This document shows positions 1 to 64,000 of a DNA stretch of 64,000 nt, in pieces. The position numbers were made by a program, and so were the translations under genes. Location: the NCBI GenBank assembly GCA_022705745.1, contig JAKJDW010000001.1:1-64000 (forward strand), given 5' to 3'. Origin of the DNA: Patescibacteria group bacterium (lineage in GTDB: Bacteria; Patescibacteriota; Gracilibacteria; Absconditabacterales; Absconditicoccaceae). Positions within the stretch are counted from its first letter, which is position 1. Every line of letters begins with the position of its first letter. Below the pieces are notes generated by a model. The model searched no databases, had not been told where the DNA came from, and saw only the letters and a list, made by a program, of their open reading frames with translations.

Positions 1-640
1 TCAGTCTACACTTGTTAGTTGATTTTGGGAAAGATCTAAATATATTAAAGAGCTGGGGAATTCTACTCAGTCTACGCTTATTAGTTGATTGCTGTAAAGA
101 TATAACTCCTGCAAAGAATCAGGGAATTCTACTCAGTCTACACTTGTTAGTTGATTTTGGGAAAGATCTAAATATATTAAAGAGCTGGGGAATTCTACTC
201 AGTCTACGCTTGTTAGTTGATTTCTGTAAAGATATAACTCCTGCAAAGAATCAGGGAATTCTACTCAGTCTACACTTGTTAGTTGATTTTGGGAAAGATC
301 TAAATATATTAAAGAGCTGGGGAATTCTACTCAGTCTACGCCTGTCAGTTGATTTTGGGGAAGATCTAAACTCTGCAAAGAATCAGGGAATTCTACTCAG
401 TCTACGCTTGTTAGTTGATTTCTGTAAAGACCTAAACTCTGCAAAGAATCAGGGAATTCTACTCAGTCTACACTTGTTAGTTGATTTTGGGAAAGCTCTA
501 AACTCTGCAAAGAATCAGGAAATTCTACTCTGTCTACACTTGTTAGTTGATTGTTGTTAAGAGATAACTCCTGCAAAGAATCAGGGAATTCTACTCAGTC
601 TACGCTTGTTAGTTGATTGTTGTTAAGAGATAATACCTGC
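1..640. repeat. 66-bp tandem repeats inside the LRR gene
   Basis: About 9.7 copies of a 66-bp unit, phased by ctactcagtctac at 63, 129, 195, 261, 327, 393, 459, 525 and 591. Two sequence types alternate (one with aaagagctgggg, one with gcaaagaatcaggg). The period is exactly 22 codons, so copy-number change keeps the reading frame. Confidence 0.95.
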
Positions 641-942
641 AATTGTGTATGATTTACAAAGGCATCACTTTCTATGCTAGTAATTCATTTATTATAGAGA
701 CCACAATAGGTGGCAGTAGTAGCACAGCCCATGGATACAATATTATCTTTTGTTAGCACTGTTGGTACTTGTGCAGAACTTTTACCCAAATCCAATGTGC
801 TAAAAAATCATCCAAATAATAACACCATTTTGACTATAGCGAATGCTCATAGTGTCCCAAATAAGTACTTTTTTCCATGTTTTTGGAAATAGTTGCTGGC
901 ATTCCTAGTATGCCTAAATAGGTAGTTAAATTTTTTGTCCAT
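1..942 (-). CDS. Leucine-rich-repeat surface protein (3' end outside window)
   Basis: With TGA read as Gly, the minus strand is open from an ATG at 942 through position 1. A short basic N-terminus precedes a hydrophobic stretch (about residues 34-50), consistent with a membrane anchor or signal. An entry repeat with the motif LQVLSLNNNQLTSVDG then leads into at least nine 22-residue repeats that alternate between two versions, SLQELYLYRNQLTSVDG and SLIYLDLSQNQLTSVDG. These match the LxxLxLxxNxL consensus of leucine-rich repeats, which usually bind proteins. The final Gly of each repeat is a TGA. Start 942 is chosen over an in-frame ATG at 1038 because a -35/-10 pair lies at 986-1013, so 1038 would be upstream of transcription. 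The plus-strand open frame over the same DNA is a shadow. Ligand unknown. Confidence 0.85.
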
Positions 943-985
943 TTTCTGTTTTTGATAAAAAGATAAAAAGGTTTTTACATACCCA

Positions 986-1030
986 ATTGTAATCAGAAAT
1001 TTTTTTGTGTCAAATTTTTGGGCACTTTTT
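986..1030 (-). promoter_or_regulatory. Promoter of the LRR gene with palindromic -35 module
   Basis: On the minus strand TTGACA (1013-1008), a 16-bp spacer and TACAAT (991-986) form a sigma-70 type promoter. It is overlapped upstream by AAAAAGTGCC and CAAAAATTTG. The same module recurs at 12176, 17586 and 33755. Predicted transcription start is near 978, 36 bp before the ATG at 942. Confidence 0.7.
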
Positions 1031-1152
1031 TTGTCCAAATCAAATTATCCCATATTAGACCAGCAAAAAACGCATAAATATAAATAAGAGTTTGGATCCA
1101 AATGGACCTAATAAAAGGCTCCAAAGTGCTAAAATAACAAAAATATTAGCTA

Positions 1153-1180
1153 TTGAAAATAATTGAGAAACAAGTATATT
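1153..1180 (+). promoter_or_regulatory. Predicted promoter upstream of nrdR
   Basis: TTGAAA (1153-1158), a 16-bp spacer and TATATT (1175-1180), about 95 bp before nrdR. The rest of 1031-1275 shows no gene. Confidence 0.4.
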
Positions 1181-1275
1181 ACCTGTGCTTGATTTTATCT
1201 TCCTAGATAACAATAAATCTAAAAATATTGATAAAAATCCTTAGAAATATTTTTTATCCTTAATCTTTTTTGTTG

Positions 1276-1713
1276 ATGAAATGCCCTAAATGTCAAAATG
1301 TGGAAACAAAGGTTGTAGATAGTAGAATGATAGAAGACTGACAAACTATTAGGAGAAGGAGGGAGTGCGAGTTTTGCGGGAATAGATTTACAACTTTTGA
1401 AAGAAAATGATTTACAGAATTGATGGTAATCAAAAAAGATAAAACCAAAGAGATGTATGATAGACAAAAACTGAAAAAATCTTTGATGCTGTCTTTTGCC
1501 AAAAGAGAATTTAATAACGAAAAAATAGAAAATCTTTTGAATAATTTGGAAAATAAGCGAATAAGCGAAGGGACAGAAATTTCTTCAAAACAAATTGGAG
1601 ATGATATTTTGGAAATGCTAAAAGAGATAGATCCTGTGGTATATATTAGATTCGCTTCTGTGTACAAGTCTTTTGATAGTTTGGAAGATTTTAGAAATTT
1701 TATAGATGATTAG
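1276..1713 (+). CDS. nrdR: Transcriptional repressor NrdR
   Basis: A 145-residue protein, close to the usual 150. It starts MKCPKC and has a second Cys pair (ECEFCGNRF, about residues 31-39), making the four-Cys zinc ribbon of NrdR. An ATP-cone domain follows (VIKKDKTKEMYDRQKLKKSL, ending in the VYIRFASVYKSF signature). NrdR binds NrdR boxes and represses ribonucleotide reductase genes according to the ATP/dATP state. No ribonucleotide reductase gene lies in this window. Two Gly codons are TGA, one before QTIRRRR and one in the K-G-F-T-E link between the zinc ribbon and the ATP cone, so standard-code annotation would recover only the C-terminal half. The next gene, ogt, starts 3 bp after the stop, so the two are probably co-transcribed. 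Confidence 0.95.
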
Positions 1714-1716
1714 AAA

Positions 1717-2184
1717 ATGGGATATATTTTTTCGGCTCAAACTGTGCTTGGTAAAATAAGTATTGTTGAACAAGATAAAAAAATAACTCATCTTTTTTGG
1801 GACCCAAAAAATATTGTAAATACTTATGAATACAAAGAAACTCCTCTACTTAAAGATGCTTTTTTGCAATTAGAAAAATATCTTGAATGAAAAATAAAAG
1901 AATTTTCATTACCATTAAATCCACAAGGAACAGATTTTATGAAAAGTGTCTGGAAGGCTTTACAAAATATTCCTTATGGAAAGACCAAAAGCTACAAAGA
2001 AATTGCAGAAACTATTGGAAGTCCAAAAGCTATGCGTGCTGTTGGTATGGCAAACAACAAAAATCCGATAGCTATTTTTATTCCTTGTCATAGAGTAATT
2101 GGACATAATTGAGATTTAGTTGGTTATTGATGATGATTGGAAAATAAAAAAAAATTGCTGAAATTGGAATGAGTAGAAATTTAA
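1717..2184 (+). CDS. ogt: Methylated-DNA--protein-cysteine methyltransferase
   Basis: A 155-residue suicide enzyme that moves methyl or alkyl groups from O6-alkylguanine in DNA to its own cysteine. The active-site motif IPCHRVIG is present near residue 126, followed by LVGYGGG, whose consecutive Gly codons are TGA. The N-terminal segment MGYIFSAQTVLGKISIVE fits the alpha/beta domain of the Ogt/MGMT family, and the helix-turn-helix region TDFMKSVWKALQNIPYGKTKSYKEIA is complete. The start lies 3 bp after the nrdR stop, implying one transcript. Length matches the family. Confidence 0.95.
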
Positions 2185-2256
2185 TTAGCTAAATAAACAT
2201 TACTTAGGAGGGGAGAGTGATGTTTCTTGGTATATTATGACCTTAACCAAACTATC

Positions 2257-2604
2257 CTAACAATAAAATATATTTGCTTGTTCTGACAAAAATCATTGAG
2301 CAATGGAGTCGAAAATGTAGATAGAATTTGGATCTATTTTTAGCTTGTTTTGCAAAAAAGAAATAGAGTCTATTTTTTTGGAATCAATTTTGAGTTTGGA
2401 ATTTATATCTCAGATTTGTAAAAACTCCTCTAGTGCTAATTCTTGATTTAATAGTTTTTGATATCACTCAAAAATAAAACTATATTGATGATAAAAAAAT
2501 ATTTTTTTATCTTTATTTTTTTGGATAATTTTTAGAATTTTTGAGTAGTTTTGATTTTGTTTTATCTCTAGTAAATCTAATAATAGGTTGAAATACTTTT
2601 CCAT
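2257..2604 (-). CDS. Hypothetical protein, 115 aa
   Basis: Small helical, Lys- and Ile-rich protein (starts MEKYFNLLLDLLEIKQ), the last gene of a three-gene minus-strand set with the SufB/D-like gene and its membrane-protein neighbour. It starts 84 bp after the SufB/D-like stop. The same frame stays open upstream of the chosen ATG into the end of the SufB/D-like gene without another ATG, so the start is uncertain. Three Gly codons are TGA. I do not recognise a family. Confidence 0.6.
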
Positions 2605-2688
2605 AGTGGGTTTTGTAGGTAAAATGTTTTGTCGTTCTATATCTTTGGATTGAAGACTTGTAATAAATAATATTTTTCAAAAAGAATA

Positions 2689-3333
2689 CTAGGTTTTTGA
2701 TAGAATCAGGTCTTCTATTTCATTTTTTTGTTCTTCTGATAGATCTGTGAATTTATTTAAAATATCTTTGATGTTTCAATGAACAATAAGCTCTTTGGAA
2801 GTGGATTCTGACAAGCCTTTACTATTCAAATAAAACATCTTATCCTGATTAAGTCTATCAATACTAAATCCGTGTGATGCTTTGATATCATTGGAATAAA
2901 CATCTAATCTGGGGATAGAGCTAACTTTTATTTTTTCTCACAAAATCAGATTCTTTTGTAGTAAATGCCCTTGTGAATTATGAATATCTTTTCATAAATA
3001 AATATTTCAGTTTGTATTAAATTCTTGATCTGACACTAACAAAGATAACATAAAAACATTTATATCAACATTAGAAGACAAAATGTTTACTTGTATGTCT
3101 GATTTTATAGGCTTGGAGCCAAAATATATAGCATATATGTTTCATTTTATATTTTCTCATTTTGTTTCAAAAATAATCTTTGATTCACTATTTTCAGCTA
3201 ATAACAAATAGTGGAAATCTGTGTTTGCTACCAAGCGAATAGTGTTTTTTGTATTTTCAGAGAAAGATTTTTGAATTAGATTTTTTGATCAAGACAAAAC
3301 TGTATCTTCTTGATTGTTTATAGTTTGTAACAT
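2689..3333 (-). CDS. SufB/SufD-like Fe-S cluster assembly protein (short)
   Basis: A 214-residue protein whose C-terminal half carries the SufB/SufD core signature (RLDVYSNDIKASHGFSIDRL, then MFYLNSKGLSE and ELIVHGNI). SufB and SufD form the beta-helical scaffold with the ATPase SufC on which Fe-S clusters are built. Family members are normally above 400 residues, so this one keeps only the C-terminal half of the helix. It may be a minimal SufD or a paralog. The desulfurase sufS lies 9 kb away (12315-13508). The start is 8 bp after the stop of the upstream membrane-protein gene (3342-3866). Confidence 0.75.
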
Positions 3334-3341
3334 TGATTTCT

Positions 3342-3866
3342 TTATTTACTAAATTTTTCTAACAATTGCTGTCAAACTGTTTTTGTGTTCGCATTATCCT
3401 GTTTTGAATTAGTTTGATTTAAGTTGTCTTGTTCTGAAGTTTCTGGTACTACAAACGCTCATCCCTCTTCATTAGTTAAGTCTGACTTTTTTTTTGAAAT
3501 ATGTGTTTTACCAAAAAAAGCATTAAAATCATCTTCAAAATCTGGATCGTAAACATTCAGTTTTGCCTCTTCGTCTACTTGTGAATCCTCTTGAAGTTCT
3601 TGGTCTATAATTTTGTCTTCTAAATTTTCTTGCAGAACATCAATATTTTTTTCTCTTGGAGAGTATTCTCAATAAAACAAACTAAATATAGATATTGGAT
3701 CTTTTATAGAGATCTGAGAAACCACAGTATTTCGCTCTTTTTGATTTAAAAAATCGGAATAATTTGCTAATCACTCATATTTCACAACTCCAATCGCCAA
3801 ATTTATTATTATAAAAAGAAAAATGATAGATAAAATCCAAGTTATGATTTTTGATACTATTTTCAT
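3342..3866 (-). CDS. Hypothetical single-pass membrane protein, 174 aa
   Basis: Starts MKIVSKIITWILSIIFLFI, an N-terminal membrane segment or uncleaved signal (residues 5-30), followed by an acidic, low-complexity tail (LEDKIIDQELQEDSQVDEEA) that should lie outside the membrane. First gene of the minus-strand set with the SufB/D-like gene; the two are 8 bp apart. Three Gly codons before the acidic tail and several after it are TGA. No family recognised. Confidence 0.7.
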
Positions 3867-3989
3867 TGAATTTTGATAAAAAGTAAAAACTATAAATCTT
3901 ATATAAATTCTCATTTGCATATCAACTAAAAATCTCTATATTTAGTGAGGGGCTTTATTCTGTTTGTTTTATAAACTAAATCAAAAAAG

Positions 3990-5009
3990 ATGAAAAAATT
4001 ATTAACTTTGATACTATCTTTGCTGTGAGTAATATTCTTTGTTTGATTTTCAAATGTTTTTGCTACAGATTGCCATACAATAAATTATGGAGGCTGAAAT
4101 ACTGCTTGTTTGAGTATAAACAAAGATGGAAATGTTTATACTATGTCAAACGGTGTAAACTGTCCTGGTGGATGATGCTCTCTAGCTTGTACAATATTGT
4201 TACCAAATAGTGAGTTAAAAGAAATTTGAGCTTGTAATGGAAGCTTTACTTGGAACTGAGCTAGTCAATGATTGGTAAAAATCTATACACAATTTAACTG
4301 AAATCGGAAAATAATAGAAAGAAATTATAACTTTTCTGCATGAACTTGGTGATCTTCAACTGTTACAAGCCCTACTTTGAACAAGTTCCAACTTACTACA
4401 AACAAATCTAATCCAAGCACAAATCAATGGGTTGATTTAGTGGTAAAAGCTAGAGATAGTAATAATAATATTTTGACAAATTATACCAATAAAATTAAGT
4501 TTGATGTTTATTACAGGAGTAAAACATCTGCTAGCTCTTCCTGGACCAAAACTACTTCTTCTACATACTTTACTATAAATTCAAGCTATGCTAAGTGATA
4601 TCAATTTAAAACTTATGATTATGGGCAAAAAAGTTTTTATGATTTTATTAAATTTCATAAAAATAACTTGGATTACAAAATTAGAGTTTATGATGAAGAC
4701 AATCCTGGCATTTACAAGGAAATTATTTTTTATATAAGTATTTTTAGCTCAGATATTGCTTGATTTAGTGTAAAAGAAGTAGAAATGATACAAAGGATTT
4801 ACACTTTGCGACCACAACTCATTAGGCAACTAAAAGTGGAACATCCAAGATTCAACACCAATACTGTATGGAAAAATCTATGAAACGATCTTTACTCCAA
4901 TATGAAAGATGTATTGGACAACAAGGTTTGAAGAAAATTTACCAATTATAATAAATTTTTTAGTGATTTTATGGTTTGGTATAAGCGTACTTTGGATGTT
5001 ATACATTAA
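3990..5009 (+). CDS. Secreted Cys-rich protein, 339 aa
   Basis: A clear signal peptide (MKKLLTLILSLLGVIFFVGF, cleavage likely after NVFA) precedes a Cys- and Gly-rich N-terminal region with six Cys (residues about 28-80), a Ser/Thr-rich middle that looks beta-stranded, and a helical C-terminus. The signal sequence itself contains TGA-coded Gly. Next to the AT-hook membrane protein on the same strand (24 bp gap), so possibly co-transcribed. No domain recognised. Confidence 0.75.
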
Positions 5010-5033
5010 TTTTAAATAATTAATTTATCAAAA

Positions 5034-5948
5034 ATGGCTACAAAAACAAAGAAATCCAATCGTGGTAGACCAAGAAAAGATTTTTCTAATATGAAAATTA
5101 AGAAAGAAGAAAGTAATATAAAAAGGCCTCGTGGCAGACCAAGAAAAGAAAAAAAACTTGAAGAAACTGTGAATACAAAAATTTCTAAACATTCGACAGA
5201 TATCAGTAAACTTTCCAAAGCAAACGAAAAAATACAATTGGAAATAAGTGATGCAAATTTTTCTAGTAGAAAAGTATGAGAAAACAAAAAATCAAATAAT
5301 TTTGCTTTGGGACTACTTATTTTTTCAATGTTATTGTTTATTTTTTCTTTATACAAAACCTTTTATAGCAGTAGTATACAATCAAATATTATCTCAGATG
5401 GAATAGTGTATAAACAAATTAATGAAAACATAAAATCAGATAAGCAAGAATTGGAAACGAAAATTGTTGAATATGAAGTAGAAAAAAAGGACGAAGCAGA
5501 AAAAAAGGATTTGGAAAATAAAAAACCAGCTGATGAAACAGAGGAAGACGCTCATGAATTTGAAATTATAAATACATTTTATAACACACTAAACAATAAG
5601 GAGTTTTCTGAGTTGAGCAAACTTGTAGACAGCTATTTGAAATCTTCTAATGTTTACAGAACTTACTACAGCAATAACTGGCTAAACAAATTTACTGAAA
5701 GATTGGCCAATAAAAAGGTTTATTTGCTAAATATTAAAGAAATTAACTTGGAGAACAAAAAAGAAGGAGTAAAGTATTATTCTTATATATTAAGGTATAA
5801 GTTGAACGATAGTAATGAACTATTTACAGAGGAGCGAGAAGCTAGTGTAATAACCAGATGAGATAAAAAATTAATTTGAAGTTTGCATTGTATTACTGTT
5901 TGATGTAGTAAAATGCCATTTTTTAACCTACCAAGATACGAGAAATAG
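5034..5948 (+). CDS. Membrane-anchored protein with two AT-hook motifs
   Basis: A 304-residue protein. The N-terminal 85 residues are very basic and contain two AT-hook cores, RGRPRK at 10-15 and RPRGRPRK at 31-38. A membrane segment follows at about 89-108 (FALGLLIFSMLLFIFSLY), then an acidic Lys/Glu linker (145-180) and a folded C-terminal part with NTFYNTLNNKEFSELSKLVD, which resembles small extracytoplasmic NTF2-like or DUF4878-like domains (weak). The arrangement puts DNA-minor-groove binding on the cytoplasmic side. The last 28 residues are reached through four TGA Gly codons. Function is inferred, not known. Confidence 0.75.
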
Positions 5949-6225
5949 ACCTAGTCTATCAAGTTACAAGCTACATTCCTACCACCCGGGTGCAATTGGT
6001 TAGCTCCGCGAACAGCAAAGTTGCAAGTTATAAAGTTACAAATAAATAGTTTATAAAGTTAAAAGTTGCAAGTTATAAAGTTATTAATACTTTACAAACT
6101 TTCAAACTTTATGAACTTTACAAACTTTATGAACTTTACAAACTTTATGAACTTTACAAACTTTATGAACTTTACAAACTTTACAAACTTTCAAACTTTA
6201 TGAACTTTATAAACTTTCAAACTCC
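5949..6225. repeat. Half hairpin element and AT-rich minisatellite
   Basis: 5980-6016 carries the left arm and loop of the dispersed hairpin element (accacccgggtgcaattgg, then gctccgcgaacagc) but lacks the right arm. Then come degenerate repeats of agttataaagtt and about four copies of an 18-bp unit, aactttacaaactttatg, up to 6225. No gene is visible. Confidence 0.85.
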
Positions 6226-7182
6226 ATGAACTTTCAGGATATAGTACTATGAAGTAAAACTGAAATAGAAAAATTTTTAGAAAAAAATCCTAAATGAATT
6301 GTGGTAATTCGATGAGCTACAGCTACTGGTAAAAGTAAGCTATCAATTGAGTTATCAAAATTTTTTGATATTGAGATAATTAGTAGTGACAGCAGACAGA
6401 TTTTTAGAAAAATGGATATAGGTACAGATAAGGTATCTGATGAGATATTGAATCAAATACCTCATCACCAAGTAAATATAATAGATCCAGATCAAGTGTA
6501 TACTTCAGGAGAATGGCAAAAGGATGCAAAAAAACAAATAAAAGAAATTCAATCAAGGTGAAAAATACCATTTATAGTTTGAGGAACCGGGTTATATATT
6601 GATACAATTTACAAAAATTTTGATATGCCAGAAATATGACCAGATCATGATTTTAGGAAAGAAATGTTTGATTTGGAAAATAAAGAGGCATGAATTTTAC
6701 ATAAAAGATTATCTGAAATAGATCCAGAAGAAGCAAAAAAGCATCATCCAAACAGTACAAGATATATAGTTAGAGCTTTAGAAATTTTTCATAAGTCTGG
6801 AAAAACAAAAACAGATACCTTTAAGGAACAAAATGTAGAACAGCCAATTTTAATGATTGGTATACGAAGAGATAAAGAAAGTACTAAGGAACTTATTGCA
6901 AAAAGGATAAAAGAAATGATAAATTGATGATTGATAGAAGAAGTTAAGTGACTTTTAAAAGAATGATACTCTCCTACTCTACAATCTATGCAATGAATAT
7001 GATACAAAGAAGTTGTGGGATATTTGGAATGAGAATATGACATAGAAGAAATGGAAAATCTATTAAACAAAAATACACAATATTTAGCTAAAAAACAGAG
7101 AACTTGGTTTAGAAGATATATTGAAGATTGAGAAAAACATCCTAAAAAGGATGTTTCGTATAAGGTTTGGTACTTGGATTAA
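6226..7182 (+). CDS. miaA: tRNA dimethylallyltransferase MiaA
   Basis: A 318-residue protein, usual family length. It transfers a dimethylallyl group to A37 of tRNAs that read codons starting with U. The P-loop is GATATGKSKLSIELSK (first Gly is TGA), followed by IISSDSRQIFRKMDIGTDK, the substrate-binding signature, IPFIVGGTGLYI, and the C-terminal MQGIGYKEVVGYLEGEY. The start overlaps the end of the AT-rich minisatellite. An ATG at 6226 gives MNFQDIVLG. TGA occurs in the invariant VGGTG. No partner gene is adjacent. Confidence 0.95.
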
Positions 7183-7348
7183 GTATTTTAACTACTTACA
7201 ACTATAATTTCAAAATAATGGGACCTCAGAACTTTTAATGGATTCTTTTAATTCGACTAAGAAGGTTCCGTACCTACACATTTTTCCTTGCAAAACTAGT
7301 AAAAAAAGGCATAAAAGGTAAAAATTTACTTTTTTAATTTATTAAAAA

Positions 7349-8026
7349 ATGAAAAAGAACCTAGCAGAATTTTTAGGAACCTTTTGGTTAGTATTAGGTG
7401 GTTGTGGAAGTGCAGTACTTGCTGCAAGTTTCCCAGATTTGGGAATTGGACTTTTAGGAGTGTCATTAGCATTTGGACTTACTGTCCTAACTATTGCATA
7501 TTCAATGGGTCACATTTCAGGTGCACACTTAAATCCAGCCGTAACAATTGGTTTATGGATGGGTGGAAGAATTAAGGCTAAAGAGATTTTGCCTTATGTA
7601 ATAGCTCAGATTTTAGGAGCAATTGTAGCCGCAGGAGTTCTTTATCTTATTGTTACAGGAAATGGAAGTGAAATTGGTTCTTTTGCTGCAAATGGATATG
7701 GAATACATTCTCCAGGAGGATATGGTGTAGTTGCTGCTATTATAACAGAATTAGTTATGACATTTATGTTCTTATTGGTTATTTTGGGAGCAACAGATGA
7801 AAAAGCACCAAAAGGGTTTGCTGGTTTAGCAATTGGACTTGCATTAACTCTTATTCACTTGATTAGCATACCAGTAACAAACACATCAGTAAATCCAGCA
7901 AGAAGTATAAGTCAGGCTTTGTTTGTTGGTGATTGGGCTCTTTCTCAATTATGGCTATTTATTCTAATCCCAATCGTAGGTGCAATTTTAGCTGGTCTTG
8001 TATATAAGTTCCTAAAATCAAAATAA
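7349..8026 (+). CDS. aqpZ: Aquaporin Z-type water channel
   Basis: A 225-residue MIP-family channel with six membrane segments and both NPA motifs, HLNPAVT (residues 61-67) and VNPARS (181-186). It starts [20 protein letters not shown], as AqpZ does. Narrow-pore residues, including the Arg after the second NPA, are kept, so water transport is more likely than glycerol. Its 30 glycines are all GGN and none is TGA, while neighbours on both sides use TGA freely. That suggests recent gain from a standard-code donor. The 166 bp upstream hold no clear promoter or gene. Confidence 0.95.
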
Positions 8027-8395
8027 AGTAGTACTGTTTTTTTATGCTCACCGTGAACAATAACTATTATAAACTTAATTTTGCTTTGTTTTTGGTAAAA
8101 ATAAGATTTATAAAACATGTTATCAAAAATAATGTTTGTTCCGATATGTTATCTCTCTCAATTATTGGAGGGGAATTATAAAAAACAAACTATGAATTTG
8201 TGGCAATTTAAAAAAGATTTTTTAGCAAAAAAGGGGATGTGAATAATTAAAGGAACTTCAAGTAAAATTAATAGATCCTCCTTGTTCGGGAAAGAGTAAA
8301 TTCAAAGAAAATAAAAAATTAGATTCTGATTCTTTTGTTTTTTTTATATTCATTTGTTTTGTATCTAGTATGACTAATGTTTTAATACATAAACC
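8027..8395 (+). other. Intergenic region with a possible 35-codon ORF
   Basis: 8192-8299 reads MNLWQFKKDFLAKKG onward for 35 codons with one TGA, behind a GGAGGGG stretch 17 bp upstream, which is far for a ribosome binding site. It may be a small gene or the relic of one. Nothing else was recognised between aqpZ and the converging gene at 8396. Confidence 0.3.
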
Positions 8396-9271
8396 TTAAA
8401 CATACTGTGCATTTTCAAATTTGTATCAATCAGATTGATAAAAGTGAATTTTTTTGATTTTTCTTTTTCACATATAGTCCTCTAATTTTTTAGGTTTATC
8501 ATCTAATCAGTTTACATTTGTATAAGGATCTAATACATACCATTGTCCATCACTATCTTTGAATCACACGACTCTATGTCAGTATCAAGATTTTGAGTTA
8601 GTATAAATATCAGCAAAATTTATATTTTCATTTGTCTGACCTGTAAAATCTGACAAAGATAAGTTTTTCCAACTATTTTTGGGTATTTCAGTTTTTTTAT
8701 TGCTTGGTATCGTTGCAAGACAGCCTTCTCATGGATTCTTCCCAGCTTTATAAGCATCTCATTTGGGAAGTTTTAATCCAAAACTGTCTCAGTTAAATTG
8801 TGCTGTTGCTGAACATCGTGTAACACCTGATTTTGAACTTTTGTGATATGGATGAGATTTTATTTGAGATATAGGTGTAGTGAGAAATGTGTTATTTGCT
8901 ATTTCTTCTTGTTCTGATTGTTCTTCTTGTTCTAATTGCTCTTCTTGTTTAGTCTCTTCTGTAGAGTTTTCTGACTCCTTTAAGTTTTTTAAGAATTCTT
9001 TAAAATCAGCAAAATAAGAACACTTGAATCTCAGTTTAATCTCTAATTTTAAAAATTTTAGTTCCTCTTTGGTTGTTCTTTTTTCATTTTCTGTTTCTTC
9101 TTTAAGAAAAAGTTTAGCATATTCCAACATATCTTTATCCTTTTTTAGCCACTCTCAAATCTTTAGATCCAATCAAAGATTTTTTAAACTCTCTTTTATT
9201 CCTGATAAAGACGATAGTTTTTCTCTGTCTTCAATATATTTCTCTACTTTAATATGAATATTTTCAACCAT
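8396..9271 (-). CDS. Hypothetical protein with possible papain-like fold, 291 aa
   Basis: Residues 1-150 are helical and highly charged, ending in a Glu/Gln-rich stretch. The C-terminal half has a Cys (CSATAQFN), then GLKLPNGDAYKAG, and later GYGHRVVGFKDSDGQWYVLDPYTN. A Cys followed by a His before a WxVLDP strand is the order seen in papain-like peptidases such as CHAP or NlpC/P60. This is a weak resemblance, seen only by eye. No signal peptide. The gene lies downstream of the 621-residue protein on the same strand, 129 bp apart. TGA-coded Gly cluster in the C-terminal domain. Confidence 0.65.
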
Positions 9272-9400
9272 TTTATAATGAATTTAAGTAAGATAAATTT
9301 TTATTTTCTATTTAATTCTTCACCAATTATTTTCACATAACGATTGAGTAACTCTTTATTTAAAATATTTTTTACCTATCTCTCATTTGGTAGCTAATTT

Positions 9401-11266
9401 TTATGTTTTTTTTCGAAAACTTATATTGTTTTCACAAGTTACCCCTTCATTTAAAAACCTGATCAATGAGTCTTTTTGTTCAAATAAAGTGGGCATCCTT
9501 TGTTTAAATTTATCTTTTTTTAAAACTCTTGTTCAATATCATCAATTAGTTCCATCATTAAAGAACACCCCATAATTAAGAACTCATACTGGTGTTCTAT
9601 ACTTAAATCGAGGAGACTTTGTTCACTTGTGAGGATATTGATCTAGCATAGATCAAATAAATATCGCCATGTGTATTCACTCTTTTAATGGGAGTTGCAT
9701 ATCAGAAAATCCAGCAATTGACGGATCTACATTTATTGAGGGATATCATCATGAGATTCATAGTATTTTGATTGTCCTATTTCACTCTGTTCACAACACC
9801 TCTGCTTTAAAATCTCTATTATATGCTTTTATGGTATATTTTGTTTTATCATTTGGATCTGGTATCGCATCTAGCTTTCTGCGCTCTCCTTTACTATATT
9901 CCTTATCTTCTGCTGTCTTTTGAATTTCATTCATGCATTCAATCACTTCTTCTTTTATCGGACTCTCTGTAATATCGTCTTTAGTTTGATTCTTTTGTTG
10001 CCAACAGTCCATCCTATTTAAATAGGCAGAAAGAGCTTTTTTTCAATATTCATTGTCTAGCTCCGGCATATACTTATTTAAAATATTGTCAGAATCATAT
10101 AGATGACCACCCACTACTGATACTATTCCACCAACAATTCATACAGTCATTCAAAGTTTTAGTCATCAATATATTCATGAAACTATAGCTAATATTCATG
10201 CTAATCCTATTCCAGTTATTTTTCATGAAATACCAGTTCAATCTACTGCTGTCTCACTCCCATCTCATGTATTAACATTTATATTTCCACGCCAACTACT
10301 ACCAAGATTAAACGGTTTAGGTCTCGCACACATTCCAGAATAATTTTTTTTCAGAAATGCTACTACTATCGCTGTACTTATTAAATGTTCATATTTTTTG
10401 AACTTTATATCTAATCAGTCTATTCTCCTACGGTTTTTATCAATCTTAATCTTTTCTCAATATGCTTGAATTTCTGACGTGTCCTCCAAATACTTTAAAT
10501 CAATATCGTAAGACATACTTTCATGATCTGTCTGATTCGCTATGTTTCACTCTGCTACAGCTAAAGCATCCTCAAAACTTATTTTTTTTCCCCTTTCTCG
10601 ATCGAAGATATCTCTTGGATGCCAATTCCCTGTGTATATACCATGTACTAAATAATAAACTCCTGTTCCAATTCCAAGTCATTTCAAAGCTTTTCCATAC
10701 CATCTATCCCAAAATGGTTTTCTATCTTTTGTTTCTTTTGTTGCTTTATTTTTTGCTCTTTCTGCTCTTCTAGCTTCTCTCCTTTCCTTTCTCCTTTTTC
10801 TAGTGGCAAGTAATATTCATCAAATAGATAATGCTCCAATTGAACCGAATATCCATCGTCTTCTTTTTTTCTTTTCTGCTTTCTCTTTATCATCTATATC
10901 TTTTGAATCTGGTGAAACATTTGATTTCTTGATAGAAGCTTCTAAAGATGAAAGTTGATTTCAAATAGTACGATCAAATTCTGCATTTAATTTTTTATAT
11001 TGAGATTCTAGTTGTTTAATTTTATCAGCATTATTAGAGGAATCTTTTTTTAATGTATCTAGTTCTTGCCTTATATTTTCTATAGTTGATTTTAATTCTA
11101 ATCATTTTACTAGTTTCGCATTATCATCTAAAGTACCAAGTGAATTTTTTAATTCTGCTAAATCATTATTAGCATCGCTAATAGTATCTTGCAATCACTC
11201 TAATTCTGGTTGCTTATTTTGCAAATCTGCTGTACTATCAAGGATGTTTGTCTGTCAATCTACCAT
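9401..11266 (-). CDS. Large coiled-coil and membrane protein, 621 aa
   Basis: Begins MVDGQTNILDSTADL. Residues 20-125 form a predicted coiled coil (ELKSTIENIRQELDTLKKD), followed by a very basic stretch KKKRRRWIFG, a membrane segment and another basic run (TRKRRKERREARRAERAK). Around residue 350-390 is a Gly-rich hydrophobic segment (GKITGIGLAGILAIVSGIYG) resembling a glycine zipper or holin-like hairpin; most of its Gly codons are TGA. The C-terminus is soluble. No family recognised. A promoter fits at 11301-11328. The coding frame contains more than 20 TGA codons, so standard-code annotation would shatter it. Confidence 0.75.
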
Positions 11267-11300
11267 TTTTGTTGTTTATGTAATAAATATAAATCAATTT

Positions 11301-11328
11301 ATTATAAATAAAAAAAAATATTAAACAA
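11301..11328 (-). promoter_or_regulatory. Predicted promoter of the 621-aa gene
   Basis: Minus-strand TTGTTT (11328-11323), 16-bp spacer, TATAAT (11306-11301), 35 bp before the ATG at 11266. The rest of 11267-11478 is AT-rich with no gene. Confidence 0.5.
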
Positions 11329-11478
11329 AAATAACCGATATTTTGCATATTAAGAATTGACATTTTTGCTGTATAATGTATAGTTTGCGTATTATCTATG
11401 ATATCTTAGTAATATTCTCTCAGATAGATATCCCAGATGTATAATAACTTTACAAATTTTTGAAAAATTAAAGAAAAT

Positions 11479-12123
11479 TTATGCAGTTTGACTAGCTTTT
11501 AACATTAAATCTGTAGTCATATTTGATGAAGATTTCACAATAGGTTTTATTGTTTTTATTACTGGAAGCACTGGTCTCAACTGTGGGACAATCATAGCTG
11601 TTTTTTCTAGAACATTCATTGTCATATTTACATTTTTTCAATCCTTTTTGATGTTTTTTATTAAATCTTCTTGTGTTAAATCATTGGGTTTACTTAAAAG
11701 TCAAAAATGGACGAAACTTCTTGTTGCAGCTGACATAACATAAAAAGAATCTTTTGTCATCTGTTCTTTTATAGAACCTTTTTGAAAAGCTCTAATTAAG
11801 GGGCTTCTAAATGGAGATTTAATCGGATTTATAAGGTTTACATTTCTTCTCACACCTCATGTTATTTTAAACATATAAGCTCAATCATTGTAAACATCGA
11901 GTTTCTCTTTATCCGAAAAAGAATCCCAGATATTAGAAAACTTTTTAAAACTCTCATTTCATTTAAGTGAGGATAGTAATTTTTCAACCTTTTCTTGATT
12001 TACTATATTATTCTCAAGATTCAAGATATCTTTCTTGTAAAAGTTATTTTTATCAATATTTTTATCCAACAACTCCTTTTTGTCAGATAAATTATCTGAT
12101 CATAAGACTTTAGTTTCAATCAT
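11479..12123 (-). CDS. Hypothetical protein, 214 aa
   Basis: Mostly helical soluble protein (MIETKVLGSDNLSDKKELLD), with FRSPLIRAFQKGSIKEQ in the middle and a hydrophobic C-terminal helix (TAMIVPQLRPVLPVIKTIKP). No family recognised. It is transcribed from a strong promoter (TTGACA, 17 bp, TATAAT) that belongs to the palindromic module shared with three other accessory genes. Six or so Gly codons are TGA. Confidence 0.7.
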
Positions 12124-12154
12124 TGTTTATTTTTAGTAAATAAAAACCTATTGT

Positions 12155-12217
12155 ATTATAAATATAAGTGTTTGATTTGTCAAATTTTTGACCACTTTTT
12201 ATTTCATTCGGCATAAT
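12155..12217. promoter_or_regulatory. Divergent promoter with palindromic -35 module
   Basis: Minus strand: TTGACA (12183-12178), 17 bp, TATAAT (12160-12155), for the 214-residue gene. Plus strand: TTGACC (12188-12193), 18 bp, CATAAT (12212-12217), toward the candidate small RNA. The two -35 boxes are the arms of one palindrome, GTCAAATTTTTGAC, followed by CACTTTTT. A protein bound there could control both directions. Confidence 0.65.
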
Positions 12218-12223
12218 TAAAAA

Positions 12224-12284
12224 AAATGTGTGGCTAAAACAATAGGAAACAGTAGAAGGTAATTGTTTTATTTACTGTTTTTTT
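12224..12284 (+). ncRNA. Candidate small RNA or mobile-element end, copy 1
   Basis: Starts just after the CATAAT box at 12212. It contains gtggctaaaacaataggaaa and ends in a hairpin (AAACAGTA 12247-12254 with TACTGTTT 12273-12280) and a T-run, like an intrinsic terminator. A very similar stretch lies at 60163-60238 on the other strand. It could be a small RNA or the end of an insertion element. Confidence 0.45.
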
Positions 12285-12314
12285 ATATAAAATATGGTTT
12301 TGTTATTAAAACAT

Positions 12315-13508
12315 TTACTTAACTATAGATTCTAGGACTTCAAAGAATTTTTCTAAATCTGAAATATCGTTGTACAAATAAGCACTCATCCTACATGTTC
12401 ATGGAATTTTTAGATCTTTATGCATAGGATAAGCACAATGTCCACCACAACGAATAGCTATATTATGTTTAGCAAATATTTCTCAAATATGGTTGAAATT
12501 TTCATTTCCTGGTATGAAAAAAGAAAAAACTGCGGTTCTATCATTAGTTTTTGGTCAAATTAATTTTACTTTTTCTTTTAATTTAGTAAATCTTTCTAAT
12601 GAATATTCAACTAGCTTTTGTTCATGTTCTCGAATTTTTTCCATTCATCAAATTGATTTGATGTATTCCAAGGATTTTAATAAACTTATTGCTCAAATAA
12701 TATTTGGGGTACCAGCTTCAAATTTTGAATAGTCGTTTGGAACTGTATGTCAAAACAAATCTACATCTCTGATAGCTCATCACCCAGACATCATAGGAGT
12801 AAGTTTTTTGATCCAATCTCTTTTTAGATACATTGCTCCAATTCATGTGTAAGCCATAACTTTATGTGCTGTAAAAACGAAACAATCACATCATATATCT
12901 TGGACATCTATTTTCATATTTGGGAAAGATTGAGATCAATCAATAATGAAAAAAGTATCTGCTCTAAGTAGAGATTTTATTTTTTTTACATCATATATTT
13001 TTCCAGTAACATTGGAAACATGTCAAATAGACACAACTTTCACAGATTTATCATATTTTTTTGAAAAATCATCTCGGTCAATTTCACATCATTTTGAAAC
13101 TCCAACAAAATCTATCTGAAATCCAAATATTTTGGATAAAATTTGTCGGGGAACTATATTTGCATGATGTTCTCGTATTCATAACAAAATCTTATCTCAT
13201 TTTTTTAAGAATCAAGAGTTGACCAAGGATTGTGCTATAACATTCATTCAATGAGTGGCATTGTAATTGTATATAATTTCTGATGCTTTACTGTTTAAGA
13301 ATTCTGCAAGAAGTTGTTTTGATTTGTCGTATAATTCCTCTGATCTTTCTGAAAGTTGGTAGGCTCATCTATGAATATTTGCATAATCATTTGAAACGAA
13401 ATCATTAACTCCATCTATCACATATTGGGGCTTTTGAGTACTAGCAGCACTATCAAGAAACACCAAGGTTGGATTGTTCTGAAATATTGGAAAGTCCTGT
13501 TTTTTCAT
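12315..13508 (-). CDS. sufS: Cysteine desulfurase SufS
   Basis: A 397-residue class V aminotransferase that uses PLP to take sulfur from cysteine for Fe-S cluster assembly. The protein shows LDSAASTQKP at the N-terminus, the ATHGMN and REHHANIVP segments, the PLP-lysine motif TAHKVMAYTG (Lys in SAHK-type context), and the active-site Cys loop IRCGGHCAYPMH near residue 360. Length fits the SufS type (about 406). SufB/D-like DNA lies at 2689-3333, but no sufC or sufU is visible in the window. Last gene of a minus-strand set behind the FtsQ-like and DUF212 genes (52 bp gap). Many conserved Gly codons are TGA. Confidence 0.93.
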
Positions 13509-13560
13509 ATTTGATACTGTAAAAATCTAAAAGCAGTATATGATTCTGGAAGATACGAAA

Positions 13561-14403
13561 TTATTTTTTAACTATTATTTTATCTCACTCAAGGGATCAC
13601 AAATCTATAATTTTCAAAGAATTGGCTTCATTATAATATTTCATCAAAAGATTATAATTATCTATTTGACCTGTAAGTGAATTTTTATTATTTAAATATA
13701 TTGTTTTCCCGCCAACAAAAACAACAGTCATGGAAGATCATGGCAAATATACAATTCTACTATATCCATTAAATCATTGAGAAATAACATCTATATCAGA
13801 GATGAGTTTTTCTGGTGATATTTCAACGAATAATCAATTTATAGATTCTGTGCCACTTAAGTATTTTGGTAGCTCAACGGTAAACACACCATCTCAAATT
13901 GTATTGCCACTAAAAATTTCAAAATTGTAATATCACAATACTCAAAATTTCCTGTTTCATAGTTGTAAAACCATATCTAAATCATAGAAAATTATTTGAA
14001 CTGAAGCAGAAAATTTTTCTGGCTGAATGATCCTTATGTTTTTCACGATTGGGAAATCTTGTTTTAGAGTATGAAGAATAGCTTTTCTTTTGAATTTGGA
14101 TACTACATAATAGTTTTCATCTTTTATGAGCTTGGAAATAGTATTGTACAAATAAGGATCATCATAAGTATCTACACTAGTTTGACTATAATAGACTTTT
14201 TTTATATAATTTTCGTCTTTAAAAATAGTGTGCTGTATTATAAAAAAGATTCAATAAATAAAAATTATAGATAATAAAAATATCCAAAATCGCTTGATAG
14301 GAAAGTTTATTTCCGGATAGATTAATTTTATTTTTTTAATCTTTCTTTTTATATTATTTGTTTTCCTTTTTTGAAAAGGCCTATTTTTGACTAAAGTATA
14401 CAT
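13561..14403 (-). CDS. FtsQ/DivIB-like cell division protein
   Basis: A 280-residue bitopic protein. It has a basic cytoplasmic N-terminus (KNRPFQKRKTNNIKRKIKK), one membrane segment at about residues 46-66 (FWIFLLSIIFIYGIFFII), and an extracytoplasmic region with FPIVKNIRIIQPEKFSASVQ, which is the pattern of the POTRA strand in FtsQ (the partner of FtsB and FtsL in the divisome). The C-terminal beta-rich part includes SRIVYLPGSSMTVVFVGGKT. Its start lies 7 bp after the DUF212 stop. The call rests on topology and the POTRA-like motif, so it is tentative. Confidence 0.6.
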
Positions 14404-14410
14404 AGTTTAA

Positions 14411-14896
14411 TTAAATAAAATAGTAATATAACACAAAAGTAAGAGCAATACCCAAAATTATTCCCGCAAAAACTTCAAATGGAGTATGTCATAACCTCTC
14501 TTTTAAGGACTCTTTTTGGGTCATTGTAAGAACACTCGTAATATTCAATCTAATTTCATTAATGTATTCTGCTTGTTTACCTGATTCAAATCTTAGATTC
14601 ATAGCATCATAAACTACTAATCAAGCAAAAGCACATGCCAATGCAAAATATATGCTATCAAAACCGAATTCTATCAAAACCATGATCGCTATGCTAGAAA
14701 CAATAGATGAGTGAAAAGATGGGAATCAGCCCGAAGAGAAAAAATTGGAAATACAAAATTTTTTTTGCTTGATAGAATCAATTGTTATTTTTATAAGTTG
14801 TGTAACAAATCATACAAAAATCAGGATAAGTAATGGATTAATTTTTATTCCTTCTTGGAAATAAGTTTTAAAACTTTCTCGAATAAATGAAAACAT
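14411..14896 (-). CDS. DUF212 / divergent PAP2-family membrane protein (YuiD-like)
   Basis: A 161-residue protein with three to four membrane segments. Family motifs are SGGFPSFHSSIVSS (matching GMPSSHSA), VVYDAMNLRFESGKQAEYIN (matching DAxGVRRxxGxQA) and ERLGHTPFEVFAGIILG. DUF212 proteins resemble PAP2 acid phosphatases and are thought to act on lipid phosphates, but no substrate is established. First gene of the set with the FtsQ-like gene and sufS. Confidence 0.88.
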
Positions 14897-15115
14897 TGTT
14901 TTTTTATAAAAATATAAAAATACATCAGTTTATAGTTATTGAAAATAGTAAAAGTTTCAAGTGAAAAATTTTTTTAAGAAAGAATTTGATAGGAGAAAAT
15001 TTTATTTGTATTGAAACAATAAAATATTTACGATAAAGAAATCTGATATTTTTTAAAAATTTTCTACGATCTTAAACCTCTTTTTTTAATACTATCATTC
15101 TCAGTAGTTTTAAAA

Positions 15116-15496
15116 CTATTTCATTAATTTATAAAAATTTTTAATCCTTTGATAATCGCAATCCGTATCAGCCTTTTCTTTGAAATATATTTGTATAAAA
15201 GTTATTTTATTATTCTTTTTAGAAAAATTATAAATGATTCTAATACCAGATCTTGCTCATTTTCATTTGAGAGATTTACAAGCAAATTTTTTAGCTTTAA
15301 TGGGACAAAAAATGTAATCATGGACTCACTGTCATGTAATTGGGAAAAATCATCAATTGTTTATTCAATTAATATGGTATGTAGACAAGGCAAATTGTTT
15401 GAATATGGAAAAATCTTCATCTAAAGTTTCAAATTTTTTTAACAGTTTTTTGAAATCTTTTTTAAATTCATCTATTTCATCAAAGATTAGTAGCAT
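15116..15496 (-). CDS. RelE/HigB-like toxin partner of the Panacea antitoxin
   Basis: A 126-residue protein. The C-terminal half reads SGIRIIYNFSKKNNKITFIQ, then IYFKEKADTD, the strand pattern of RelE/ParE-type mRNA interferases, where basic residues on the sheet cut mRNA at the ribosome. The N-terminus is helical (EIDEFKKDFKKLLKKFETLD). It starts 12 bp after the stop of the HTH-Panacea gene, the usual antitoxin-first or paired order of such modules. Together they probably form a type II toxin-antitoxin pair. Several Gly are TGA. The exact toxin family needs a profile search. Confidence 0.7.
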
Positions 15497-15508
15497 ATCT
15501 AGTTCAAT

Positions 15509-16297
15509 TTAAATATTAAAATCATCATTTTCTTCGTAATCTCTGATAGAATATTGTGGAGATCTATAGAACACAGCTTCATAAGGAATTTCTGCTTGAT
15601 CTGCTGTGGAAATTCGTGGTACATCTCAATGAACATATTCACTAATTCTAGATGCTCACATATCTCCTAATTTTTGAATCACATTATCTAAAATTTCTTT
15701 TTCTGCTCAATTAATCTTGGTAAGATCGGCTTTTCTAAGAGGGATATATTTTCTTCATGTATGTCAATTTTTAAAATGAATATTTTCTTGTTTTATTTCT
15801 TTCTTTTCTTTCATCCCTTTTATTATTTTTATTAATTCTTTTGAGGTTGGTCATTGATGATTTCTAATATACCTACTTCCTATAAAAAATTCTTCATATT
15901 TTTCGTAATAATCAAAATCACAAAAATATAAGATTTTGTGCAAAACGGTTTCACTAAAGCTTGGTTTAGCTGAAAGTTTTTCTAAAATATATAAAAAAAC
16001 TTCTTTAAATTTTTCTTCTTGGCATGTGGGAATAGACACTCTAATTTCATTTTTATCATCTTTAATAATTTTATAATGGTCTGTGTTTTTTTCATTAGTA
16101 AAAAAATATTCAATTTGAATTTGGAAAAAATCAGCTAACTTTTTGAGCTCATCTACTTTGATTTCTCTCAGTCAAGATTCTATGTTGGTGTAAACAACTC
16201 TATCCACTCAAAGAACTTTGGATAATTCCTTTTGAGAATATCAAAAAGTTTTTCTTAAATCAGCTAACTTTTGAGCAATAAGTCTTTTTAAAATCAT
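15509..16297 (-). CDS. HTH-Panacea (SocA-like, DUF4065) antitoxin
   Basis: A 262-residue protein. Residues 1-62 are an XRE-type helix-turn-helix (RKTFGYSQKELSKVLGVDRV) that should bind its own promoter. Residues about 95-250 are a Panacea/DUF4065 domain: SFSETVLHKILYFCDFDYYE, then GPTSKELIKIIKGM, and RISEYVHGDVPRISTAD near the end. Panacea domains neutralise many unrelated toxins, and the adjacent 126-residue RelE-like gene is the obvious target here. Known family behaviour suggests autoregulation by the HTH. The upstream region 16298-16500 is AT-rich and holds the promoter but no gene. Confidence 0.85.
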
Positions 16298-16500
16298 TTA
16301 GATATCTTAGATAATAAAATTATTTATTAATAATTATAGTTAATATAATAATGTAAGAATAAATTTCAATAGATGTTAAATTTTATTACCATAATGAAGA
16401 TAAAGATTGTTTTTGACCAGAGACATATTGAACTTAGGAGCAATTAGGTAGCTCTGCAAGTAGTACAGATAACGGTGAAATAATGACTTCTTGTTTGTCG

Positions 16501-16590
16501 TTAATTAACAAAATAAAAAACTTGTTTTAAGTATGGATAAATTTATAAATATTTTGTGCATTTATATGTTTTTTGAGAAAATGAAAAAAT
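16501..16590. repeat. 90-bp direct repeat, copy 1
   Basis: Identical to 17782-17871. In copy 2 the sequence is the leader and first codons of the SLH-esterase gene, so copy 1 is a cut-off duplicate of that 5' end. Between the copies sit one minus-strand gene and a divergent promoter. Confidence 0.95.
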
Positions 16591-16613
16591 GAATCTTCAA
16601 AAAATATAATTAT

Positions 16614-17492
16614 CTAGAGTTTAGATAATACATCTTTAAATTTTCACAATAAATAATTTACCTTGTCATCAGATAAATTAAAAAATTCTTTATCATTATT
16701 TATAGTTTGCATATATAATGAAAATATATGTTTTACCAAAGGAAGGCTTTCTTGATGACCAATTTCTTTTTTACCCCATTTACAAATTTGATCCACATAA
16801 TCATCTATATTGTTTTTATGTTCATGTAAATCATTAAATGATTGAGTTGTAGTCATTTTAAATGGATCATAATCACCACGCCATAATAACTTTTTTAATC
16901 ACAAAAGACTTCTCAAATATCATCAATTAAAGGCATCAACATAAGGCTTCATAGTAAAATTTTTAAGATGATTTTGCATTCACAATCTTTCATACTGTTT
17001 TTCAATATCTCACCAATAATGTACCAATTCGTAAAAATTATCAAATTTGTCATTATCTAAATTCTTCTCCAAAATATATCAATAGAGACACTTAATATGT
17101 GTTAATATTGATTTGATGCCAGTCTTTATTCAAGGATCATTTAAATCTTGTAAAGAAATATGAGACAAAAAATTAATAAATTTTTTACCATCAATAAGCG
17201 ATATCCCCCTTCAATAATACATGGGAGAAATCTGCAGTCAAAATTCTGAAGCAACTTTTGCTGCTAACGATTGTTGATATAAAGATTCATCAGGGTTATC
17301 TATTCTATGCTGAATCTCCTGTCAAAGTGACAAAGTTTTTATAAGTTGCACTAGTGGACTATCAAAATCATCTATTATAAAATTTTTCAAATGTTCATCT
17401 TGATTCAGATATCATAACATATTTTTAAAATCGTTAATCTGTTTTTGTATAAATTCAGATTGAGAAATGTTGGAATTAAAAGATCTTTTCAT
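16614..17492 (-). CDS. Hypothetical protein, 292 aa
   Basis: Mostly helical soluble protein (MKRSFNSNISQSEFIQKQ) with the segments LYQQSLAAKVASEFGLQISP and YELVHYWGDIEKQYERLGMQ. No signal or membrane segment and no family recognised. It lies between two identical 90-bp direct repeats and is transcribed from the divergent module at 17586-17631 (TTGACC, 18 bp, TAAAAT on the minus strand). The flanking duplication suggests it arrived as a discrete insertion. Confidence 0.7.
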
Positions 17493-17562
17493 TGAATAAA
17501 CTTACATGCTAAAACATCATTATACCTAATTATAACCAATTTTATTTTTTTTGCAAATTTGT

Positions 17563-17631
17563 CTGGCTATTTTAGCAACTTCAAGAAAAAGTGGTCAAAA
17601 GTTTGACAGAATAATATGTTATAAATATAGT
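17563..17631. promoter_or_regulatory. Divergent promoter with pal -35 module
   Basis: Plus strand: TTGACA (17603-17608), 17 bp, TATAGT (17626-17631), toward the SLH esterase. Minus strand: TTGACC (17598-17593), 18 bp, TAAAAT near 17574-17569, toward the 292-residue gene. The module AAAAAGTGG TCAAAAGTTTGACA nearly matches the one at 12176-12200. About 150 bp of leader without a gene separate it from copy 2 of the direct repeat. Confidence 0.65.
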
Positions 17632-17781
17632 CAAATTGATTTAGGCAATTCTAAATGAATTTAAATCTGCTTGTATTTAACAGGCTTTTTTATTGAAAAT
17701 TTTATGATTAAACTCTAAAATCTGTTTTTTTTGTCATTAATTATGTTTAAGGATGATTACTCCCGTTTCACAAAGAACATT

Positions 17782-17871
17782 TTAATTAACAAAATAAAAA
17801 ACTTGTTTTAAGTATGGATAAATTTATAAATATTTTGTGCATTTATATGTTTTTTGAGAAAATGAAAAAAT
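17782..17871. repeat. 90-bp direct repeat, copy 2
   Basis: Second, functional copy of the duplicate at 16501-16590. It contains an ATG at 17814 and the ATG at 17862 that starts the SLH-esterase gene. Confidence 0.95.
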
Positions 17872-19241
17872 TATATAAATTTATTGCCGTTGTTTTGTTG
17901 GTGAATGTTTTATTTTTCAAAACTTATACATCAACATCAGCTAACAGCCCAAAAGATATACAAAACCACAAGTACATGGAAAGTATACAATATCTTTACG
18001 ACCATTGAGTTGTTCAATGATATCCTGATGGAAACTTTCGTCCTGATCGTGAGATAAATCGTTGAGAAATTATGAAAATAATATTGGAATCTAGTATTTG
18101 ACCAGACTTATGAGAGTTGAATAATTGTTTTGAAGATGTAAAAGATGAACGATTTGCAAAATATGTATGTTATGCAAAATCCCAAAATATGGTAAAATGA
18201 TATGATGACTGAAAATTTAGACCTTATCAATATGTGAGTTTTGCTGAAGCATTAAAAATGTGAATAGAATGATTTTCAAAAAAGACTGAATCAGTTTCCA
18301 ACTGAGAACCTTGGTATCAAGGATATTTGAATTTTGTTCACAACAACAATATTTTTTCTAAATATGAAATATTTCCGTATAAAAACATGACTCGTTGAGA
18401 AATGGCTTATTTTATCCATCAATTTATGCTAGAAAAAGAGTGAAAAATTAGTTTTGGGAATCAGCGCAAACCTTGATCAAGTTGATGTGGAAAAGAGCCA
18501 CCAGCTACACCAATTAAATCATCTGTAGTTAATTGAGTTGTTCGCAACTATATCACTGTAATTTGAAACAGATATGATAAGAATAAGCCAATAAAATTAA
18601 TATTAGCATTTCATGGTCGTACAAACTCAAACGAGATGGTTCGTAGTTATTATTGAATAGAAAAGGCGACAAACTGAAATGCAATCATAATATATCCTAG
18701 TGGATTACCAGAAAATAGTTCACCTCGTAATCGAAGCAATCCTGGCGATAAAAAATCAAACTTAAGAGATTTTGCTTTGTTTGACCAAATACTAAAAGAT
18801 TTTGAAGAAAATTATTGTATTGATAAAGATCAAATATTTGTGGTATGACACTCGCTATGAGCATGGTTTACAAATAGTCTGAGTTGTGCTCGTGGAGACA
18901 AAATTCGTGCAATATGAAGTGTTTGATGATGAACTACGATAAATGAATGTTCTGGTCCTGTGGCATGAATTATAATACAACATCCCGACGATAATTTAAG
19001 TCCATACAGAGAATGAGTGGTCGCTCGTGATCAAATGTTAAAACAAAACTTTTGTTGACCAGAAACCGTTCCATTTTGACCAGCACCTTTAAATTGTGTG
19101 AAATATACAAATTGTCTGTCTGATGCTCCTGTAGTTTGGTGTCCACATTCAGATTCTACTGATAATAGGTGAAAATATTATCCTCATACTTGGCCAGACA
19201 ATGCGTGAAGTGAAATTATAAAATTCTTTGAATCACTGTAG
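17862..19241 (+). CDS. SLH-domain secreted esterase (PHB-depolymerase-like)
   Basis: A 459-residue exported protein. Signal peptide MKKLYKFIAVVLLVNVLFF comes first; the in-frame ATG at 17814 would put 16 residues before it and is less likely. Two or three S-layer homology repeats follow (YLYDHGVVQGYPDGNFRPDR at about 40-60, FRPYQYVSFAEALKMGIEGF at about 110-130), which bind cell-wall polymer. The C-terminal half is an alpha/beta hydrolase of the PHB depolymerase/feruloyl esterase type: ILAFHGRTNSNEM, the nucleophile elbow VVGHSLGAW, and WPDNAG near the end for the catalytic His region. Probably a cell-surface enzyme acting on an extracellular ester. CAP-domain gene follows after 25 bp. Confidence 0.85.
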
Positions 19242-19266
19242 TTTGTTTTATTTAACAAAAATCAAT

Positions 19267-20073
19267 ATGAAAAAGTTTTTATTTATTTTTATCTTTGGAT
19301 TTGTTTTTTTGAATTTTTTATGATTTACAAATGCCGAATATCCAGTAAGTGAAAAAGTAAGGACTAGGATTGATGGCATCATGTCTATTGTAGAAAAGCA
19401 ACGAGGAGAAAAAAGTATTTATCGGCAAATGGATAGGTATCAAAACATAGTAAACAGTTTTTCTTTGTTGAAGAATAATCTTGATGGAGAACAAAAAGAG
19501 ATGATATGATATTTAGTTTATTTGTTTGAAAATAAGCTTATCAAACTAAAAGAAATGTCTATAAATCAAAGCGATATATTGAAAAATGTAGATCGAGACA
19601 GAGTACAAGAAGAAATTTTGAGATGGCATAATGAAGAAAGGAATAAATTATGATTATCAGATTACATAATAAATGATAAACTAAACTACTCTGCTTTAGT
19701 TTGGGCAGATAATTTAGCAAAGAACAATAGAAAAAGCAGTACACATACCAGAACCCCTTGAGATTGATATTATAATTACGATAAAATTTTATCTTGGTTT
19801 AATAATTTATGAATAGATTTTGATTATAAGCGAACTGCATTTACAGAAAATGTAGCTTATCAAGTGTACAGTTGTAATAAATCTGATTGTACACAAGATA
19901 TGATTAATGCTTTGAAAAAATGATTTGATTTTTGGATGAGCGAAAAAGGTGGATCTTACAGACCTCACTATAATGCAATAAGTAGCAATGTTTTTACTGA
20001 TATGTGATTTGGTGTTTGAATTTCAGGAAAATGGTATTGGATTGTGACTCACTATGGAATTAATGTGAAGTAG
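19267..20073 (+). CDS. Secreted CAP-domain (SCP/PR1) protein
   Basis: A 268-residue protein with a signal peptide (MKKFLFIFIFGFVFLNFLGF). Residues about 115-265 are a CAP domain: ILRWHNEERNKLGLSDYIIN, SALVWADNLAKNN with SSTHTR, FTENVAYQ, and the closing segment MGFGVGISGKWYWIVTHYG. The canonical His and Glu positions (HNEER, STHTR, FTENVA) are kept. Bacterial CAP proteins are secreted and mostly of unknown activity. It follows the SLH esterase by 25 bp, so both are likely part of one surface operon. Confidence 0.88.
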
Positions 20074-20079
20074 ATTAGT

Positions 20080-20466
20080 TTAGTTTCTTCGTCTATTATG
20101 ATGAACTGGATCTAAGATGTTTTTTGTGGTTAGTTGATGAATTTTGAAAATATCTTTTTCTGTGATTGTATTGTCGAATTCTCTAGGTTCAATATAATCT
20201 AGAATTTTCATATAGTTTTTTAGTTCTTTTTTCGTCTCTTGGTCTGACTTTGATTCTTTCTCAAGCAAAAAGTTTTTCAGTTTGTGCATAAGTGATTTTC
20301 TATTGCATTCGATTTTAGTGGAACATACTCCACTACGAAGTCTTGCTATTTGTTTTAGTTTTGCTTGTCGTTCTGAGACGATGTGGGCGTTTTCTATTAC
20401 TCACCAAATACGATATTCTATCTTAGAAATTATAGAGTTGGTGATTTTGAAAGTGATATTTTTCAT
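20080..20466 (-). pseudogene. Fic-family N-terminal fragment
   Basis: A 128-residue frame. LRSGVCSTKIECNRKS resembles the S(S/T)xIEGN segment before the Fic core, and DNTITEKDIFKIHQLTTKNI resembles the helix (IHQxL) that leads to it. It stops at DPVHHNRRRN, before the catalytic HPFxDGNGR motif that AMP-transferring Fic proteins need. The missing C-terminal half is not found downstream, where the CAP gene ends 7 bp away. Likely a truncated, inactive remnant. Family match is by eye. Confidence 0.55.
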
Positions 20467-20489
20467 GATTTATAATTTAATTTACAAAC

Positions 20490-21236
20490 TTATTGTATAA
20501 CTTTTAGATCTCATTCTTTACCACTATATATAATTTTTAACTCTTTAATTTTTGTTAGTTCTCGTCAATATAGTTCTGAAACACTTGATAGATATACTCC
20601 TATAGGAATTTCTTTTCATATATTCTCATTTAGATATTTCTCAATATTCAAAAACTTATATTGATAAGTAGGAGTTCGTTCTTGAGGATCTACGGCTACA
20701 GGGACTTTGTTATTTAGATCAATATACCAAGTCGCTCAATCTCTAATTTCATAAGCTAATTTTGCTCAAACTAAGTTGTGTCAAAAACTATTGCTAACTC
20801 ATCCATTCTGTTTTCTATAGACACTATAATATCATCAATTATCAAAACCTCATAAGAAAAACCTTAGAGCAAAGAAATATCAATCAGAATTTTCATAAGC
20901 ATATGTATTTATAAATTTATCTGTGAATGTTATGTCTGCAATAAGTTTTACGTTTTTTATAGAATTATTGATCTTTATTTTAGGAAAATCATCTAAAGTC
21001 TTATTTTTAGGATATCACTCTTGATTTGTAATCAATATTTTTGTGTGTTCGCTAATAAAGTTAGAATCAACTCCAGTCTCAATACCTATTGTTCATGTAT
21101 TTACTGTTCATGTATTGATATCAACTTTGTGAAAAAAATATTTATATGTTTTCAATGATACTATCCAAAATAATATCACCGCGATATATAAAGATCATCA
21201 TATAATATACCTAATATATTTTTTTTCTATTTTCAT
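20490..21236 (-). CDS. Hypothetical membrane-anchored protein, 248 aa
   Basis: One N-terminal membrane segment (residues about 10-32, YIIGGSLYIAVILFWIVSLK) and an extracytoplasmic domain with GTVNTGTIGIETGVDSNFIS and LRFFLGGFDNGGYYSVYRKQ. Start overlaps the stop of the 112-residue gene by one base (TAATG), indicating translational coupling. No family recognised. Confidence 0.7.
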
Positions 21237-21574
21237 TATTTAACATTGGTTATTATGTAAATTGCCAATATACTTATTGCCAATATTATGAAGAATATTA
21301 TATTTTTTGAGATATTCTCTGAGTATTCTTTTTTTATAATTTTGCTCTGGTAAATTATTAAAAATATAGATAAGATAAAAGGAATTATAATATTTACACA
21401 AAATCTTAATCAGGTATCAAATTTTAAATGAGAATCTAATTCTATAAAGATAGATCCTAATCGATAAAAAAAATCTCCACTCAAATTAAATAAAATAAGA
21501 ATTAATGAAAAGTTTACATATCATAGCATTGGATTTATAAATGTTTGTTTTATTTTCTTAATTTCTTCAGACAT
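21236..21574 (-). CDS. Small membrane protein, 112 aa
   Basis: Three predicted membrane segments (NFSLILILFNLSG, FCVNIIIPFILSIFLIIYQ, NIIFFIILAISILAIYIITN). Coupled by TAATG to the 248-residue gene. No family recognised. It lies 22 bp after the stop of the DUF5677-like gene. Confidence 0.65.
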
Positions 21575-21596
21575 TATTAAAATTATATCATAAAAA

Positions 21597-22475
21597 TTAA
21601 TTTTTATTCCAATTTATTACTAAGCCTTGTAAAAAGGTTAAAACAGAGTTTATTGATTTATCGTTTATATGTTCAACCAATCCTGTAACACTTAACGCCG
21701 TTATGGTAATTACTAATCATGCAACTCTTTTGTACCAATCTTTTTCTTGGCAAGGCAAAAGTCAATTCTTTTCATCTAAAAGATTGTTTGATATTACTGA
21801 TCAATGATTTGCAATAGATAAAATTCAATATAGATGATTTGTTCAGTTATCCATATTAAAATCTCTTAATAATCTTGATATAGATCTTTTCTCTCCGTAT
21901 ATTGCTTTGGTATATTCAAAATGATTTCAATTTTGATATTGTGCTGAGTAGATATCAAAATCTGCTTTAAATTCTGCCATCATTTCTTGATCATTTACTT
22001 CTTCAGCAAACTTGTATTTTAATACTCATCATAAATTTCTATATTTCTCTATTCTTTCTTCAATTTGTTGTTTATTGGCAGAATCTTCAAAGATTATTTT
22101 CAAGGTAATGACTCTTTCTAAAATAGTTCTACATAAACAAATAGCTCATAGAACATTTCAAAACATTAATGATCCATATACTCAAAATGTGTTTTGTGCT
22201 ATTTCTGAATATAAACAATGTAGAGTGATTGTATTATCCTCGCTAAAATAGCTTCAAAGAACTATTTTCTTATCAAAAACAAACGAATAAAAAAGCCCCA
22301 TTTCATAGACTATTCAAATATAGCGTTCTATTTCATCTCTCTTTATGACATCTTCTATTATTTTTTTGTGTCATTCTTTTACTGTACTTAGATATTCGTG
22401 AAAATCGTTACCAAGCATTTTGTTTGCTTTATTAATTTCTTCTATTTGGTTTTGCATTTCTTCAGCAGTGATCAT
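21597..22475 (-). CDS. Hypothetical protein, possible DUF5677-like, 292 aa
   Basis: Helical protein (MITAEEMQNQIEEINKANKM). The middle part, ICLCRTILERVITLKIIFED followed by QQIEERIEKYRNLGG, resembles the Arg-Glu helix of DUF5677 and related HEPN-like families; this is a weak, by-eye likeness. C-terminus has a hydrophobic helix (VAGLVITITALSVTGLV). Its ATG overlaps the stop of the methyltransferase gene (TAATG). Confidence 0.6.
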
Positions 22476-22963
22476 TATATATAATAATAATTTAAAATTA
22501 TTGAATCATGAGTAAGATAAGCTAAAAAAATTTTACCTCTTTTTTTAGTAACTCTGATTGCTTCAAATATTGCTTTTTCTTTATCTTTTTTGGTAAACAA
22601 ATGATATAGAGGCCCAAACAAAAGAGTAATTTCAAATGAATTATCTTCATAATTTAATAAATCTAAAGCATTTCCTTGAACCAAATTAATATCTAGATCA
22701 TCTGTTATTTTATTTTTGAAAATATTTATATTATGTTCAAGCAACTCAACAGCATCAACTTTGTATCCCTTTTTTGCATAATAAATAGAATAAGCGCCCG
22801 TTCCTGCACCTATTTCTAAAATTCTATCTCCTGATTTTAAAAACTTATCAACAAAATGAATAGTTGTTAAAAATTCTGCTTGATGAACTACACCCCTACT
22901 AAATCTCTCATCTTCATTACAATATTCTTTATAGTATTTGTTTAAAATTTCTTTTATTTTCAT
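22475..22963 (-). CDS. SAM-dependent methyltransferase, short
   Basis: A 162-residue class I Rossmann methyltransferase: RILEIGAGTGAYSIYYAKKG (motif I, SAM binding), VDAVELLEHNINIFKNK (acidic motif II), INLVQGNALDLL and EITLLFGPLYHLFTKKD (motif IV region). Family relatives are 230-270 residues, so the C-terminal strands are missing, ending in HDSIILNYYYI just where the next gene begins. None of its nine or so glycines is TGA, unlike the neighbour it overlaps. This suggests recent gain and possible truncation. Substrate unknown. Confidence 0.8.
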   Translation of the reverse strand: MKIKEILNKYYKEYCNEDERFSRGVVHQAEFLTTIHFVDKFLKSGDRILEIGAGTGAYSIYYAKKGYKVDAVELLEHNINIFKNKITDDLDINLVQGNALDLLNYEDNSFEITLLFGPLYHLFTKKDKEKAIFEAIRVTKKRGKIFLAYLTHDSIILNYYYI

Positions 22964-23086
22964 TGTAGTAAAATAAATAAAGTATTATTAAGAATCTACT
23001 TTTTCATCATTTTTTTTCAATAGTTTAATCATTTCACGATCAAAATCTGACTAGAAAATACAAACTCTTTTCAATGTTTTTTAATA

Positions 23087-23392
23087 TCAAGATAAAATAT
23101 TAAACCTAAAACTATAATCAAATATATTTAATTGAAAATGATCAACATTATCCCATCTTGTCATCAAAGTGTTGTTATATATTAAACTTTTAAGGATGTA
23201 ATTTGTCCTTTCTAAAAAAATAGTCATAGATCTAGGGCAAATTAGATAAATCACCTTAATAGTTTCCACAATATCCACTTCTTTTCCTTCGTGAATAAAT
23301 GGCTTTTGTGATTTTCCTAACTCTTCCAATAGACCGTGCACCTCCTCTAACTTTCGGAATCTTTTTTGTTTTAGTTCTTCTTCTTTGGTCAT
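23087..23392 (-). CDS. Hypothetical protein, 101 aa
   Basis: Starts MTKEEELKQKRFRKLEEVHG behind a textbook ribosome binding site (AGGAGG, 5 bp before the ATG), rare in this window, and a promoter TTGACT-17 bp-TATAAG at about 23460-23421. Gly codons are all GGN. Together with the methyltransferase it may have been imported from a standard-code bacterium. No family recognised. The 120 bp to the methyltransferase hold no gene. Confidence 0.6.
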   Translation of the reverse strand: MTKEEELKQKRFRKLEEVHGLLEELGKSQKPFIHEGKEVDIVETIKVIYLICPRSMTIFLERTNYILKSLIYNNTLMTRWDNVDHFQLNIFDYSFRFNILS

Positions 23393-23521
23393 AGTGTCCT
23401 CCTTTTTTTACTAATTAATTTTTTTTGGTATTCTTATACACTTTTACCACAAAAAAGTCAATGTTAGATATTTTAGACATTATATCAAAAACGAGCTAAT
23501 CAGTATTATTGAACTGATTTT

Positions 23522-23989
23522 CTAATACTCAACGCTTCCTACTTTTTCTTTCCATTCATCAAAAACCTTTTTTGCTTCATCATACATCAATTGAATTTCT
23601 GGAATAGATCTTTGATCGATTGGTTTTGAAAATTCTTTATAAAAATTTTGGTCATCAAAACCTATTTCATCTGCATCTTTTTGTGTATTTCAGTAATAAA
23701 TTTTATTTATTCTAGCCCGAAAAATCGCTCACAAGCACATTGGACATGGCTCACATGAAATATAAATTTCACATCATGATAAACCAAAAGTTTTTAGATT
23801 TGTACAAGCATCACGAATAGCTTGAATTTCAGCATGAGCGGTAGGGTCGTTGTTTTTGACAACATGATTGAATCATCTTCCGACTACTTTTCAGTCTTTT
23901 ACAACTACCGCACCAAAAGGTCAGCCAAATTGTTTTTCAATATTTTCTTTTGAAAGATCAATAGCTTCTTGCATAAATTCTTTTTGCAT
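23522..23989 (-). CDS. guaD: Guanine deaminase (GuaD-type nucleoside/base deaminase)
   Basis: A 155-residue CDA-fold deaminase that turns guanine into xanthine in purine salvage. The catalytic HAE (NNDPTAHAEIQAIRDAC) and zinc-binding PCPMC (CEPCPMCLGAI) are intact. The NDPTAHAE context, the EIGFDDQNFYKEFSKP segment and the C-terminal EY ending match Bacillus GuaD better than tRNA adenosine deaminase TadA. FGGPFGAVVV at the N-terminus has TGA-coded Gly, so it is at home in this genome, unlike the nearby methyltransferase. Confidence 0.85.
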
Positions 23990-24024
23990 TTGGATTAAGC
24001 TTATCAAATAAAAGGTGTCTACTT

Positions 24025-24109
24025 GTAAAGTTACAAGTTACATCCCCACCACCGGGTGCAATTGGCTAGCTTCGCGAACAGCGCCCGGGTGGTAGGGGTG
24101 TAACTTTAC
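24025..24109. repeat. Dispersed GC-rich hairpin element, extended copy
   Basis: Left arm gtaaagttacaagttacatc with ccccaccaccgggtgc, loop aattggctagcttcgcgaaca, right arm gcgcccgggtggtaggggtg with taactttac. The loop is almost identical in the copies at 5980, 28541 and 59783. The element overlaps the stop of the 3D-domain gene. Confidence 0.9.
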
Positions 24110-25272
24110 GAACTTTTATGCTTCTGAAACTCTGTTCGTTTTTCGTTCAAGGCTTTTCTAGTGGAAGGTCACATCCATCATCTAGCAGGATTTTTTGTAT
24201 CGTTTGGGGATAATATTTTTAGTGCTAACTGGAAATCGTAAACAGCTTTGATTGTTTTTGCATCATATTTGTCATATAAATCTCATGTAAAAAATCCATA
24301 ATGTCTCAACATATCTTGTAAATCAGAAACTTTTGAATTTTGTACATTTTTTTTGTAAGCTTGGTTAAAATAATTAATGATCGATAATTGAGAACTCTCA
24401 GTTCAAGAAATTGTGCTTTGTGTAGAACTGTTTGTTCAGTTATAATTTTGAGCAAAAGAAATTAATTCGTCAAATGTAGCTGTTATTCAAAAATCTGGTA
24501 AAAATCATTTTCTTTTGGCTTCTCTTTTCATATACTCTCTGGTCGCCGATCAAAAAACTCAACAATATTTTCTACTGGTAATTCACCTTTTGAGCTGATA
24601 ATTGCAAAGTGCTTTTTTTGTCTCTGGACCAAAAAATCAAGTTTGTTTCTTCATATAACCAAACTTAGTAAGATATTGTTGGAGAGTATAAACTCGTACA
24701 TCTGTTCTTCATTCACGAAGTTCTTGGATAAACAATGTCGCATCAAAAAAATTTTTTGGTATTGGAATGTTATCAAAATTAAATCAAACCCTGGGATTTG
24801 CCTGGAGGGATTTGAGCTTGATATTTGAACAATAATATCATTTTAATACTCTTTTTCCAAAAGTTAGAGCTCTAACAAGTCATTCCTCTCAATATCACAT
24901 CCAAATATCTATACGATCGTATCTATTTCATTGTTTTCATGCTGAAACTATCGCCCCTCCTCTATCTGCTATTTCTCAAACTCAAAGCGATGGAAAAAGT
25001 ATTTTTCCTCCAAAATCATAAGTGGCTGGTGCCGCTAACATTCCATTAAAAACTCCCCTACCACTTGCTCCATGAGTTCCACTTCAGTTTAATATTTTTT
25101 CTTCTACTACATTTTCTTTGTAGTAAAAAACTTGTCAGTCTTTTGGAGAATAATATGCTGTAACAATAAAAAGCTTTTCTTCACAATCAGTTTGAAAGTC
25201 AAAAGCAAAAGAAAATGAGAAGAAAAAGAGTGTTGAAATTATTGTATATAATAAGCCTTTGTACAAAAACAT
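24106..25272 (-). CDS. Secreted 3D-domain protein with two peptidoglycan-binding domains
   Basis: A 388-residue protein with a signal peptide (LLYTIISTLFFFSFSFAF). Residues about 30-160 hold a 3D domain (IADRGGAIVSAG, then NRYDRIDIWMGYGEEGLVRA with its three Asp), the double-psi barrel found in MltA- and YabE-type lytic transglycosylase-like proteins. Two PG_binding_1 domains follow: VYTLQQYLTKFGYMKKQTGF with FFGPETKKALCNYQ at about 190-225, and SDLQDMLRHYGFFTGDLYD to STRKALNEK near the end. Likely acts on or binds the cell wall. Stop lies inside the right arm of the hairpin element. Confidence 0.85.
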
Positions 25273-25299
25273 TTCGAAATTTAAAAATAAATATTACAG

Positions 25300-25974
25300 T
25301 TAAAGATATCCTCTATCTTTCAAGTATTGAAAACCAAGTTCTTTGAGATGTAAATCAGTAAGACAATGAGCATCCGTGTTTACATACACACCAGATTTTA
25401 GTAATTTGAGCAATTGGTCTAGTTTGGAAGTATCTGTCCTATCTAATTTTAGATAAGAACAATTTATTTCGATTGGTATATTGTATTTATTTAGAACTTC
25501 TGCTATTTTCGGTATATCGAGATATTGAGATGTCTTTTTATTGCAGATATGTCAAATAAATTTTATTTTATCATGATACTTCTCTATAGCATTTATGTAT
25601 GCTTGGGTAATATTTTTCAAATCTCATTTATAAGCATTGTCATGACAAGATAATATACAAAAATATTCTTCTATTGAATGATTTCTCCCAATCTCAAAAC
25701 AACAATTTCATTCATCATCGATCAAATCTCATTCCACACCAAACTTAACATCTAAATCATTATGGACATTTACTCGTCTTTTTAAAGAAATTCTATAATT
25801 TTTAAGCTCAATTTTTTCTGCATCTAATGCTACCTGACTATGATCAGTAATTATTATTTTTTTCAGTCATATTTTATGGGCATATTGTACTATTTCATCT
25901 ATTGTATTTAACCCATCAGAGTAATTTATACTATGTATGTGATAATCCTCACTCATTGTGTTTAATATTTTCAT
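25300..25974 (-). CDS. PHP-domain phosphoesterase, copy 1
   Basis: A 224-residue protein with PHP metal-binding motifs in order: DYHIHS (first HxH), ITDHSQ, CFEIGRNHSIEEYFCILSCH and the closing VNTDAHCLTD. This is the pattern of histidinol-phosphate-phosphatase-like PHP enzymes, which hydrolyse phosphate esters using metals. No histidine genes are nearby, so the substrate is open. The gene just upstream on the same strand (26057-26722) is a close paralog, so this is a tandem duplicate. Confidence 0.85.
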
Positions 25975-26056
25975 TCTATTCTAGAAAACAATATAAATCT
26001 AAAATGACATAAAAAACCCAGTCAGTAATTAAAATCCAAAAGAACAAAAATTATGA

Positions 26057-26722
26057 TTAAATATATCCCCTATCTTTCAAATATTGGAAACCAAGTTCTT
26101 TAAGTTGTAAATCATGGAGACAATGTGCATCTGTACACACATAAACACCAGATTTTAGTAATTTGAGCAATTGATCTAATTTGGAAGTATCTGTCCTATC
26201 TAATTTTAGATAAGAACAATTTATTTCAATGGGTATATTATATTTATTTAGAACTTCTGCTATTTTAGGTATATTGAGATATTGAGATGTCTTTTTGCTA
26301 CAGATATGTCAAATAAATTTTATTTTATCATGATATTTCTCTATAGCATTGATATATGCTTGAGTAATATTTTTCAAATCTCATTGATACACACCATCAT
26401 GACAAGACAATATACAAAAATCTTCTTCTATTGAATGTTTTGTTCAAATTTCAAAACAACAATTTCACTCTTCATCAAGCAAATCTCATTCCACACCAAA
26501 TATAATATCTAAATCATTATGCATATTTTTCCATCTTTTCAGATTAACTCTATAGTTTCTAGTTCCCGCTTCTAATGTCGCTTGACTATGATCGGTGATC
26601 GCCACTCTCTTCATTCATATCTTGTGGGCATATTGTACTATCTCATCTATTGTATTCATTCAATCAGAAAAATTTATACTATGTATGTGATAATCTTCAC
26701 CCATCGTGTTTAATACTTTCAT
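26057..26722 (-). CDS. PHP-domain phosphoesterase, copy 2
   Basis: A 221-residue paralog of the gene downstream, with the same motifs (DYHIHS, ITDHSQ, CILSCHDG, VCTDAHCLHD). The two DNA sequences are nearly identical over long stretches, above all in the C-terminal third, while the middle region has diverged and lost four codons (LDAEKIELKNYRIS versus LEAGTRNYRVN). The gap between copies (25975-26056) is AT-rich. Confidence 0.85.
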
Positions 26723-26900
26723 CTTATTTTTTAGAAATATAAATCTAAAATAATATAAAAAGATCTAATCAAAAATCAAGACACCAGAGTCCAATAAAAA
26801 ATTACTTGAAAATCGAGTGATATTTATTAGAGTGATGTTGTTTATGAATTAATAATTCAATATGTTCTTGTGACTAACAAATCGCCTAATAAATTTTATT

Positions 26901-27062
26901 ATGTCAGGATGGCCTTTTGATGATAAAAAAAATAAAGAAAATAATTGAAATAGTCAATATGATTGAGATGTATTTGAAACAAAAACCAGTTACATATCCA
27001 AGGTCGCAGAGTTTTTGGAAAGCTGAATAAAGGAAATGAAAAAGGATATTAAAAAGCTTTAG
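26901..27062 (+). CDS. Small hypothetical protein, 53 aa
   Basis: MSGWPFDDKKNKENNGNSQY and onward to EMKKDIKKL, with three in-frame TGA Gly. Charged, with a helical C-terminus. Coding is supported by the code-25 frame and its isolation from other genes, but there is no family match. Confidence 0.45.
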
Positions 27063-27125
27063 TATTTTAAGTTTGTAAGTACAAAGTTGGTAGTTATCCC
27101 CTTTTGTAACAACTAAGGGAGCTTC

Positions 27126-27345
27126 ATTATTTCTCAAATCTTCCTAGGGAGGAATTTTATCGTGAAATTCTTCCCTCGGGGGAAGCTGGGCCCCCGCAGT
27201 ATTGCGGGGTAGATGGGGGTTGTAGTTGGGGGTAAAACCCCCACGTATCCCGATGAATCGGGATAACACCCTCCCTCAAGGGAGGAATTTTATTTAAGGA
27301 TTTAAGAACTTTAAGAACTTGATGAACCACGCAGTACTGCGTGGC
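27126..27345. repeat. Cluster of short GC-rich hairpins
   Basis: Several perfect or near-perfect palindromes in a row: ccccgcagtattgcgggg (about 27192-27209), atcccgatgaatcgggat (about 27247-27264), ctccctcaagggagg (about 27271-27285) and ccacgcagtactgcgtgg (about 27327-27344). The segment ggaggaattttat occurs twice. It is much richer in GC than the genome. No gene visible. Confidence 0.85.
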
Positions 27346-27373
27346 AAGCTTTACAAACTTGACGAACTTTTCA

Positions 27374-28504
27374 CTACACTGTCTCTCTACGGATATTTTT
27401 GTCCAATCATACTAAAATTTCGTATACTGTTTTATCTGACGCTTTACTTAAATAATGAAGCGAGTTTTTTCAATCTAATCAAATCAATTCTACATCATCA
27501 AACACATATGATTTTGGGGGAATTTTCATAGAACAAATATTCATACATATCGTTCATATTTGAGGATAATAAGATTTATTGTGCCTAAAGTATATTTTAT
27601 TACTGGCAGATTTGGGTAGTCATTCGGTATATCCAAATGGTACAGAGGCAATAAATTCGTCTCTGTCAGCTAATCGGCTGTGATTGTAACTAACTCAATC
27701 TCATTCCAACAATTGATGTAATGATGTGATTTGGGAATAAATTTGCAGAGCTGGTTTTAGTTTTTCAGTAAGTTTGTGATACGGATCTGATTCTAATAAT
27801 GGAGAATATCCATAAGTGGCTAGTCAAGGTCTATAAGCATTAAAAAAATCATCCTGAATTTTAAATATTCCTGCACTATTTCATATATGTCTCCGTTTGG
27901 GATTATGTCCATAATCTATGACTATATGGTACATTTTTTTGAAAAAATCTATTTGGGTTTGAATAGAATTGTGATCCAAAGAACTTGCACTATGTAAGTG
28001 GGACATCACTCACTCTACTATTAATTTTGGATAGTCTTTCAAAAATTCTAAGATATTTTTTAGTTCTTCTTCATTTACTCACTCTCTGTGCATTCAGGTG
28101 TCCAAAAAAAGATGAATTTTTATTTTTTTCTTGAGCTTTGCTAAATAAGCAATAGTCTCTATATTGTACACACAAAATGTTGTCCTGGAAAAATCAAATT
28201 TTTTATAATTCCTCGGCTTAGTTTCTCATAATACTAAAACATTTTTATCAGAATACTTCTTTACCACTTGGTATTCTGGAAAACTATCAATAGCTATATA
28301 TGGGACATTCGTTTTTCTCAAAATTTTTGTTATTTGAAGAAGTCCGTGTCCGTAGGCATTGGATTTTAGTACAGGGAAAATAGCAGATTTTGGTTGCAGT
28401 TCCTGTAGATAAGACAGATTGTTGAGAACATTTTTTGAATAAATAAAAATTCTATTGATCGGCTCTACTCTTGGGTTAAATATTTTTCTTAAGAATCTTT
28501 TCAT
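27374..28504 (-). CDS. alr: Alanine racemase
   Basis: A 376-residue fold-III PLP enzyme that makes D-alanine for peptidoglycan. The catalytic Lys is in VLKSNAYGHG (family AVVKANAYGHG) near residue 46. HLFLDTGMHREG and ILEFL segments follow, then RRHIGNSAG (matching HxANSAG), FNAYRPGLATYGYSP (RPGxxxYG), the catalytic-Tyr region NHSRLADRDEFIASVPFGYTEG, and GTICMNICSMKIPP (MCMDQ-like). Tyr of the usual SYGRTY loop is in GVSYNHSRL. Length is normal. Upstream, 28505-28793 holds a hairpin element and no gene. Confidence 0.93.
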
Positions 28505-28540
28505 GGATTATTTTTAATAAATAAATTACAAGAGTTGCAC

Positions 28541-28595
28541 TCCTACCACCCGGGTGCAATTGGCTAGCTTCGCGAACAGCACCCGGGTGGTAGGA
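28541..28595. repeat. Dispersed GC-rich hairpin element
   Basis: Perfect arms tcctaccacccgggtgc and gcacccgggtggtagga around the loop aattggctagcttcgcgaaca. The most complete copy in the window. It lies 37 bp upstream of alr, so it is not a terminator for alr. Confidence 0.95.
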
Positions 28596-28793
28596 TATAA
28601 ACTTAACGGACTCTTACTTTCTTTATAAGAATGTAAAACTAACTTGCAAGATTTTAAGTATGATAGCACCCAAATATCTTTTGTGCTACTTTCTATTGAA
28701 AATGCTTATTATTTTTATATAAATGATTTGAAAAAGGAAATAAAAACTTTAGTATGAAGGTCCTTTTATTTTTAGACTAAATAAATAATTGTG

Positions 28794-31391
28794 ATGAGAA
28801 AAAACATAAAATTATTTAATCCTTATGCCACCTCTAGTTTGAAATATGCAAATAAAATATCTTTACATGACAACAAGAAGACCATCTGATGAGATAGCTT
28901 GTTTTGGGGGATTTACCAATATATCAAAAACCACCAATATTTTGACTTATTTTGTAATGTAACTTGACTTACAAATACAGAAGCATTGGATGAGTATTAC
29001 AATAAAGAAATTAAAGTTGATTTTAGTTCAAATAAAACGCAAGACGGTAGTGAAGAACTCGAGTTGAATGACAAACTTAAATCCAAAATAGAGACAATTT
29101 TGGTGGATGGTCTATATCAATTGGATTTAATTGTCTTATTTTATATATCGTTTTTTGATTTGTCCAGTCAATTAAAAAACTATTTATCCCAAAAAACCGT
29201 AGATATAAGTATAGAAAACATAGTCAAGAGCTGTGATAATTTGTTGGAGAATCCCATAATTATAAAATCTGGCATATTTGCATTTTTAGAGATATTGGAT
29301 AAAATTTTCACTAAGTTAAATTTAGATTCTAAAAATGTAAAAATCATGGATATTAGAAACCTTAATAGTTTAAAAAATGTGAACGATATTTTAAATTCGC
29401 TAGATAGTGAAATTGTAGAAAAATGAGATAATAGCGAGAGCCAAGTATGAACATCTGTTAGATCCACAAAAAAAGAAGAGAGGAAAATGACTGTGGATTA
29501 TTTTTGAACAGATTTGACCAAAGAAGTAAAAGACTGATTTATGGATCCTATTATATGAAGAGAAGATGAAATAAATCAGGTAATTTATACTTTACTGAGA
29601 AAAAATAAAAACAATCCTTTGCTAATTGGAGAAGCAGGAGTTGGTAAAACAGCTATTGTAGAATGATTGGCTCAAAAAATTGTAGCATGAGATGTCCCAG
29701 AAAAATTAAAAAACAAAAAAATATATCTTTTGGATATGGGAACTCTTTTGGCGGGGACAAAGTATAGGGGAGAGTTTGAAGCTAGGATGAAATCTATCTT
29801 GGATGAAGCTATGGATCCTACAAACCATATAATTTTGTTTATTGATGAATTACATACAATTATATGAGCTGGATGACAAGACAACAATGATGCTGCTCAA
29901 ATGTTGAAACCACTATTAGCTAGATGAAAAATCAAGTTAATTTGAGCAACAACTTTTGATGAGTACCAAAAGCATATAGAAAAAGATGCTGCACTAAAAA
30001 GAAGATTCCAAGAAGTGATTGTAAATGAGCCTGATGGTCAAACTGCTATACAAATTATGGAAGGGCTGAAACAAACTTACGAAGATTTTCATGGAGTAAG
30101 TATCAGTAATTCTGCTATCAAAGCTAGTGTAAAATTGACAAAAAGATATATGTTAAACAAATATTTACCAGATAAGGCCTTGGATATTATTGATGAAGCT
30201 TGTGCTAGAAAATCTACAATGCAATATAAGTTGGAAAATGATGAAGAATACAAAAAAATTGAGAAAAAAATAGATAAAATCAAAGATGAAATAGAAGTAG
30301 CTATTGAAAATCAGGATTATTTCAAAGCAGCTGAATTAAAAGAAAAAGAAGAGGAGTTGAAAAATGATATTTTGAAAATTAGAAACAACAAAAACATACC
30401 TAGTCATCTAAGACCTACTATTGAAAAAGAAGATATTGGAAATGTTTTAGCTGACAAAACTGGAATCCCAGCAAATGTAGTAAACCAATCAGAAATAGAA
30501 AAACTAAAAATGTTGGCTGATTCCTTGAAATGACAGGTGTTTGGACAAGATGATGCGGTACAAGCTGTTGTAAACACTCTTACTAGAAATAGACTGTCAG
30601 TAATAGAAAAGCATAAACCAATTGGTTCATTTTTATTTTTGTGACCAAGTGGTGTTGGAAAAACATTTTTAGCTAAAATGATAGCCAAAAGTTATTTTGG
30701 AGATGAAAGTGCAATAGTTAGGCTAGATATGTCAGAATATATGGAAAAATTCTCTGTAAGTAAATTGATAGGTAGTCCAGCTGGATATGTTTGATATGAT
30801 GAGTGAGGACAACTAACAGAAGCAATAAGAAGAAAACCATATTCTGTATTACTTTTGGATGAAATAGAAAAAGCATCATTGGATGTTTTGAATATTTTAT
30901 TACAAATATTGGATGAATGAAAATTGAAAGATAGCAAAGGTAGATGGGTTGATTTCAAAAGTACAATAATAGTAATGACTTCAAATCTTGGGAGTGAACA
31001 ATTCAGTAAAAAATGATGAACAATTGGATTCAGCACAGGAGAAACTAAAAAATGAGAAATAGATGAAAAAACTTTTGAAAAAGCACAAGAAAGAGTATTG
31101 GAGGAGTTGAAAGATTTTATGTCGCCAGAATTGATAAATAGAATTGATCATAAAATTGTATTCAAGCCGTTATCCAAAAAGGTTTTGACTGATATTTTTA
31201 AAAAGAATTTGAAAGAATTCTTGGATTCTTGGAAAGCAAACTCAAAAGCTGTTTTACCAGAATATACAGAAAAAGAAATAAAAGAAATAATTGACAAAAT
31301 TTATGATCCACAATATGGAGCAAGACCAGTAGAAAGATATATCCACGATACCATTGAGCCAGAAATTATTCAAAAAATTATGGAAAAATAA
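28794..31391 (+). CDS. clpC: ClpC-type AAA+ protease ATPase
   Basis: An 865-residue Hsp100 with two AAA+ modules. Walker A of D1 is GEAGVGKT (residues 279-286), Walker B is [16 protein letters not shown]2 has LGPSGVGKT (617-624) and [11 protein letters not shown]. Between them, [20 protein letters not shown] and [12 protein letters not shown] form the short UVR-like coiled middle domain of ClpC, not the long ClpB one. The C-terminus ([16 protein letters not shown]) is typical. The N-terminal 190 residues differ from a normal Clp N-domain and may bind other adaptors. It unfolds proteins for ClpP degradation; clpP is not in the window. A terminator follows at 31423. Gly of Walker A in D2 is TGA. 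Confidence 0.92.
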
Positions 31392-31422
31392 AAAATTTTA
31401 CATATACCAACTGAAAAATATA

Positions 31423-31448
31423 AGAGAAGTACTACACTTCTCTTTTTT
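31423..31448 (+). terminator. Intrinsic terminator after clpC
   Basis: AGAGAAGT (31423-31430) pairs with ACTTCTCT (31436-31443) around a five-base loop, followed by a T-run. Confidence 0.85.
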
Positions 31449-31517
31449 ATAATAAATCTATTGAAAAAAATATTAGAATGAATATAATGAATTTGTAAAT
31501 ATTTATATATTATATCA

Positions 31518-32363
31518 TTGAAAATGACAAACAATCATGAAGAAAATGGGGCAAATTTGGATAAACTCTTGTTGATCTTTAGGAGATTATTTTTTGTTTT
31601 ATTTGTTTTGTTCCTTTTATGGATACTTTTATTTAAGATTTTCAAAATTAACAGGAATGGGATAGAAAATGAAAATGTGGAGATAAGCAATAAGGATATT
31701 GAGGTAAACAATGAGGACATTGAAGCAGAAAATGAAAAATTGGAAGTAAAATCTGGTCTGACAACAAACAGGAATAAGAACTGAACGAATTTATGAAGAA
31801 ACTACTCTATTGATGGAAACAATGTGCTGTATAAAGGAGAAATAATAAAGTTTGCTGATGCAAAAAGTTTCAAGGTGATAGATAAAAAAGATTTGGAATG
31901 AAAAGATGCTATCAATTCTGATAATTTACTAGGAATTTTTGCAGATTATGATACTAGAGTGATATTGATGAAAAACATAGATAACATAATAAAAAACAAG
32001 GAAAATGTTACTTTGGAGTTAAAAAATTCTAGTGAAAACTGAATGTACAAGATGAAGAACGAATATGAACAATTAGCTCAGTTTGATCGATGAGACAGAT
32101 ATGAGATGACCAACGAACAAAGAGCGAAATTTGCTATAATGTTTTTGTACATCAAAATTATTAAAAAATATAGCAATAATCAAGCTACAATGGAAAAAGC
32201 TTTGGAAGAATTAAAGATATTTTTGGAAAACTTTGATAAAAAAGATTTGGTAAAAGAAAGAAGTTTGAGAAAGGCTAGATGAGATTTGTGAGTAGATAAT
32301 GATTGTTTGTATGTAGATGGAAAATTGTATGCTTGTTTCTTGGATGACTTGTTTGTGAAGTAA
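31518..32363 (+). CDS. Hypothetical single-pass membrane protein, 281 aa
   Basis: Cytoplasmic N-terminus of about 18 residues, a membrane segment (LLLIFRRLFFVLFVLFLLWI, residues 19-41), an Asn/Glu-rich low-complexity linker with repeats of the type EISNKDIEVNNEDIEAENEK, and a soluble C-terminal domain ending ACFLDDLFVK. No family recognised. Reached through several TGA codons. An ATG at 31524 is also possible. Confidence 0.65.
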
Positions 32364-32532
32364 AATCTTACGCTAAGCTTAATTTCTATCATTTTTTCAA
32401 AACGGACAAAAAAAAATAAGAGAAAGTCATAACTATTTAGTATAAATTTTTCTCAATTATGCTGATCTTTTATCGTTTTTATCAATCAAGCACTTCAAAA
32501 TAAGATTAAAAGGAAATTTCTTTGGGAAATAC

Positions 32533-32658
32533 TTGCTTTTATAAAAAAAATCAATATAATGAGAATACACCAAGAGGCATAGGGCATTGAAATTTACGAA
32601 TTTCTTTTGCTACTTGCCCGCCCCTCAGTGAAACATCTGAGGGGGTTCTTTTTTTTAG
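32533..32658 (+). ncRNA. Candidate small structured RNA with own promoter and terminator
   Basis: TTGCTT (32533-32538), 16 bp and TATAAT (32555-32560) predict a start near 32567. The transcript of about 90 nt has a hairpin with a four-base loop (GAAATT-TACG-AATTTC), a possible outer stem GGGCA/TGCCC, and a strong intrinsic terminator (CCCCTCAG with CTGAGGGG, then eight T's). No long frame is present. It does not match tmRNA, 6S, SRP or RNase P features that I know. The flanks 32364-32532 and 32659-32791 hold nothing else. Confidence 0.55.
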
Positions 32659-32791
32659 AAAAAATATCCATAGACCAAAGTGATGGAGATAGAATAATAT
32701 TCAAAAAAAGAAGGAAAATTAAAAAAACAAAAAATCCCCTTTTGAAAATAAAAAAGAGAATGTTTGTATGATTGTTTTATCTTAAAAATTT

Positions 32792-33700
32792 TTACTCTTG
32801 ATTAGTGAATTCTTCACCATCAAACCATACTTGAATAGGATAAGCATCGTCTTCTCCTGGTTCAAAAATTTGAAATTCATCATCTTTTATGTGAATGACT
32901 CTTCAATCATCCAACCATGTATAAATATTCTTATTTCACCCCTCTTCCGTTTCATATCAAGGATAAAAATGAAATCAATCTCTATCATTCTTAAAATATC
33001 ACCTATCTTTGATCATAGACAGTAATTTTATTAATTTTTCACCATCTTTAAAATCTTCTGCTGTCGGAAGCTGCTTATTTTCTAAAAACATTGCCTTTTT
33101 ATCATAAAATTTCTTTCACGCAAACATTTTATTCAAAGCATTATTACCACGATTAACATAATGTTCAGGACCTTCATATTTTTGAATATCGCATGCAAAC
33201 TCAGGAGGATACATACTATCTATGGTATATATATTTCATATGACTTTTGGCTCAGACTCTCCTAATACTGTTTCTGATATAGAATCTAATTCTCCATCTT
33301 TTAATATTTTTTCTTTTATAACAGAAATATTGCTGTCTAATGGCCACATTCCTAATCCATTTGGTAGGAGGATATTTCCACCTATATCAAAATATATTTT
33401 TTCATTTATGGGGTCCGATTTTTCTTTTCATAATTGTTCTTTAAGAACATCAACTTGATCATTTTGTTTATTTGTTGCTGTTTCATACTCTTTTTTTAAT
33501 TCTTGCTTACTATTTTTCTCTTCTTTTATTTCTTCCTCTGTTTTTTTTACTTTATCTTTACTTTCCAATAAATCAGCTAATTTGTTTGCTTCTTCAGGAG
33601 TAAGCTGTTCATTGTTTCTAAGTTTATTAACTAAAGCTTGGTCTTCTTGTTCTCTTGCTTCAAGACCTCAAGAACCAAGTTGGTTTTTTGTGTTGTCCAT
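32792..33700 (-). CDS. Hypothetical protein, 302 aa, behind a poly-G promoter
   Basis: Residues 1-100 are a charged coiled coil (LESKDKVKKTEEEIKEEKNS); the C-terminal two thirds look folded (NGLGMWPLDSNISVIKEKIL, then YVNRGNNALNKMFAGKKFYD). No signal or membrane segment; no family recognised. Transcribed from the module at 33731-33779, whose spacer contains nine G's on the coding strand. Confidence 0.7.
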
Positions 33701-33730
33701 TTTTTTATAATTAAATAATAAATTTGTTTA

Positions 33731-33779
33731 ATATAAGTATATCCCCCCCCCAATTTGTCAAATATTTGAGGACTTTTTT
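33731..33779 (-). promoter_or_regulatory. Promoter with poly-G spacer and palindromic -35 module
   Basis: Minus strand TTGACA (33762-33757) is overlapped by the palindrome TCAAATATTTGA (33759-33770) and the AAAAAGT flank. Between -35 and the possible -10 boxes lies a run of nine G (33752-33744). With nine G's the spacer is 14 bp to TATACT (33742-33737) or 20 bp to TATATT (33736-33731), neither ideal, so activity should depend on tract length. Confidence 0.6.
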
Positions 33780-33903
33780 TGAATTCAGGTTGACTATTGA
33801 CTGTTTTGTGGTTTAATATTGGTTGTTAAGTGCTTGTATCTTTTATATTTTCAGCAAACACACTATAATCTTTAAAGATTTATTTAATTTTTACAAAAAA
33901 AGA

Positions 33904-33927
33904 TTTTTCTGTATTATTACAGAAAAA
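33904..33927. terminator. Bidirectional intrinsic terminator
   Basis: TTTTTCTGTA (33904-33913), loop TTAT, TACAGAAAAA (33918-33927). It sits 34 bp after the last gene of the pilus operon and can end its transcript on the minus strand. Confidence 0.75.
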
Positions 33928-33961
33928 ACCTAAGCTTCCAAATTTATATTTTTTAGAGGAA

Positions 33962-34864
33962 TTATTCTAAATATGTATTTGCCAAAAATCACGGAATCGC
34001 TTGACCGTAAATTGCTTGTAATCCGACAGATCTATTTAAGTAGTGTCCAATACTGGAAATATAGAAATTCATTGTAGGAAGATAAACATTTTGAGAAACT
34101 CATCAAAATATTACATTGTCTGAATGAATACAGAAAGATAAATCATCTGTATCATCTGCATTTGAGATAAGTAAAAATGATGGGAATTTGCCTTTATCTA
34201 ATAATTCTGATCAATAAAATTCATCAAATTCATCAAAATATATTTTCAAAACATCTGTACTTGTTTCGTGGGATTTTATTAGTAAATAATCTTTTTCAAC
34301 ACTATCACCAGATAAAATAATTAATCATAAATTTATTTTTCATTTATAATCTTGATTTTGGATAAACTCCAGACCTTTTCTGTATTTCAACAAATCAAAA
34401 TTATATTCTGGTGGTGAAAAAGTATCTAAATTGGATGAAACTTGTTTTTGTGAAAACATAGGAAGGACAAAAGATTCTCTTGATTTGAGCAAGAAAGCTG
34501 TATCATCGTCACATTCCTTAGATAGCCAAAACTTGTCAGATAAGTACTTAGTTTTTCATTGTATGTTTACATCAAATCAACAATATTCGCAATCAAAATT
34601 ATTTAAAAATATAGGACTTGATCCAGATAAGGTATTGGAGAATCAAATTCAAGAATTATCTATTTCAGTTAAAGACAGTTCCAATCATGCTTTTGCAAAA
34701 TAGTATGATTTATGGTAAGAGTAGGTTTCATTTGTATATGAAACCATTTGCTTCAAGAAATTCATCGTTAATAATCATATCATTGATGAGGCTAGTAAAA
34801 CCAAGATTATCAATATACTGATATGTCATTTTATTTTTTTCTGTATTTGGAATAAGTTTTTCAT
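33962..34864 (-). CDS. PilX-like minor pilin / type IV pilus accessory protein
   Basis: A 300-residue protein. MKNLFQIQKKIKGHISILII leads into a membrane helix (about 15-36) and then HKSYYFAKAGLELSLTE, which matches the PilX signature AYYxAEAGLE that follows the N-terminal helix in PilX proteins. It lacks the GFTLIE prepilin motif, also as in PilX. The C-terminal domain is large and unrecognised. Start lies 8 bp after the upstream stop. Last gene of the pilus operon. A second open frame over 34728-34979 belongs to no gene. Confidence 0.75.
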
Positions 34865-34872
34865 ACAAAAAG

Positions 34873-35490
34873 TTAGATATTAAAAAACTGTTGGATAAAT
34901 AATGTAACATTTGAGGATCGGTTTGCTGGACTATATCATTTGGAATAAAAGTTACTAAAAAACCAAAAACCATGGTCATGCAAACATGCTAAATAATTAC
35001 TTTCACATAAAGCTGTATTATTGATATAAGCCTGACTATCTGCATAAGGAATAATTTTGAAAATTACTTTTGATATATAAACAGTAGATTCTGTTATTCT
35101 TGTAAACTTTCAATCCTTTTCTACAACGAGATAACATGGTTTTTGTAAATCAGATGGTGTTGGAGCTGTCTCTAATGCTATACAAGCGCCCGTGGAGTAA
35201 ACAGAAAACTTTCCGTCCTCTCAGCTTAGATATAAAACATCCGTGATTCACTTTGTTGGATGTAAATCTATACCTTGTTGGGAATACTTGTGGTAATCTA
35301 TTTTATTTTTATTGGCAAAGTTTTGTAATGTTTCTGAGACGAAAAGCACCTCTTGATTAAGAAATTTTTGCTGTTCGACTCTGAAAGAAATTTGAGAAAT
35401 GGTAATATATGTTCTGAACAAAACTCATACTAAAATACCAATAATTATGGTAACTATAAGGATTTCTGTTAGGGTAAATGCTTTTTTCAT
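34873..35490 (-). CDS. Type IV pilin-like protein, 205 aa
   Basis: Starts MKKAFTLTEILIVTIIIGIL, the class III-like prepilin leader with F at +1 region and Glu at +5 after the cleavage site, and a hydrophobic helix that packs in the pilus core. Two Cys in the C-terminal part (TGACIALETAP and KPCYLVVE). Its ATG directly follows the upstream stop (TAAATG). Confidence 0.85.
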
Positions 35491-36144
35491 TTAGTAATTT
35501 CAAATAAAACTTTCAAAAACAACTTCACCAGTATATGCTCATTTCATATATAAAACATGAGATTCTACTTTCAAAATTTTATCGGGAGGCAATACCATAT
35601 TATTCTCTTTTATGGTTTTAAATGATAAATATCTGGCAAAATATGTTTCTTTATCCGTATTGCCAGTAGAATGACCATACCGAAGCAGTCAATTATTGTT
35701 GTGAAGCAAAAACAATCTACTTTTGTCAAAATTATCAACAAAACTATTGGATATTTGGAAATTATCATAATTTAAATAATTTTTGGAATCAAATCAAATT
35801 TTGAGAGCATTCCCTGTTCAAAAATATCATTCACAAATAATATCTTCAAAGTCTGACTGGGTGGCTTTACGAATTTTATTTGATAATTCTTCTGCTGTCC
35901 GACGATACATTTCGTCATTCATCAAGCAATTCCAAGAAAGTTTTTTTTCTATATTAGCATCCCTAAGATTGTAAACCAACTCTATTCACTCTTTGGCTAA
36001 TAAGGTTGCTTGAAGTCTTAAATTATTGCGATCCATGGATTTTAAATTATTTGTAACCAAGCTTAAAACTGCCAAAATTCCAACGGAAAATATGACAATA
36101 GCGATCATAACCTCTATAAAAGTGAAAGCATATTTTTTTTTCAT
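35491..36144 (-). CDS. PilV-like minor pilin, 217 aa
   Basis: Starts MKKKYAFTFIEVMIAIVIFS and continues VGILAVLSLVTNNLKS, the PilV pattern (FTLIEVMVAxxILAIGLLG). Residues LQATLLAKEGIELVYNLRDA match the helix after the membrane segment in PilV/type II secretion minor pilins. Minor pilins of this type help start pilus assembly. The downstream pilin gene is fused to its stop. Confidence 0.88.
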
Positions 36145-36289
36145 AAAAAATTTTTTAATTAAAACATAGTACTTATAAAAAACTTTACAAACTTATCAAG
36201 TAAAAAATTGTTAATTATTATTTGGGATATAAAAATTATTCCCCATCCAATAATTGTTAAAATAATGGATTGATAAAAAATCATTTCAT

Positions 36290-36684
36290 CATTCATCCCA
36301 CCAAGTCCTGTAAGTCCCGTAAAACTACGGGATAGTACTATGTGGCTGGGCAGGCATTTATCATTTTATCACTTTATCACTTCATCATTTTAACATTTTA
36401 TCACTTTATCATTTTATCATTTTATCACTTTATCATTCACCCCGCTAAGCGGGGCAAGTTTCATCATTTTATCATTTTATCACTTTATCATTTTATCACT
36501 TTAACATTCACCCCGCTAAGCGGGGCAAGTTTCATCATTTTATCATGAGCGAAGCGAATATTTATCACTTTAACATTTTATCATTCACCCCGCTAAGCGG
36601 GGCAAGTTTCATCATTTTATCATGAGCGAAGCGAATATTTATCACTTTAACATTTTATCATTTTATCACAAACGAAGTTCGTTT
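36290..36684. repeat. Low-complexity minisatellite with embedded hairpins
   Basis: Runs of atcattttatcactttatca interrupted by three copies of the hairpin ccccgctaagcgggg (about 36440, 36513 and 36588) and two copies of tcatgagcgaagcgaatatt. It separates the pilin genes at 36144 and 36685 inside the pilus operon. No gene. 36150-36289 is AT-rich without a feature. Confidence 0.9.
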
Positions 36685-37212
36685 TTAAATCTCTGAACAG
36701 GAAATTGTTTTTATTTTGCAGTTATTTGATTCTATTGAAAAACAATATTTTTTAGCATCATTTACTAAAATTCAAATTTTTAAATTTTTTCAATCATTAT
36801 TATCTTTGTTGGTAATTGTACATCACAATGTGTAAGGCTTCATAAAAATATTTGCTTCTGTGGTAGTATCTCAATCCAAAATAATTTCGTTAATCTGGTA
36901 GTGTCATCATTCTGTAGTAGTTGCTCTGGTATCTATCGCAGAATCATGATTGTGATAAGAATAAGTAAAATGATCTTCTTCCAATACGAAATTTATTTTT
37001 AGATCTTGGTAAATTTTTCAAAAATGGTAGTTTGTCATATTATTTTGTGCTTGTAATGAAGAAAAATTAGCCACAAATTGTTCTTGAATATTTTTATTGT
37101 TTAAAAAACTGATACGATCTCAGCTAAACTTCATAGTAGTAGCCATCAAAATTCAAATAATTGCGATAACTATAAGAAGTTCTATTATGGTAAACGCTTT
37201 CAATTTTTTCAT
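36685..37212 (-). CDS. Type IV pilin-like protein, 175 aa
   Basis: Starts MKKLKAFTIIELLIVIAIIG, a near-perfect prepilin leader and core helix (A|FTIIELLIVIAIIGIL). The C-terminal part has Cys residues (YTLGCTITNKD, KYCFSIESNNCK, TISCSEI) that may form a disulfide as in major pilins. It is the best candidate for the major pilin in this operon, but expression cannot be judged from sequence. Confidence 0.88.
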
Positions 37213-37244
37213 ATTCTGGATTATTAATTTGTAAAGCTTATAAT

Positions 37245-37355
37245 TGACAATGAACAACTTATCACTTTATCATTTTATCGTGAGCAAAGCGAACAATTTA
37301 TCACTTTATCGTGAGCGAAGCGAACTTTTTATCACTTTATCGCGAGCAAAGCGAG
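37245..37355. repeat. Minisatellite tcactttatcgtgagc(g/a)aagcga
   Basis: Three to four copies of tcactttatcgtgagc followed by gaagcgaac or aaagcgaac, ending just before the pilC stop. Same sequence style as 36290-36684. Confidence 0.85.
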
Positions 37356-37359
37356 CTTT

Positions 37360-38496
37360 TTACATTCCTGCTCATTCCATAATTTGTAAAATCAAACCAA
37401 ACACTCATGAAGCCACTATTACTACGATAATTCCGATTAAGACAAGCATAATCGGCTCAATTACTTTTGACAAGCTATTTATTATCATATTTAATTCTTC
37501 TTGATACATTTTTAGTATATTATCTACCGAATTATCTAAGTTTGCTGTTTCTTCTCAGACTTTTATCAATACTGAAACATTTCATGGAATTAAATTAGTT
37601 TCATGCTTCAAAGAATCATATATTTTTTCTCATCTTTGTAATCATGCCAAAACTCTTTCTATCATAGTTTGATATGGAGAGATATGTAAAATGTCTCTTA
37701 AAGTTTTGAATGTTTCTACATAATTCATCCCTGAAACTAGCATTAGTTTCATATATCTACATCGTCTAACTAAATAGTAATACTTGGTCATTCTACCCAC
37801 AACAGGAATAGAAAAAAGGATTTTGAATTGGGTTTTTTTTCAAAAATCTGTGGAAAAAAACAACCATAATATGAGTAAAAACACAATAAACACATACATG
37901 ATATATTTCCAATTTTCTACAAAAAAATCTGACATGTTTTTTAAAAGTTTGGTCATTGCTGGTAATTCTAGTCATTGAAAGCTATTAGCAACATCAAATA
38001 CACTAGGAAGGACAAAACCAAAAAGAGCAAATACCGCGATAACAGCTATTATAATTAGTATTATTGGATAAATTAATGCTCATATATACTTATTTTTTAT
38101 TTCTTTTATATATTCATATTCTGTCGCCAAAGACTCCAAAACTATGGATAAATTCCCTGATTTTTCTCAAGCTCTGACTACACTATAGTCTCACTCATCA
38201 AAATAATCTGGCAATCTGTTTAGTGCATAAGACAAACTTTTTCATAATTCTAAATATTTTTTTACTCAGATAGAAATCTCTTTTACGGCATAGTTATGTG
38301 TACTATTGTAGATTGTATCAACTGCCTGTACTAAACCAACTCATCATTTCAACATATATGCCAGTTCTTTAAAAAAGAAAATCTTATCCTTGGTACCAAA
38401 GCTCGATTTATCTCTAGATTTTAGAAAATGAACTATTGTATTATCAACAGAATGTTTTTTATATTCAATATTTTTTGGGGTAAAAAGATTTATCAT
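37360..38496 (-). CDS. pilC: Type IV pilus inner-membrane platform protein PilC
   Basis: A 378-residue T2SF-family protein. Two cytoplasmic T2SF domains are visible: FFFKELAYMLKGGVGLVQAV with YFDEGDYSVVRAGEKSGNLS, and YLVRRCRYMKLMLVSGMNYV with NVSVLIKVGEETANLDNSVD. Three membrane segments (ALIYPIILIIIAVIAVFALF; YIMYVFIVFLLILWLFF; VIEPIMLVLIGIIVVIVASG) are at the usual places. PilC links the PilB/PilT motors to pilus assembly. pilB and pilT are not in the window. It follows the PilO-like gene directly (TAA at 38497, ATG at 38496). Confidence 0.93.
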
Positions 38497-39300
38497 TTAT
38501 TTTGTTTTATCGTCATAAAAGTATCAATACATAAATATGCTTGATTCTTGTGGTTCATCATAATTTACGATATCATAATTAATTTTGTCGATCTTATATA
38601 AAATACGAAGTTCTTCTTGAACTGGAATTTTTTTTTCAACATTATCTATAAAAGACATTAAACCATCTTTATCGCTAAACTTAATACTTAATTCTATCGG
38701 AACAAAATATAAATTATCATTAAATTCTTCTTTTTCTCAAATAATTATTTTATTTAAAACTCAATTGCTTATCGCAGAATCAGAGCTTAATGAGTCTCTT
38801 TTTAATAAAAATCAATCAATATTTGCTAAAATCTTTTTTTCATCCAAACTCATTTTGTTATTGGACATCTCTGTTAGTAGTAAGTATGACCTAACTACTG
38901 AAAAATTGTTTTTGACTATATCAGGTAACTCTTGGCATCATTCTAGCATATTGACGCAGTTTACTATCTGAGATTCTACATTTTTGATGGTATCAACCAA
39001 TCATATATTAGATTCGTACTTTGTTTTTTTAGTTTGGAAATTAGAGAGTTCTAGCTCTACATCTGACAGCTCAATTTTTGTACTTTCATATCCTTCATAA
39101 CTAGGTAAAATATAATTGTATCAAACTATAAAAATTAATAACAATAAAATAATTGTATAAAACTTATATCTCACTCCAATTATTCTGGAAGTTGTGATAG
39201 TGCTTTTTTGGCCTGCTCAATCAGACTCTGATGTAGGAATCAAAGCTTCATTTTCTTGACTTCCTATCAATTTGTTTAGAATTTCTTTATTTTCAGTCAT
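38497..39300 (-). CDS. PilO-like pilus alignment protein
   Basis: A 267-residue bitopic protein. A short cytoplasmic N-terminus, membrane helix (YTIILLLLIFIVGYNYILP, about residues 49-68), then a coiled coil (ESTKIELSDVELELSNFQTK) and a folded C-terminal domain, as PilO has. Identity is inferred from topology and its place between the PilN-like and pilC genes. Starts inside the end of the PilN-like gene (14-bp overlap). Confidence 0.65.
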
Positions 39301-39850
39301 TGTCTATTACTTTAGCATTTAAAATAAATTCAAAGTTTCTATCAGAAGCCCTGTTATAGCTTCTAATTGTGATATCTTTGATAAAATCTAGCTCTTGAAA
39401 TCTTTCCAATAGTGCCTTGAAGCCTCATGATGTAGGAGAGTTGTAATATAAGGCCTTTAATGTAGAAACCCTACCTTTTAAAGTAATTTCATCTAAACTT
39501 ACATTAAAATCGGACAAAGTAATAACATCATCAGAATTTGGATCTAAATTTTTTATGTCTTGTAAAATTTGTAATATTTTTGGGATATGCTCAAACCAAG
39601 GCATTTCTGTAATTCTTTCTTCTAAATCATTTACCAATAAAAATTTATCATAACTAGTAGCACTTTCGTATGCTGTAAGTTGTTGCTCTTGTTGTTGTAA
39701 AGATTCTCTGTTTTCATTTATCTGTTTTTGAAGCAAGAAAACTGATACTTTGAGAAAAACTAATCAAAGTACAGAAAGAATTAGTAAAATTACTAATAGT
39801 CTGAATGTTTGTTCTCCACCGCCTTTAATTTTCTTTTGAGATTTTGTCAT
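39287..39850 (-). CDS. PilN-like pilus assembly protein
   Basis: A 187-residue bitopic protein: membrane helix (LLVILLILSVLGLVFLKVSV, about 16-38), Gln/Glu-rich coiled coil (QQQEQQLTAYE) and a ferredoxin-like C-terminal domain (SLDEITLKGRVSTLKALYYN, then GGFKALLERFQELDFIKDIT), the pattern of PilN's extracytoplasmic domain. First gene of the pilus operon in the window. The true stop is reached only through a TGA Gly two codons before the end. Confidence 0.7.
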
Positions 39851-39865
39851 TTGTTTTATTAAAAA

Positions 39866-40246
39866 TTAAACTATATTTAGTATAAATATAAATAAAATAT
39901 TTGCAAAAATATTTGAATAAAAGTGAACAAATACCACCATTCCCCCAAAAATGATGTATAATATAGTAAGAATTACTTTTCAATCATCTTGAATTTTTTC
40001 GTGTATATACTCTTCTAATTTGTTGTTACATCTAATCTTTTTGAGATTTTTCTTGGCATGTAACCTCCTAACATAAGCCTTATGTTTAGCTTTACTAGGA
40101 TTATATTTACCTCGTACAGAATTGTTTTTAATTTTATTATTAACTGTCGTATGTGATCTTCAAATTAATCTAGCAATTTCACGCTTAGATTTATTTTGTG
40201 CGAGGTAAATCATTATCAACTCTCTTTCTTCAATTGTTAAGTACAT
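39866..40246 (-). pseudogene. IS30-family transposase, N-terminal fragment, copy 1
   Basis: MYLTIEERELIMIYLAQNKS followed by KREIARLIGRSHTTVNNKIK and NNSVRGKYNPSKAKHKAYVR is the IS30 N-terminal helix-turn-helix that binds the terminal repeats. The frame leaves the IS30 pattern at about residue 90 (YIHEKIQDDG) and continues into unrelated hydrophobic codons, so the DDE catalytic domain is absent. Its 346-bp core (39977-40322) is repeated at 47022-47367. Confidence 0.85.
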
Positions 40247-40322
40247 TAATTTCTCTTGTAAGTTTATAAAGGTAAGAACTATTATAACTATACAAGTGGA
40301 AACTTTCAAATTTTAATTTAGG
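39977..40322. repeat. 346-bp direct repeat, left copy
   Basis: About 99% identical to 47022-47367 (I count four single-base differences). Same orientation. Together they bracket the helicase-nuclease gene. Confidence 0.95.
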
Positions 40323-40422
40323 AGTCCCGCACCCATTTTTATGTAAAAATCTTTTTTCATGATTAATTCTTTTTCATAGGGGCTACATTGAGTGTTTTTA
40401 GGTTAGTATTATGCTTTCCGAA

Positions 40423-40454
40423 AGAGTTGGTTTGTGTCAAGCCAACTCTTTTTT
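40423..40454 (+). terminator. Intrinsic terminator
   Basis: AGAGTTGG (40423-40430) pairs with CCAACTCT (40442-40449), followed by a T-run. No gene is recognisable upstream of it, so 40323-40420 could hold a short RNA or the end of a lost gene. Confidence 0.8.
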
Positions 40455-40655
40455 AAAAAATAAAATAGATATCTACTCCTATGATCCTTGATAAATGCTA
40501 TTAAACGAAAACTTTAATTGATTATTGATAGAATTTTATCCAAAGAAATGTAAATTATTTAAATTTATGTAAAAAGATATTGATAATAAGATAGAATTGC
40601 TTAATAATAGAGTAAGAAAAATAATAGATTATGATTAGCTTGTAGAATAGTTAAC

Positions 40656-40671
40656 AAGATATATATATCTT
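40656..40671. promoter_or_regulatory. Perfect palindrome upstream of the helicase-nuclease gene
   Basis: AAGATATATATATCTT, about 135 bp before the ATG at 40807. Possible operator, or simply AT-rich sequence. 40455-40806 has no gene. Confidence 0.3.
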
Positions 40672-40806
40672 AAAAATATTAACTATATTATGCTTATTTG
40701 ATTTTTGTTATACCGTTTTATTTTGAAATGTAGTTCACACCTTAAATCTCACATGTATTTTTCTTTAAAATTTATATCTTTTTTATAAAAGCATATAATA
40801 AAGACC

Positions 40807-43800
40807 ATGAAAATATTGTTTTTTGATATAGAAGTTACTGCTCAAAAGAAGATTGCTAATATTGGAGCTATAGATCAATATTGAAATTTTGTTTATTCTT
40901 GAAACGATGTTGAGGCTTTTTATAATGAAACCAAAAATTATGATATTTTGGCATGACATAATATTTTGCATCATGATTTAAAATATTTATCAACTACTCA
41001 TAATATCAGTACATCATTTTTGGAAAAACCTGTGATTGATACACTTTGGCTTTCATCATTGATTTTTATTAGAAAACCATATCATAAATTAATAAAAGAA
41101 TATAAGTGATGAAATGTTGATCCAAACTATGAAGATGAATTAGATAGTTTTTTTTTAAGACATCAACCTTGATGTGAAGAAGAAAATAATATTGTCAAAA
41201 ATAATCCTATAAATGACTCTCAATTAAGTCTAGCTGTATTTAATAATTGTGTAGAAGAGTTTGCAAATATCAATTCTAACATGCAACAAATTTTATATAC
41301 ATTATTACATACATCAAAACAATTTTGAACATTTTTTGATTATTTAATAGAACAAAATCAATTTACTCCTAAAAAGATAAACTTAAAAAATGAAATATTT
41401 AAGATACTTAACCCATTAATTAAGAAAGAGTTTTTTGATTTAGAGTTATCACAGATTTTGTCTGAAGAATCAGTTTGTTTTGCATATATTCTTAGATTAA
41501 TAGAACAAAATTTAAATAGAGATATTTCTATAAATCCAGATTGTTCTATTTTACCAGATCGAATTAATTATACTTTAATCAACAATCATAAAGTATTTTC
41601 AAAAATATATAAATACAAAAAATTTAATGCACAAAAAGAATTAAAAAACTGGAATAAAGATTTTACCTTTAGAGAATATGCAAACATTCATTGAGAAAAA
41701 ATAAAACAAGAAGATTTAGTTAATTCATGATTTCATTGAGAAGATTTCATTGCAATTTTGGCGACATGAGGATGAAAATCTCTTTGTTTTCAATTGCCCG
41801 CATTAGCTAGAGCTGAATCTTCATGATTTTTAACACTTGTGATATCACCTCTTCAATCATTGATGGATGATCAAGTTTCAAATTTAAAATATAAATATAA
41901 TAAAACAAATGTTTGAGCTTTACACTCAGCTTTGGATCCATTAACTAAAAAAGAGGTTTGTGAAAAAATTGAACATTGATGAATTGATTTGTTATATCTC
42001 TCTCCTGAAATGCTGAGAAGTCCTAGTACTCAAAGATTACTTTCCAAAAGACATATTGATAGATTAGTTATTGATGAAGCTCACTGTTTTAGTAAGCGAT
42101 GACATGATTTCCGTATTGATTACATGTTTATTGCAGATTTTATTAAAGAGTTATGAAAAGAAAAATCTCAATATTTTAACCCAAGCATAAAAGATATTTC
42201 TATTTCTTGTTTCACAGCTACAGCTAAACAAGAAGTAGTTGAAGAAATAAAAACATATTTTAAAAATCATTTTTGAAAGGAATTAAAAGAGTATAAATCA
42301 ACGGCCAAAAGAGAAAATTTACACTATGAAGCATATAATGTTGAAAATTGAACAAAGAAGTTTGATACACTTATGGAGATATTAGAAAATAGAGTTGATA
42401 CAAAATCATGCATTATATTTACAAGATATACATGACAAAACAAAAGTATGTGAAGGATGTGAGCAGAAAACCTTACTAGAGCTATTAATGAAAGATTACA
42501 ACAAGACTGATACTGACACATCAACGCAGCATTTTTCCATGGTCAATTAGAATGATCAAAAAAAAGAGAGATGATGCAAACATTTATGAGCTGAGAAGTG
42601 AATATTATCGTAGCTACTAATGCATTTTGAATGTGAGTTGATAAATCTGATGTAAGATATGTGATTCATTATGACTTGCCTTCATCATTGGAAAATTATT
42701 TACAGGAAGCTTGAAGGGCTTGAAGAGATTGAAAAGACTCAAACTGTATAATACTTTATACATCTGATGATTTGGATCAAAATTTACAACTAAATCAATT
42801 ATCTCAAATAAAGAAAGGAGAATTGCAAATGTTATTGAAATACATTAAATATCAATTTCAACAAAAAGGTAAAAAAAGAATTATAAATTCTGCAAAAGAA
42901 TTTGTAAAATATGCATGACGAATTTCAGGAGATTTTGAAGAAGAATATACAAACAATAAATCAATGTGGGAAACAAAAATAAGAACTGCATTATGGTTCT
43001 TAGAAAAGCCATTTCCTAAAGAAAATGATTCATGGTTTATTGAGAGAAAATTTAATAGAACAAGAGTTTTTGCAACTGCAAAATGAAAAAAAACTTATGA
43101 TTTAACAGTTGATCAAACGGATGATGATCTTAATAATGCTTTAAAAACTTTAGATGACTATGAACGTAGAGTTATAAACGATATTTATAGCAATATTAGA
43201 ACTTGAAAAGTAATGTCTATAGAAGACCTTCCAAATAAAGTTTGATGGCATATTAAAAGAATTCCTTCTGCAGAATGAACTAAAAGTAAAAAATGAATAC
43301 AAGAATTAGTTGAAATACTAAGAGAACACAACTTAATAGATAAAGATGAAGAAATTTCTTTATCTTTAAATGTTACATGATGACAAAGTTCAGAAAAAAG
43401 ATTCCAAGATGTATATAATTTTTTTGAGGCCATATTTAGTATTTTTTCAAAAGAATTCTGAAATTTTATTGATAAATGATCTGAACTTGTTTTTGATAAA
43501 AAATGAATAAATACAGAATTAACACATATGCTATGAAACACAAGCAATATGGGTGAAATTAATAGTTTTTTATATATATTAAAAAATAGATGATATGTTA
43601 ATATAACATTATGAAATACCATGATTAATTATTTGCCATTTAGTGAAATAAAACAAGAATTTAATGATCAATTGTATATTAGTAATAACTTAATAAAGTT
43701 ACTTTTGGATGAAAATGTTTCAAAAAATCAAAGAGAAAATAAATTCACAATGGATGTTAATTTAAAAATACTTGCAAGAAAATTGTGAGAAAAAATAGGT

Positions 43801-46800
43801 ATAAAAATAACCAATATTCAATTGGAAAATGTTTTAAAACTTCTGCATGAGTTTGATATCATAGGTGTTGAATCTGGTTTATTCTTATATTTTACAAGGT
43901 TTGAAATTGAATGATGAAAGCGTCTCAAAACCCCTACAGATGACTGAAAAGAAAAATATAATAATTTGAAGGAAGAGCATTTTGAATCTCTTTCAGATTT
44001 TTATAAAAACAAAACACAACAAGCACATATTATGGATGAATTTGCTAGAAAAGTTATTGAATATCTCCCTATTAATGCAGTTGAACAATTTGTAAATATA
44101 TTTGTAGATGATTATTTTAATTTGGATTATGAAGGTGAATTTTTGCCAAAATATTTTAAATGAAGAGTAAGTGAAATATCAAGATCAACATCAAAAGCAA
44201 AACATGATGAAATATGGAATGTTTCAGATGAGCAGAAAGAAATTCTTGAGTCTAAAAATAATCTATTAGTCATTGCTTGACCATGATCTGGTAAAACAAA
44301 ATCTTTAGTACATAAAGTTGCCAATTTAGTAATGGAAGAGTGAGTAAGTAAGGATGAATTTCTTCTGCTTACATTTATGAGATCGGCAAAGTTTGAGTTA
44401 AAAAACAGAATTATAAAACTTATTTGAAATCAATGATATGCTTTAAAAATCCACACATTTCACTGATTTGCATATGAGTTGTTGGGAAAAAATCCCTTGA
44501 AAGATGATTATGATAATGAAAATTGAAATAGTGATAATATAATTAAAGATGCTGTAACATATTTAAATGAAAATAAAGATTTACAGTTACCATATAGAGT
44601 AATTATGTTAGATGAGTTTCAAGATATTTGAGGAACATATTTTGGGTTTATTGAAGCAATTAGTAAAAGATCATCTTTTAATGAAAACAAAATTAGAGTT
44701 ATAGCTACCGGAGATGATGATCAAAGTATTATGGAATTTGCATGATGAGACATTCAATATATTCAAAATTTTCAAAAAGAATATAATGCTGATTCTGTGA
44801 TTTTATCTAAAAATTTTAGATCTACTCAGCCATTAATAGATTATACTACAATGTTTATAAAAACTATAAAAAATAGATTAAAACAATGAACTAAATTAAC
44901 ATCATGACGCATTATGGATATTTTTCAATGACAATCTAAAATTGAAGCATGGAATTGTAAATGAAATTATCTTTTTGGAGTAAAAGATGCTCTTGAATCA
45001 ATTAAATCTACAACTAAAAGAGAAACGACAGCGATTATCTGTAATGAAAACGAAACTGTATTACAAATAAATCATATTTTACAAAAAAAATGAATTAAAG
45101 CTCAAATTCTATTATGAGATCAATGATATAAGCTAAGAGATGCTTTGGAGTTGAGATATTTTTTAGAGATTTGTAACGATACTACTTGAGACAAATTAAC
45201 AAAAGAAAATATTTGGGATAAATATAATTCTGTAATTGCGAATTTTTGAGAAAATAAAAACACAGAAACTTTAAAAAAAATAATAAATACAATTATTGAT
45301 ACAAATAGTTCTATCTATCCAAAAATAGTAGAGGACTTTATGATTGATTTTAAAGATGAAGCAGATTTAATTGACAATGAACATCAATTATTTGTCTCAA
45401 CATTTCATAAAGCAAAATGAAGAGAATTTGATAATGTAATTATTTGTTTTGATCCTCATAAAAATTGGAATGAAAAATTTACTGATGATAATACTAGAAA
45501 TAGTAATATAAGGCTTATTTACGTATGAATGACAAGAGCAAAAAATAATCTTATTTTATTGTGAAATACGGATAATAATAGATATTTTAATTTTTTATAT
45601 AACAAATCTCCAATTAAAGAGGAAAAAGTTTATGATAATGAAGATACAAATGAAATTTCAGTAATTACAACTTTATCAGATACATATATATCTTTTAATG
45701 ATGATAAAGTTATTAAAGATCCAATGATATGAGCTGAAATTGATTACAGTGAAAATATTAAAAAATGAAACTGAGTTATAGATTATATATGGGAATGAAA
45801 AGTTATTCAACAAAGTTCAAAAAGCTTGCTGCCATACAAAATAAACAAGTGGCTTAAAAAATGATATTATATAGCATGAACGAAAATATATCAAAAAATA
45901 TTATACCGTCCACGTTGAGATGATAAAGAACATCTTGTATTTCTTTTTGATATTTCTCTAAAAATGTTGCCAACAGAATTTAAAGAAATAGAAGAGGCAA
46001 GAGTTAAAATAAAAGGATTAGAACAACAAATTTCGATAATTCAACAACAAGATTGATTGTCGAATACTAATCTTCAGGACATAATAAAAGAAAGAGATAA
46101 TCAAATACAAATATTACAAGAAAAAACTCAACAATTAGAAAAAAAATTAGAAGCGGCACAGGAAGATATTAAGAATCGTGAAAAGGCCATAGATGATAAT
46201 AGATTAAAGATAAAGGAATTAGAACATAATTTATGAGAGCTCGAAAAAGAGAAAGAAATAGCGAGTTGAAAGATTACAAAATTAGAAAAGAGTTTAGCAA
46301 AAGCTCAATCAGGATGAGATAAAAAAGTAGAAAAAAATTATGAAGACAAATTATTAAAAGCTCAAAATGATTTTAAAAACTTAGACAAAAAATTTAATGA
46401 TATTTATCAGAAAAAATTATTACATGAAGAAAAAAATAAGGAATTAGAAACTGAAAATCAGAATTTAAAAAACGAAAACGCGGAATTGCAAAAGAAAGTG
46501 AGTGATAGTATATGAAGAGATTTTATGTGAGAACCAAAAAAGGCTGATGATTATGTTACATCGTTAATACAATCAGCAAAGACACAGGTTATATTAGTGG
46601 ATCCTTATGTGGATAGTGTAACAATTTCTCGTTTATCTAAAAGATGAAATTGAGTAAAAGCAGTAGTATATTGTTCAAATATCAAATTGTCAGAATGACA
46701 AACTAAAGATGTTTTACAAGATCAAGAAAATAATCCTATCAAAAGTCGTCCTTTGAGAAATTTTCACGATCGTTATCTTATAATTGACAACGATATTTAT

Positions 46801-46911
46801 AGATCATGATCTAGTTTTGATTCTCATCTTTGAAAAAAGGGTACCAATATTTCTAAGGTGCCAAATAAAACTCCAGAGGAGCGATTAAAGGAATTATGAA
46901 TAAAATCTTAA
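40807..46911 (+). CDS. Exonuclease-RecQ-UvrD-PLD fusion, candidate defence protein
   Basis: A single 2,034-residue frame with TGA=Gly. Residues 1-60: DEDD-type 3'-5' exonuclease start, FFDIEVT (D7, E9) and AGHNILHHDL (D57). About 295-640: RecQ-like helicase with ATGGGKSLCFQLPA (K324), IDEAHCFS (423-429) and ATNAFGMGVDKSDV, LQEAGRAGRDG. About 1140-1590: UvrD-like helicase with AGPGSGKTKSL (K1163), LDEFQDIG (1268-1275), DDDQSIMEFAG, SKNFRST, STFHKAKGREFDN and YVGMTRAKNN. About 1735-1900: long coiled coil. About 1915-2025: PLD-like domain with VDPYVDSV and HDRYLIID (H1986, HxRx4D). Two helicases of opposite families plus two nuclease domains suggest processing of foreign or damaged DNA. It lies between IS30 fragments and beside a CRISPR locus. 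Domain calls are by motif; the role is inferred. Confidence 0.88.
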
Positions 46912-46936
46912 TATTCAAATTGGATTTTTTATCCGC

Positions 46937-47009
46937 AACCCGATTGGTCTCTATCTTACTTCAAACTTTAAAATCTTCAAACTTCAAAAAATTAGAGACC
47001 ATCGGGTTT
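46937..47009. terminator. Large imperfect inverted repeat after the helicase-nuclease gene
   Basis: aacccgattggtctcta (46937-46953) pairs with ttagagaccatcgggttt (46992-47009) around 38 bases. It may stop transcripts from both sides, or mark an element end, since the right arm abuts the IS30 copy. Confidence 0.55.
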
Positions 47010-47291
47010 AAACAATTCACATTTTCAATCATCTTGAATTTTTTCGTATATATGCTCTTCTAATTTGTTGTTACATCTAATCTTTTTGAGATTTTTCTTG
47101 GCATGTAACCTCCTAACATAAGCCTTATGTTTAGCTTTACTAGGATTATATTTACCTCGTACAGAATTGTTTTTAATCTTATTATTAACTGTCGTATGTG
47201 ATCTTCAAATTAATCTAGCAATTTCACGCTTAGATTTATTTTGTGCGAGGTAAATCATTATCAACTCTCTTTCTTCAATTGTTAAGTACAT
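46992..47291 (-). pseudogene. IS30-family transposase, N-terminal fragment, copy 2
   Basis: Same IS30 helix-turn-helix (MYLTIEERELIMIYLAQNKS) as the copy at 40246, ending after EKIQDDG in KCELFKPDGL and a stop. The DDE domain is again missing, and the loss point is the same in both copies. This means the fragment, not an intact element, was duplicated. Confidence 0.85.
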
Positions 47292-47367
47292 TAATTTCTC
47301 TTGTAAGTTTATAAAGGTAAGAACTATTATAACTATACAAGTGGAAACTTTCAAATTTTAATTTAGG
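47022..47367. repeat. 346-bp direct repeat, right copy
   Basis: Right copy of the direct repeat at 39977-40322. It ends 232 bp before the CRISPR effector gene. Confidence 0.95.
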
Positions 47368-47599
47368 TTTATTTTTGGTTGAAAATGGATAGATACGAAA
47401 ATTTTTAATGAAACAATAGTTTCGATGAAAATATGGAAAAAATTGGATAAAATAACTATTTAATTATAAATGTTTTTTTATTTAATAAATGTTTTTTTAT
47501 TTAATCAATTTTTCTATATTGTAATTAGTTTTGAAATTAGTATATAGAAGATAATCTTTATTTTGTAAATAAGTATTTTTATAATTTTATATAAAAAAA
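47368..47599 (+). promoter_or_regulatory. Leader of the cas operon
   Basis: AT-rich, without a gene. It has a tandem 19-bp repeat (aaatgtttttttatttaat, about 47466-47503). A cas promoter should lie here, but no pair of boxes stands out. Confidence 0.4.
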
Positions 47600-50500
47600 A
47601 TGTTAAAAACTTTTAAAAACTTTTATGAGGTAAGGAAAACAGCTAGTTTCAAGCTAATTCCTAATAAAATTTATAGACAAATTGAAATGAGTAAAGAACC
47701 TTCAAATTTTAAAGATCTGGGAAAACAATATGTTAATATAATAAATTCTTTATCAGAGTTATTATATGAAGATGAACATGAAGACAATACTGAAGAAGTA
47801 TGATTGTCTACAAACTTATGATCACTTATATCCCAAGATGACCAATTAAAAATTGGAGAAATAACAAAATCTGCAAACAAATCTGTCGAAAATCACGAGC
47901 AAATAATTTTACATTGAGATGAAAAGGATTTTGATAAAAAGGATTTTAATAAGCTTGTTAGAATAAAACATCAATGGATTAAAGAGAACTTTAGAAGTGA
48001 TTGGCATAAAAATAAAGAAAACATTGTTTCTTACAAAACCAATAAAGATTGAAACAGAGTTAAAACAAAAAATTGGACTATTATTTGAAATGTGGAGTTT
48101 TTACAAGTTTTTTTTAAAGACTTTTTAAAAACAGCACTAGAATATTGAAATAATATTATAGAGTTAACCGAATCACAAGAACACGATAAAAGTAGAAATA
48201 GTGATATAAAATTTTTACTACAAAAAATTCAATCTAAGTTACACTTAAATAAAATTTATCAATTATTTGAATGAGAATATATAAATCATAAAAATGATAA
48301 TTCAGATATCGAATATTTAAGAGAGCAACTTAGAGACTTTAAACAAAAAGCTAACAATTGTATAGAAAACTATAAAATTAGTGATTCGTTTTGAATGTTT
48401 ATAGAACACGGAAGTCTTAATTATTATACAAGAAGAAAAACACAAAAAGATTATGAAGAAGAAATTATTAAAAAATCGGAATGATTAAAAAACAAATTTT
48501 ATGGAAATTTATGAGCACTTTATTGAATTGATAAAAATCAACCTATAGAAAATCTTTATAAAGAAATGAAGATTTTTAAAGCAAGTCAAAAAAGTGCTTT
48601 TTTGCAGAGATTACAAAGTGGTATTAATTTTACTAATTTTCAGAAGGAATTTAAATTTATTGATAATAGATGAGATGTTGTTGAAAACTTTAAAATAGTT
48701 TTGTTCTCTGACATAACGGAAGATAGGTATGAAGAAATGTTAAATTTAACCAATCAAATTGAAAAAGAAAAAAATAAAGAATCTAGAAAACAATTAAAAG
48801 AAAAAAGAGGAAAATATTTTCAACATCATCTTAACAAATACAAAAAATTCTGTAATGATTATAAAGATGTGGCAATGGAGTTTTGAAAAAGGAAAGCGGA
48901 AATTATATCATTACAAAGAGAAAAGGTACTCGCAGAAAGGGAAAGATGATACTGATTCTTTGCCAAAGATTGAGAAAACAATTTCTATATAAACACATTT
49001 GATATAGAAAACTCACAACAAGCTTATCATGAACTAATTAACAATAAAAATACAAAGTGAGAAATTGCATATTATATTCTAAGCTCGATAACTTTGAGAG
49101 CATTAGAAAAGCTTTGTTTCTCGGAAAGATCAACCTTTAGTAAATGAAACATAATAAATAAGCTTGATGAAAAGTTTATAAAAATTCAAAATGGAAGTTG
49201 AAGAAAAATCTTTAAAAGCAAGAAAGAACTAGAAGAGGAGAATATCCTTATTGATTTCTTTGTAGAAGTACTAAAACACCAAACTAATTTGAACCTAAAA
49301 TTTAAATCTACTCAATCTATAAACATACTAAAAGAGTGTAAAGATATCGGTGCATTTGAGATTTTATTAAAACAAGAAACATATATATTAGATGAATATT
49401 TTATTTCAAAACAAAATTTTGAAAGTATTTTAGAAAAATATAAGTGAATTTCATATAAAATTACCTCAAAAGACATTGAGAATAACACTAATAAAAGTAC
49501 TTTCTCTAGTTGGTGGAGAGATTTTTGGGAAGAAGAAAATAAAGAAAATGATTATGTATTAAGAATAAATCCAGAATTCAGTATTTCTTTTAGGCTTTGA
49601 GATAAGGAAAAATATAAAAACACATTACCATTTCATAGGAAAAAAAATAATCAATATTTTTTAACTATGAGTTTTTCTCATTCTGCTGATAGAAATTATA
49701 TTAATACTGCCTTTATTAACGAAGAAGATAGAAAACAATCATTACAAGATTTTAATGATATTTTTAATAGAAAGAATAGATTTGATTATATTTATGGTAT
49801 AGATAAGGGAACAAAAGAATTAGTGACCTTATGAATTTTTAAAAAATCAAACAAATGATTGGAATCAGTGAATATTTCTGAAAAAATTCCTGTCTACAAA
49901 ATCACAAAAGATTGATTTCTTCATACTAAAACAACGACAAAAAAACAACCTAAAAAATGAGAACAACCTATTACAATACACACATTAGCTAAAAATCCTT
50001 CCTTGTTTTTAGATGAAATTGATAATCCAAAAATCTTTGAAAAATTAAGTATTACTTCTTGTTTATGAGATTTAACTTATGCAAAACTTATAAAATGAAA
50101 AATTATTCTTAATGCAGATATTTCCACCACCCTTAATTTATACAAAACTACAGCAAAAAGGTCTTTGCATAATGCAGTTACAACATGAAAAATGATATCT
50201 AAACAAGTATTGTATGATAATGAAGAAAATGTTTTCTATTACGAGTATGAAAATAGAGGCATTTTGAATAAAGAAAAAAATTTGTATTGGAAAGATGAAT
50301 TTAATTTTTTGCCTCACAAGGATGAATTTAATTCATTAAAAGAAGAAATAGAGTTTGAATTAAATGAGTATATAAAAGATATAAATTCTGAAGAAGACAT
50401 ATCTATGCAAAAAATAAATAATTACAAAAATGCTGTCTCAGCTAATATTGTATGAATCATTACAGAGTTACAAAAATATTTTGAGGGATATATCTGTTAT

Positions 50501-51073
50501 GAAACCTTAAATGAACAAACAGTCAAAAAGGAATTTGATACTTTTATAGGAAATGTTATAAACGAAAAAATCTATAATAAATTACAATTAAATTTGGAAG
50601 TTCCACCTATTTTAAAAAAGTTTAGAACTGAAGTCTGAAATAAAGATATTATTCAACATTGAAAAATATTGTATGTTAATGAAAAAAACACTTCTTCTGC
50701 ATGTCCTGTATGTAATGAGCAATTATTAAAAAAAGATAAAAATTGAAATCTATCTGATAAGAACGATAATGAAATTTTTAAATTATGATGACATTTAAGT
50801 GATTTTGAAAATAACATGAAGCATTTAACGGATCTAGAATATCAAGAACGGTTAAAAAATAAAAGTTTTGAAAAGGCTAATACTAAAAAATGAAAAATAG
50901 AAAAAAATAAGTATAATTCTTGAATTTTAAATTGAAAATCTTGTGATTATCATATGAAGAAAAACAATTATGGATTTGATTTTATAGAATCTTGAGATGA
51001 TCTCGCAACATACAATATCGCTAAAAAAGCCAAAGAATATCTAGAAAGTTTACCTACTCCTCCTCAACCTTAA
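47600..51073 (+). CDS. cas12a2: Type V CRISPR effector, Cas12a family, Cas12a2-like
   Basis: A 1,157-residue RuvC nuclease. The N-terminus FKNFYEVRKTASFKLIPN matches the start of Cas12a proteins, and the array repeat ends in the Cas12a-type hairpin. RuvC motifs are YIYGIDKGTKEL (D735), YICYETLNEQ (E968) and SGDDLATYNIA (D1133). The 233 residues between the first two are far above the 85 of AsCas12a (D908-E993), and SSACPVC (C1035, C1038) with SCDYH (C1115, H1118) makes a zinc ribbon where Cas12a has its Nuc domain. A large insert instead of the bridge helix and a zinc ribbon instead of Nuc are the marks of Cas12a2, an RNA-triggered nuclease that destroys nearby nucleic acids. Cas4 overlaps its stop. 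Many Gly are TGA. Confidence 0.8.
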
Positions 51074-51618
51074 TGGAACAAAATATCCGTATTTCATCCC
51101 TCAACGACTTTCTTTTCTGTCCAAAGTCTATTTATTTTCACAATCTTTACGAGGATTACGAAAGGCAGGTGTACCAAGATACACCGCAAGTTAAATGAAC
51201 AATAAATCATGAAAACATAGACAACAAGCAGTACTCTACTTCAAAAAACATATTACAGTGATTTGGGATTTATTCTGAAAAATATAATCTTGTTGGGAAA
51301 GTAGATATCTATCAAACAGATAAAAAAACGATTATAGAAAGGAAAACTAAAATATCTAAATTATATCAGTGACAAATTTACCAAGTTTATGCACAATATT
51401 TTTGTTTAACAGAGATGTGATATGAAGTCAAAAAACTCAAAATCCACTCTCTCAGCGACAATAAAATTTATGACATTCCCATCCCCAACAAAGAAGAAAT
51501 TGAAAAATTTGAAAAAGTTTTAGATGAGTTTCGTAAGTTTGATCCAAGTAAACCATTTGAAGCAAATCCAGAAAAATGTAAAAAATGTATATATAGAGAG
51601 CTTTGTGACAGTTATTAG
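51073..51618 (+). CDS. cas4: CRISPR adaptation nuclease Cas4
   Basis: A 181-residue RecB-like nuclease that trims prespacers and checks the PAM during spacer capture. RISSLNDFLFCPKSIYFHNL carries the first Fe-S Cys; LVGKVDIYQT and IIERKTKISK supply the catalytic Asp, Glu and Lys; QGQIYQVYAQYF is the QxxxY motif; and CKKCIYRELC has the last three Cys of the cluster. ATG overlaps the effector stop (TAATG), so translation is coupled. Confidence 0.93.
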
Positions 51619-51660
51619 TTTTCGTTAAAAGAACTAGTTTACTTTTTTAGTTTCTAGAAA

Positions 51661-52614
51661 ATGCTTTCAGCCCCAGACTTCAAGGAAAAACAAATTTTAG
51701 TAATAAGTTCTGATGAACGGAAAGGTTTATCATTACGCAACAACAATGTTTTAATAAAAGAGGATGAAAAAATTGTAAATCAAATTTCATGTTCAAAAAT
51801 TTTTTGTATTTTCATTATATGAGATTTTACAATTAGTAGCAAACTAATAGACAAACTTATGAAGTACCAAATCCCAATTTATTGTCTATGATACAACTTA
51901 AAGCCCAAATTTATGATTGGTAATACTCTTCAATGAAATTATATTCTCAGAGAAAAACAATACAATAATCCAAATGAATTGGATATAGCAAAAATGATTA
52001 TAAAAAACAAAGCAACAAATCAAGTGTCTTTATTACAGGAAATTAGATGAAAAACAGATAGTATGAAAGACAGTATTAAAAAAATAAAAGATACAATCAA
52101 AAAAATAGATTCAGCAGATAATGACGATAGTCTCAGATGAATTGAAGGTAGTATTGCAAAATTATTTTTTTCCAATTATTTTGAAGAAATGAAATGGTAT
52201 AGGAGAATGCCAAGAACTAGGAATGATATAATTAATTTTTTATTGGATATCGGTTATTCGTTTTTGTATAATTTTATTGAAGCCAACTTAAACCTTTATT
52301 GATTTGATGTTTATAAATGAGTTTATCACAAACTTTTTTATGAAAGAAAGTCTTTAGTATGTGATTTAGTGGAGCCATTTAGGTGTATTATTGATAAAAA
52401 AATTAGGAAAATGTACAATCTCTGACAAATAAACGAAAAAGATTTCAAGTTTTCAAAATGAGAATATAGTATTTCACGAGAAAAACAAAAACCATATATA
52501 TGAAATTTTCTACAAGCATTATTAGATGAAAAAATGGAGATATTTGCCTATATCAAATGATATTATAGATATATGATGGATCCAAAAAGAGAATTTCCTA
52601 TTTTTACATTATAA
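51661..52614 (+). CDS. cas1: CRISPR integrase Cas1
   Basis: A 317-residue Cas1. RGIEGSIAKLFFSNYFEEMK holds the first catalytic Glu; VYHKLFYERKSLVCDLVEPF holds the His and Glu-Pro-Phe motif (HKxxxxRxSLxxDLxEPFR), as in type V and type I Cas1. Works with Cas2 to insert spacers at the leader end. It starts 42 bp after cas4. Confidence 0.95.
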
Positions 52615-52623
52615 AAAATACAG

Positions 52624-52902
52624 ATGTTAATAGTTTCTTATGACATTAGTAACAACAAACTTAGGACCAGATTTTCTAAATTTTTAGAAAAATATTGAAG
52701 AAGACTACAATACTCTGTATTTGAAATAAAAAATAGTGATAGAATTTTGAATATAATACTTTTGAAAATCGAAAAAACATTTTCAAAGAAATTTGAAATG
52801 ACAGACAGCATTTTAATATTAAACCTATGCTGACCTTGTGAAAAAAAAGTTTATAGATATGGATATGCCGTTCATGAAGAGGAAGAATTAATTTTTGCAT
52901 AA
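52624..52902 (+). CDS. cas2: CRISPR adaptation protein Cas2
   Basis: A 92-residue ferredoxin-fold protein: MLIVSYDISNNKLRTRFSKF with the VxYDI strand and LEKYGRRLQYSVFEIKNSDR, the conserved G-x-RxQxSVFE motif. It bridges the Cas1 dimers. Starts 9 bp after cas1. Confidence 0.95.
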
Positions 52903-53137
52903 ATCTATTGAATTTATCTAAATATTCAGTATCATTGAAAATAATTAATTGATCATTAACATTTTTTATAAAAAACTACAATTGTAGCCGTAAGGTTACT
53001 AGAAATTATGTTATGTATTCTATAAATATGTAAACCTACCATCTTCCTAAAATCAAAAGATGGTCTTATGCTACTTTTCTCGGAGTGATGATCTTCTACG
53101 ATCGCCGAGAAAATAGCATAAATAAGCCAAAAGTGGG
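52903..53137 (+). promoter_or_regulatory. CRISPR leader with a degenerate repeat and a long hairpin
   Basis: About 235 bp between cas2 and the first repeat. At 52976-52987, CTACAATTGTAG copies the hairpin end of the array repeat (CTAC-TATT-GTAG). At 53066-53121 the arms TTATGCTACTTTTCTCGG and CCGAGAAAATAGCATAA form a 17-bp, nearly perfect stem around 21 bases, just upstream of the first repeat. Confidence 0.7.
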
Positions 53138-55265
53138 ATTTAGAAAACATAAAAAATTTCTACTATTGTAGATGCTCAATGGCGCAGCCGTTCATTTTTT
53201 TCAATTTAGAAAACATAAAAAATTTCTACTATTGTAGATTTGACACGCAGATGTCTTCAACTTGCTCATTTAGAAAACATAAAAAATTTCTACTATTGTA
53301 GATAAACGCCGTCTGGGCTTGCGCCAAATCTATTTAGAAAACATAAAAAATTTCTACTATTGTAGATTCATCTTTTTATAATATTATAATATAAATTTAG
53401 AAAACATAAAAAATTTCTACTATTGTAGATTTTGTTTGTCATTTTCTTTCTTTTTAATTTAGAAAACATAAAAAATTTCTACTATTGTAGATTTAAAACA
53501 ATACTTTAATGTTTTGTATCATTTAGAAAACATAAAAAATTTCTACTATTGTAGATTTTTTCATCGTTTTTGTATTTTATAATATTTAGAAAACATAAAA
53601 AATTTCTACTATTGTAGATACGCTCGGTGAGCGTGAACATCTATGAAATTTAGAAAACATAAAAAATTTCTACTATTGTAGATGAGTCTTAGTATCTTTA
53701 AGCTCGTTTATTTAGAAAACATAAAAAATTTCTACTATTGTAGATTCCATGAGAAACAAAATGGAGCTTCGTCACATTTAGAAAACATAAAAAATTTCTA
53801 CTATTGTAGATTTGGTAAAGGATTTTTATCAATCAATCAATTTAGAAAACATAAAAAATTTCTACTATTGTAGATTCAGTTTCGGAAGTGATACATATTT
53901 TTATTTAGAAAACATAAAAAATTTCTACTATTGTAGATATATACCGAATACGTGACCAGCATAAATTTAGAAAACATAAAAAATTTCTACTATTGTAGAT
54001 TTTGATTTCTTTTCCATCGATTTTGGGTCATTTAGAAAACATAAAAAATTTCTACTATTGTAGATACCAAAGAATTATAGACCTGTCTAAGTTATTTAGA
54101 AAACATAAAAAATTTCTACTATTGTAGATGTTAAGCATGCTATAGCCCAGCGGTATTTAGAAAACATAAAAAAATTCTACTATTGTAGATTAAATATATT
54201 CATAATTCTAATTGGTCCAATTTAGAAAACATAAAAAAATTCTACTATTGTAGATTTCAAGAAACTCAATGACAGTTGTAAAAATTTAGAAAACATAAAA
54301 AATTTCTACTATTGTAGATAGAATTTCTTTTGAAGAGAATGGTTATTTAGAAAACATAAAAAATTTCTACTATTGTAGATCTGTAAACAAGTAAAGACAA
54401 AGCAAGCATTTAGAAAACATAAAAAAATTCTACTATTGTAGATAAATAGACCTAAATAAGTCTATAAACATTTAGAAAACATAAAAAATTTCTACTATTG
54501 TAGATGGAATAGTTTCTTAACTAAGTTAGTTAATTTAGAAAACATAAAAAATTTCTACTATTGTAGATTTCAAGATACTACTCAAGCAACTTGTGCCATT
54601 TAGAAAACATAAAAAATTTCTACTATTGTAGATAAAGTCTGGAATCATACTCAGCGTTCGAATTTAGAAAACATAAAAAATTTCTACTATTGTAGATGAC
54701 AGTCCATCACATAATCTCGTGTTCTAATTTAGAAAACATAAAAAATTTCTACTATTGTAGATATTGTATGTTGTTAATTATAATCATTTTATTTAGAAAA
54801 CATAAAAAATTTCTACTATTGTAGATTAAGGGCAGAAAATGAGTAAAAGTAATTTAGAAAACATAAAAAATTTCTACTATTGTAGATGCGAGTCGGTGTT
54901 AGTTGGGTCATCTTCATTTAGAAAACATAAAAAATTTCTACTATTGTAGATAATAAACTATTGACACGATAAAATAATTTAGAAAACATAAAAAATTTCT
55001 ACTATTGTAGATAGATAGCGGTGAATGGAGAGGGTGGGATTTAGAAAACATAAAAAATTTCTACTATTGTAGATATGAACACCTACGAGATATCAATGAA
55101 ATAATTTAGAAAACATAAAAAATTTCTACTATTGTAGATGCTGTATTATCTCCAAACTCTATAGTATTTAGAAAACATAAAAAAATTCTACTATTGTAGA
55201 TCTAAGTGTGTGTAATTTTTTTCAGTCATATTTAGAAAACATAAAAAATTTCTACTATTGTAGAT
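53138..55265 (+). CRISPR. Type V CRISPR array, 34 repeats and 33 spacers
   Basis: The repeat is 36 bp and ends in AATTTCTACTATTGTAGAT, the hairpin that Cas12a-family effectors process themselves. First repeat 53138-53173, last 55230-55265. Spacers are 25-30 bp. Four repeats (17, 18, 21 and 33 from the leader) carry the same T-to-A change (AAAATTC for AATTTC). All repeats are otherwise intact, including the last, so the distal end shows no decay. No spacer was seen to match this window by eye. No tracrRNA is needed for this type. Confidence 0.99.
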
Positions 55266-55630
55266 AAATATCAAGATTCATATATCTAAAATATGTAAAA
55301 TGTTTTTATTTATGAATTTTATCTGATTTAAGGTAAAATACTGTTAAAATTTTTACATAAAAATATTTAATAATAATTTAATATCTATTATTTTGCGGTT
55401 TTTGAAACTACTTATGATATTTTTCAATAAAAGGATTTCTCTGTATGCTCACTTCGTTCACTTAATTGAAATGACAAGTTTCTCTTGAAATGATAATTCA
55501 TGCTTTATTTACCAACATAAACCAACAAAAAAACTAATTTTCAATTGAAAAACTAAGAAAGATTAATACACATTGAGTTGATAAGTTTTTTTTGTTGTTA
55601 TTTTTTATATTAATATTCATTTCACAAAAA
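55266..55630. other. Intergenic region after the array
   Basis: AT-rich with no recognisable gene. Contains inverted runs such as tcacttcgttcactt near 55448. The ileS promoter should lie here, but no clear box pair is seen. Confidence 0.5.
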
Positions 55631-58600
55631 ATGAGTCAGAAAGAATTAATCGATAATTTAACCAGATATTGGAAAGAACATAAAATTTTTCAAAAATCTA
55701 TTGATCAAAGATCTGACACTTTGGAAGCGATCACTTACGATTGACCACCTTTTGCTAGTGGAGAGCCACACTTTTGACATGGTTTAGTAGGAGTAATGAA
55801 AGACCTTGTATGAAGATACAAGACCATGAAATGATACAAAGTAATCAGAGATCGAGGGCGAGATTGTCATGGTTTACCAGTAGAAAAAGCTGTAGAACAA
55901 AAATTATGATTGGATGGAAAAAAAGATATAGAAGAAAAATTGGGGATTGAAAAGTTTACTCAAGAATGTAGAGCTTATGTTAGCAATGTTAGCGATGAAT
56001 GGAATAAATTTGTAGACCAGACATGAAGACGAGCAGACATGGAAAACGCTTACATGACCATGAATCTAGATTTTATGGAGTCTGTAATAAATGTTTTTGA
56101 TAATCTATATTCAAAAAATCTAGTATACCAATGATTCAACATCCAATGGTACTGTCCTTCTTGTGCTACTGCTTTATCCAATTCTGAAGTAAATGAAGGT
56201 TATGAAGACAAGCAAGATCCAGCTATCACTATAAAATTTCCTTTGTACAACAAAGATCAAGAACAATTGGATAAATATGAACATTCATCAGATGGAGCTA
56301 CAAATGTAGTTTGTTGTGTAATCAAAAGAGATGATAAATTTTTGATATGATATCACAAAAAATGACAAAAATATGTGTTCCCTGGTGGGAAAATAGAAAA
56401 ATGAGATAGTATCGAAGAAACCGTAATCAGAGAGGTTAAAGAAGAAACTTGAGTAGAGGTGAAATCTCAAAAAACGATCTGAGAATTCAAAGAAATATTA
56501 AAATGAAATATCTGGAATTTGATTTATGTAGAAACTGAAATTGGATGAGAGCCACAAAATATGGAACCTGACAAAACTACTCATTTCCAACGAGCAGAAA
56601 TCATAGATTCTGAAAACGAGTTGGGGATGGCTATAAAAATAGAAAATACAATAATAGATGATGCAGAAGAAATAATAAATCAGTTTTATGATTTGTATAC
56701 CTACAAAAACAATTTTGCTGGACAAATAACACCAGACAAAGACATAAATGTTTTGGCTTGGACGACTACCCCTTGGACCTTGCCTTCAAACAGTTTTTTG
56801 GCTGTATGACCAGGTATTAAATATGTTTTGGTATTTGATAAATCTAGCCAAGAATATTATGTGGTAGCTAAAAATATGTTGAGCAAATATTATAAAAATA
56901 AGGATGAATATCTTTTGATAAACAAATTTTCATGAGAAGATATGAAATGAATTTTTTACAAACCATTATTTGAATACATCAATCAAAGCGATATTTCTGA
57001 TGAGTATAAGGAACAATATTTCCAAATAATTTTATGAGATTTCGTAAGTACTGAGGACGGAACTGGAATTGTTCATATTGCTCCGTCATTTGGACAAGAG
57101 GATTTTGAGGTAGTGGCAAATATTTTTCCTAGAGAAAATGCAAAAGATTGGTTGTTTTTACCAGTTGATGACTATGGAGAGTTTACAGATGAGGTTGGTG
57201 ATTATGAATGAATAGTAGTGTATGATGCAAATAAAGATATTGTCCAAAGATTAAAGAATGAGAGAAAGCTAATATTCCAACAGTCTTATACTCACTCATA
57301 TCCGCATTGTTGGAGATGTCATGCTCCACTGATTTCAAAAGCTATGGATTCTTGGTTTATCAAAGAGCCTGAATTGAAAAAAGAAACAACAAAAAATGCT
57401 GAAAATATTTGATTTGTGCCAGAATCTGTGAAAAAGAGATTTATTGATACGCTAGAATCTGCTCCTGATTGGAACTTGAGCAGAAAAAGATATTGGGGGT
57501 CTCCGATCCCTGTATGGCAAAATGTTGAAAATCCTGAAGATCATTTTTCTATATGAACGCTTGATGAGTTGTATTATCTGACTAGAACTGGATCTAAAAA
57601 TCTGACCAAAAATATTTTTGTTAGGCATGGAATAACGGATTTTAACGAACAGAGAAGATATGACTGACTTTGAGATTCTGTATTAACTGAAGAATGACAA
57701 AAACAAGCACAAGAAATTGCAGATCAGCTTCAATATCTAAAAGAGGAAAAGTCTGATATTGTTTTTATAATTTCTCCGCTTCAAAGAGCTTGGCAAAGCA
57801 TCAAACCTACTTTCTTGGATTTTTTCTGAGAAGAAAAAACTGAGGAAATGGAAAAAAAATATTTTGAATTACATAAAAAATATATAGTTCTTTTTGAAGA
57901 TGGCTCTCTGCAAAAATATTTACAAGGAAGCGATGAACAAAATATTTTCCAATTGGATGAACAAGTGTTTATTGATTGGAGATTTACCGAACACTATGGA
58001 AAATCATCTCAAGGAGAATATGAACCTTGCGTCTACAACAACCGATCTGATTATGATAAACCAATTTCAAAAGATGGAGAAAGTGTAAATGAAGGTTGCA
58101 AAAGGGTTAAAAATTCTGTTCAATACCGAAACAATAAGTTTGTAAACCAGGTTTTGATATATGTATCTCACAACGATACAATTGCAATGGCAAGAAAAGC
58201 TTTCCGTAACTTTGACTATGCGAGTAAAAGAAAAGCTTTTTTAACAAAAAACTGAGGAATTCAAGTTCACTATCGAGATAATGACACACAAACTGAGGTT
58301 GATCTACACAGACCTTATGTAGATAATTATCGAGGAATGAGAGATGGAAAAACTTACAAAAGAATTCCGGAAGTGATGGATTGTTGGTTTGAGTCTGGAT
58401 CTATGCCGTTTGGACAGGTGTGATACATTAGAAGAAAAGATGGAACTACTAGATCACATAGACCTTTGATATATCCTGCAGATTGGATTATGGAATGACT
58501 AGATCAAACAAGATGACGATTTAGAGTAATGCATGTTTTAGGAAATGCTATGATGTGAAAAAATTCTTTTGATAATGTAGTAATAAACTGACTTATCTTG

Positions 58601-59761
58601 GCTGAGGATGGTCTAAAAATGTCCAAAAGTCTAAAAAACTATCCAGATCCTGAATACTTGTTTTTTAGATATGGAACTGATGCTTATAGACTTTATATGC
58701 TATCCTCCCCTTCAGTAAGAGCTGAACCAATGAAGTTTTCAGAAAAATGAGTAGATCAGATATTCAAAGACTTTACAACAGCATTGAGCAATGCTTATAA
58801 GTTTTTTGAAACTTATGCAAAAGTAGATAAATTTAAGGCTAATAGTACTAATTTGTATTTTATGAGGCATGGTAGTGCTAGTGGATTTGAATTCAATGAT
58901 CCTTTGACAGACGAATGAATAGAAAAACTTACTACAGAAGATTTTGCTACAAAAATACTTAGATTGGAATTAGATAAAATCTACTCCTCTACTTGAAAAA
59001 GAGCAACACAAACTGCTGAAATCATACAAAAAATTTACAAAGACAGATTGGACAAAGATATTGAAATCATAAAAGAAGAAAATTTACGACAAGACAATAA
59101 AGATAAGATCGAAACAACATACCAAGAAATTTTGAAAAAAGAAGATTGAAACAATGTTTTGATTTTATCTCACGAAGTAAATTTTGAACCTTTGCGACAA
59201 AGTCTTTATGGAGAAAAAGTATCTTTAAGTAAGTACGAAATTGTTAAATTACCAAACTGCCAAATCACTAACGACTTGGATAAATGGATTTTGGCTAGTT
59301 TACACGAGCTAGGTTTGGAAGTAGAAGAAGAAATGAATAAATACTATTTAGATTCTGCAACAAAATTGGTACTTGGATTTGTAGATAAACTAACAAACTG
59401 GTATATCAGAAGATCTAGAAGAAGATTTTGGGCATCTGGAATGGGACAAGATAAAATATCTGGTTACAATACCTTTTTTGAAGTTTTAAGTACTTTTGTA
59501 AAAATAGCCGCTCCATTTGCACCATTCATAAGTGAGAGGATTTATTTACAGCTACAAGAATTTACTAATAAATGAAGAGTAGAAGGAGAATCTGTGCATC
59601 TAAAGCACTTCCCAGTATCTTCTCAAATATATATTGATAAAAAATTATTATCAGAAATAGAATTAGTTAGAAAAATCATATCATTGTGATTGTTTGTTAG
59701 ATCCAAAAACAACATAAAGATCAAACAACCATTATCAAAAATGGAAATTAAGATTGATTAA
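55631..59761 (+). CDS. ileS: Isoleucyl-tRNA synthetase with Nudix and two histidine-phosphatase inserts
   Basis: A 1,376-residue class I synthetase. [13 protein letters not shown] (HIGH-like, H47-H50), [31 protein letters not shown] (editing), [10 protein letters not shown] and LKMSKSLKN (KMSKS, about 996-1001) place it as IleRS. Three extra domains sit inside: a Nudix hydrolase at about 225-330 ([10 protein letters not shown], then REVKEETG), a histidine phosphatase at about 658-855 (FVRHGITDF with H666, [18 protein letters not shown]) and a second at about 1073-1210 ([10 protein letters not shown] with H1080, [19 protein letters not shown]). Catalytic residues look intact in all. The C-terminus ends at [13 protein letters not shown], shorter than usual. 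The inserts may remove damaged nucleotides or adenylates; that is inference. Confidence 0.9.
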
Positions 59762-59782
59762 AGAAAGCATGATACCACTTTA

Positions 59783-59835
59783 ATACCACCCGGGTGTAGT
59801 TGGCTAGCTCTGCGGAACAACACCCGGGTGGTATT
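59783..59835. repeat. Dispersed GC-rich hairpin element after ileS
   Basis: Arms aataccacccgggtg and cacccgggtggtatt around gtagttggctagctctgcgg. Same family as 5980, 24025 and 28541, but here 22 bp after a stop and followed by a T-rich run, so it may act as a terminator. Confidence 0.9.
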
Positions 59836-59875
59836 TTCTGTAAGAACTTTCGGTATAATTAAAGATTTTGTGTGG

Positions 59876-60181
59876 TTATTTAGAGAGAAAATCATCTATT
59901 AATTTAAGTTTTCTTTCTTTTTTTAATCATCTATGTAATCATACTTTTTGTTTCATATGTGAAAACACCGATTCTAGGGAATTTGTTGTTTTAGGAATAT
60001 CTATTTCTCATTCATATTTTTCAAATGTATATAAATATAGTAAATTATTTTTTAAACTTTTGTAAGCTTTTCTGGTCCTTATACCTTTGTTTTCCTCTTT
60101 TAAATCAATCTTTTTTGATCCTATTTGATCAACATTTTTTACAAATTTTATAATACATTTATAAAAAAACAGTAGATAAAG
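59876..60181 (-). pseudogene. Transposase C-terminal relic
   Basis: Open frame without a start, ending in KTTNSLESVFSHMKQKVGLH followed by RGLKKERKLKLIDDFLSK. The T(T)NxLEsxFSxxK...HRGL pattern is the end of DDE transposases. The N-terminal domain and most catalytic residues are gone. Upstream lies the 60163-60238 element. Family not assigned. Confidence 0.6.
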
Positions 60182-60238
60182 TAATTAACTTCTACTGTTT
60201 CCTATCATTTTAGCCACCCGTTTTTTTTAATTATGCCA
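60163..60238 (-). ncRNA. Candidate small RNA or mobile-element end, copy 2
   Basis: On the minus strand: a CATAAT box (60235-60230), gggtggctaaaatgatagg, and a terminator-like hairpin (AACAGTAGA with TCTACTGTT) with a T-run ending at 60163. Matches 12212-12284 over about 70 bases. It interrupts hicA and adjoins the transposase relic, which favours the reading that it is the end of an insertion element. Confidence 0.5.
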
Positions 60239-60302
60239 CAAATCATAAGTTGATAATTATTTTTTCAAGTAATTTCGGAGAAATAGGACTGATTTTAGGC
60301 AT
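60231..60302 (-). pseudogene. HicA toxin, N-terminal fragment
   Basis: MPKISPISPKLLEKIIINLG then FVA and stop; this matches the HicA start (LPxISGKELIKxLExxGF). Its ATG overlaps the hicB stop. The frame ends exactly where the shared element begins, so the toxin's catalytic His and RNA-binding strands are lost. Confidence 0.6.
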
Positions 60303-60516
60303 ATTCAATTTTCATAGAAAGATTAAATTTTTTCAAACCATCTTTTCACTGAATATCTCTAACAAGATCAACGCTTCATTCTGTCACTTCAAGTAATCTA
60401 GAAAGCAATTCTGGAACTGTCTTTGCCTGTGTATAACAAGCAGGCAATCAAACCACCTCTCAGACAAAGTAGTTATTTTCATCTCTTTCTATTACAATTT
60501 GATATTTCTTTTTCAT
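60295..60516 (-). CDS. hicB: HicB-family antitoxin
   Basis: A 73-residue protein: YQIVIERDENNYFVGEVVGL then PACYTQAKTVPELLSRLLEV, the HicB partial RNase-H fold. It lacks a C-terminal DNA-binding domain. Its normal partner HicA follows but is cut off after about 23 residues, so the antitoxin is probably an orphan. The 142 bp upstream hold no gene. Confidence 0.8.
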
Positions 60517-60658
60517 AGAACTTATTTATCTTATATAAATATATATGCTTATATTATATTTATCCACGAATAAAAAGCAAATTATTTTTATTTGGAGTCT
60601 GTATTAAGTCTAATTTATCTTGTATTTTTATTGCTTGAATTTTTATACAGAATTATAG

Positions 60659-61225
60659 TTATTGGTTTGGGATATCTGAAATTTTTTGTTGGTTAAGTAC
60701 ATTACTTATATCTTTAACTTTTGTTCTCCTGTTATACTCATCAACATTCTCCTCTATTCAATTTTCTTGGAGCCATAATTTATACCGTTCAGGTATTGCA
60801 TCAGGTAAAATTCATGGAAATACTGCTGGGACTTTTTCATCATCTAATATTTTGTACATATCATCTATTCTATTTTGTCATATTCTCAATAATTTTGCAT
60901 TGATTGATCACATAGCCTCATGCCATTCTATCTGTTTCTCTGATAAAAATTTATCTAAATCTCTAAACATTTCTACAAAATTTTGAGTTTTTGTTTTATC
61001 TATAAGTTCTTGCATCTTTTCTTCTCGATTATTAGAATTTTCTTTTTTCAACAATTCAATATACCAAGCTATAGTAGAAAAAAAGTTACTTTTACATAAA
61101 CCAGGTTTATTAAATATAGAAAAATCAAGAGATTGCCTTAATTGATTTAAGTATCAAAACTCTTTTGAGTACTCAGAATTATCTAATCCTGAATCAATCC
61201 TTGCCTCATCCATTCCTAGACCCAT
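60659..61225 (-). CDS. Hypothetical protein, 188 aa
   Basis: Soluble, helical protein (MGLGMDEARIDSGLDNSEYS), with KSNFFSTIAWYIELLKKENS and the C-terminal LPDAIPERYKLWLQENGIEE. No family recognised. A good promoter lies just upstream (61260-61287). TGA-coded Gly throughout. Confidence 0.65.
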
Positions 61226-61259
61226 TTTTATAAATCATAAAAGATTAAAACGCAATGAT

Positions 61260-61287
61260 ATTATAAGGTTATTGTTTTATTTGTCAA
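61260..61287 (-). promoter_or_regulatory. Promoter of the 188-aa gene
   Basis: Minus strand TTGACA (61287-61282), 16 bp, TATAAT (61265-61260). It lacks the palindrome of the shared module. 61288-61652 shows no gene on either strand. Confidence 0.65.
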
Positions 61288-61652
61288 TATTAAAACTGAA
61301 TATTATTATGCTATATACTTCTGAGTTTATAAACTCTATTCTCAACAAAGAATTGGAATTGTGTATTGTCCCCTATCTTATTTAAGAGCTTTTAGTAATT
61401 GATAAGTGCTTTCTATGAAGAATCCGATGTGCAATTGACTTGAAATATGCTGAAAGCTTGGAACTTGAAGTTATTTTGTATGGTTCTCTTTCTAAGAAAT
61501 TATGAGTTTTCAAAGGGGATGTAAAGAGTTTTTAGTTTTATTTCTTGAAGTGAGTAAACAGTATGACTATGAGAAATGATTCATATGTATTTTATTCAGC
61601 ATGATGAAAATCTCTTAAAGGGGATTGTTTTTGGGCTTTTTTTATTAAAGTA

Positions 61653-62033
61653 TTAAAGCATATTTAATATTTCTTTAATTTGATCCTTGTTTTTTTTTTC
61701 ATTTCTCTTAAGAAAGAATACATGATATTCATAAGCTTTTGGAAGATATTCTTTAAAAGTTTCTACAATATCTTGTGTGAATATAGTATTGATGATTTGC
61801 TTGTCCCCATGTTTATTAAGATCAAGCTCACTCGCTCTATCTTGGAACTCTTTATCTCACATCGTCTGTCGTTTACCATTAATATAACTATATGCCTGGT
61901 TCGTTTTCTTGTTAAAAAAGACTGGTATTTCTGCTACACAATATAAATCATTGTCTTTTGTTAAAGATTTTATTTCTTCTCGTAATTGCTCTTGAGTTCG
62001 AGAAGTGTTTATATTGTCTTTTGGTGTATTCAT
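61653..62033 (-). CDS. Hypothetical protein, 126 aa
   Basis: Starts MNTPKDNINTSRTQEQLREE; has CVAEIPVFFNKKTNQAYSYI and a helical Lys-rich end. 38 bp after the stop of the 62072 gene, so probably the next gene in that operon. No family recognised. Confidence 0.65.
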
Positions 62034-62071
62034 TGTTATTATTAGTAAAGAATAAATGTATAAAGATTATA

Positions 62072-64000
62072 TTATTTATTGATTCATGTAACTCTATTTA
62101 TATACGCATCTTTTGCAAGATTACCGTTTACTACTTGTATTGCAATAAGTTTTTGTCTAAATAATTCAACATCACTAGGAGATAATCATATGCCTTGTGC
62201 AAACTTATCAAATGCTTTTACTTTTTCAAGAGATCGTTGCTCCATATTTCAATTTGGCAAGCAACGCTCTATTTCATAGAAGGTATGATTATTAATAGAT
62301 TTTTTACTATCCAGCTCTAAGTGCAATATCTTTTCTGCAAAATTATGTGGTTTTGCTCATAATTTACTCACCAGTTCTTGTTCTTTCTGAGTAAAGAAGT
62401 TATCATTCCACTCCTTTACTTCTCAATTAACATATACTGGTGTTTGCTGGTCTATAATAGTTTCTCAATCTTGAGCAATATACTGTTCTGTAATATAAAA
62501 CTTTAATTCAACGATAGATCAGTCTGGGAATTTTAGATTCATAAGCACATCTCATATTTGTGGTATACTCAAGCGGTTTTTTACTTTAATTACTTCTATG
62601 TTGTTTTCTTTACAATATATTTCTAGATGTATATAAGCTTGATTTAACTGATCTACAGTATCGAATACTTGTACTCACCTCATTGCATCAAATATTTTGG
62701 TTACATCTCAACCATATTCCCTATCTGCTTTTTGTACTATCCTATTTGGATCTTTAAATATAAACTTTGCTCATTTTCTTTCCCCTCCTATCTTATCAGT
62801 TAAGTACACAAATATATTTTCAAATGTTTCCTTACTTTTGCTTAAATAAGTTAGTAAAGCTTCTGCTTTTTCAAGTGTGCTTTCTCATTCTACTTCAGGC
62901 TGTCTTTGATTAAGTTTATCTTTTTCTGATGCTTCTATAACGTTTAAATTTTCTAGTTCTTTGGTGCGGTTTAGGTTTGTTTCTGTTTCAAGAAGATTTG
63001 AAAGACCAAGCATATCATCAATAATATTTTTTGTGTGTTCTGGGATTGAGCCAAAGTATTTTTCATAAAATGATGCATATTTTTTTAACTCAAAGCTTGA
63101 TAAATGACATCCATCAAAAACTCAAGATTCCAACTCTAAATAAGTTGTTCAATTTCCTTTGATAATTTTTCCATTAATATATCACTTTTGAATACGCTCT
63201 TCTCGTATTCAAACTATTCAAGGAGTGTGAGCTATAACTTCTTGTTTTCATTCAGGTTTTTTTGTTACTTCTGCGATAATATGGGAAAGTCCTGCTTGTT
63301 TAGCTGCTGCAGTTCTGTGATTCCCATTATAAGTAACAATATAAAGAGGTTCTCAATTAAAACCTGTAATTTCATCTACAGCAACTTTATCAGAACTACC
63401 AAATGCTTCTGTAAATCAGCCTTTTCTAACAATAGATTGAGCGAGGACATCAATATCAATATCGGAATGAATAACTCTTTCTTTCCATCTCATATTGGGA
63501 GGGATGCTTTCTGAACCAATGATTGACCCAGTTAATATTAATTCTTTCGTTTTTTTTCATCAGGTATTAATATTCAACATACCTGTATTTTTATTAAAAA
63601 TTATACAATCTTCATTTGTTTCTGTTTTTGTATAAATAGGGAATCCTTCATAATCAAACGCCATCTCTCAAGAAGATTCTAAGGGAACTTGTTTTTCTAT
63701 TTTTTTCTTTTCCCAAACTTCACTTGCTTTAAGTGGGTTTTCTAAAATATTTTGAATATTTTCTAATGAGAAAGAGCTATCTTTATACTGTATAAAATAT
63801 TTTTCTAACACCTCTACTCAATATTGCTTTATGGCAGTATTTATACTGTTTAATAGATTATATTGAGGAAGGTAATAACCTACTGTTGGATCAATTTTAG
63901 TAAGAATTAAATGAAAAGTTTTTTCTTTATTTCAGATAATATTAGCATTTTCTTTTATAAATCTGTCAGCAAGTTCATGAATTGGAGTGAAAAGTTTTTT
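62072..64000 (-). CDS. ParB-like / RelA-SpoT-like fusion protein (5' end outside window)
   Basis: At least 643 residues; the start is beyond 64000. Segment IDIDVLAQSIVRKGGFTEAF with IVTYNGNHRTAAAKQAGLSH is the ParB/sulfiredoxin-like fold motif (GxHRxxAAKxAG). Further on, FIFKDPNRIVQKADREYGGD, KIFDAMRGVQVFDTVDQLN and the segment VKNRLSIPQIGDVLMNLKF with GSIVELKFYI follow the order of the RelA/SpoT nucleotidyltransferase: YxGD, DxxRG, Yrdi-like and the VELQ-like strand. Such domains make (p)ppGpp or modify tRNA in toxins. The join is unusual. Both domain calls are by eye; key residues need an alignment. Several Gly in the motifs are TGA. Confidence 0.65.

What the first reader, a model, noticed from the sequence alone, without database searches (positions are those of the whole stretch)
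40807..46911. One-gene DEDD exonuclease + RecQ + UvrD + coiled coil + PLD machine
Two complete helicases of different superfamily branches and polarity usually work as separate proteins; here both lie in one 2,034-residue frame with a nuclease motif at each end. The gene stands alone between transposon fragments next to a CRISPR locus, a place typical of defence genes. I know single-protein helicase-nuclease defence systems, but not this domain order.
Basis: partly seen in the sequence, partly recalled or inferred. Interest (0 to 1): 0.88.

Follow-up and report, generated by a model that had tools for sequence, protein, structure and literature searches.

The report
Two-motor DNA helicase with exonuclease domain
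One very large gene in a recoded (TGA = glycine) bacterium makes a DNA-cutting domain and two DNA-unwinding motors in one protein; the layout is shared by an unnamed gene family found patchily across many bacterial phyla, often beside anti-virus genes, so it is probably a stand-alone DNA-processing defence enzyme, and this copy carries an extra tail found on no relative examined.

Summary
Window 40807-46911 is one 2,034-codon frame under code 25 (92 TGA): DnaQ-like DEDD exonuclease, RecQ helicase, UvrD helicase, small C-terminal domain, coiled coil, PLD-like domain.

The interpretation needs correcting. (1) Exonuclease-RecQ-UvrD is not a new order. It is a single-gene family (1,500-1,900 aa) in Bacteroidota, Bacillota, Pseudomonadota, Campylobacterota, Cyanobacteriota and others, on plasmids and viral contigs, annotated only as 'RecQ family ATP-dependent DNA helicase'. 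(2) RecQ and UvrD share 3'-5' polarity. (3) Both nuclease ends are non-canonical: the ExoIII histidine is asparagine in 49 of 52 relatives, and the PLD motif is HxR, not HxK. (4) Only the coiled-coil/PLD tail is special; it is a mobile module also found on RhuM/ORF6N proteins and on another Gracilibacteria helicase.

The defence reading is supported circumstantially. The gene is accessory (36/200 and 32/198 genomes in two groups), lies in non-housekeeping regions, and recurs beside restriction enzymes, CRISPR, DISARM and Druantia; here it precedes a type V-A CRISPR locus. No partner is constant.

Best explanation: a stand-alone helicase-exonuclease acting on invading DNA (about 0.5). New variant of a known kind.

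The parts
40807..46911 (+). Whole gene, 2,034 aa under code 25 (TGA=Gly)
40807..41316 (+). DEDD (DnaQ-like) exonuclease domain, res 1-170: D7xE9, GHN52xxxxD57, D78TL, N132xPxxD137 (Asn where DEDDh enzymes have His); 22-aa insertion about res 110-131
41317..41682 (+). Linker, res 171-292; in most relatives holds a C...CxxxCxxC metal-site-like cysteine cluster, absent here
41683..42885 (+). RecQ SF2 helicase core, res 293-693 (TGGGKS, DEAH, QEAGRAGRD)
42886..44196 (+). Inter-helicase region, res 694-1130; no RecQ zinc cysteines
44197..45606 (+). UvrD-like SF1A helicase, res 1131-1600 (AGPGSGKT, DEFQD, GDDDQS, VGMTRA)
45607..45951 (+). Small family-wide C-terminal domain, res 1601-1715, fold unidentified
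45952..46476 (+). Coiled-coil-like region, res 1716-1890, absent from relatives
46477..46908 (+). PLD-fold domain, res 1891-2034, single motif HDRYLIID-x6-GS (H1987); homologous to C-termini of RhuM/ORF6N proteins and of a NERD-UvrD helicase
39977..40322 (-). Left copy of 346-bp direct repeat (IS30-type transposase N-terminal fragment)
47022..47367 (-). Right copy of the same 346-bp repeat, 99% identical
47600..51073 (+). Cas12a (context)
51073..51618 (+). Cas4 (context)
51661..52614 (+). Cas1 (context)
52624..52902 (+). 92-aa ORF in the Cas2 position; Cas2 by position, size and sequence look, not scanned
   Evidence: inference
53137..55265 (.). CRISPR array, about 34 repeats ATTTAGAAAACATAAAAAATTTCTACTATTGTAGAT

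Best explanation
It is a member of an unnamed, horizontally spread, single-gene accessory family, most likely an anti-invader (phage/plasmid DNA) helicase-exonuclease. Proposed working: the protein loads on ends, gaps or forks of foreign DNA; the RecQ (SF2) and UvrD (SF1A) motors, both of 3'-5' type, unwind it in series, and the DEDD domain trims the exposed strand from its 3' end. In this Gracilibacteria copy a coiled coil is expected to pair two molecules and so bring together two half-sites of a Nuc-like PLD fold, which would bind or cut DNA. Shown here: domain content, conservation, accessory distribution, defence-rich neighbourhoods. Inferred: substrates, polarity, direction of degradation, dimerisation, self/non-self choice. 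The PLD domain may bind rather than cut.
For: All DEDD acids and both sets of helicase motifs are conserved in essentially all of 53 relatives, and the fusion is kept as one frame of about 1,570-1,850 aa in most of the 68 genomes hit in two groups, so the parts work together. The gene is accessory: 36/200 genomes in one genus, 32/198 in one family, one strong hit in 380 Patescibacteria. Its neighbourhoods are accessory and defence-rich: 127 PADLOC models hit in 129 neighbours against 2 in 127 neighbours of canonical recQ; with same-genome control stretches 48 models against 15. Named neighbours: type IV restriction enzymes adjacent on the same strand in three loci (gaps 9, -81, 154 bp) and 775 bp away in a fourth; type I R-M right after L124 and near L041; DISARM DrmABC; DruE; CRISPR I-D; V-A CRISPR in the window. 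No partner gene is constant among 74 loci, as expected for a one-gene system. Solved proteins of like build: S. aureus DinG (exonuclease + SF2 helicase; top fold match) and SauUSI (PLD + helicase restriction enzyme; Z 10.7).
Against: No experiment. Most loci carry no recognised defence system within 5 kb. PADLOC models are redundant, so model counts overstate numbers of genes. The canonical-recQ control mainly shows accessory against housekeeping context; the same-genome control shows a smaller excess. Several copies sit in plasmid partition/replication regions (Aliarcobacter, Bacteroides), fitting element maintenance. ExoIII His is Asn, and PLD Lys is Arg (K-to-R is a classical inactivating change in human PLD1/2; own knowledge), so either nuclease could be weak or dead. 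No self/non-self discriminator is identified.
Confidence: 0.5

Rival explanations
1. Mobile-element maintenance or recombination enzyme: a plasmid/prophage-borne end-resection and repair machine (a one-protein counterpart of RecQ + RecJ/UvrD or of AddAB) that serves the element rather than defending the host.
For: Many members on plasmids and on IMG/VR contigs; Aliarcobacter copy next to parAB and a replication gene; Bacteroides copy a few kb from SSB and ParA genes. WRN-like exonuclease + RecQ order is typical of repair enzymes.
Against: Chromosomal members sit beside restriction and other defence systems; no constant replication or partition partner among 74 loci; patchy presence.
Confidence: 0.27
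2. Helper of neighbouring defence systems: processes DNA ends made by Cas12a or restriction enzymes (degrading cut invader DNA or making prespacers), not a defence on its own.
For: Directly precedes a V-A locus here; tight same-strand pairing with type IV restriction enzymes in three loci; type I restriction genes directly after the L124 member.
Against: Partners differ from locus to locus and most loci have none; in the window the gene is cut off from cas12a by one copy of the 346-bp repeat.
Confidence: 0.15
3. Chance accessory cargo of ordinary chromosomal DNA repair: a RecQ-UvrD fusion with a housekeeping role.
For: RecQ and UvrD are housekeeping repair families.
Against: Absent from about 5 of 6 genomes in two well-sampled groups; neighbours differ sharply from those of canonical recQ.
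Confidence: 0.08

Closest known systems
Unnamed 'RecQ family ATP-dependent DNA helicase' proteins of 1,500-1,900 aa (e.g. WP_022275194.1 Bacteroides, WP_151029446.1 Aliarcobacter, WP_207249163.1 Thiothrix)
   Same: Full-length homology over residues about 1-1720, same order DEDD-RecQ-UvrD-small C-terminal domain, single gene
   Different: They lack the coiled coil and PLD tail; most carry a C...CxxxCxxC cluster missing here. Window copy is a long, deep branch.
WRN (Werner) and other exonuclease-RecQ proteins
   Same: DEDD exonuclease in front of a RecQ core
   Different: No UvrD half in WRN (own knowledge); here no RecQ zinc cysteines. PDB sequence match to WRN covers the helicase part only.
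S. aureus DinG
   Same: N-terminal DnaQ-fold exonuclease followed by an SF2 helicase; top structural match of residues 1-273
   Different: XPD-like helicase rather than RecQ; no SF1 half (own knowledge)
SauUSI (type IV restriction enzyme)
   Same: PLD nuclease fold plus SF2 helicase in one protein; PLD fold match Z 10.7
   Different: PLD at the N-terminus with a canonical motif, specificity domain, no DEDD, no UvrD (own knowledge)
Gabija GajB / DpdF (PADLOC models)
   Same: UvrD half hits GajB models, RecQ half hits DpdF models
   Different: Matches cover only the helicase cores; no GajA- or Dpd-type partner noticed beside the gene
Gracilibacteria NERD-UvrD-coiled coil-PLD helicase (L201, L215)
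   Same: Same coiled-coil plus HDR PLD tail behind an SF1 helicase
   Different: NERD instead of DEDD-RecQ; encoded with a PD-(D/E)XK neighbour

Membership tests
Exonuclease-RecQ-UvrD single-gene family | Co-linear homology through exonuclease, RecQ, UvrD and C-terminal small domain | tested here: met
   25-31% identity over about 1-1720 to relatives of several phyla
RecQ helicase | RecQ core with conserved motifs above curated cutoff | tested here: met
   TIGR00614 261.5 bits, cutoff 219.8; motifs invariant
RecQ helicase | RecQ-Ct zinc-binding cysteines (present in many but not all RecQ proteins) | tested here: not met
   0 of 53 members have 4 Cys in the corresponding stretch
UvrD/PcrA SF1A helicase | SF1 helicase motifs | tested here: met
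   PF00580 and PF13361 above cutoffs; motifs invariant
DEDDh exonuclease | DnaQ fold with four acidic residues | tested here: met
   D7, E9, D57 in 51/51, D137 in 51/52; fold Z 9-14
DEDDh exonuclease | ExoIII histidine (HxxxxD) | tested here: not met
   Asn in 49 of 52 aligned members
PLD/HKD nuclease | PLD fold | tested here: met
   NucT Z 12.4, Nuc Z 11.8
PLD/HKD nuclease | HxKxxxxD catalytic motif | tested here: not met
   HDRYLIID: Arg for Lys, conserved in the tail family
Gabija | GajA OLD-type ATPase-nuclease next to GajB | tested here: inconclusive
   Between 46911 and cas12a at 47600 lies only the repeat fragment; upstream lie a T2SSF gene and, further off, an N_methyl (pilin-like) gene, with unidentified ORFs between; OLD was not searched by model throughout the window
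Anti-phage defence system | Protection against phage | not testable with these tools
   Only genomic context:

The most novel reading that the evidence does not exclude
A widespread but unnamed one-gene immune system in which two same-polarity motors of different superfamilies drive an unusual DEDD exonuclease (Asn instead of the general-base His), and in which Gracilibacteria have added a swappable coiled-coil/PLD module, shared with RhuM proteins, as a second DNA-acting head.
Probability: 0.35. Interest if true: 0.78.

Novelty: new variant of a known kind. Interest (0 to 1): 0.52.

Why it matters
If right, a gene present in roughly one in six genomes of two unrelated bacterial groups and labelled merely 'RecQ' is an overlooked single-gene defence candidate whose standard-code relatives can be cloned and challenged directly. 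It would also be a natural test of what two same-direction helicases do in one chain, and of whether a DEDD site with Asn for His still cuts. The tail shows one module moving between RhuM/ORF6N proteins and two different Gracilibacteria helicases, hinting at what the little-understood RhuM C-terminus does.

Tried and rejected
PADLOC names such as DpdF, GajB and PsyrT were rejected as identities, since they match only the helicase cores. The idea that the gene is a recent import from a Bacteroidota donor was rejected: deep long branch and highest TGA-glycine fraction of the genes compared. A mixed alignment of family C-termini and PLD tails misaligned, so the PLD domain was folded alone and the 1601-1715 domain was left without a structure. 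My early thought that this domain resembles HIRAN was not supported by Pfam. An empty-site test failed: the sister genome lacks both the gene and Cas12a, and its pilus and aaRS flanks lie on different contigs. A viral-contig scan with one RhuM tail found nothing. Literature searches found no paper on the exonuclease-RecQ-UvrD fusion; the held library is partial.
Full report
Observation. ORF 40807-46911 on the + strand is open for 2,034 codons only under code 25 (92 TGA). Recoding is supported by homology: of 70 well-populated TGA columns, 29 have Gly as majority residue and 15 are at least 90% Gly, including Walker-A glycines of both helicases.

Domains. Pfam and NCBIfam give RecQ (293-693) and UvrD (1141-1584). 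Residues 1-170 have no Pfam hit, but an alignment of nine relatives shows invariant D7, E9, GHN-D57, D78TL and D137; its profile finds TREX1-like exonucleases in the PDB (E 3e-4) and T7 polymerase exonuclease (E 0.011); an AlphaFold model (pLDDT 82) matches S. aureus DinG (Z 14.2), ExoI, DnaQ and TREX1 homologue Plex9.1, although plain Foldseek E-values were weak (best 1.5e-3). The tail 1880-2034 folds as a PLD domain (pLDDT 83.5; NucT Z 12.4, Nuc 11.8, SauUSI 10.7, BfiI 9.8). FAM83B, a PLD-like domain not known as a nuclease, matches about equally well, so the fold alone does not show catalysis.

Unusual catalytic residues. In 53 aligned members the four DEDD acids are kept but the ExoIII His is Asn in 49 of 52. 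The PLD motif is H-D-R-x4-D-x6-G-S; Arg replaces Lys throughout the tail family. Both replacements are conserved, so they may be functional variants, but activity cannot be assumed. In most relatives the linker holds C...CxxxCxxC; window, Aliarcobacter, Campylobacterales and Scytonema members lack it.

The family. Full-length relatives occur on plasmids of Bacteroides, Aliarcobacter, alphaproteobacteria, cyanobacteria and Thiothrix, on viral contigs and in genomes of many phyla. In the held genomes 36/200 of one genus and 32/198 of one family carry it, mostly as one frame of about 1,570-1,850 aa. In Patescibacteria it is rare: the window is the only strong hit among 380 genomes, and one family member (G005) has a RecQ half without UvrD at a contig edge. 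The window protein branches deeply beside the Bacteroidota/Bacillota/Campylobacterota clade on a long branch (placement unsure).

The tail. Nearly all other full-length members end 76-171 aa after UvrD motif VI (one 307, and one truncated at a contig end); the window runs on for 458. The tail's PLD part matches C-termini of RhuM/ORF6N proteins of Bacteroides plasmids (35-44%). In the same Gracilibacteria family it ends a 1,298-aa NERD-UvrD helicase (L201) and a RhuM protein (L202); a contig listed in IMG/VR carries the same NERD-UvrD-tail protein with a PD-(D/E)XK neighbour. So it is a module joined independently to different proteins.

Context. The gene lies between two direct 346-bp copies of an IS30-type fragment, followed by cas12a-cas4-cas1-(cas2) and a 34-repeat array. 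The genome of the same genus lacks gene and cas12a. Neighbours of relatives: 129 proteins matched 127 PADLOC models, 127 neighbours of canonical recQ matched 2. A stricter comparison with stretches of the same genomes gave 48 against 15, in 130 and 135 proteins; the test side includes three type IV restriction enzymes and Septu PtuA/PtuB. Among 74 loci, a type I/IV restriction-like cluster occurs within 5 kb at six (one member, L051, is rather a PrimPol-helicase by PADLOC) and RhuM at four; nothing is constant. In annotated plasmids the gene is near DISARM (Scytonema), DruE (Pseudanabaena), type I R-M (Allochromatium) and CRISPR I-D (Thiothrix). Other plasmid copies have no such neighbour.

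Mechanism. From family knowledge RecQ and UvrD both move 3'-5'; a 3'-5' DEDD exonuclease beside them would consume one of the exposed strands from its 3' end. This is inference. The tail's coiled coil could pair single-motif PLD halves as in Nuc or BfiI; also inference.

Verdict. A sound observation of a real machine; the order is not new, the defence reading is plausible and circumstantial, and the tail is the novel element.

Noticed in passing
window 55592-59758 (+): Class I aminoacyl-tRNA synthetase (Val/Ile/Leu type by Pfam) with NUDIX and histidine-phosphatase domains inserted; the same full-length layout is found at 65% identity in the sister genome G001 and about 53% in G003.
   Followed up: partly
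L201:935-5765 and L215:584-5387 (code 25): Two-gene unit in Gracilibacteria: PD-(D/E)XK protein plus NERD-UvrD-coiled coil-PLD helicase; L215 lies on a contig listed as viral.
   Followed up: partly
L051:14870-18827: Family gene followed at 4 bp by RhuM and then by a PrimPol-type protein, all on one strand.
   Followed up: no
L138 (Tritonibacter, 1,896 aa): A relative with a different, unidentified extension of about 150 aa after the C-terminal domain.
   Followed up: no
L237:8343-9410: Sister genome G001 carries a Cas4/PD-(D/E)XK-like protein (by reading the sequence) at the pilus flank where the window has its island.
   Followed up: no
L244, L248, L258: Type IV restriction enzyme in tight same-strand pairing with the family gene in three genomes (gaps 9, -81, 154 bp).
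   Followed up: partly
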